A stretch of 32,498 nucleotides of DNA from an uncultured Hyphomicrobiales bacterium (GTDB taxonomy: Bacteria; Pseudomonadota; Alphaproteobacteria; Rhizobiales; Xanthobacteraceae). The stretch lies in NCBI GenBank assembly GCA_903885555.1, contig CAISIV010000235.1, positions 1 to 32,498 on the forward strand, given 5' to 3'. This document shows positions 1 through 32,498 of this stretch, piece after piece; within the stretch, counting starts at the first letter, position 1; each line of letters begins with the position of its first letter. The notes under the pieces were generated by a model. That model did not search any database. It saw nothing but the letters and a program-made list of their open reading frames with translations, and had not been told where the DNA came from. Position numbers and translations under genes: made by a program.

Positions 1-22
1 CCCCGCCGAAGCGGGGCCTTTT
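1..22. terminator. Rho-independent terminator hairpin at the window edge
   Basis: A GC-rich stem (CCCCGC / GCGGGG) closes a CGAA tetraloop and is followed on the plus strand by CCTTTT. It lies directly past the stop codon of the minus-strand DUF1236 gene. It can end transcription entering from the left on the plus strand. On the minus strand, where the DUF1236 transcript would arrive, the stem would be extended by the GGCC/AAAA side, but any U-tract lies outside the window. It is probably bidirectional. Confidence 0.7.
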
Positions 23-36
23 CCGTGACATCCGGA

Positions 37-426
37 TTACTGGATGATCTTCACGACTTTGCGCGAACGGCCATCGACGATGACACGCTGGTTGTTCACG
101 ACCGCGTAGCGATATTCGGTGTGCTGCGGCACGGGGCGCAGTTCGACGGTTTCCGCAAGCGGCTCGCCGACGACGATACGTTCCTTGTAGACAACGGACG
201 GCGTGTTTTCGCGCTGCACGTAGGTCACGACTTCGCCCGGGGGCTCCGCCGCCAGACCAACCGTCGCGCCCACGCCGGCGCCGACCACGGCGCCAACCGG
301 ACCACCAACGACGCCGCCAACGACCGCACCGCCGACTGCGCCGGTCGCGGTCGAGGCCTGCGCGAACGCCGCGGCGGGCGCCAGAGTCGTTGCCGCAAGC
401 AAAGCAATGATGAATCGTGTACGCAT
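37..426 (-). CDS. DUF1236-type secreted small protein with glycine zipper
   Basis: A 129-residue protein with a clear N-terminal signal peptide (MRTRFIIALLAATTLAPAAAFA) followed by a Gly/Val-rich glycine-zipper stretch (about residues 28-60, repeats of GGxVGG/GAxVGA). The C-terminal half (about 75-129) resembles the DUF1236 domain, common in Hyphomicrobiales periplasmic proteins of unknown function. The ATG at 426 is chosen over the upstream in-frame ATG at 528 because AGGAGAGG sits just before it and the signal peptide begins there. The extra upstream residues would also overlap the promoter. Glycine zippers often associate with membranes, so an envelope role is likely but inferred. The gene is alone, preceded by an EcfG-like promoter (469-494) and followed by a hairpin terminator, which suggests a monocistronic stress-induced envelope gene. 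Confidence 0.8.
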   Translation of the reverse strand: MRTRFIIALLAATTLAPAAAFAQASTATGAVGGAVVGGVVGGPVGAVVGAGVGATVGLAAEPPGEVVTYVQRENTPSVVYKERIVVGEPLAETVELRPVPQHTEYRYAVVNNQRVIVDGRSRKVVKIIQ

Positions 427-468
427 GTGTGCCTCTCCTGGTTTCAAAAAAATAAGTTCACCCGCTGC

Positions 469-494
469 AACGCATGTCCTTTGACATGCGTTCC
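469..494 (-). promoter_or_regulatory. EcfG (general stress sigma factor) promoter with embedded palindrome
   Basis: Read on the minus strand, GGAAC (494-490) is followed after exactly 17 nt by CGTT (472-469), matching the alphaproteobacterial EcfG consensus GGAAC-N16/17-CGTT. It lies about 43 nt upstream of the DUF1236 start codon with a good ribosome binding site in between. The region 469-492 is also a perfect inverted repeat with 10-bp arms (AACGCATGTC / GACATGCGTT) around CTTT, so the spacer and -10 lie inside a dyad that could bind a regulator. Confidence 0.7.
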
Positions 495-573
495 GGGAAC
501 TCTTTGAAATCGGAAAATATTTCCGCACGTTTGTTACAGACGTAACGAGAATCGTGAGCGCAGAGTTCCAGCG

Positions 574-1488
574 TTACGCGCCGGACGCAACGCCCGCTTC
601 CCAGCCGAGCATCGCGCGCTTGCGCGTGAGGCCCCAGTGATAGCCGGTGATGTCGCCACTCTTGCCGATGGCGCGATGACACGGCACGACGAAGCTGATC
701 GGATTTTTCCCGACCGCCGCGCCGACAGCGCGGGATGCTTTTGGTGAGCCGATGTGGCTGGCGATGTCGGAGTAGGTCGCGAGCTTGCCCATGGGAATGG
801 TCAAAAGCTTTTCCCAGACGCGCACTTCGAAATCGGTTCCGATCAACACGATGCGCAAGGGCTGATCCTTCGACCACAGCTTGGCATCGAAGATGCGGCG
901 TGCTGTTTCGGCGGTAGCCGTATAGTCCTCGACGTAGGCCGCGCGCGGCCAGCGGCTACGCATGTCGTCGAGCGCGGCACGTTCTTCGCCTGGATCGGCC
1001 AGCGCCAATCCAGCAAGGCCGCGCGGCGCAATCATCACCAGCGCCATGCCGAAAGGACAGGGATGGAAGCCATAGGTGACCGTGAGGCCTTCGCCGCCGG
1101 CCTTCCACTCGCCCGGCGACATCGCTTCATGCGTGACGAACAGATCGTGCAGCCGCCCGGGTCCGGACAGGCCAACTTCGTAACTGGTGTCAAGAACGCT
1201 CGCCGAAGCGCGCAACAGTTCGCGCGCGCTATCGAGCGTCAAGGCCTGAAGGAACGCCTTTGGCGTCAGGCCGCACCAGCGGCGGAACAAATGATGCAGG
1301 TCAGTAGGGGACACACCGGCCGCTTCGGCAACCACATCGACCTCGGGCTGGTCGCGCCAGTTGCCGTGGATATGGGCGATGGCGCGTCGCACGACGTCGT
1401 AGTCGGCGGCCGCAGTGGAAAGCGGGGACAGGCCGGGGAACCGGTCGTTCAGTGCTTTGGTCGCGAGGGTCATGTTCATGCCAGTCAT
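574..1488 (-). CDS. AraC-type HTH / methylated-DNA-protein-cysteine methyltransferase (Ada-like)
   Basis: A 304-residue fusion. Residues about 30-130 form an AraC-family double helix-turn-helix. Residues about 140-300 form the O6-methylguanine-DNA methyltransferase domain, with the acceptor-cysteine motif PCHRAIG (Cys270) and the downstream GYxxGLxRKRxML segment. The protein therefore removes O6-alkyl lesions from guanine by irreversible transfer to Cys270. It lacks the N-terminal zinc/phosphotriester cysteine domain of E. coli Ada, so methyl-dependent switching to an activator cannot work in the classical way. Three closely spaced Met codons (1488, 1479, 1473) are possible starts and no strong Shine-Dalgarno separates them. 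It lies 38 nt downstream of the DUF2244 gene and probably shares its transcript; nth, another DNA repair gene, diverges from that unit. Confidence 0.9.
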   Translation of the reverse strand: MTGMNMTLATKALNDRFPGLSPLSTAAADYDVVRRAIAHIHGNWRDQPEVDVVAEAAGVSPTDLHHLFRRWCGLTPKAFLQALTLDSARELLRASASVLDTSYEVGLSGPGRLHDLFVTHEAMSPGEWKAGGEGLTVTYGFHPCPFGMALVMIAPRGLAGLALADPGEERAALDDMRSRWPRAAYVEDYTATAETARRIFDAKLWSKDQPLRIVLIGTDFEVRVWEKLLTIPMGKLATYSDIASHIGSPKASRAVGAAVGKNPISFVVPCHRAIGKSGDITGYHWGLTRKRAMLGWEAGVASGA

Positions 1489-1526
1489 CTAGGCCGGACC
1501 CGGGGCGCCAGCCACCCGATTTCTGG

Positions 1527-2051
1527 CTATTCCAGCACAGTCCGCGCCGGTCCGCGCCTAGCTTGATGAAGCGCGTTGCCGAGTTCCTGTGCGAAGCTGG
1601 CCTTTTCGTCGGGCCCCAGGAAATTCGCGACTGCCAATTGTTTGCCGCGCGATACCAGCAGCAGGTGCTCGATGCCGTATTCCTCGTGGGTAACCTTGGC
1701 GATTTTGACCCATAGGGGATTGAGCACCCATTCCCGCGCCGCGCCACGATGGCTGACCTTGCGCACGGTAAGCGTCGAGGACGTCACGGTCACTTCCTCG
1801 TAGGCGCCGGCGGAACGGTAGTTGAGCCGGAACGCCCAATACAGCAGCGCGACGTCGAGCCCGAAGAAGCCGAATACCGGCCAGGCGCCGGCGATGAAGA
1901 ACACGATGCCGGCGATGAAGCTGATGCCGCCGAACACCGCCATCAGGATCAGAAAGCCGGCACGGCCGAGCGAACGGTGCGGCGTGATTACCGCGGAAAA
2001 GATCGTGGGTTCGAGTTCGGCGTTGTGGGCGGACGTGTTGTCGGCAGCCAT
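1527..2051 (-). CDS. DUF2244 family membrane protein
   Basis: About 174 residues when started at the ATG at 2051 (MAADNTSAHN...). Two adjacent hydrophobic segments (about residues 34-55 and 58-78: FLILMAVFGGISF..., then AWPVFGFFGLDVALLYW) form a membrane hairpin, followed by a C-terminal soluble domain with a beta-rich, PH-like pattern. This matches the DUF2244 family of alphaproteobacterial inner-membrane proteins, whose function is unknown. The longer reading frame up to 2216 is rejected because it would run over the divergent nth gene and gives an Ala-rich, unconserved extension. The start codon overlaps a possible nth ATG (2050) on the other strand, so the divergent promoters must lie inside the opposing coding regions. 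The C-terminus is ordinary and the gene appears intact. Confidence 0.85.
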   Translation of the reverse strand: MAADNTSAHNAELEPTIFSAVITPHRSLGRAGFLILMAVFGGISFIAGIVFFIAGAWPVFGFFGLDVALLYWAFRLNYRSAGAYEEVTVTSSTLTVRKVSHRGAAREWVLNPLWVKIAKVTHEEYGIEHLLLVSRGKQLAVANFLGPDEKASFAQELGNALHQARRGPARTVLE

Positions 2052-2073
2052 GATCGTCAAGTATACCGCAAAG

Positions 2074-2862
2074 ATGGCGAAAAAAGCGCTGCCCAAAACG
2101 ACTAAAAAGCCTTCGGTCAAGAAAGCGCTGACCAAGGCGCGCAAAGGCAAAGCGGCCAAGGGCAAGGCACAGCCGGAGCGCGCAAAAGCTGATGCAAAGG
2201 CTGTGGTTGGCGTCATCCCGCCAATGAGCGCGGCGCAAATCGAGGAAGCGTTCCGCCGCTTTCAGGCCGCCGAACCCGAACCGAAGACCGAGCTCAAATA
2301 CGTCAACCCGTTCACGCTGCTGGTCGCGGTGGTGATGTCGGCGCAGGCGACGGACGCCGGCGTCAACAAGGCGACGCCCGCTTTGTTTGCGCTGGCCGAC
2401 ACACCGGAGAAAATGGCGGCGCTTGGCGAAGGCCGCGTGCGCGACCTGATCAAGACCATCGGCCTATTCCGCAACAAGGCCAAGAACGTGGTGGCGCTGT
2501 CGCACAAACTGATCGCCGAATATGGTGGACAGGTGCCGCGCACGCGCGAGGCGCTGGAGAGTTTGCCTGGCGTCGGCCGCAAGACCGCCAACGTCGTGCT
2601 CAATTGCGCCTGGGGCGAGGAGACCTTCGCGGTCGACACCCATATTTTCCGTGTCGGCAATCGCACCGGCATGGCGACCGGCAAGGACCCCTTCGAGGTC
2701 GAGCAGAAGCTGGAAAAGGCCGTGCCCGGGCCGTACCGCCGCCACGCCCATCATTGGCTGATTTTGCACGGCCGCTACACCTGCGTGGCTCGCAAACCGC
2801 TGTGCGAGCGGTGTATCATTGCTGACTTGTGCCAATGGCCGGGGAAAACGGTCTTGCAATAA
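2074..2862 (+). CDS. nth: Endonuclease III (DNA glycosylase/AP lyase)
   Basis: About 262 residues from the ATG at 2074. It removes oxidised pyrimidines and cleaves abasic sites in base excision repair. The helix-hairpin-helix LPGVGRKTANVVL (164-176) carries catalytic Lys170, and VDTHIFRVGNR carries catalytic Asp188. A [4Fe-4S] site is formed by Cys237, Cys244, Cys247 and Cys253 (C-x6-C-x2-C-x5-C), the canonical Nth spacing. The first ~50 residues are a Lys/Ala-rich basic tail absent from the 211-residue E. coli enzyme but common in rhizobial Nth proteins. An in-frame ATG at 2050 would add eight residues and overlap the divergent DUF2244 start; no strong ribosome binding site decides between them. 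The next gene begins 19 nt after the stop, so co-transcription with the DpgC-like gene is possible. Confidence 0.93.
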   Translation: MAKKALPKTTKKPSVKKALTKARKGKAAKGKAQPERAKADAKAVVGVIPPMSAAQIEEAFRRFQAAEPEPKTELKYVNPFTLLVAVVMSAQATDAGVNKATPALFALADTPEKMAALGEGRVRDLIKTIGLFRNKAKNVVALSHKLIAEYGGQVPRTREALESLPGVGRKTANVVLNCAWGEETFAVDTHIFRVGNRTGMATGKDPFEVEQKLEKAVPGPYRRHAHHWLILHGRYTCVARKPLCERCIIADLCQWPGKTVLQ

Positions 2863-2881
2863 CAAGACTTGGGAGAGGCGC

Positions 2882-4312
2882 ATGGGAGGCTCCGGGCGGG
2901 CCAACGCGGAAAAATTTATCCGCGACCAGACAAAAGAAAGGTTGCAACAGGCTGGGTTGCAGCCAAAAGCCTGCGATGCGTGGCTCAAAGCTAAACCGCG
3001 TATCACGGCGAACTACGCGCGCGATGCTGCCGCTGCCTCGAAGTATTGGCGTCTCGGCACAGAGTTGCTGGGAAAATTGCCGAAAAAACCGAAGCGGACG
3101 ATAGAACAGCATATGGCTGCTTCCGATATCCTCCAAGATAGCCGCCGTGCGCGCGAAGACTTTCTGGGACGTCACGCCGAAGCGGTCTACCGCAAACTGA
3201 CGAAAAGCCTCGCCGAGTTTCCGCGAGTCGAGGATCTCCCTTACTTCGCGGCGAAGCTGGTCCCTGGACTGACACCAACGCGGGCGCAAGTCGATGCCGA
3301 AAGCGCTTTGCTCCAGTCGGAAAAAGACGGCGTTGAGATCGACCAGGGCATCTTCCTGTCGCACGTCCTGGCCAATGCCGAGACCGGCATGCATCTGTGT
3401 CACGCGATGCTGCGGCCAAAAATGGAATCAATCGAGCGCAGCCGCGAATTCGCAACCGATGGCGTCATCGATTTCGGTCCGGCCAAAATCGAGCGGGTGG
3501 GCAAGGCCGCGGTCGTCACCGTCCAGAACCCGCGCTTCCTCAACGCCGAGGATGACGACACGCTCGACGACACCGAGACCGCTGCGGACATTGCGATTTT
3601 CGATTCGCAAAGCGAGATCTGCATTTTGCGCGGCGGCGTGGTCGAGCATCCGAAATACAAAGACCGCAAGGTCTTTTCCGCCGGCATCAACCTGACGCAT
3701 CTCTATCGCGGTAAAATTCCTTTTCTTTGGTACATCCGCCGCGACATGGGCATCGTCAACAAGATGTTCCGCGGCCTGGCGATGGGCGGTCGCGGACCCG
3801 ACGAAATGCAAGGCGGCACTCACGAAAAGCCCTGGGTCGCCGGTGTCGATGTCTTTGCCATCGGCGGCGGCTGCCAGTATCTGCTGGCGATGGACTACGT
3901 CGTCGCCGGCAGCGATGCCTACATGACCTTGCCCGCGCGCAAGGAAGGCATCATTCCCGGCGCCGCGAACTTGCGGCTGACGCGCTTTGTCGGCGCGCGA
4001 ATGGCGCGGCAGGCGATTTTGATGGGCCGCCGGTTTGAATGCGATTCGCCGGAAGGCCGCTTGATCTGCGATGAGGTCGTGCCGCCGGACCAGATGGAAC
4101 AGACGCTGGCGCGTGTCGTCGACGACTACACAAGTTCAGGTGTCGTCAGCGCCGCCAGCAACCGCCGCGCTTTCCGTGTGTCAGAAGAGCCGCTCGATCT
4201 GTTCCGCCGTTACATGGCGGTTTATTGCCGCGAGCAGGCCTATTGCCACTTTAGTCCGGCGCTGATCGCCAATCTCGAAAAGCACTGGAACGCCGCGCAA
4301 CGTAAAATCTGA
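2882..4312 (+). CDS. DpgC-like crotonase (cofactor-independent aryl-acetyl-CoA dioxygenase family)
   Basis: A 476-residue protein; ATG at 2882 follows GGGAGAGG. The N-terminal ~200 residues are helical and have no standard crotonase match. The crotonase core lies at about 200-420, with oxyanion-hole segments VFSAGINL (264-271) and FAIGGGCQ (325-332), then SDAYMTLPARKEGIIPGAANLRL (from 344). That combination, with a large helical N-terminal domain and the IIPGAANLRL motif, is characteristic of DpgC, the metal- and cofactor-free 3,5-dihydroxyphenylacetyl-CoA 1,2-dioxygenase of glycopeptide biosynthesis, and not of ordinary 260-residue enoyl-CoA hydratases. The next gene, 8 nt downstream, is an aryl-acetate CoA ligase, which would supply a matching thioester. 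The substrate is unknown: there is no other dpg gene here, so a catabolic role is more likely than antibiotic synthesis. A hydratase or hydrolase activity within the same subfamily is the alternative. Confidence 0.75.
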   Translation: MGGSGRANAEKFIRDQTKERLQQAGLQPKACDAWLKAKPRITANYARDAAAASKYWRLGTELLGKLPKKPKRTIEQHMAASDILQDSRRAREDFLGRHAEAVYRKLTKSLAEFPRVEDLPYFAAKLVPGLTPTRAQVDAESALLQSEKDGVEIDQGIFLSHVLANAETGMHLCHAMLRPKMESIERSREFATDGVIDFGPAKIERVGKAAVVTVQNPRFLNAEDDDTLDDTETAADIAIFDSQSEICILRGGVVEHPKYKDRKVFSAGINLTHLYRGKIPFLWYIRRDMGIVNKMFRGLAMGGRGPDEMQGGTHEKPWVAGVDVFAIGGGCQYLLAMDYVVAGSDAYMTLPARKEGIIPGAANLRLTRFVGARMARQAILMGRRFECDSPEGRLICDEVVPPDQMEQTLARVVDDYTSSGVVSAASNRRAFRVSEEPLDLFRRYMAVYCREQAYCHFSPALIANLEKHWNAAQRKI

Positions 4313-4320
4313 GGGAGAGC

Positions 4321-5649
4321 ATGCCGGGGTTGATGCTCAAGGGCGCGGATCTGACGCCGCGCCGCGAGTCGCTCGAGCCGATCGAAATCGCCTCGCGTGA
4401 CGAGATTGCCGCGCTGCAGCTCAAGCGGCTGAAGTGGAGTTTGAACCACGCCTACGCCAACGTGCCGCATTACAAGCAGGCCTTCGATGCGGCCAGCGTG
4501 CATCCGGACGATCTGAAAACGCTGGCGGACCTGGCGAAGTTTCCTTTCACGGCCAAGGACGATCTGCGGCGTCATTTTCCGTTCGGCATGTTCGCCATGC
4601 CGCGGGAGCAGGTTTCGCGTGTGCATGCATCGTCCGGTACGACCGGCAAGCCGACCGTGGTCGGCTACAGCAAGAACGATCTCGACATGTGGGCCAATGT
4701 GATAGCCCGCTCGCTCCGCGCGGCGGGTTGCCGTCCCGGCATGCTGGCGCAGAATTCCTATGGTTACGGCCTGTTCACCGGCGGCATCGGCTTTCACTAC
4801 GGCGCCGAGCGGCTGGGCATGACGGTGGTGCCGGTGTCGGGCGGCATGACGGAACGGCAGGTCAAATTGATTGGCGATTTCAAGCCGGACGTCATCTTCG
4901 TCACGCCGAGCTATGCGCTGGCGATCCTCGATGAATTTCGCGCACAGGGCGTCGATCCGCGCTCGTCCTCGCTCAAGATAGGCCTGTTCGGCGCCGAGCC
5001 CTGGACCACGTCAATGCGCGCCGAGCTCGAAGCCGCGTTTAACCTGCATGCCATCGACAATTACGGGCTGTCTGAGGTGATCGGGCCCGGCGTGTCGTGT
5101 GAATGCATCGAAAGCAAGGACGGCTGCACCATCTGGGAGGACCATTTCTATCCGGAGGTGATCGATCCGGCGACTGGTGCGGTGCTGCCCGACGGCGAAC
5201 TGGGCGAACTGGTGTTTACCTCGCTCACCAAGGAAGCCATGCCGGTCATCCGCTATCGCACCCGCGATCTGTCGCGTTTGTTGCCGGGCACCGCGCGCTC
5301 GATGCGGCGCATGGAAAAAATCACCGGCCGTTCCGACGACATGATGATCATCCGCGGCGTCAATGTGTTCCCGAGCCAGATCGAGGAGATCATCCTGCGC
5401 GATGCGCGATTGTCGCCGCATTTCGTCATTGAGCTGACACGCAGCGACAGGCTCGATGCGCTTACGGTGGTGGTCGAGGCGCGGCCCGGCACGCCGGAAG
5501 AAGATTGGGCGGGCAGCGCTCACGATCTCACGCGGCACATCAAGAACCTGATCGGCGTGACGAGCGAAATAAAAGTCGTGAAGCCCGGCACCGTCGAACG
5601 TTCGGCCGGCAAGGCCAAGCGCGTGATCGATTTGCGCGGGAAGAATTAA
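4321..5649 (+). CDS. Phenylacetate-CoA ligase-like AMP-forming enzyme
   Basis: A 442-residue ANL-superfamily ligase of the PaaK type. It has the phosphate-binding loop SSGTTGKPT (104-112), the YGLSEVIGPGVS segment of the adenylate site, YRTRDL in the hinge region, GRSDDMMIIRGVNVFPSQIEE at the start of the C-terminal domain, and a Lys-rich AGKAKRV tail with the likely catalytic lysine. Length is typical (about 430-440). It would adenylate an aryl acetate and transfer it to coenzyme A in the cytoplasm. It starts 8 nt after the DpgC-like gene, with GAGGGAGAGC before the ATG, so the two are almost certainly one operon. No paaABCDE epoxidase or ring-opening genes are present, so its substrate is probably not simple phenylacetate; a hydroxylated phenylacetate is a guess from the neighbour. 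Its stop codon overlaps the convergent CysZ-like stop. Confidence 0.88.
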   Translation: MPGLMLKGADLTPRRESLEPIEIASRDEIAALQLKRLKWSLNHAYANVPHYKQAFDAASVHPDDLKTLADLAKFPFTAKDDLRRHFPFGMFAMPREQVSRVHASSGTTGKPTVVGYSKNDLDMWANVIARSLRAAGCRPGMLAQNSYGYGLFTGGIGFHYGAERLGMTVVPVSGGMTERQVKLIGDFKPDVIFVTPSYALAILDEFRAQGVDPRSSSLKIGLFGAEPWTTSMRAELEAAFNLHAIDNYGLSEVIGPGVSCECIESKDGCTIWEDHFYPEVIDPATGAVLPDGELGELVFTSLTKEAMPVIRYRTRDLSRLLPGTARSMRRMEKITGRSDDMMIIRGVNVFPSQIEEIILRDARLSPHFVIELTRSDRLDALTVVVEARPGTPEEDWAGSAHDLTRHIKNLIGVTSEIKVVKPGTVERSAGKAKRVIDLRGKN

Positions 5650-6371
5650 GCCGCCAGCACAGCCGTTCGCGAACCCGACATCTTCTTGTGAATGTGCACC
5701 ATGAATGCCATTGCAAACACCGGCGTGGCAAAATTCAGGATCGGTACCGACACGAAACCCGCGATGATCATGCCGGTGAGAAACACGTAACCGGCATTGG
5801 CCTTGCGCATCGCCTTGGCTTCTTCGGGCGTGCGGAACCGCATGGCGGCGAGTTCGAAATATTCCCGGCTCAGCAGATAAGCGTTGGCGAAAAACAGGAT
5901 CAGAAAGCCGAGGCCCGCGAACAGAATGAAGGGCAGGGCGACGAGATAGACCACCAGCGCTAGCAGGCCGAACTTGATGCCTTCGATCGCGGCGCGCCCG
6001 AGCGGCAATGCGCGGCCGACCGGGTCGGCCGGGTAGTACTTGATCTCGACAACTTCGGCGACCTCGTCGACGAAAAAGCTGCCGACAAAGGCGGTCACTG
6101 CCGGCATCAGGAACAGCGCGCCGGTGACGATGCCGAGGCCGGCGAGAATCGACAGGATCCAGGCCATCGCAGCCCAGACCGAATGGGGGGCAAAGCCCGC
6201 GGTCTGCTCGGCCCAGGTCGCGCCGCTGTCGGCCAGCGCCGAGAGCGCGCGCTGCAGGACGACGCCGAAGACGATGATAACCAGTAAAGCGAAGCCTATG
6301 GATTTGAGCAGTACGCGGCGCAGCGGTTGGCTGAACAGTTGGGCGAAGGCGTTGAGGGCGGCGTCGATCAT
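5646..6371 (-). CDS. CysZ/EI24-family inner-membrane protein
   Basis: About 241 residues from the ATG at 6371; the longer frame upstream (to 6509) is rejected because its first 46 residues are Arg/Cys-rich, non-hydrophobic and overlap the neighbouring gene. Four long hydrophobic stretches are visible (about residues 20-45, 68-100, 135-165 and 200-230), in the EI24/CysZ pattern. Family members transport sulfate or are annotated as sulfate transporter family proteins, but no cys genes are nearby and the substrate cannot be told from sequence. It lies downstream of the YiiX-like gene with 46 nt between them and may be co-transcribed. The TAA overlaps that of the convergent ligase gene by four bases (TTAA, 5646-5649). 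Confidence 0.75.
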   Translation of the reverse strand: MIDAALNAFAQLFSQPLRRVLLKSIGFALLVIIVFGVVLQRALSALADSGATWAEQTAGFAPHSVWAAMAWILSILAGLGIVTGALFLMPAVTAFVGSFFVDEVAEVVEIKYYPADPVGRALPLGRAAIEGIKFGLLALVVYLVALPFILFAGLGFLILFFANAYLLSREYFELAAMRFRTPEEAKAMRKANAGYVFLTGMIIAGFVSVPILNFATPVFAMAFMVHIHKKMSGSRTAVLAA

Positions 6372-6417
6372 GCCGCCACAGTTAGGCGTGCGCGGGAAAA
6401 GAGCAAGACGTGAGTAG

Positions 6418-7245
6418 CTAAATCGCCTGCGACATCGTGCGTTCGCCGACATTTGCCGGATCGGCCGGTACCAGCGACACGATCGGGTCCTGATCGAGTG
6501 CCGCAACATCGGCCCAGGCCATCGCTTTGTAGTCGAAACCTCTGACGATGGTCGGCTTCACCACCTCGAAATAGGGCGAGATGTCGAAGTCGCGGGGTGC
6601 GTAAAGCGACGAATGCCGGATTTCAAGAATGTCCTGGCGTTCCGCTTCGCTCTCGACGCGCGTGACTTTCGGCAGAATCGGATAACGCACGTTTTCGAAG
6701 GCCTGCGCGATCAGCGCCGAGCAGATGATGCGGGTCGGATGGCCGGAGCCGAGCGCCATCATGTGACGGCGCCAGCGGCGCGGTATCGGCAGCGGAATGA
6801 GGTAGCGCATCAGGTCGATGATGTTCTTGAGGTCGTAGTCGAAGCCGATGCGTTCGGCGGCATAGGCGCAAACGCGGACGCGATCGTCTTCGTTCAGCCC
6901 AATAGGCCGGCAGATGCGTGAATGGACGCGGCCGTATTTCGACAGCGGCACGGCGACGACACCCTGGCCGAGATTGGCTTCCACCAGCTCCAGCGGTTCG
7001 CCGTCGGCGCTGACACGGTCGCCGATCGGCCCGACATAAAGCGCTGCATGTGACCAGGTCGATTGCGTGAGATATTTGATGACGCCGGAAATATGGTTGT
7101 GGCCTTCAACCAGCAGCACGTCGCCAGGCTTCAGCGTCGCGCGCAGCGCTTCGGCGTCGCCGGGAACGATGTCTTCGTAGCCCTGTTCGGGCTTTTCCAG
7201 ATAGCGGGCGATCAAGCGCCCAACCCCGTCGGCCATCCAACTCAT
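6418..7245 (-). CDS. YiiX-like permuted papain-fold (NlpC/P60 superfamily) hydrolase
   Basis: A 275-residue protein. The motif PGDVLLVEGHN...STWSHAALYVG places a conserved His at 66, Glu89 follows in LVEAN, and Cys175 sits in IICSALIAQAF. This order (His before Cys) is that of circularly permuted NlpC/P60 enzymes of the YiiX/YebB group, which act on peptide or lipid-linked amide bonds; the true substrate is unknown. No signal peptide is evident, so cytoplasmic or peripheral membrane location is likely. Two Met codons (7245, 7236) compete and neither has a strong Shine-Dalgarno. A 7-bp inverted repeat (GGCATCA / TGATGCC, 7260-7278) lies just upstream and could be an operator or leader hairpin. 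The downstream CysZ-like gene may belong to the same transcript. Confidence 0.75.
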   Translation of the reverse strand: MSWMADGVGRLIARYLEKPEQGYEDIVPGDAEALRATLKPGDVLLVEGHNHISGVIKYLTQSTWSHAALYVGPIGDRVSADGEPLELVEANLGQGVVAVPLSKYGRVHSRICRPIGLNEDDRVRVCAYAAERIGFDYDLKNIIDLMRYLIPLPIPRRWRRHMMALGSGHPTRIICSALIAQAFENVRYPILPKVTRVESEAERQDILEIRHSSLYAPRDFDISPYFEVVKPTIVRGFDYKAMAWADVAALDQDPIVSLVPADPANVGERTMSQAI

Positions 7246-7317
7246 AACGCCCGGTCCCCGGCATCACTTCTTGATGCCTCGTTGACGCAACGTCCCCACC
7301 GCGCGATTTACTTTTTT

Positions 7318-7366
7318 GCGCATGATCTGGTCCGAAAACCGGTACCCACTTTTCGGGATCATGCGC
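7318..7366. repeat. Palindromic REP-like element, Hyphomicrobiales type
   Basis: Perfect 10-bp outer arms GCGCATGATC / GATCATGCGC (7318-7327, 7357-7366) and inner arms CCGAAAA / TTTTCGG (7332-7338, 7350-7356) form a nested cruciform-like hairpin. This sequence is very like a repeat scattered in many copies between genes of Bradyrhizobium and relatives (recognised from memory, not searched). It sits in the divergent intergenic region upstream of both the YiiX-like and flavin oxidase genes. The rest of 7246-7520 shows only the small hairpin at 7260-7278. Confidence 0.75.
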
Positions 7367-7520
7367 GTCGCGCGTCTTGTTGCTGCCCAATTTAATGAAG
7401 ACTCATTGCAAATTGGTTCCTTTTCAGGCCGCAACCGTTAAAGGCCGTTAGCCAAGAAAATTGCGGTGGCATCACTGTTCGGGCACTGTGTCGGCGTCTG
7501 CCGGAAAGAATTCGGATACC

Positions 7521-8891
7521 ATGTCGAGCCTTAGCCGCCGCTCATTCGTTAATTCGCTGCTTGCCGCCGGCGCCGCCGTTGCGGCTGCGCCCATTCTGGC
7601 TGCGAACGCCGCCGGCGAAGTCGATGTGGTGATCGTCGGCGCGGGTGCAGCGGGTATTGCTGCGGCGCGGCGTGTGGCCGCGGCCAACAAGCGCTTCGCC
7701 CTGCTTGAAGCAGGCCCTCGGCTCGGCGGCCGTTGTGCGACCGATACCAGGATTTTCGGTGTGCCTTACGATCAGGGCGCGCACTGGATTCACAACCCGG
7801 ATAGCAATCCGCTCGCCAAGGCTGCCACCGGCTTCGATGTCTATCCGGCGTCGCGCGTGCAGACCTTGCGTATCGGCGCGCGCAGCGCCCGCGACAGCGA
7901 GCTGGAGACCTATCTCGCCGCGACCCTGCGCTCGCATCGCGGCATGAGCGATCTAGGCAAAGCCAAGACCGATTTTCCCGCCAACCGGCTGTTGCCGAAG
8001 GATCTGTTCGACTGGCAAAGCACGGTCGAATTCATGCTCGGCCCCTTCGCCACCGGCAAGGATCTCGGCGATATCTCCGCGTTCGATCTCGCGCGCGCGA
8101 TAGACCGCGAAGGCAGCGCGTTCTGCCGGCAGGGTTATGGCGCGCTGCTGACGAAACTCGGCACCGGCTTCGGCGCGCAATTGTCGACCCCGGTCGAGGC
8201 CATCCTGTGGGGCAACAAATTCGCGGTCGACACGCCGAAGGGCAACTTCATCGGCAAGGCGATCATCGTCACGGTCTCGACCAATGTGCTGATCTCGGAC
8301 AAGATCGAGTTCATTCCGCCGCTGCCCAAACGGCAACTCGACGCCGCCGCCAAGCTTTCGCTCGGCAGCTACGATCACATCGCGCTGGAGATGCCGGGCA
8401 ATCCGCTCGGCTTGCAGAAGGACGATATGGTGTTCGAGCGCGCCGACGGAACAAAGACGGCGGCGCTGCTGGCCAATGTGTCGGGCAGCGATCTGCATCT
8501 GGTCGAGGTCGCGGGTAGCTTCGGCCGCGAGCTGTCGGGTCAGGGCGAGGCGGCGATGATTGCCTTTGCCGGCGACTGGCTGGCGTCTTTGTTCGGCAAT
8601 AACGCCAAGCGGGCCATCAAGCGCAGCCACGCCACGCGCTGGAATGCCGACCCGCTGGCGCTCGGCGCCATGTCGGCCGCGGTGCCGGGCGGCGCCGACG
8701 CGCGGAAGATACTGATGGAGCCGCTCGGCGGCCGCGTCTTTTTCGCCGGCGAGGCGATCCACGAGACGCAATGGGGCACTGTCAACGGCGCTTGGGAATC
8801 CGGCACGCGCGCCGCGGAAGCCGCGTTGCGCAAGCTGGGCGCACTCGGCGATGGCGATGAGAAGCCGGCGAAGCACAGGCGGCGGCGCTGA
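7521..8891 (+). CDS. Flavin-dependent amine oxidase family protein, Tat-exported
   Basis: About 456 residues from the ATG at 7521, chosen because the protein then begins with a twin-arginine signal (SRRSF followed by a hydrophobic Ala-rich stretch to about residue 30); an earlier in-frame ATG at 7461 would bury it. The Rossmann motif VVIVGAGAAG (36-45) with LLEAGPRLGGR downstream binds FAD. The C-terminal FFAGEAIHETQWGTVNGAWESG is the second FAD motif of monoamine/polyamine oxidases. It probably oxidises an amine in the periplasm, folded with FAD before export; the substrate is unknown. The C-terminus ends in a basic KPAKHRRRR tail. Its TGA overlaps the next ATG by one base (TGATG), implying translational coupling to the Dph6-like gene. 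Confidence 0.82.
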   Translation: MSSLSRRSFVNSLLAAGAAVAAAPILAANAAGEVDVVIVGAGAAGIAAARRVAAANKRFALLEAGPRLGGRCATDTRIFGVPYDQGAHWIHNPDSNPLAKAATGFDVYPASRVQTLRIGARSARDSELETYLAATLRSHRGMSDLGKAKTDFPANRLLPKDLFDWQSTVEFMLGPFATGKDLGDISAFDLARAIDREGSAFCRQGYGALLTKLGTGFGAQLSTPVEAILWGNKFAVDTPKGNFIGKAIIVTVSTNVLISDKIEFIPPLPKRQLDAAAKLSLGSYDHIALEMPGNPLGLQKDDMVFERADGTKTAALLANVSGSDLHLVEVAGSFGRELSGQGEAAMIAFAGDWLASLFGNNAKRAIKRSHATRWNADPLALGAMSAAVPGGADARKILMEPLGGRVFFAGEAIHETQWGTVNGAWESGTRAAEAALRKLGALGDGDEKPAKHRRRR

Positions 8892-9562
8892 TGGTGCAAA
8901 AACCGAAAGCGTTGATCGCCTGGTCGAGCGGCAAGGACAGCGCCTGGGCCCTGCACGAGGCGCGGCGCGAAGGCGCCTACGACATCGTCGGCGCGCTGAC
9001 GACCGTCACCGACACGTTCGAACGCGTCAGCATGCATGGCGTGCGCGAGGAACTGCTGCGCGCGCAGCTCGATGCCGCCGGATTGCCGTCGATTACGGTA
9101 CGGATTCCATTTCCCTGCACCAACGACATCTACGAAGCCAAGATGGCGGCGGCGATGCAGGACGCCGTGGCGGCAGGGGTGACGCACGTCATCTTCGGCG
9201 ATCTGTTTCTGGAAGACTTGCGCGCCTGGCGCGAAGCCAAGCTCGCCGCAATCAATGTGAAGGCGGTTTTCCCGATCTGGATGCGGCCGACGGATGTTCT
9301 GGCGCGCGAGATGATCGCCGCCGGCGTCGAGGCGCATCTCGCGGTTGTCGATTTGAAGAAATTGTCGGCGGGATTTGCCGGGCGGCGTTTCGACGCGTCA
9401 CTGCTCAGCGATCTTCCGGGCGCCGTCGATCCCTGCGGCGAGAACGGCGAGTTTCATTCGTTTGTGTCGGCTGGCCCGATGCTGTCGCGGAAAATTCCGG
9501 TCAGCGTCGGCGAGACGGTCGAGCGCGAGGGATTTGCGTTTGCGGATCTCGTGCCGGCCTAG
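8891..9562 (+). CDS. Dph6-like ATP-pyrophosphatase (diphthine-ammonia ligase family)
   Basis: A 223-residue protein. SSGKDS (12-17) is the PP-loop of the N-type ATP pyrophosphatases and [10 protein letters not shown] (about 190-199) matches the second conserved motif of the family, equivalent to GExGEYET in Dph6. In archaea and eukaryotes this family amidates diphthine in elongation factor 2. Bacteria have no diphthamide, so the bacterial members must act on something else; they are often labelled adenine nucleotide alpha-hydrolases. Translation is coupled to the upstream flavin oxidase by a one-base stop-start overlap, hinting at a shared pathway. The TAG stop overlaps the convergent pheT stop in the tetranucleotide CTAG (9559-9562). 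Confidence 0.8.
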
Positions 9563-11976
9563 CCGCGGAGCGCGCCACCGGTCTTTTTCGACACTTCGGC
9601 GACAATGCGCTGGCCGAGCGCATCAATCTCGGCATCGGTCATGGTCTTCTCACGCGGTTGAATAGTAACCGCGATGGCAACCGACTTCTTGCCGGGCTCG
9701 ATGCCGGTGCCTTCGTAGACGTCGAACACGGTGACGCCGACGATCAGCTTCTTGTCGACGCTCTGTGCCGAACGCACGATATCGGCGGCCTTCACCTTGG
9801 TGTCGACGACAAAGGCGAAGTCGCGCTCGACCGGCTGGAACGGCGACAGTTCGAGCAGCGGCTTGGCGCGCGTCGGCTTCGCCTTGGCCGCCGGGATATT
9901 GTCGAGGATCACTTCGAACGCCACCAGCGGGCCGTCGGCCTTCAGCGCGGCCAGCGCGCGCGGGTGCAGCTCGCCGAAATGGCCAATAATGTTTTGTGGA
10001 CCAATTTGTATGGTGCCGCTGCGGCCCGGATGGAACCAGGCCGGTCCGCCGGGCACGATCTGCAGCGCCTGCATCGGCGCACCGGCGGCGGCCAGTACGG
10101 CGAAGGCATCGGCCTTGGTGTCGAACACGTCGACCGGCTCGGGCTTGCTCGACCAGTGACGGCCGATGCCGGTGCCCTTGGCCAGCGCGCGGCGCAGGCC
10201 GCTCGCGGCGATGAACTGATCCTCGGGCTTGTCGCCTTTAAAAATTTGCCCGACTTCGAACAGCGCCACGTCGGCAAAGCCGCGGTCGGCGTTGCGTTGC
10301 GCCGCCATGATGAGACCGGCAATCAAGCTCGGCCGCATGTCGGACAGTTCGGCCGCGATCGGATTAGCCAGCGCCAGTTCGGGCTTGCCGCCGCCGAACA
10401 ATTCGGCCTCGCGCTTGGAGACGAAAGACCAGGTGACTGCTTCGATCAGGCCGCGTGCAGCGAGCGCACGCTTGGCCTTGCGGGTGCGGGTCTGGATCGG
10501 GGTCAGCACCGGCTTGCGCTGATTGTCGGCGCGCGGGAACGGCGTCGGCGGCACCTGATCGAGGCCGGCAATACGAACCAGTTCCTCGACGATGTCGGCG
10601 CGGCCGTGCACGTCGGGACGCCACGACGGCACGGCGATCTTGAGGCGGTCGCCGGGGCCGGCGGCGAAGAAACCGAGCTTCTCCAGCGTGCGGCGGATTT
10701 CGGTCTGCGACAGCTTGATGCCGGCAAGGCGCGGCAGTTCGGAAAGCGGGAAGTCGACCACGATTTCCTTCGGCAACGGGTTGCCGGCGACCACGGCTTC
10801 GGAGGCTTCGCCGCCGCACAGGTCAATGACCATCTGGGTCGCGAGGTCGAGCCCGGGAATCATGAAGTTCGGATCGACGCCGCGCTCGAAGCGATAGCGC
10901 GCGTCGCTGTTGATGCCGAGCTTGCGGCCGGTCTGCGCGATGTTGATCTCGTCCCACAGCGCCGACTCGATCAGCACGTCGGTGGTATTCTCGTCGCAGC
11001 CCGAGGCTTCGCCGCCCATGATGCCAGCGAGCGACTCGACGCCCTGATCGTCGGCGATCACGCACATGGCGGCATCGAGCTCGTAAGTCTTGCCGTCGAG
11101 CGCCGTGAGCTTCTCGCCGTTGTTGGCGCGGCGCACGACGAGATTGCCCTTCACCTTGGCGGCATCAAACACCTGTAGCGGACGGCCGCGGTCGAAGGTG
11201 ATGAAGTTGGTGATGTCGACCAGCGCGTTGATTGGGCGCAGGCCGATGGCGGCGAGCTTCTTCTGCAGCCAGTCCGGCGACGGGCCGTTCTTGACGCCGC
11301 GCACCAGGCGCAGACCGAAGGCCGGGCACAAAGGATGCGTCGCGCCGAAATCGAGCGTCACCTTTACCGGGCAGGGGAACGATCCCTTGATCGGCTTGGG
11401 CGCATTTTCCTTGTAGTCGCCGATCATCGTCGCGCCGAGATCGCGGGCAATGCCGTTGACGCCGGTGCAGTCCGAACGGTTCGGCGTGAGATTGATTTCG
11501 ATGACCGGTTCGTTGAGGCCGAGTACTTCGGCGAACGGCTTGCCGATCGGCGCGTCGGCCGGCATTTCGATGATGCCGTCGCTGTCGTCGGAGAAACCGA
11601 TCTCGGCGCCCGAGATCATCATGCCTTGGCTCTCGACATCGCGAATCTTGCCGACGGACAGCGTGATCTTCTTGGCCGGAATATAGGTGCCGGGCAGGCC
11701 GAGCACGGTCTTCAAGCCGGCGCGCGCGTTCGGCGCGCCGCAAACGATCTGCAACGGCGTGCCGGTGCCGTTGTCGACCTTGCAGACGCGCAGGCGATCC
11801 GCGTTCGGATGCTGCACGGCTTCGAGAATCTGCACGACCTTGAAGGGTTCGAATTCCTTGGCCTTGTCCTCGACGTGCTCGACCTCGAGCCCGATCATGG
11901 TGAGCTTGTCGACGATCTCGTCGAGCGAGGCCACCGTGTCGAGATGCTCTTTCAGCCAGGAGAGGGTGAACTTCAC
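9559..11976 (-). CDS. pheT: Phenylalanine-tRNA ligase beta subunit
   Basis: About 805 residues, the usual size. The start is a GTG at 11976 (family N-terminus [13 protein letters not shown] follows immediately), preceded by GGGGGA, and overlaps the pheS TGA by four bases (GTGA, 11973-11976). The longer ATG frame reaching 12156 is rejected because its first 60 residues are pheS sequence in another frame. Domains in order: EMAP/OB-fold tRNA-binding domain (about 40-150), B3/B4 editing domain (about 215-375), B5 DNA-binding-like domain (about 405-475), synthetase-like core, and a C-terminal FDX-ACB anticodon-binding domain (about 710-805). With PheS it forms the alpha2-beta2 enzyme that charges tRNA-Phe. 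The stop overlaps the convergent Dph6-like gene. Confidence 0.97.
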
Positions 11977-13055
11977 GTGCTCAATCCCCCGGCAAGTGTC
12001 GGGAAGTCGAGCGGGCGGAAGCCGTAATGCGACAACCAGCGCACGTCGGCCTCGAAGAAGGGCCGCAGGTCCGGCATGCCGTATTTCAGCATGGCGATGC
12101 GGTCGATGCCCATGCCCCAGGCGAAGCCCTGGTACTCTTCGGGATCGAGCCCACAATTGCGCAGCACGTTGGGATGCACCATGCCGCAGCCGAGAATCTC
12201 GAGCCAGTCGGTGCCTTCGCCAAAGCGGATTTCACCCTTGTCGCGCTTGCACTGAATGTCGACTTCCATCGACGGTTCGGTGAACGGGAAGAACGACGGT
12301 CTGAACCGCATCTTGACCTGATCGACTTCGAAGAAGGCCTTGCAGAATTCCTCGAGAATCCATTTCAGGTGGCCCATGTGCGATGTCTTGTCGATCACCA
12401 GGCCTTCGACCTGATGGAACATCGGTGTGTGCGTTTGATCGGAATCAGACCGATAAGTGCGGCCCGGAATGATGACGCGGATCGGCGGCTTCTGCGTCAG
12501 CATGGTGCGCACCTGCACAGGCGATGTGTGCGTGCGCAGCAGCAGCCGCGAGCCATCGGGCTTCTGCGGGAAATAGAAGGTGTCGTGCATCTCCCGCGCC
12601 GGGTGGCCTTCCGGGAAATTCAGCTTGGTGAAGTTGTAGTCGTCGGTCTCGATGTCCGGGCCTTCGGCAACCGCGAAACCCATGTCGGCGAAGATCGCCG
12701 TGAGTTCGTCGATCACCTGGCTGATCGGATGCAGACGACCGAGCTCGGCTGGCGGTTCGCGCACCGGCAGCGTGACGTCGACGGTCTCGGAAGCGAGACG
12801 CGCGTCGAGCGCGCCGGCGGCGAGTTCGTCCTTGCGCGCGGCAATGGCGCCACCGACTTTGTCTTTCAGTCCGTTGATCGCCGGGCCCCTGGCCTTGCGC
12901 TCATCGGGCGTCATCGCGCCGAGCGTCTTGAGCAAACCCGATACCGACCCGCTCTTGCCGAGCGCAGCCACGCGCACGGCTTCAAGCGCCGCTTCGTCTT
13001 TGGCGGACGATACGGCGGCGAGAAGCTCGGACTCAAGTTGCGCGATATCGGACAT
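11973..13055 (-). CDS. pheS: Phenylalanine-tRNA ligase alpha subunit
   Basis: A 360-residue class II synthetase subunit. The N-terminal coiled-coil arm (about 1-95) is followed by the catalytic domain, with motif 2 around [10 protein letters not shown] and the [17 protein letters not shown] segment, and motif 3 [22 protein letters not shown] near the C-terminus. It activates phenylalanine with ATP. It is followed immediately and with overlap by pheT, so the two subunits are translationally coupled in equal amounts. The upstream gene is rplT, 117 nt away, across a palindromic repeat. A GGGGTCCC stretch before the ATG may serve as ribosome binding site. Because of the gap, pheST may have its own promoter or be reached by read-through from rplT. 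Confidence 0.97.
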
Positions 13056-13081
13056 GGGACCCCAGCAACCAGCTTTAGCTG

Positions 13082-13159
13082 GTCATGGCCGGGTCTGTCC
13101 CGGCCATCCACGTCTCAGCGAAGGAAGGCGTGGATGCCCGGCACGAGGCCGGGCATGAC
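13082..13159. repeat. Palindromic intergenic repeat, GTCATGGCCGGG family
   Basis: Outer arms GTCATG / CATGAC (13082-13087, 13154-13159) enclose smaller hairpins (GGCCGGG..CCCGGCC on the left, GCCCGG..CCGGGC on the right) and a central CCACG...CGTGG pairing. This is the other widely distributed intergenic palindrome of Bradyrhizobium-like genomes, recognised from memory. It lies in the rplT-pheS intergenic region on a potential polycistronic transcript, where such a structure could stabilise or attenuate the message. Confidence 0.7.
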
Positions 13160-13172
13160 GACATTCTCTGGC

Positions 13173-13559
13173 TTACGCCGTGGCGCGCGGCTTTTCGGCC
13201 GGAGCCGGAATGGCGGCCTTGGCCTTTTCCACGATCAGCTGGAACGCAGCCGGCTCATGGATTGCGAGATCCGACAGCACCTTGCGGTCGACCAGCAGAT
13301 TGGCCTTCGCCAGCCCGTCGATGAACTTCGAATAGTTCAGACCGAACGGACGAACGGCGGCGTTGAGACGCTGGATCCACAGAGCGCGGAACGTGCGCTT
13401 CTTGCGTTTGCGATCGCGGAAAGCGTACTGGCCGGCCTTTTCGACCGCCTGCTTGGCGACGCGGATGGTGTTCTTGCGGCGGCCACGGAAACCCTTGGCG
13501 GCCTTGTAGACTTTCTTGTGCTTGGCGTGGGCTGTGACGCCACGTTTGACGCGAGACAT
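13173..13559 (-). CDS. rplT: 50S ribosomal protein L20
   Basis: A 128-residue basic protein; N-terminus [20 protein letters not shown] and the following GFRGRRKNT and [19 protein letters not shown] segments are diagnostic for L20, an early assembly protein of the large subunit. It is slightly longer than E. coli L20 (118) with an Ala/Pro-rich C-terminal tail ([13 protein letters not shown]). AGGAGC lies seven bases before the ATG. It follows rpmI by 78 nt. In E. coli L20 represses the rpmI-rplT message; whether this leader does the same is not visible here. Confidence 0.98.
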
Positions 13560-13637
13560 GATGAAGCTCCTGGCGGTTTTCTAACGTGCGATGTGAAAGA
13601 CGGAAACAACGGCCGCGTGAGCGGCTTCGAATACGGG

Positions 13638-13838
13638 TCAGCCGTTCGGCAGCCAGTACTTCTTGATGTTGTCGCCGTCGGTCTTGAACAGCACATTGGT
13701 GCCGCGCTTGTTGCGGATCTGCTTGGTGGTCCGCTTGATCATGCCGTGGCGTTTGCCGGCCTGGGCGTACTTCACTTTGCCCGAGGCCGTAATTTTGAAG
13801 CGCTTTTTAGCACCCGACTTGGTCTTCAACTTGGGCAT
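13638..13838 (-). CDS. rpmI: 50S ribosomal protein L35
   Basis: A 66-residue protein, [20 protein letters not shown]..., the standard L35 N-terminus and length. The ATG at 13838 follows GAGGAGAGCAAA, an excellent ribosome binding site; the upstream extension in the same frame (to 14012) is leader sequence. It stands first in the rpmI-rplT pair. Unlike the common infC-rpmI-rplT operon, infC lies 760 nt upstream and is separated by a gene on the opposite strand, so rpmI needs its own promoter (candidate at 13984-14012). Confidence 0.98.
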
Positions 13839-13983
13839 TTTGCTCTCCTCATCGGCGCAAAGTGGAGCGTAAGCCCCATCTGGCCTGGATTGGCCCACAA
13901 GGCGTAAAGCCTGGAACCGTGCTCGGTATTGAGCTGTTTTCGCCGCCACGGCAGCCCTGACTGGCCGGGCGGTGAAGGGCGGC

Positions 13984-14012
13984 GTTATGGCAGAGGAAGC
14001 AGAAGCTTGCAA
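13984..14012 (-). promoter_or_regulatory. Candidate housekeeping promoter for rpmI-rplT
   Basis: On the minus strand TTGCAA (14012-14007), a 17-nt spacer and CATAAC (13989-13984) give a plausible sigma-70-type promoter. Transcription would start near 13977 and leave a leader of about 139 nt before rpmI, long enough for autogenous control by a ribosomal protein. The rest of the 13839-14154 gap holds nothing else I can name except the AGGAG ribosome binding site of the plus-strand gene at 14155. Confidence 0.35.
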
Positions 14013-14154
14013 CCAAGGCTTCCGGCTCGGCGTTAACGGCGGCTACGGCGTATATCCTTGGAATTCCGGTGAAATGGCGCTGTTTTTGCTTTCAATACGG
14101 ATTGGGGCTTAGCGGAAAAACAGCAGAAAACCGCCCAAAATAGGAGATTTTTCG

Positions 14155-14523
14155 ATGTTTCGGGCCGGGAATACCCTTGTTTTCGCAGTTCTACTGGCCT
14201 TGGGCGGGCTCAACCGCCCCGCCGCGGCGGCTGGCCATGACGGCAACTGGAGCGTGCTGATCATTACCGAAAAGGGCGATTGCGACCGCGCCTACCGCTA
14301 CCCGCTCGCGGTGGCCGACGGCCAAGTCCGCTACAACGGCGATTCCAGCGCCAATGTGTCGGGCACCGTCAGTTCGGGCGGCGGGGTCAAGGTCAGCATC
14401 CGTTTGGGCGACAAAGGCGCGAATGGCACCGGTCATCTGTCGGGCGATTCGGGCGCCGGCACATGGCAGGGCGCCGGCGGCGGCGCCAGTTGTTCGGGCC
14501 GCTGGGAAGCCGAGAAGCGTTAG
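14155..14523 (+). CDS. Small secreted protein of unknown function
   Basis: A 122-residue protein starting at an ATG preceded by ATAGGAG. An N-terminal signal peptide (hydrophobic FAVLLALGGL, then Ala-rich cleavage region near residue 26) is followed by a Gly/Ser-rich domain with GHDGNWSVLIITEKGDCDRAYRY and a repeated pattern of G-x-V-S/G-T-W strands ending in CSGRWEAEKR. The two cysteines (about residues 43 and 114) could form a disulfide in the periplasm. I recognise the type from rhizobial genomes, where it is left as hypothetical, and cannot assign a function. It is inserted, on the opposite strand, between infC and rpmI, and ends at a strong terminator shared with infC. Confidence 0.75.
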   Translation: MFRAGNTLVFAVLLALGGLNRPAAAAGHDGNWSVLIITEKGDCDRAYRYPLAVADGQVRYNGDSSANVSGTVSSGGGVKVSIRLGDKGANGTGHLSGDSGAGTWQGAGGGASCSGRWEAEKR

Positions 14524-14545
14524 AAATTCTTGAAGGCCGAAACGC

Positions 14546-14580
14546 AAAGCGCCGCCCGCGAAACGCGAGCGGCGCTGTTT
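14546..14580. terminator. Bidirectional terminator between the secreted-protein gene and infC
   Basis: An eight-base-pair stem AGCGCCGC / GCGGCGCT (14548-14555, 14569-14576) encloses a further CGCG-AAA-CGCG hairpin and is flanked by GTTT on the right and AAA on the left. It lies between two convergent genes, 24 nt after the plus-strand stop and about 20 nt after the infC stop, so it probably ends both transcripts. Confidence 0.75.
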
Positions 14581-14597
14581 AGTGTCGGACGTCGCGT

Positions 14598-15137
14598 CTA
14601 GCGCGGCGCCAGCAGCATGACCATCTGCCGGCCTTCGAAGCGCGGCTCGGATTCCACCTTGGCGATCGGGCCGGTGTCTTCCTTGACCCGGTTGAGCAAC
14701 TTGTAGCCCAACTCCTGGTGCGCCATTTCGCGGCCGCGGAAACGCAAGGTGATCTTGACCTTGTCGCCTTCCTCGAAGAAGCGCTGCATCGAGCGCATTT
14801 TCACGTCGTAATCGTGATCGTCGATCATCGGGCGGAGCTTGATCTCCTTGATCTCGACGACCTTCTGTTTCTTGCGGGCTTCAGCCGCTTTTTTCTGCGC
14901 CTGGAATTTGTACTTGCCGAAATCCAGGATCTTGCAGACGGGCGGATTGTTGTTGGGAGAAATCTCGACCAAGTCGAGCCCGGCCGCCTCGGCCATACCG
15001 AGGGCGACTTGCGTATCGACGACACCCTTGTTGTCGCCGGTGGCATCGATCAGCTGAACTTCTTTCGAGCGGATCTCCTCGTTGATGCGCGGGCCGTCCT
15101 TTTGGGCGGGCTGCGCGGCTTTCATCGGACGACGAAT
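14598..15137 (-). CDS. infC: Translation initiation factor IF-3, ATT start codon
   Basis: About 179 residues. The conserved N-terminus [18 protein letters not shown], the linker [18 protein letters not shown] and the C-terminal half ([31 protein letters not shown]) identify IF-3, which binds the 30S subunit and discriminates against wrong start codons. An ATG at 15125 exists, but just upstream and in frame is ATT-CGT-CGT-CCG (ATT at 15137-15135) preceded by GAGGAG with a 9-nt spacing, whereas the ATG has no proper Shine-Dalgarno. The resulting N-terminus M-R-R-P-M-K-A is the one usual for IF-3 in this group. As in E. coli, an AUU start makes translation sensitive to IF-3 itself, giving autoregulation. 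Overlapping EcfG-like and sigma-70-like promoters lie upstream. Confidence 0.95.
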
Positions 15138-15204
15138 GGCTACTAACTCCTCATGCTGTTGCGACGGTCCTTAAGGTGCGCCAAGCGCCCTACCGGATGG
15201 GGTA

Positions 15205-15233
15205 AAGATTGGTAGAAACGGCGAATAAGTCAA
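15205..15233 (-). promoter_or_regulatory. Candidate sigma-70 promoter of infC
   Basis: On the minus strand TTGACT (15233-15228), a 17-nt spacer and AATCTT (15210-15205). The -35 is close to the TTGACA consensus; the -10 is weak. It would place the transcript start about 60 nt upstream of the ATT codon. It overlaps the EcfG-like elements at 15217-15242. Confidence 0.45.
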
Positions 15234-15242
15234 CGCCGTTCC
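15217..15242 (-). promoter_or_regulatory. EcfG-like promoter upstream of infC
   Basis: On the minus strand GGAAC (15242-15238), 17 nt, then CGTT (15220-15217): an exact match to the EcfG consensus, correctly oriented and about 80 nt upstream of the infC start. It overlaps the sigma-70 candidate, so the two holoenzymes would compete. One chance match per such window is not impossible, so this is tentative. Confidence 0.4.
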
Positions 15243-15296
15243 ATCGAACTTGTCGATAGATCGGGCTGAATCGTCGCTCAAAGCGTTCAAAATGCA

Positions 15297-16574
15297 CTAA
15301 TTTTGCCGGACTGTGGCATCGCCGCCCGGCGCACAGGGACGTCCGGTGATCTCGCTGTAGAGCGCCAGCATCTGCGCCGCTACCCCCTCACCGTCGAAAT
15401 GTCCGAGCACCCAGTCGCGGCCGCGGCGCCCCATGGCGTTGCGGGCCGGTTCCGACAGGAAAAACAGTCGCAGCAGCGTTGCCGCCAGCGCGGCATCGTC
15501 GCCGGACGCAAATCGCAAGCCGGTGACGCGGCCTTCCGGCACCGCTGGTGCGGTGAGAACAACATCGGCGCCGGCGGCGAGGTCGGAGACGACCACCGCT
15601 CGCGCCATGGCCTGCGCTTCGAGCAGTGCGCGCTGCACGCCCTCTGGCTGGATCGCGGCCGATACCACAACGGAGGACGCGGCATAGGCTGCCGGCATGT
15701 CGCTGACCGGCGCGGCCATGCGGATGACGTCCATCGTGCCCGTCGACAAGACCAGGTCCCACAATTCGCCGGTGTAATGCGTGTGGCCGCGGTCTTCGCC
15801 GACAAAGACGAAGAGAAAATCTTTCAGCCCCATATCCTTGAGACGGCGCACCGCCTTGACCACAACGTCGTGGCCCTTGCGGCGCAAAATGCGGCCGGTG
15901 ACCAGGATGACTTTGGTCTCGGGTTTGACGCCCCAGCTGTTGCGGATGGCATCGATGCGCGCGTGCGTGACCTGCGCCGGATCGAAACGGTTGAAGTCGA
16001 TGCTGCACGGGACAATCGCGATCTTGTCCCACGGCGTGCAGTAACGGTCGTTGATCAATTGCGCGATCTGGTCGCTGACCGCGACAACGCGGACGCCACG
16101 CGCCATCACGCCGTTATACAGACGCTTGAAAACATTCTGTTCCTGAAAGCCCTTGTACCAGCTGGTCACGAAGGGAATGCCGCGCAGCTTTGCCGCAATA
16201 CAGGCGCTCCAGGCGCCGGCGCGGCCGAAAGCGTGGATCGCGTCGCATTGCCGATCGCGCGCCAGCCGTCCCAACGCCAGGGCATTGCGCAGGATCGCAA
16301 TCGGATTGTTGGTGCCGGTATCGAGCGCGACGAATTCAGCTCCGGCCGATGTGATGTCGGCGACCAGACGTCCGGCACGCGATGCCACGATGGTGTGGTG
16401 GCCGGCGCTTTGCAGAATGCGCACCAGTTCGACCGCGCCGGCGTCTGCTGCGCCGCCGTCCAGCGTCGGCACGACAATGAGCACGGTGATGGGATCGGAC
16501 GCGATGGGCGCAGCGGATTTCGCCGAGAAACGTTTCTCGATGGCGGGTGTGTCGGGCGCTACTGAACCAGGCAT
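15297..16574 (-). CDS. GT4-family glycosyltransferase
   Basis: A 425-residue group 1 glycosyltransferase with the GT-B fold. The N-terminal Rossmann half starts at PITVLIVVPTLDGGAADAGA (about 28-47) and includes the HAFGRAGAWSACIAAKL acceptor-side segment. The C-terminal nucleotide-sugar half has VTGRILRRKGHDVVVKAV (about 215-232) and an intact E-x7-E motif in EGVQRALLE. The sugar donor and acceptor are not predictable; lipopolysaccharide core or exopolysaccharide assembly is the usual role and fits with lptCAB and uppP elsewhere in the window, though these are not adjacent. It lies 21 nt after the upstream GT4 gene, so the two form an operon, probably after tandem duplication: both carry the same FVF(V/A)GED(R/S)GH segment. 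Confidence 0.85.
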   Translation of the reverse strand: MPGSVAPDTPAIEKRFSAKSAAPIASDPITVLIVVPTLDGGAADAGAVELVRILQSAGHHTIVASRAGRLVADITSAGAEFVALDTGTNNPIAILRNALALGRLARDRQCDAIHAFGRAGAWSACIAAKLRGIPFVTSWYKGFQEQNVFKRLYNGVMARGVRVVAVSDQIAQLINDRYCTPWDKIAIVPCSIDFNRFDPAQVTHARIDAIRNSWGVKPETKVILVTGRILRRKGHDVVVKAVRRLKDMGLKDFLFVFVGEDRGHTHYTGELWDLVLSTGTMDVIRMAAPVSDMPAAYAASSVVVSAAIQPEGVQRALLEAQAMARAVVVSDLAAGADVVLTAPAVPEGRVTGLRFASGDDAALAATLLRLFFLSEPARNAMGRRGRDWVLGHFDGEGVAAQMLALYSEITGRPCAPGGDATVRQN

Positions 16575-16595
16575 TCGACCTCGAAACGCCCCCCG

Positions 16596-17807
16596 TTACG
16601 CATCGCGCGCTAGCAACGATGTATAGACGCCCCGAATGGCCTCGGCAACGCTCTGTGGCGAGAACGCGAATTCGGCAAACTGCCGGGCGCGGGCGCCCAA
16701 CGCCTCGTAGGCGGTAACGTCCATGGCCAAAGCGGCGGTAATGGAGCGCGCCAGTTCGCTGACATTGTTGGGGCGCACCAGCCAGCCGGTCCGCAGTTCG
16801 TCGCGCATGCGCGGCGGGCACAAAAGGTTTTCCGGCAATACGCCGACGGTGGTGGCGATGACCGGGCGGCCGATGGCCTGCGCCTCGGCGGCCGCGCGGC
16901 CGGAATGTGGTGGTTTGAGCGCAGGTACCACGACGACATCGGCGGCGGCCAGTGCGGCGGGCATATCAGCCGGCAGTCCGGCGGTACGGAACAAAGTGTC
17001 GATGCCGTGCAGGCGGGCGCGGGCCCGCAGCGACTTTGCGTAGGCGGCGTGACCGCTGTCCTCGCCGGCGAACACGAAGGTGATGTTGCGGTCGCCCGCG
17101 GTCACCAGCAGACGCGCGGCTTCGACGACGCTCATCTGGCCGCCCCACGGCGCGATGCGCCCGGCGACAAGAACCACACGCATTTGCGGCAGCACGCCCC
17201 AGACGCGGCGCATCGCGGCGATACGGTCGGCGCTCACCGCCGCGGGATTGAATGTCGCGGTGTCGACGCTGCGCGGAATGACGGTGATGCGGTCCGGCGA
17301 AATCTTGTAGCGCTCGATCATGGCGCGCGACACGTAGCTCGATGGCGCGATGACACGGTCGCCACGCGCCAGCGAGGCGCGGAACGAGCGGCCGGGCCAG
17401 GAATTTTCCGCCACCTGATCGGGGAACGATGTCACCAGAAAAACCGGCATGCGCCGGGTCGCCGAGATTGCGCTCCAGGCCGCGCCGGCGCTCTGCGCAT
17501 GAACGATGTCGATGCGCTCGCCGGCGATCAGTTGCGCGAGCTTGCGGGCATTGGAATTGATGCGCAGCGGATTGAACGTGTCGTTCGGCATCGGCAGCCA
17601 TTCGCCGCCGAAGGCGCGCAGGTCACCGACCAGCGGGCCGCCGTCACCGGCGACAATGGCGCGGGCGCCAGATTGCAGCAGCGTCAACGCGATATCGACC
17701 GCGGCGTGGCCCGCCGGATCGTCGCTCAGCGCCGGCACGATCTGCAGAATCGTGGCGCCGGCCAGCGATCGTGGCGTGCTGCGCAGATTTTCCTTCACGG
17801 GGCCCAT
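16596..17807 (-). CDS. GT4-family glycosyltransferase with altered EX7E motif
   Basis: A 403-residue GT-B protein paralogous to the one just downstream. It has the N-terminal ATILQIVPALSDDPAGHAAV segment, HAQSAGAAWSAIS, the donor-side VLVAGRIAPWGGQMSVVEAA (about 215-235) and FVFAGEDSGHAAYAKSL. The usual E-x7-E donor motif reads PHSGRAAAE here, so the first glutamate is replaced by proline while the second is kept. This may change donor or mechanism, or indicate weak activity. It is first in the two-gene unit and starts 50 nt from the divergent ABHD10-like gene. No clear ribosome binding site precedes the ATG. The acceptor is unknown; cell-surface glycan assembly is likely. Confidence 0.82.
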   Translation of the reverse strand: MGPVKENLRSTPRSLAGATILQIVPALSDDPAGHAAVDIALTLLQSGARAIVAGDGGPLVGDLRAFGGEWLPMPNDTFNPLRINSNARKLAQLIAGERIDIVHAQSAGAAWSAISATRRMPVFLVTSFPDQVAENSWPGRSFRASLARGDRVIAPSSYVSRAMIERYKISPDRITVIPRSVDTATFNPAAVSADRIAAMRRVWGVLPQMRVVLVAGRIAPWGGQMSVVEAARLLVTAGDRNITFVFAGEDSGHAAYAKSLRARARLHGIDTLFRTAGLPADMPAALAAADVVVVPALKPPHSGRAAAEAQAIGRPVIATTVGVLPENLLCPPRMRDELRTGWLVRPNNVSELARSITAALAMDVTAYEALGARARQFAEFAFSPQSVAEAIRGVYTSLLARDA

Positions 17808-17857
17808 AGCCGCACTCTATCTTCGCGCACCGTCATATTGGAATTGCCAAACCGCTC

Positions 17858-18646
17858 ATGAGCGAAGCCCGCCTGACATCCCTGACGATAGAATCGCCGC
17901 CACCCGCGCGGACCATCGCCGTGCGCGTGCGAGAGAGCAAGCGAAACGATAAGAGCAACGATAGGCCGGGGTTGGTCTGGCTGGGCGGTTTCAAGTCCGA
18001 CATGAAGGGCACCAAGGCCGCGGCGCTTGACGCCTGGGCGGAAGCCAATGGCCGCGCCTGCCTGCGCTACGACTATTCCGGTCACGGCGAATCGGGCGGC
18101 GATTTTACCGAGGGCACCATCGGCCGCTGGCTCGAGGAAAGCGTGGCGGTATACCGCCAGTTCGCCAAAGGCCCGCAGGTGCTGATCGGTTCGTCGATGG
18201 GCGGCTGGCTGGCGCTGCTGCTGGCGCGCGAGTTGCGCAAGAAGCCTGCCGCCCCGGTGGCCGGCATGGTGCTGATCGCGCCGGCGGCGGATTTTACCGA
18301 AGAGCTGATGTGGAAGGCTTTCTCCGACGATGTCAAAGAGCAGATCGAAACCACCGGCGCGTGGATGCGGCCGTCGCAATATTCGGAAGCGCCTTATCCG
18401 ATTACGAAAAAGCTGATCGAGGACGGGCGCAAACATTTGCTGATGGGCGGGCTGATCGAGACCGGCTGCCCCGTGCACATCCTGCAAGGCGTGCTCGACC
18501 CCGACGTGCCGTTCAAACATGTGCAGGCGCTGATGTCGCACTTCGCCAGCGACGACGTGGTGCTGACGCTGATCAAGGACGGCGACCATCGCCTGTCGCG
18601 GCCGGAAGATATCGAACGGCTGCTGAACGCGGTGGCGGAGTTTTAA
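17858..18646 (+). CDS. ABHD10-like alpha/beta hydrolase
   Basis: A 262-residue alpha/beta hydrolase. The nucleophile elbow is GSSMGGW with Ser113; the acid is Asp214 or Asp216 in GVLDPDVP and the base is His244 in DGDHRLS. The preceding [16 protein letters not shown] and [14 protein letters not shown] segments closely follow the human mitochondrial ABHD10 pattern (acyl-protein thioesterase / acyl-glucuronide esterase), consistent with the alphaproteobacterial ancestry of mitochondria. It probably hydrolyses a thioester or ester in the cytoplasm; the physiological substrate is not known. The start has only a weak Shine-Dalgarno. The stop codon overlaps the convergent queG stop by four bases (TTAA, 18643-18646). 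Confidence 0.82.
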
Positions 18647-19872
18647 GTCCACTCTTCCATCACCGAGGCGTCGTCGTCGGTACGCCGCAATGCTGAAAAC
18701 TTTTCGGCGGGCAATAATCGCCGCAGCGCCCACACCGCGGCGCCGCGCACGACCGGCGAAGCATCGTCCAGCAATCGCTCGGCTTCGACGCTGAGTGCCG
18801 CATCGCCGGAGTTACCGATCGCATAGAGCACGTTGCGCACGAAGCGGTCGCGACCGGTGCGCTTGATCGAGGTCTTGGAAAACAGCGCGCGGAACTGCGC
18901 ATCGTCGAGCCGTGCCAGGTCGGCAAGCTTGGGCGCACGCAATACCTCGCGCGCCGCGAGCTTGGACTCACGGCCCTGTTCGGCGAACTTGTTCCACGGA
19001 CAGACGCTGAGACAATCGTCGCAGCCGTAAATCCGATTGCCCATCAGCGGCCGGAATTCCTGCGGGATCGGGCCTTTGTGTTCGATGGTCAGATAGGAAA
19101 TGCAGCGCCGCGCATCGAGACGATAAGGTTCAGGAAAGGCTGCGGTGGGGCAGGCATCGAGACAGGCGCGGCAACTGCCGCAGCTGTCGTCGACGGGCGC
19201 ATCGGCGGTCAGGTCGAGCGTCGTGAAGATCGAACCGAGAAACAGCCACGAACCGAAATCGCGCGACACCAGATTGGTATGCTTGCCCTGCCAGCCGAGG
19301 CCCGCGCTTGCCGCCAGCGGCTTTTCCATCACCGCCGCGGTATCGACAAAGACTTTCACCTCGCCGCCGGCATTGGCCACGAGCCAGCGCGCGACATCCT
19401 TGAGCCGCGCCTTGATCAGTTCGTGGTAGTCGTCACCCTTGGCGTAAACCGAAATGCCCGCTTTGCTCGGTTCGTCGAGAATGGCGAGCGGATTGTGGTC
19501 GGGCCCGTAATTCATGCCGAGCATGATGACGGAGCGCACATCGGGCCACAGTGCATTCGGCGCGCCGCGCCGTTCCGCGGTCGTCTCCATCCACACCATG
19601 TCGCCATGCAGGCCGTCGGCGAGAAAGCGTTCGAGCCGCGCCTTGGCCTCGGGCACGGCGTCGGGTTTGGTGATGCCGATCGTATCGAAGCCGCGCAGCT
19701 TTGCCTGCGCGCTTAAGGCGGCCTTGATTTCGTCGGGGTTCGTTAGAAATCCAGGTCGGCGTAATTTTTCGCCGGCGGAATTCCCGCCAGCGTTTCCGCC
19801 AGCAGCGGACGGAACGACGGGCGCGACTTCACCCGCGCGTACCAGTTCTTCGCTGCTTCGTCGTCGTTCCAC
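18643..19872 (-). CDS. queG: tRNA epoxyqueuosine(34) reductase
   Basis: Up to 409 residues. It reduces epoxyqueuosine to queuosine at the wobble base of tRNA, using cobalamin and two [4Fe-4S] clusters. [13 protein letters not shown] carries the proposed catalytic Asp. The cluster cysteines are in [16 protein letters not shown] and, downstream, [12 protein letters not shown]. The C-terminal ~70 residues form HEAT-like repeats ([19 protein letters not shown]). Family similarity starts only around residue 44 ([19 protein letters not shown]); the only canonical start before it is the ATG at 19872, which lies 130 nt inside the upstream FzlA-like gene. Either QueG really carries a 43-residue extension encoded in overlap, or translation begins at a non-canonical codon near the FzlA stop. 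Confidence 0.93.
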
Positions 19873-20432
19873 GGCACGTCGCCCAGATAATCCGCGACCG
19901 ATATATGCGCGGCCGCGGCGAGATCCGCCAGGCTCAGCCGGTCGCCGGCCAGCCAGTCGCGGGTCTGCACCAGCCAGCCGATATAGGCCAGATGATAGCG
20001 GATATTCGTGCGCGCGGCGCGCATCGCCTCGGTATCGGGCGGGCCGCCGCCTTGCTCCAGCGTCATGTGGCGCTGGAACACACGCTCCATCACCAGCGGG
20101 CCGCTGACCTCGGCGTGGAATTTGTCGTTGAACCAGCTCGCCAGCCGCCGCACCTCGACGCGCTGGCCGATTCCCGCCGGCAGCAGCCGGTGACCGGCAT
20201 CGCCCTCATAGGTATCGTCGAGGAATTCCGCGATGATGGTCGCGCCCGGCACCGCGGGCTGCCCGTCGGCAACCATCACCGGAATTTCGCCGGTCGGATT
20301 GAGCAGCAGGAACTCCTCGCGCCGCTCCCAGAACCGCTCCTCGACCAGCCGCGCCTCGATGCCATATTCACCCAGCATCAGCCGTACATAACGTGAGTGC
20401 GGGCACAGCGGATGTTGAAAAAGCGTCAGCAT
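19743..20432 (-). CDS. fzlA: FzlA-like glutathione S-transferase-fold protein
   Basis: A 229-residue GST-fold protein: thioredoxin-like N-terminal domain (1-80, with [20 protein letters not shown] and [10 protein letters not shown]) and an all-helical C-terminal domain with [23 protein letters not shown]. The C-terminus ends [10 protein letters not shown]. The overall sequence and the position beside queG and uppP fit FzlA, the FtsZ-binding GST-like protein that links Z-ring function to septal wall synthesis in Caulobacter and Agrobacterium. The identification as FzlA, rather than a catalytic GST, is by recalled similarity and context. The 3' 130 nt overlap the annotated 5' end of queG. The gene diverges from uppP across 196 nt, in which I see no convincing promoter. 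Confidence 0.65.
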
Positions 20433-20628
20433 GAATGTCCGGGTTCAATCGATGGAACAAGAATCGACAACAGCACTATAGAAAGCCGGCGATAAGTCGC
20501 AAATTCACGAACGGTTATGGACTTATTACCATTTTTATTTGCCTGAGCGGCATCTGTGCGCCAAAAGCGCAAATCGGTGCGATTGTTCGCTTGATTCCCC
20601 TTGGCCGCCGCCTTCCCCGGAGAAGCAT

Positions 20629-21477
20629 ATGAATTTCGACGCCATCAAGGCGGCCGTGGTCAGCCTCGTATCGGCCCATCTGGACCTGTTCAAGGCGGCC
20701 ATCCTGGGCATCGTCGAGGGCCTCACCGAATTCCTGCCGGTGTCGTCGACCGGGCACCTGTTGCTGATGGAGCAGTTTCTCGGCTGGGGCGACGACGCAT
20801 TCGGAAAATCGTTTGCGATCCTGATCCAGCTCGGCGCCATCCTGGCGCTGCTGACGATCTACTTTGGTCGCATCTGGGCGCTGGCAACCACGATGTTCAC
20901 GCAATGGGGCGCGACGCGCTTCGTCATCGGCATCCTGCTGGCGTTCCTGCCGGCGGCGGTGATCGGCGCACTGGCCGGCAGCTATATCAAGTCGCATCTG
21001 TTCGACGTGCGTATCGTGTGCATCACGCTGATCCTTGGCGGCTTCGTGCTGCTGTGGGTCGACCGCATGAACCTTAAGCCGCGGCATTTCGATGCGACCG
21101 CATTCTCGCTGCCGAGGTATTTCGCCATCGGCCTTTGCCAGTGCCTCGCGATGGTGCCGGGTGTGTCGCGGTCCGGCGCGACCATCGTCGGCGCCATGCT
21201 GTTTGGCTCGGACCGGCGTTCGGCGGCGGAATTCTCGTTCTGGCTGGCGATGCCGACGATGGTCGGGGCTTTCGCTTATGAAGTTTTCAAGAACCGCGCC
21301 GAGCTCGCGCACGCCAACATCACCGCGATCGCCGTCGGTTTCATCTTCTCGTTTATCTTCGGCTGGATCGTGGTGAAGACGTTCCTCACCTACGTGCAGC
21401 GCCACAGCTTCGCGGTGTTCGCGTGGTGGCGTATTCTGCTCGGCAGCGCCGGCGTCTACGCAATTTATTTTCTGTAG
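20629..21477 (+). CDS. uppP: Undecaprenyl-diphosphate phosphatase
   Basis: About 282 residues from the ATG at 20629 (CCGGAGAAGCAT precedes it); the frame from 20539 is rejected because its first 30 residues are not hydrophobic and lack similarity. The two conserved motifs of the BacA/UppP family are present: EGLTEFLPVSSTGHLLL (about residues 27-43) and PGVSRSGATIVGAM (about 180-193). About eight membrane segments. It recycles undecaprenyl pyrophosphate to the lipid carrier needed for peptidoglycan and O-antigen synthesis and underlies intrinsic bacitracin tolerance. Convergent with the SDR gene, with only 14 nt between stops. Confidence 0.96.
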   Translation: MNFDAIKAAVVSLVSAHLDLFKAAILGIVEGLTEFLPVSSTGHLLLMEQFLGWGDDAFGKSFAILIQLGAILALLTIYFGRIWALATTMFTQWGATRFVIGILLAFLPAAVIGALAGSYIKSHLFDVRIVCITLILGGFVLLWVDRMNLKPRHFDATAFSLPRYFAIGLCQCLAMVPGVSRSGATIVGAMLFGSDRRSAAEFSFWLAMPTMVGAFAYEVFKNRAELAHANITAIAVGFIFSFIFGWIVVKTFLTYVQRHSFAVFAWWRILLGSAGVYAIYFL

Positions 21478-21491
21478 TCTGAAGCCGACGA

Positions 21492-22466
21492 CTAGGCCGA
21501 TTTGGGCCGGAACTGCCCGGCGCGGCGGAAACGCCACAGATAAGACGGCACGATCGCCTCGATCGAATCCGGCTCGATACCGATGGCCTGCAGCGTGCGG
21601 CCTTCGGCTTTCGCCGCTTCCGACACGATGTTGTCGATGCGCAGCATCTCGACCTGATCGCGGGTCAGCTTCAGCGGCGGCGGCGCGAATTGCAGGAACA
21701 TTGCCTTGATGTTCGCCGCAAAGAACGGCACCGGCACCAGCAGACGTTTGCGTTCGATGGTCGCCAGCACGAACTGCATCAGCTGCTTGAAGGTCAGCAC
21801 TTCCGGCCCGCCGAGTTCATAGATCGTGCCGCCGCGAAGTTTGCCATCGACGGCATCGGCAATGGCCGCGGCGACGTCGCCGACGAACACCGGCTGGAAT
21901 TTGGTTTCGCCGCCGCCGATCAGCGGCAGTACCGGCGACATCCGCGCCAGCGTGGCGAAGCGGTTGAAGAAATCATCTTCCGGCCCGAACAGAATCGACG
22001 GCCGCATGATGACGGCCTGCGGCTGCGCCGACAGCGCCAGCTTTTCGGCTGCGGCCTTGGAGCGCGCGTAAGCGGCCAGCGAATTCTCATCGGCGCCCAG
22101 CGCCGAGACATGGACAAGACGCGCGCCGTGAGCGTTGGCGGCCAGCGCCACCTGCTCGGTACCGTAGGTATGCACCTTGTCGAATCGCTGCTTGCCGCCT
22201 TCGGCCAGGATGCCGACCAGATTGATGACAACCTGGGCGTCACGCGCCGCGGCATCGACCGAGCCGGCATGGCGCAGATTGGCCTGCACGGTGTGAATCT
22301 GGCCGACCCGGCCGAGCGGCTGGAGGAAGTTGGCGAGTTCGGGCCGGCGGCACGCCACCCGGATACGATAATCGCGCTTGGCCAGGGCCCGTACCACGTG
22401 GCGGCCGAGGAAACCGGAGCCGCCATAGACGGTAATGAGGGTGTCGGCGTTGCTTCTGGCGGTCAT
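21492..22466 (-). CDS. NDUFA9-like atypical SDR (complex I-associated type)
   Basis: A 324-residue extended/atypical short-chain dehydrogenase. VYGGSGFLGRHVVRAL (about 13-29) is the nucleotide-binding G-x-x-G-x-x-G loop. VINLVGILAEGG, VSALGADENSLAAYARSKAAAE and RPSILFGPEDDFFNRF are characteristic of bacterial homologues of the mitochondrial complex I accessory subunit NDUFA9. The YxxxK pair is present in YARSK. In alphaproteobacteria such proteins may bind NADPH and assist complex I or quinone metabolism, but the role is not proven. No nuo genes lie in this window. It is transcribed away from tRNA-Leu, with 133 nt between. Confidence 0.85.
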   Translation of the reverse strand: MTARSNADTLITVYGGSGFLGRHVVRALAKRDYRIRVACRRPELANFLQPLGRVGQIHTVQANLRHAGSVDAAARDAQVVINLVGILAEGGKQRFDKVHTYGTEQVALAANAHGARLVHVSALGADENSLAAYARSKAAAEKLALSAQPQAVIMRPSILFGPEDDFFNRFATLARMSPVLPLIGGGETKFQPVFVGDVAAAIADAVDGKLRGGTIYELGGPEVLTFKQLMQFVLATIERKRLLVPVPFFAANIKAMFLQFAPPPLKLTRDQVEMLRIDNIVSEAAKAEGRTLQAIGIEPDSIEAIVPSYLWRFRRAGQFRPKSA

Positions 22467-22561
22467 TTGGCGCTCGCTTTATGCGGTGGTCCGGCAAAAA
22501 GGGTCAGCATTCGGCAGATAGCCGATTGGCCACGGACTGTATAGGGGATCAAACCCTTCAA

Positions 22562-22590
22562 TTGACAAGCTGAAAGCGGCTCCGTACCTA
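22562..22590 (+). promoter_or_regulatory. Housekeeping promoter of tRNA-Leu
   Basis: A consensus -35 TTGACA (22562-22567), a 17-nt spacer and -10 TACCTA (22585-22590) end nine bases before the first nucleotide of the tRNA. Spacing and position are what is expected of a stable-RNA promoter. The downstream RNase D gene could share it. Confidence 0.75.
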
Positions 22591-22599
22591 GTCCGAAGT

Positions 22600-22684
<85 letters not shown>

Positions 22685-22705
22685 TAATCCAAGCCGGATA
22701 ACCGC

Positions 22706-23323
22706 ATGACCATCCGCCTGCATCGCGGCGATCTGCCAAGCCTCTCAGCCTACAAAGGGGCGGTGGCGATCGATACCGAGACCATGGGTCTCGACCCGCG
22801 CCGCGACCGGCTTTGCGTCGTGCAGCTGTCGCCCGGCGACGGCTCCGCCGACGTGGTGCAGATCGCGCCGGGGCAGAAAAAAGCGCCGAATATCGAAAAG
22901 CTGCTGGCCGACCCGGCCATCGTCAAGATTTTCCACTACGCGCGCTTCGACGTCGCCGTGATGGCCAACGCCTTCGGCGTCATGGCCGGGCCGATCTATT
23001 GCACCAAGATCGCGTCGCGGCTGGCGCGCACTTATACCGACAAGCACGGCCTCAAGGATCTGACGCGCGAGATTCTCGGCGTCGATTTGTCCAAACAGCA
23101 ACAATCGTCCGACTGGGGCGCCGAAACGCTGACCGAACCCCAGGTGGCTTATGCGGCGTCGGACGTGCTGCATCTGCATGCGCTGCGCGAGAAACTGGAT
23201 GCGATGCTGGCGCGCGAAGGCCGCACCGAACTGGCGGCGGCCTGTTTTGCCTTTCTGCCGCACCGGGCCAAACTCGATCTGGCCGGCTGGGCGGAGCAGG
23301 ACATTTTCTCGCACGCCTCTTAA
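22706..23323 (+). CDS. Ribonuclease D, single-domain form
   Basis: A 205-residue DEDDy 3'-5' exonuclease. Exo I is DTETMGL (Asp23, Glu25), Exo II is HYARFDVAVM (Asp82) and Exo III is QVAYAASDVLHL (Tyr149, Asp153). The two HRDC domains of the ~375-residue E. coli RNase D are absent, as in the short alphaproteobacterial proteins of this type. RNase D trims the 3' ends of tRNAs and other structured RNAs. It begins 21 nt after tRNA-Leu and may be on the same transcript, so its message could be cut free by processing of the tRNA. The ATG follows GGATAACCGC, a modest ribosome binding site. Confidence 0.88.
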   Translation: MTIRLHRGDLPSLSAYKGAVAIDTETMGLDPRRDRLCVVQLSPGDGSADVVQIAPGQKKAPNIEKLLADPAIVKIFHYARFDVAVMANAFGVMAGPIYCTKIASRLARTYTDKHGLKDLTREILGVDLSKQQQSSDWGAETLTEPQVAYAASDVLHLHALREKLDAMLAREGRTELAAACFAFLPHRAKLDLAGWAEQDIFSHAS

Positions 23324-23475
23324 GTCTTTGGATTCTAGCTGTTATTGGTAACGTACCTTGAGTCGCTGAGGGTGCGTGAGGTGCCGAATCTGCCGCGCAT
23401 GGGCCATATTCGCGCGGCAGTATCGTTCTCGGGGCGTACCGACATTCTGAATTTTGCAGCGGTCAGACTCGACGC

Positions 23476-24279
23476 ATGAGCCGTGTGATCACAGCACAAA
23501 CCGATCCGGATACCGCGCGGTCCTATTGGACGATGAACCGCGGCGACAGCGAGCGCGCGTTTCGCTCGGCGCGCCGTCACAGCCGCGCGGTGCGCATCAT
23601 GCGCGTCGCGATTCCGGCAGGCGTCATTCTGGTGGTGCTTGGATTTGGTCTTGCCGCCTACTTCAATCCGCTGCGCATGCTGGCCAAGCTTCCGGTGAAC
23701 ATCAACGATCTCGTGGTATCGGGCACCAAGATTACCATGGAAAAGCCGCGCATGACCGGCTTCACCAAGGACGGTCGCGCCTATGAGTTCGTTGCCGATG
23801 CCGCGGCGCAGGACCTGACCAAGCCGGACATCGTCGAATTGAGCAACATCCGCGCCAAGCTGCAGATGCAGGATCAGAGCATGACCGACCTGTCGGCGGA
23901 TGTCGGCGTCTACGACACCAAGCGCGAAACGCTCATCCTCGAAAAAAATATCCTGCTGCATTCTTCCAACGGCAACAAAGGCCGGCTCAGCCGGGCGATG
24001 ATCGACATCCGCAAGGGTAATGTCGTATCCGAACAGCCGGTCGAACTGGAGTTTTTGCAGGGCGTGCTCAATGCCAAGCAGCTTGAAATCGTCGATTCCG
24101 GCGATCTGATCCGCTTTCACGGCGGTGTGGATATGACGCTGATGCTCAACAACACGGCTCTGCCGAAAGCCGCTGCGCCGCAATCCGATTCGCCAAAAGC
24201 GGAGGCGCCGAGAGCTGACGCGCCGAGAGCGGACGCGTCCAAAAAAGAATTGCCCAAGCCGGCAGCCGGTAAGCGATGA
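23476..24279 (+). CDS. lptC: LPS export ABC transporter periplasmic protein LptC
   Basis: A 267-residue protein with one N-terminal membrane anchor (VAIPAGVILVVLGFGLAAYF, about 49-68) and a periplasmic beta-jellyroll domain (about 75-225) containing the LptC pattern TGFTKDGRAYEFVADAAAQD and NGNKGRLSRAMIDIRKG. The C-terminal 40 residues are a low-complexity Ala/Pro/Lys tail with near repeats of AEAPRADAPRADA. LptC receives lipopolysaccharide from LptB2FG and passes it to LptA across the periplasm. The TGA overlaps the lptA ATG in ATGA. The ATG at 23476 has little Shine-Dalgarno and is accepted for frame and family length. The antisense frame over this gene is not coding. Confidence 0.9.
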   Translation: MSRVITAQTDPDTARSYWTMNRGDSERAFRSARRHSRAVRIMRVAIPAGVILVVLGFGLAAYFNPLRMLAKLPVNINDLVVSGTKITMEKPRMTGFTKDGRAYEFVADAAAQDLTKPDIVELSNIRAKLQMQDQSMTDLSADVGVYDTKRETLILEKNILLHSSNGNKGRLSRAMIDIRKGNVVSEQPVELEFLQGVLNAKQLEIVDSGDLIRFHGGVDMTLMLNNTALPKAAAPQSDSPKAEAPRADAPRADASKKELPKPAAGKR

Positions 24280-24986
24280 GAGTATTCCGCCGCGTAAGCG
24301 TACGGCTGCTGACGGTTGCCGCTCTGCTGGTGCTGCCGCTTGCTGCCGTTCACGCCCAGCAGCCCGCCAACAAAGGGCCGCCGAATGCGCTGCAGGGTTT
24401 CTCGCAGAACCGCGATCAGCCGGTGCGCATTGAAGCCGCGACTTTGGTGGTGCGCGACAAGGACAAGGTCGCAACCTTCAGCGGCGACGTGAAAGTCGTG
24501 CAGGGCGACACCACGATGAAGTGCAAGTCGCTGGTGGTGTTCTACGAGGGAGATACCGACGCCGACAAAGCCGGCGCCGCGGCAAAGCCCGCCGGCAAGG
24601 CCATGCAGGCGGCGACGCCCGGGCCCGGCGGCGAGCAGAAGATCAAGCGGCTGGAAGCGCACGGCAACGTCGTTGTGATCCAGAAGGATCAGACCGCGAC
24701 CGGTGAACTCGGCATCTTCGACATGAAAACCAACACCGTCACCATGACCAACAACGTGGTGATGACGCAGGGCCAGAACGTGTTGCGCGGCGACAAGCTG
24801 ATCGTCGATCTGACCAGCGGCGTGTCGCGCGTCGAATCCGGCAAGAACGGCCAGGGCCGGGTGCAGGGCCTGTTCATTCCCGGCAGCGCCGGTCCAAGCG
24901 CTTTGCCCGGTGGTATGCCGGGCAGCAGCCCGCCGGCGCCGGCCCCCGCGGCACCGTCACGCCCTGCGCCGGTGCGGCCATTCTGA
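24276..24986 (+). CDS. lptA: LPS transport periplasmic protein LptA
   Basis: A 236-residue periplasmic protein. The signal peptide (VRLLTVAALLVLPLAAVHAQ) is followed by the OstA/LptA fold: EAATLVVRDKDKVATFSGDVKVVQGDTTMKC and VVMTQGQNVLRGDKLIVDL match the beta-jellyroll repeats. An unusual insertion of Lys/Ala/Gly residues (about 90-120) and a Pro/Ala-rich C-terminal tail (about 200-236) extend it beyond the ~185 residues of E. coli LptA. It bridges LptC and LptD to carry lipopolysaccharide to the outer membrane. The 4-nt overlap with lptC implies coupled translation. A 116-nt gap precedes lptB. Confidence 0.93.
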   Translation: MRVFRRVSVRLLTVAALLVLPLAAVHAQQPANKGPPNALQGFSQNRDQPVRIEAATLVVRDKDKVATFSGDVKVVQGDTTMKCKSLVVFYEGDTDADKAGAAAKPAGKAMQAATPGPGGEQKIKRLEAHGNVVVIQKDQTATGELGIFDMKTNTVTMTNNVVMTQGQNVLRGDKLIVDLTSGVSRVESGKNGQGRVQGLFIPGSAGPSALPGGMPGSSPPAPAPAAPSRPAPVRPF

Positions 24987-25102
24987 TCTGTAAAACCCGA
25001 GCGCTTGCGGCGGCTGGCCGGTTTGCGGGCAGGGAATCAGCTAATGTCGCGCGCTGATGGCATTAGCGTCATGATAGGCGTCATGCGCCGCGAGGTAGCC
25101 CG

Positions 25103-26029
25103 GTGAATATCCTCTCGCTATTTCGGCGCCGCCAGCCTGACGGCGCGCGCCGTATTTTGACGCCGGCGGAATCGCGCCAGCAGCAGATCGCGGCGGCCAA
25201 AGCGCAGTCGGTACAGAATTTACAGGCGCAACGCCCCGCCGCCGCAGCCCCGCAACAAGGCGGCGTGGTGCGCCCGCGTGGCGCCCCCGACAACCGCCAG
25301 CAGGCGCGCCACTATCTCGCGGCCCACGGCGTCGAGAAAAGTTTTGGCGCGCGCATGGTTGTGAAGGGCGTCACGCTCTACGTCCGCCGTGGTGAGGCGG
25401 TCGGACTGCTCGGGCCGAACGGCGCCGGCAAGACGACGGTGTTCTACATGATTACCGGCCTCATTCAGGCCGATCGCGGACGCATCGAGCTCGACGGCTA
25501 CGATGTCACCGGGCTGCCGATGTATCAGCGCGCCCGGCTCGGCATCGGCTATCTGCCGCAGGAAGCCTCGATCTTTCGCGGCCTCAACGTCGAGGAAAAC
25601 ATCCGCGCCGTGCTCGAGGTGGTCGAGCCCGACCGCCGCCGCCGCGAAGCCGATCTCAATGCGCTGCTCGAGGAGTTCAATATCGGCCGCTTGCGCAAGA
25701 CGCCGACCATCGCACTGTCCGGTGGCGAGCGGCGCCGCGTCGAGATCGCCCGGGCGCTCGCAACGCGCCCAAGTTATATGCTGCTCGACGAGCCGTTCGC
25801 CGGCATCGATCCGATCGCGGTGGGCGACATCCAGGCGCTGGTGCGGCATCTGACCAACCGCGGCATCGGCGTTCTGATCACCGACCATAACGTCCGCGAG
25901 ACGCTGGGCCTGACCGACCGCGCCTACATCATTTATTCGGGCGAGGTGCTGATGGAGGGCCGGGCAGAGGATATCGTGAATAACCCGGATGTCCGCCGGC
26001 TCTACCTGGGCGAAGAATTCCGCCTATAG
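25103..26029 (+). CDS. lptB: LPS export ABC transporter ATP-binding protein LptB
   Basis: A 308-residue ABC ATPase starting at a GTG codon with GAGGT about 10 nt upstream. Walker A is LLGPNGAGKTT (about 111-121), the Q-loop lies in GYLPQEASIF, the signature is LSGGERRR and Walker B is YMLLDEPF, followed by the switch His in ITDHNVRE. These match LptB, which powers lipopolysaccharide extraction. The first ~70 residues are a Gln/Ala/Arg-rich extension with no structural match in the 241-residue E. coli protein; such extensions are seen in LptB of Bradyrhizobium relatives, so it is probably real. An in-frame start near the ABC domain cannot be excluded. It follows lptA after a 116-nt gap and precedes rpoN, a conserved order in this group. 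Confidence 0.94.
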   Translation: MNILSLFRRRQPDGARRILTPAESRQQQIAAAKAQSVQNLQAQRPAAAAPQQGGVVRPRGAPDNRQQARHYLAAHGVEKSFGARMVVKGVTLYVRRGEAVGLLGPNGAGKTTVFYMITGLIQADRGRIELDGYDVTGLPMYQRARLGIGYLPQEASIFRGLNVEENIRAVLEVVEPDRRRREADLNALLEEFNIGRLRKTPTIALSGGERRRVEIARALATRPSYMLLDEPFAGIDPIAVGDIQALVRHLTNRGIGVLITDHNVRETLGLTDRAYIIYSGEVLMEGRAEDIVNNPDVRRLYLGEEFRL

Positions 26030-26060
26030 AGCGGGCATTCGGCGACGTCACGCCAAATCA

Positions 26061-26075
26061 GCACAATATTTGTGC
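26061..26075. repeat. Perfect 15-bp palindrome upstream of rpoN
   Basis: GCACAA-TAT-TTGTGC is a perfect inverted repeat about 95 nt before the rpoN start. A second inverted repeat, CTTGTT / AACAAG (26116-26121 and 26131-26136), lies closer to the gene. These are the only ordered structures in the lptB-rpoN gap. The 15-bp dyad has the size and symmetry of an operator for a dimeric regulator, but no known regulator is matched. Confidence 0.45.
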
Positions 26076-26169
26076 AATGCTGCGCTGCGGAATCATATAT
26101 CGCCAGCGCAGATAACTTGTTATAGTCCAAAACAAGCAAGAATCAGACCAGTTTCCGCCGGGAAACCCT

Positions 26170-27699
26170 ATGGCGTTGTCGCAAAGACTAGAATTCCGTC
26201 AGAGCCAAGCGTTGGTGATGACACCGCAGCTGATGCAAGCCATCAAGCTGCTGCAGCTCTCCAGTCTCGATCTGGCAGCCTACGTCGAAGGCGAACTTGA
26301 GCGCAATCCGCTGCTCGAGCGCGCCGAGGTTGACGACAACTCGGGCCCGAATTCGGAACCCGAAGCGCCGATGGTCGAGCGCAACGAGGATGCCTCGCCG
26401 ACCGCCGACTGGATGGGCGAGGATCTCGAGGTCAACCGCGCCTCGATGGAGCAGGGGCTCGGTACTGAACTGGAAAATGTTTTCCCCGATGACGGCGGCG
26501 CCAAAACCGCGCCGACCGAAACGCCGCCGCCGGCCTATTCGGAATGGTCGGGCGTCGGCACCGGCGGCTCGGAAGACTCCAGCTACAATCTCGAATCCTT
26601 CATCACCGCCGAAATCACGCTGGCCGATCATCTCGCCGAACAGATGGCGCTGGCGATTTCCGATCCGGCCGCGCGCATGATCGGCCGCTACCTCGTCGAT
26701 ATGGTCGACGAGACCGGCTACCTCACCGGCGATCTCGACTCGGTCGCCGACAAGCTCGGCGCCACGCGCAGCGATGTCGAAGCCGTGCTGTCGGTGTTGC
26801 AGACGTTCGATCCGCCGGGAGTCTGCGCGCGCTCGCTCACCGAATGCCTGGCGCTGCAACTCAAGGATCGCAACCGTTACGACCCCGCGATGCGCGCGCT
26901 CGTCGAACATCTCGAATTGCTGGCCAAGCGCGACCTTGGCGCCTTGCGCCGGATCTGCGGCGTCGGCGACGAAGACCTCACCGACATGATCGCGGAAATC
27001 CGCAATCTCAATCCGAAGCCGGGTCTCGCCTTCGGTTCGACGCTGGTGCAGCCGATCGTTCCCGACGTTTATGTGCGCGAGGCGGCCGACGGCAACTGGC
27101 AGGTCGAATTGAATTCCGACACGCTGCCGAAAGTGCTCATCAGTCAGCGCTATCACGCGCAGGTTTCGAAAACCACGCGCAACGAAAAAGACAAAACCTA
27201 TCTCGCCGATTGTCTGCAGACCGCGACCTGGCTGGTGCGCGCGCTCGATCAGCGCGCCAAAACCATTCTTAAAGTTTCGAGCGAGATCGTGCGTCAGCAG
27301 GACGGCTTCTTCACCAAAGGCGTGCAGCATCTGCGCCCGCTCAATCTCAAGACGGTGGCCGACGCCATCGGCATGCACGAGTCGACGGTGTCGCGCGTCA
27401 CCGCCAATAAATACATGGCGACCAGCCGCGGCATTTTCGAATTGAAATATTTCTTTACGTCGTCGATCGCGGCGTCCGATGGCGGCGAAGCGCATTCGGC
27501 CGAAGCCGTGCGTCACCGCATTCGTCAGCTGATCGACGCCGAGAACGCCATCGAGGTTCTGTCCGACGACACCATCGTCGACAAGCTGCGCGAGGCCGGT
27601 ATCGACATTGCACGGCGGACGGTTGCAAAGTACCGGGAAGCGATGCGCATACCTTCTTCGGTACAACGCCGGCGTGAAAAACAGGCTGCCAACGCATAA
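26170..27699 (+). CDS. rpoN: RNA polymerase sigma-54 factor
   Basis: A 509-residue sigma-54. Region I (1-50) has the Gln/Leu-rich QSQALVMTPQLMQAIKLLQLSSLDL element that contacts activators and the -12 DNA. An acidic Region II (about 55-120) follows, then the core-binding domain (DPPGVCARSLTECLALQL and NLNPKPGLAF), the HTH (LRPLNLKTVADAIGMHESTVSRVTANKYM) and the invariant RpoN box ARRTVAKYRE (481-490), which reads the -24 element. It directs transcription of nitrogen, carbon and motility genes after ATP-dependent activation. The ATG follows GGGAAACCCT. The order lptB-rpoN-hpf-ptsN is conserved in alphaproteobacteria. A very long antisense frame over this gene is rejected. Confidence 0.97.
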   Translation: MALSQRLEFRQSQALVMTPQLMQAIKLLQLSSLDLAAYVEGELERNPLLERAEVDDNSGPNSEPEAPMVERNEDASPTADWMGEDLEVNRASMEQGLGTELENVFPDDGGAKTAPTETPPPAYSEWSGVGTGGSEDSSYNLESFITAEITLADHLAEQMALAISDPAARMIGRYLVDMVDETGYLTGDLDSVADKLGATRSDVEAVLSVLQTFDPPGVCARSLTECLALQLKDRNRYDPAMRALVEHLELLAKRDLGALRRICGVGDEDLTDMIAEIRNLNPKPGLAFGSTLVQPIVPDVYVREAADGNWQVELNSDTLPKVLISQRYHAQVSKTTRNEKDKTYLADCLQTATWLVRALDQRAKTILKVSSEIVRQQDGFFTKGVQHLRPLNLKTVADAIGMHESTVSRVTANKYMATSRGIFELKYFFTSSIAASDGGEAHSAEAVRHRIRQLIDAENAIEVLSDDTIVDKLREAGIDIARRTVAKYREAMRIPSSVQRRREKQAANA

Positions 27700-27851
27700 A
27701 CTGCGGCAAAAGGCGTAGAGTATTGTTAAACGAAACGTGCCAGACTTTACGGGCGTAAGAGAATCGGAACCTTGTTTAAGCTGAAGTATTAGTCCCTGTT
27801 GGATAAAACGGCGGGCAACTCCGCCCGCATCTGAAACGGGAGGCGTTACGG

Positions 27852-28163
27852 ATGCCTTTGCGCGTATCGGGAAAAAACATCAACATCGGCACTGCACTAC
27901 AACAGCAAATTGCGGACCGCGTCGAAGAAGCGACATCGAAATATTTCCGCGGCGGTTATTCAGGACAAGCGACCGTCGGCCGCGACGGTTTTGGTTTCCG
28001 CACAGAATGCGTTTTGCATCTGGACTCTGGGGCCATGCTGGAAGCCGAAGGCATGGCGGCCGACGCTTACGACAGCGCCGCTCAAGCATCCGAACGAATA
28101 GAAAAGCAATTGCGCCGTTACAAGCGGCGCCGCAAAGATCATCAGGGTCATCGCGGCGGCTGA
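27852..28163 (+). CDS. hpf: Ribosome hibernation promoting factor, short form
   Basis: A 103-residue HPF/YfiA-like protein (MPLRVSGKNINIGTALQ...YFRGGYSGQATV...LHLDSGAMLEAEG...RYKRRRKDH). This is the S30AE ribosome-binding domain, which occupies the decoding centre of the 30S subunit and silences ribosomes in stationary phase. Good Shine-Dalgarno (GGGAGG, 8 nt before the ATG). The usual alphaproteobacterial protein is the long form of about 190 residues with a C-terminal dimerisation domain that joins two 70S ribosomes; here the frame stops right after the first domain, and no frame of the following 225 nt encodes the missing domain. So it is a short-form factor or a recent loss. It sits in the standard rpoN-hpf-ptsN order. 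Confidence 0.88.
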   Translation: MPLRVSGKNINIGTALQQQIADRVEEATSKYFRGGYSGQATVGRDGFGFRTECVLHLDSGAMLEAEGMAADAYDSAAQASERIEKQLRRYKRRRKDHQGHRGG

Positions 28164-28230
28164 CGTACTAAGCCCGGCGATAAAACAATCGGATATTGCC
28201 TCGCGCGGTATATGGAGGGGATAAATTCGG

Positions 28231-28250
28231 CCAAATCGCAAGCGATTTGG
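28231..28250. repeat. 20-bp perfect palindrome in the hpf-ptsN gap
   Basis: CCAAATCG-CAAG-CGATTTGG is a perfect inverted repeat with 8-bp arms. It could act as a weak terminator for hpf (followed only by CTCAAAAATC, no U-tract) or as an operator. No other structure is seen in the 225 nt between hpf and ptsN, which look non-coding. Confidence 0.4.
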
Positions 28251-28388
28251 CTCAAAAATCACCGCGCGTGTGTCAGTAGGCGGGTACCCGCGCCATTGAC
28301 CTTGCCGCCGGCCGCTCTATAAGGACCGCGATCAACAACAACTCTTAACAAGTTCGCGCGCTGCCATTTTCGATCATTGGACGTATCC

Positions 28389-28853
28389 ATGACGCTCACC
28401 GATCTCGTCGCGCCGACAGCGATCATTCCGGCACTCAAAGTCAACGGCAAGAAGCAGGCGATCCAGGAACTGTCCGCGCGCGCGGCCGAGCTCACGGGTC
28501 AGAGCGAACGCGCGATTCTCGAAATTCTGTTGCAGCGTGAGAAGCTCGGCTCGACCGGCGTCGGCAACGGCATCGCAATTCCGCACGGCAAGCTGCCGAA
28601 GCTTGGCCGCCTGTTCGGACTGTTCGCGCGGCTCGAGCGGCCGATCGATTTCGAAGCGCTCGACAGTCAGCCGGTCGATCTGATTTTTCTTCTGCTCGCG
28701 CCCGAAGCGGCCGGCGCCGATCATCTTAAAGCGCTGGCGCGCGTCGCCCGTCTGCTGCGCGATCCCGAGATTGCGCGAAAGCTGCGGGACTCCGGCGATG
28801 CCGACGCGATTTACGCCGTGCTCAACATGCCGGCTGCGAGCAGCGCCGCTTAA
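28389..28853 (+). CDS. ptsN: PTS IIA-like nitrogen-regulatory protein (EIIA-Ntr)
   Basis: A 154-residue EIIA domain of the fructose/mannitol type. The active histidine is His66 in IAIPHGKLP, phosphorylated by NPr. MTLTDLVAPTAIIPALKV is the usual rhizobial start; a TTG four codons earlier is less likely. EIIA-Ntr regulates potassium transport, carbon/nitrogen balance and the stringent response by protein contacts rather than sugar uptake. It follows rpoN-hpf, the conserved partner arrangement, and ends at a strong terminator. The genes for EI-Ntr and NPr are not in the window. Confidence 0.95.
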   Translation: MTLTDLVAPTAIIPALKVNGKKQAIQELSARAAELTGQSERAILEILLQREKLGSTGVGNGIAIPHGKLPKLGRLFGLFARLERPIDFEALDSQPVDLIFLLLAPEAAGADHLKALARVARLLRDPEIARKLRDSGDADAIYAVLNMPAASSAA

Positions 28854-28872
28854 GACGCAATTCTGAATTGAT

Positions 28873-28909
28873 AAAGGCGCCGCAGCCTGACTGGCCACGG
28901 CGCCTTTTT
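28873..28909. terminator. Terminator after ptsN, possibly bidirectional
   Basis: GGCGCCG (28876-28882) pairs with CGGCGCC (28898-28904), flanked by AAA on the left and TTTTTC on the right. It lies 20 nt past the ptsN stop and 20 nt past the DUF1150 stop on the other strand, so it can end both transcripts. Confidence 0.85.
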
Positions 28910-28929
28910 CTATTTCGCTCGCAGTGCGC

Positions 28930-29205
28930 TTAGTGCAGGCTGACGGGCTCGAGTTCCTGGCTCCAGGCATTGGCCAGCGCGGCTTCGCGCGTGTCGGTCA
29001 GCATGATCGGCGTGCCGTCGGCGGCATGCAGGGCAAAAAGTTCGATGCCCGGTTCGATCTTGGGCGCCTGCGGAAACAGGTTCGCGACATCCTCGGACTT
29101 GATCGTCTTGACGTAAGCCAGACGGCCGTCGCCCAGATGCGCCAGTGCTTCCTGCGTGATCGCGGGAGCAATCGTGTTCGGTTCAATCGTCTTGTCGATA
29201 TTCAT
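28930..29205 (-). CDS. DUF1150 family protein
   Basis: A 91-residue protein; MNIDKTIEPNTIAPAITQEALAHLGDGRLAYVKTIKSEDV and LFALHAADGTPIMLTDTREAALANAWSQELEPVSLH match DUF1150, an alphaproteobacterial family that is usually encoded next to a small heat-shock gene. The start at 29205 is preferred to the longer frame at 29229 because AAGGAG lies eight bases upstream. Its biochemical function is unknown; co-expression with Hsp20 suggests a role in protein homeostasis during heat shock. It lies 59 nt after the hsp20 stop, with a small hairpin (CTCGAC / GTCGAG, 29232-29246) between them. Confidence 0.85.
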   Translation of the reverse strand: MNIDKTIEPNTIAPAITQEALAHLGDGRLAYVKTIKSEDVANLFPQAPKIEPGIELFALHAADGTPIMLTDTREAALANAWSQELEPVSLH

Positions 29206-29264
29206 GGCCTCGACTCCTTTTCCATTCAACGCTCGACGCGGTCGAGTCCTGCTTCACAAGTTCG

Positions 29265-29690
29265 TCATTCCAGCTCGTTGATCGCGATTGTCTTGATGAT
29301 CCGCTCGGCCTGCGGCCGCACCAGATCGATCGACAACAATCCGTTCTTCAAGTCGGCACCCAGCACCTCCATGCCGTCCGCCAGCACGAAGGTGCGCTGG
29401 AATTGGCGCGCGGCGATGCCGCGGTGGAGATATTGCCGGCTTTTGTCGTCCTGCTGGCGTCCGCGGATTACCAACTGACTTTCCTCGACGCAGACGTCGA
29501 GTTGGTCGCGGGTGAATCCGGCAACCGCAAGCGTGATGCGCAGCCGTTCGGGGGTTTGCCCGTCGTGCGCCAGCCGTTCGATGTTGTAAGGCGGATAGCC
29601 GTCGGCGCCTTTGGCAACGCGGTCGAGCACGCGCTCGATCTCGTCGAAGCCCAGCAGGAACGGACTGGATAGTGACGGAACTCGTGACAT
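29265..29690 (-). CDS. Small heat shock protein, Hsp20/IbpA class
   Basis: A 141-residue alpha-crystallin-domain protein. The N-terminal SPFLLGFDEIERVLDRVAKGADGYPPYNIERL segment is that of rhizobial class A small heat shock proteins (IbpA-like). The alpha-crystallin domain (about 40-125) includes LRITLAVAGFTRDQLDV, LVIRGRQQDDKSRQYLHRGIAARQFQRTFVLADG and a GLLSIDL strand. It holds unfolding proteins as an ATP-independent oligomer. ATG at 29690 is chosen; an in-frame TTG three codons earlier is possible. Control is visible: a near-consensus RpoH promoter at 29779-29807 and an ~80-nt structured leader that may be a ROSE thermometer. DUF1150 follows in the same operon. Confidence 0.92.
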   Translation of the reverse strand: MSRVPSLSSPFLLGFDEIERVLDRVAKGADGYPPYNIERLAHDGQTPERLRITLAVAGFTRDQLDVCVEESQLVIRGRQQDDKSRQYLHRGIAARQFQRTFVLADGMEVLGADLKNGLLSIDLVRPQAERIIKTIAINELE

Positions 29691-29696
29691 GGTCCT

Positions 29697-29764
29697 CAAA
29701 GTCCTCGCTTGAAGCGACTTTGACGGGGCCCCTCATGGGCACCCCAACCTCGCGGCACCTGCCG
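29697..29764 (-). promoter_or_regulatory. ROSE-like RNA thermometer in the hsp20 leader (candidate)
   Basis: The leader between the RpoH start site (near 29772) and the ATG can form three hairpins on the minus strand: CGGC-AGGT-GCCG (29753-29764), a GGGG/CCCC stem (29725-29745), and a proximal stem CAAAGTC / GACTTTG (29697-29722). The last one encloses the GAGGA Shine-Dalgarno (29706-29702) opposite TCGCT, which fits the UYGCU signature of rhizobial ROSE thermometers. Melting on heating would free the ribosome binding site. Pairing was judged by eye. Confidence 0.5.
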
Positions 29765-29778
29765 TCCGGTCCCGGCTA

Positions 29779-29807
29779 ATATGGGGGGCGCCGGTTAAAG
29801 GTTCAAG
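29779..29807 (-). promoter_or_regulatory. RpoH (sigma-32) heat-shock promoter of hsp20-DUF1150
   Basis: On the minus strand CTTGAA (29807-29802), a 15-nt spacer and CCCCATAT (29786-29779) match the heat-shock consensus CTTGAA-N13/17-CCCCATNT at almost every position. It lies about 90 nt upstream of the hsp20 ATG. The remaining part of the 29691-30046 gap carries two palindromes, CCGTTAACGG (29845-29854) and GGTTAA-A-TTAACC (29910-29922), and a CCCCC/GGGGG hairpin near 29866-29884, whose roles are unknown. Confidence 0.85.
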
Positions 29808-29909
29808 AACAAGCAGATACCGCCAATTGCGCGGCTCCTCTCGTCCGTTAACGGCCTGGGAAATGCCCCCCGAAGGCCGGGGGAGGGCTCAAAAGGCCCC
29901 GGTTTCATT

Positions 29910-29922
29910 GGTTAAATTAACC
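29910..29922. repeat. 13-bp AT-rich palindrome between hsp20 and the SleB gene
   Basis: GGTTAA-A-TTAACC, a perfect inverted repeat about 125 nt before the SleB-type gene. It contains two TTAA half-sites but not the 7-nt spacing of a CtrA box, so I do not call it a CtrA site. Confidence 0.35.
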
Positions 29923-30046
29923 GCGCCTGTTTTCCTTACTCGGTAAAAGAAGTCTTAAGATCCGACTCAAGGGCGAACTCCCCCGATAAGGTCGCCGCAG
30001 CCTGAAAACAAAAGATTTTCACGCAGGCGGTTGAGGGAGTTGCCAC

Positions 30047-31234
30047 GTGATCTCGCGCGCCATCGATTTCGATCCGTTCGCAGAAACGATCGAGGAAAAG
30101 ATCTTCCGCAACGCCAAGCGGCTCTGCATCGTTTTCGCGGTCGGCGCGGTGGCGCTCAGCGCGCTCGACATCGCCAACATCCGCACCGTCGAAAACGCCG
30201 CCGCCGTCATGCGCGACAGCAATTTGAGCGTCGGCAGTCTGCCGGAAAAATTCCGCGCCGGCATCGAACTGATTTCTTTCACCCCGGACGAACCGTCCGC
30301 CGTCGCCGCGATTCCGATCGGCAATTTCAATATCGCCTCGCGCCCGATGGGCGTCGCTATGCCGCCGGTGGATGGCCAGACCACCACCGTCGCCCGCAAC
30401 GCGCCGCGAATGCAGGCCGCCAATACTCAGTCCACCAAGACTCAAACGGCCAAATCCGAAACCTCCGCGGTCGCCGGCCTCGCCGCAGCGCGCACGCAGG
30501 ACGCGGTTGAATTCGCCATGGCGCCGCCAACCCCGCTGCGTTCGGAGCTGCGTATCGCCGATCGTGGTCCAGCTGCCAGCGCGCTGCCGTCGGAACCCTT
30601 TAAACTTGCCAGCGCCGATCCGTCCGGCTTCCCGTCAAGCTCGGGCGGTCTGTCCGATGTGTCGCTGCCGATGTCGGCTGCGCTGCCGCTCGACATGGTG
30701 CCGATGCCGCGTCCCGCGCCCGGCGTGCCGCCGCCATCGCCGGCGCAGCGTTTGAACTTGACCGGCAAGGACTACGCCAAGGCCGAGAAGTGTCTTGCCA
30801 ACGCGATCTATTTCGAATCGCGCAGCGAACCGGTCCGCGGTCAGATGGCCGTGGCTCAGGTCGTCGTCAACCGCGCCTTCTCGGGCTTCTATCCGAACGA
30901 CATTTGCGGCGTGGTCTATCAGAACGCGCACCGTCATCTCTCCTGCCAGTTCACCTTCGCTTGCGACGGCAAGAGCAAGGCGATCACCGAGCGCGGTCAC
31001 TGGGCGCGCGCGGTGCGCATCGCCAAGCAGACGCTTGACGGCCAGATCTATGTGCCGGAAGTCGCCAAGTCGACGCACTACCACGCCATCTACGTGCACC
31101 CGAATTGGGTGGGCGAGATGAAGAAGCTGGTGCGTTACGGCCTGCACAATTTCTATCGCCCCTATGCCTGGGGCAACGGCGCCGAAGAGCCGGCCTGGGG
31201 CAGCGGCGCGATGGCGCAGGCCAAGAAGAATTAA
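30047..31234 (+). CDS. SleB-type cell wall hydrolase (Hydrolase_2 family)
   Basis: A 395-residue protein starting at a GTG codon preceded by GAGGGAG with 7-nt spacing. One N-terminal membrane segment (CIVFAVGAVALSALDIANI, about 27-45) anchors a long Ala/Pro/Ser/Thr-rich periplasmic linker (about 100-235). The C-terminal catalytic domain (about 240-370) contains CLANAIYFESRSEPVRGQMAVAQVVVNRA with the probable catalytic Glu257, as in the spore lytic enzyme SleB. Non-sporulating rhizobia use such enzymes for peptidoglycan remodelling. It probably cleaves peptidoglycan glycan strands in the periplasm. It is monocistronic and converges with the amidohydrolase gene across 27 nt, where a GCCGCG/CGCGGC hairpin (31246-31262) may end transcription weakly. 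Confidence 0.9.
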   Translation: MISRAIDFDPFAETIEEKIFRNAKRLCIVFAVGAVALSALDIANIRTVENAAAVMRDSNLSVGSLPEKFRAGIELISFTPDEPSAVAAIPIGNFNIASRPMGVAMPPVDGQTTTVARNAPRMQAANTQSTKTQTAKSETSAVAGLAAARTQDAVEFAMAPPTPLRSELRIADRGPAASALPSEPFKLASADPSGFPSSSGGLSDVSLPMSAALPLDMVPMPRPAPGVPPPSPAQRLNLTGKDYAKAEKCLANAIYFESRSEPVRGQMAVAQVVVNRAFSGFYPNDICGVVYQNAHRHLSCQFTFACDGKSKAITERGHWARAVRIAKQTLDGQIYVPEVAKSTHYHAIYVHPNWVGEMKKLVRYGLHNFYRPYAWGNGAEEPAWGSGAMAQAKKN

Positions 31235-31261
31235 ACGAAGAACTGGCCGCGTGACGCGCGG

Positions 31262-32239
31262 CTAGAGTTTCAACTTGAACAGTTTGATCGCATTATCGCG
31301 GCCGATCTTCTTTCGGTCGGCCTCGCTGATCTCGGCTGTGTCGAACCACTGCGAACCCTGGCCGATATCTTCGAACGGCCAGTCGATCGAAAACATCACA
31401 CGATCTGAGCCTACTTCGGTCATCGCGCCAACCATCGACGGCGTATAGAAATTGCCCGACGTCGTGAGATGGAAGTTGTTGCGGAAATAATGGCCCACGC
31501 CGTGCTTGGCGGGATAGCGGTGCGGTTCCTTCATCCAGCCGTTGCGGCCGTCGATGCGCCACAACATGGCTGGAATGCCTTCGCCAAGATGGCCGAGCAG
31601 GATTTGCAGCTTCGGGCATTCATCGAACAGGCCGCTGCCGATCAGGCGCAGGGCATGCACCGCGGTCTCGGCCGCGAACGCCCAGTTCGGTCCGAGCATC
31701 CAGTTGTGGCCTTCATACATTTTCGTCCAGCCGGGCAGCGGATTGCGCGGGTGCAGATAGAAGGGCACGTCGAGCGCTTCGACCGTTTTCCAGAACGGCT
31801 TGTATTGCGGCAGGTCGTAATAGGTGACGTTGTCGGGCGAACCGATATTCGAAAATCCGTTGACCAGTGCACCGACCATGCCGAGGTCTTTGACGCAGCG
31901 CGTCAGTTCCGCGGCCGCGGCGTCGGGATCCTGCATTGGCAAAGCGGCAAATCCGGCGAAGCGAGACGGGCGCTTGCGCATGTTGTCGGCGAGTACGTCG
32001 TTTGCTTGCCTGGCGATAGCGATCGCTTCTTCGGTGTCGTGGATTGCCTGGATCGCCGGTGCATTGAGCGAGAGGATCATCATCTCGACGTCGTGCTTGT
32101 CCATCTCCTTCAGGCGCGTGTCCTGGATATCGATCAGGCGATGTTCGAGGTCCTGCCAGACGTGACCGCCAAATACTTTTGAATCGCCGAGCGTCGGTTG
32201 AATAGCGAAGTGTTCTTCGAGCGCGATCTTGCCTTGCAT
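31262..32239 (-). CDS. Gamma-resorcylate decarboxylase-like amidohydrolase
   Basis: A 325-residue protein of the ACMSD/amidohydrolase-2 superfamily, started at the ATG at 32239 after GGGGGAACAC. The N-terminus MQGKIALEEHFAIQPTL and the segments RLIDIQDTRLKEMD, MILSLNAPAIQAI, PFYLHPRNPLPGW, ILLGHLGEGIP and VMFSIDWPFED correspond closely to rhizobial gamma-resorcylate (2,6-dihydroxybenzoate) decarboxylases. Metal ligands expected in that family are present: Glu8, His10, His163, Asp286, with His217 nearby in the active site. It would reversibly decarboxylate a dihydroxybenzoate to resorcinol in the cytoplasm; a related hydroxybenzoate is equally possible. There are no resorcinol hydroxylase genes next to it. 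It lies just before the tRNA-Ala fragment that marks a possible island end. Confidence 0.82.
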   Translation of the reverse strand: MQGKIALEEHFAIQPTLGDSKVFGGHVWQDLEHRLIDIQDTRLKEMDKHDVEMMILSLNAPAIQAIHDTEEAIAIARQANDVLADNMRKRPSRFAGFAALPMQDPDAAAAELTRCVKDLGMVGALVNGFSNIGSPDNVTYYDLPQYKPFWKTVEALDVPFYLHPRNPLPGWTKMYEGHNWMLGPNWAFAAETAVHALRLIGSGLFDECPKLQILLGHLGEGIPAMLWRIDGRNGWMKEPHRYPAKHGVGHYFRNNFHLTTSGNFYTPSMVGAMTEVGSDRVMFSIDWPFEDIGQGSQWFDTAEISEADRKKIGRDNAIKLFKLKL

Positions 32240-32303
32240 GTGTTCCCCCGGTTTTGGCGGCATCATGCAACGGGGCGCCGAACATTGTCAGCAGGCGGGC
32301 AAC

Positions 32304-32334
32304 AAAAAAGCCGCCCCAGCGGGGCGGCTTTTTT
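32304..32334. terminator. Strong bidirectional terminator near the tRNA-Ala 3' end
   Basis: A 14-bp perfect stem, AAAAAAGCCGCCCC (32304-32317) with GGGGCGGCTTTTTT (32321-32334), closes a three-base loop AGC. Poly-A and poly-T flanks make it functional in both directions. It lies about 25 nt past the CCA end of the tRNA-Ala remnant and is most likely the original terminator of that tRNA gene. A smaller hairpin GCTCGC-GAA-GCGAGC (32339-32353) lies between. Confidence 0.9.
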
Positions 32335-32359
32335 CTGAGCTCGCGAAGCGAGCGAAGGT

Positions 32360-32404
32360 TGGTGGAGCCAAGCGGGATCGAACCGCTGACCTCCTGCATG
32401 CCAT
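32360..32404 (-). pseudogene. 3' fragment of tRNA-Ala(GGC): putative attachment site
   Basis: Read on the minus strand, 45 nt match the 3' part of an alanine tRNA: anticodon loop ATGGCAT (anticodon GGC), 3' anticodon stem GCAGG, variable loop, intact T-arm AGCGG-TTCGATC-CCGCT, acceptor strand TGGCTCC, discriminator A and CCA. The D-arm, 5' acceptor strand and 5' anticodon stem are missing; upstream the sequence becomes unrelated and much lower in GC. Breakage exactly at the anticodon loop is typical of tyrosine-recombinase attachment sites. The 5' side faces right, so the element and the intact tRNA would lie beyond the window's right end. Confidence 0.75.
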
Positions 32405-32498
32405 ATTGGGGGTTTACGATTCTGGGGGATTCGCCTACATTCCCAGCGCGTTAAAAATCGCGAAATTCCGGGACAAAGTGTTCTCTGACATTCCTATA
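32405..32498. other. Lower-GC sequence past the tRNA-Ala fragment
   Basis: The last 94 nt are visibly poorer in GC (just under half) than the rest of the window and contain no recognisable gene. TGGGGG occurs twice 16 nt apart (32407 and 32423), which might be part of a recombinase arm-site array, but this is too short to judge. It could be the first bases of an integrated element. Confidence 0.4.

Follow-up and report, generated by a model that had tools for sequence, protein, structure and literature searches.

A tRNA-Ala(GGC) fragment at a contig end of an uncultured Hyphomicrobiales bacterium: a probable attachment site of a tyrosine-recombinase element

Background

Genomic islands that integrate into tRNA genes have been collected in the Islander catalogue, where, in the part of the paper used here, the signature of such an island consists of a displaced 3' fragment of the tDNA, an intact cognate tRNA gene, and a crossover in the anticodon loop (PMC4383910). 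The table in that part gives 3760 islands with a 3' fragment, and anticodon-centred sites make up 2083 of 3919 candidates (PMC4383910). A search for literature on tRNA-Ala(GGC) integrase genomic islands in Bradyrhizobium found none; within the portion of PMC11476347 that was available, the relevant matches are one reference and a tRNA-gene table only.

This study concerns a stretch of 32,498 nucleotides (the window), which is contig C235 of a draft assembly of 320 contigs and 4.27 Mb with completeness 95.37 and contamination 4.7; position 32498 is the end of the contig. An earlier note, made from the letters of the window, had placed a probable boundary of an integrative element in a tRNA-Ala(GGC) gene at this end. 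The features on which the analysis turns are collected in Table 1.

Table 1. Features at the right end of the window (contig C235), in order of position
Feature	Position	Strand	Evidence
Amidohydrolase (PF04909), flanks tRNA-Ala(GGC) in many relatives	31262..32266	-	Profile and locus comparison
GC-rich hairpin with A- and T-runs, native terminator-like	32304..32334	-	Self inverse match
Ten native bases after CCA, identical in C46	32350..32359	-	With the 45 nt, the 55-nt overlap
3' fragment of tRNA-Ala(GGC), displaced, attR-like core	32360..32404	-	45/45 against the intact tRNA in C46:3758-3833
Low-GC tail, presumed end of an integrated element	32405..32498	.	GC 0.468

Results

The tRNA fragment and its native flank

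The fragment corresponds, with 0 mismatches, to positions 32-76 of tRNA-Ala(GGC): it begins where the anticodon loop begins and runs to the CCA. The 5' half is missing, the 31 bases preceding the fragment matching the real 5' half at 11/31 positions only, and ARAGORN calls no tRNA at the fragment. The claim of the earlier note that 45 nt of tRNA-Ala(GGC) stand on the minus strand without a 5' half is thus confirmed to the base. When up to 3 mismatches were allowed, two copies of the 45 nt were found in the own genome, both of them exact, and the reversed control pattern gave none, so the match is beyond chance. An A-T pair in the T-stem is present in both tRNA-Ala(GGC) copies of this genome, and a full-length 100% match to its intact tRNA-Ala(GGC) occurs in 4 of 43 genus genomes; together these speak for the fragment belonging to this organism. 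The sole complete tRNA of the window is a tRNA-Leu(CAG) at 22600-22684, which is also the sole Rfam match in the window.

The native terminator that had been described on the 3' side of the fragment corresponds to the terminator-like hairpin of Table 1, which the consensus terminator scan does not list, perhaps because its T-run pairs with its A-run. The amidohydrolase gene follows.

The partner contig

The assembly has one intact tRNA-Ala(GGC), which lies on contig C46 next to a gene for a FYDLN_acid protein (PF09538). The frames before the FYDLN_acid gene are, we assume, part of rpsA and then cmk and aroA; after it come the tRNA and, 10 bases past the CCA, the end of the contig. These last 10 bases equal the window's own flank, and the overlap between C46 and the window is 55 nt in all. 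The same assembly therefore has the second copy that the earlier note had expected, an intact tRNA-Ala(GGC) with these 45 nt as its 3' end, but on a separate contig. The placement of C46 on the opposite side of the tRNA and in the right orientation comes solely from synteny with relatives.

The shared 10 bases suggest one of three things: an empty site that coexists with the occupied one, an att repeat that extends beyond the CCA, or an artefactual tail on the window. If C46 leads into the element, the 10 bases past the CCA must belong to the att core; if it leads straight to the window's flank, as in the relatives, then either an empty site coexists with an occupied one or the tail is artefactual. 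An explanation of the 55 nt as the k=55 of a de Bruijn assembler was rejected, as four other contig pairs overlap by 24, 44, 47, and 76 nt; further contig overlaps of 111-118 nt involve a repeat-like stretch. Since overlap lengths vary within the assembly, 55 nt proves nothing on k, and assembler behaviour cannot decide between an occupied site and a mixed one. Elsewhere in the window, 46 nt (7318-7363) are common to the start of contig C31 (L115); the first 24-33 nt of C31 are also found in three other contigs, and the sequence resembles a dispersed repeat.

The site in relatives

The locus comparison covered 39 relatives, 23 of them from the same genus. The closest relatives include entries labelled Pseudolabrys sp. 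and other Rhizobiales. Seventeen loci other than the window's own have the amidohydrolase (L009-L025, one per same-genus genome). An intact tRNA-Ala(GGC) lies beside it in 14 of the 17, and in 13 the FYDLN_acid gene, the intact tRNA, and the amidohydrolase are adjacent, so that the comparison proposed in the earlier note finds both flanks meeting at an intact tRNA, with no interruption. In the fourteenth locus with the tRNA (L015) the contig begins 193 nt before the tRNA and so does not extend as far as the FYDLN_acid gene. One genome (G017, locus L018) has a tRNA fragment only beside the amidohydrolase; another (G004, L022) has the tRNA about 6 kb from it, with ABC-transporter-like frames between and no integrase apparent in the ORF list of the interval; in a third (G006, L025) the tRNA is on another contig than the amidohydrolase. 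In the remaining 6 genomes of the 23 from the genus, an intact tRNA stands next to the FYDLN_acid gene, and the amidohydrolase is absent from the match (L026-L028, L030, L032, L033); the amidohydrolase side therefore varies within the genus.

A relative of the amidohydrolase is encoded at 23 loci in genome_contigs, and the comparison took in the 10 that are 77% or more identical. The intact tRNA is present in all 10 and the FYDLN_acid gene in 9 of them, with the proviso that six are, judged by their length, contigs already covered from G002, G011, G012, G013, G023, and G049. Gene order in the relatives places C235 and C46 on either side of a single ancestral site, from which the window departs at the anticodon loop.

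Similar junctions in other sequences

When the whole tRNA was compared with the 43 genus genomes, three matches had position 32 of the tRNA as their start, namely those in the window, in G017:C27, and in G008:C32. The last of these (G008:C32:6063-6092) was dropped as a site because it lies inside a 1769-aa reading frame. The fragment in G017:C27 is at the same chromosomal site, with the amidohydrolase flank, and starts at the same tRNA position as that of the window; it differs in being 87% identical with a 2-base gap, and the sequence beyond it is unlike the window's tail. A reading frame that begins 128 nt from the G017 fragment encodes the Arm-DNA-bind_3 and SAM-like domains of an integrase; it has these N-terminal domains only and no catalytic domain. 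The FYDLN_acid gene of G017 is cut off by the end of another contig.

In IMG/VR, 17 stretches with the tRNA-Ala 3' pattern were compared for the 5' half, which is present at 27-31 of 31 bases in 13 of the 17 and absent in two (L169 and L174); L175 and L182 start too near the contig end to judge. In L169 (IMGVR_UViG_3300036790_000818) a complete Arm-DNA-bind_3 integrase (PF13356 and PF00589) starts 208 nt from the fragment and points away from it. L169 resembles the window in having a 3' tRNA fragment without a 5' half, 93% identical over 45 nt, and foreign DNA on the 5' side. In contrast to the window, its identity to the tRNA extends into the anticodon stem by some 4 bases more, and its 5' sequence has no similarity to the window's tail; its breakpoint is near that of the window and need not be equal to it. 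L174 (IMGVR_UViG_3300036790_000178), which has the same data-set number as L169, also has a tRNA-Ala(GGC)-type fragment without a 5' half; on its element side a crude motif flagged no frame in the short stretch.

The tail beyond the fragment

The 94-nt tail has a GC content of 0.468. Stretches of this length elsewhere in the window average 0.627, and those as GC-poor as the tail make up 1.2% of sliding and 4 of 344 non-overlapping ones. The sharp fall in GC that had been noted 5' of the fragment is borne out by these figures, and the tail is presumably element DNA. These 94 nt are what the window contains of the presumed element, and its cargo is not visible from them. The predicted fold of the tail is nothing unusual (z -0.26).

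The tail has no match in the phage and plasmid collections searched or in the other 42 genus genomes. In a sample of 396 other genomes of the order, chance-level matches were found in three (G030, G095, and G170): those in G095 and G170 are taken as chance as both are inside long reading frames, and so is that in G030, a short repeat after a frame. The frame preceding this repeat is, we assume, tgt-like. Neither genome_contigs nor viral_contigs contains an exact copy of a 27-nt piece of the tail, and the window's terminal 20-mer occurs in 0 of 70 other readable contigs of the assembly (87 of 320 sampled, long ones to 20 kb only). Of 88 contigs, 17 are masked, each of them under 3 kb long, and a small contig of the element could be one of these.

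Integrases in the assembly

There are five matches to PF00589 in the assembly, four of them over the cut-off, and none is linkable to the tail. The assembly has no match to the L169 integrase, compared with 35 of 43 genus genomes that have one. Contig C50 (G000, L078) is a 3-kb contig with a lower GC (0.559) and a tyrosine integrase at 136-1308. It was considered as the continuation of the tail, as the integrase starts at base 136 and runs in the right direction, but it has no overlap with the tail. The C50 integrase has matches in 11 of 42 other genus genomes, all of them distant (24-34% identity), and C50 may not belong to the bin or may come from a different element. Contig C314 (G000, L077), with an integrase cut at the contig start and a RadC gene (PF04002), was set aside as a continuation because it likewise has no overlap with the tail; a further frame on it, which by its look we take to be the end of a conjugation protein, has no PHROGs match. 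The integrase-family frame on C38, beside a lipoamide-dehydrogenase-like frame, is presumably the host XerC. As to the integrase that the earlier note proposed to look for beside either copy of the tRNA, none is joined to the tail, C50 and C314 are not linkable to it, and the contig stops 94 nt past the fragment.

Discussion

The contig end is very probably the attachment-site junction of a tyrosine-recombinase element (a prophage, ICE, or island) in tRNA-Ala(GGC). The recombinase would be of the tyrosine class, and its strand exchange, at the anticodon loop, would join the chromosomal tRNA to a 3' half carried by the element. The chromosome's own 3' half would then stay by the terminator and the amidohydrolase, where it is seen as the fragment in the window, and the 3' copy brought by the element would restore a whole tRNA at the opposite end, next to the FYDLN_acid gene. 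The element is supported by the fragment itself and the exact position of its breakpoint, by the intact partner and the undisturbed order in relatives, and by two integrase-linked breakpoints equal or nearly equal to this one. Counting against it are that no integrase or element gene lies within the window, that its 94 nt of presumed element have no match above chance level, and that C46 has 10 bases past the CCA, which an occupied attL shows only if the att core exceeds the CCA.

An assembly artefact, in which C46 joins the window's flank directly and a chimeric or foreign read end has become attached at a conserved tRNA as the tail, would agree with the exactness of the 55-nt overlap, its 10 native bases after the CCA included. 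Tail and overlap together measure 149 nt, which would be about one short read, and three other contig ends of the assembly extend past an overlap, by 14, 43, and 247 nt. Such an artefact is nonetheless unlikely, given that the breakpoint is exactly where the anticodon loop starts, a base that it shares with the G017 fragment at this locus, and that the tail is GC-poor and not tRNA-like. G017 also provides the model for an old scar, in which the element is gone or decayed, the fragment is a relic, and remnant DNA lies beyond: that locus has decayed at the same site, with a mutated fragment and an integrase frame without its catalytic domain. The fragment of the window, however, is identical to the genome's own intact tRNA at 45/45 positions and so probably recent, which makes a scar very improbable here. 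A duplication of the 3' part of the tRNA, or a transposon cutting here by chance, would account for the window having no visible integrase; it is scarcely credible when the breakpoint is a known integrase crossover subsite, going by the part of the Islander paper used (PMC4383910), and integrase genes stand beside like fragments in G017 and L169.

Under the element reading, then, the element would lie between C235 and C46. The earlier note had put it to the right of the fragment, before an intact tRNA on the same strand; site and polarity stand, through synteny, and the element itself is neither in the window nor among the contigs of the assembly that were searched. The note's idea of an unusual system in the island is a conjecture. 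With less confidence, some cells in the sample may carry the empty site, a possibility that the earlier note did not raise. It is a tentative suggestion, somewhat less probable than its opposite, that occupied and empty forms of the site coexist, with an active element whose unmatched attachment arm belongs to an undescribed lineage, and a mixed or active population is doubtful to about the same degree.

The site where a mobile element would enter this genus is fixed exactly by these comparisons, and is a target for finding the element by sequencing. The arrangement is a textbook one, and knowledge of tRNA-gene integration is unchanged by it. The difference from the islands in Islander, as described in the part of that paper used here, is that the stretch between the fragment and the intact tRNA, for which the criteria ask a length of 2-200 kb and a tyrosine integrase gene, is not assembled (PMC4383910). 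This assembly shares with them the displaced 3' fragment, an intact cognate tRNA, here on another contig, and a probable anticodon-loop crossover, and the catalogue's criterion, again as given in that part, of a 3' tDNA fragment split at a known crossover subsite has its counterpart here in positions 32-76, split in the anticodon loop (PMC4383910).
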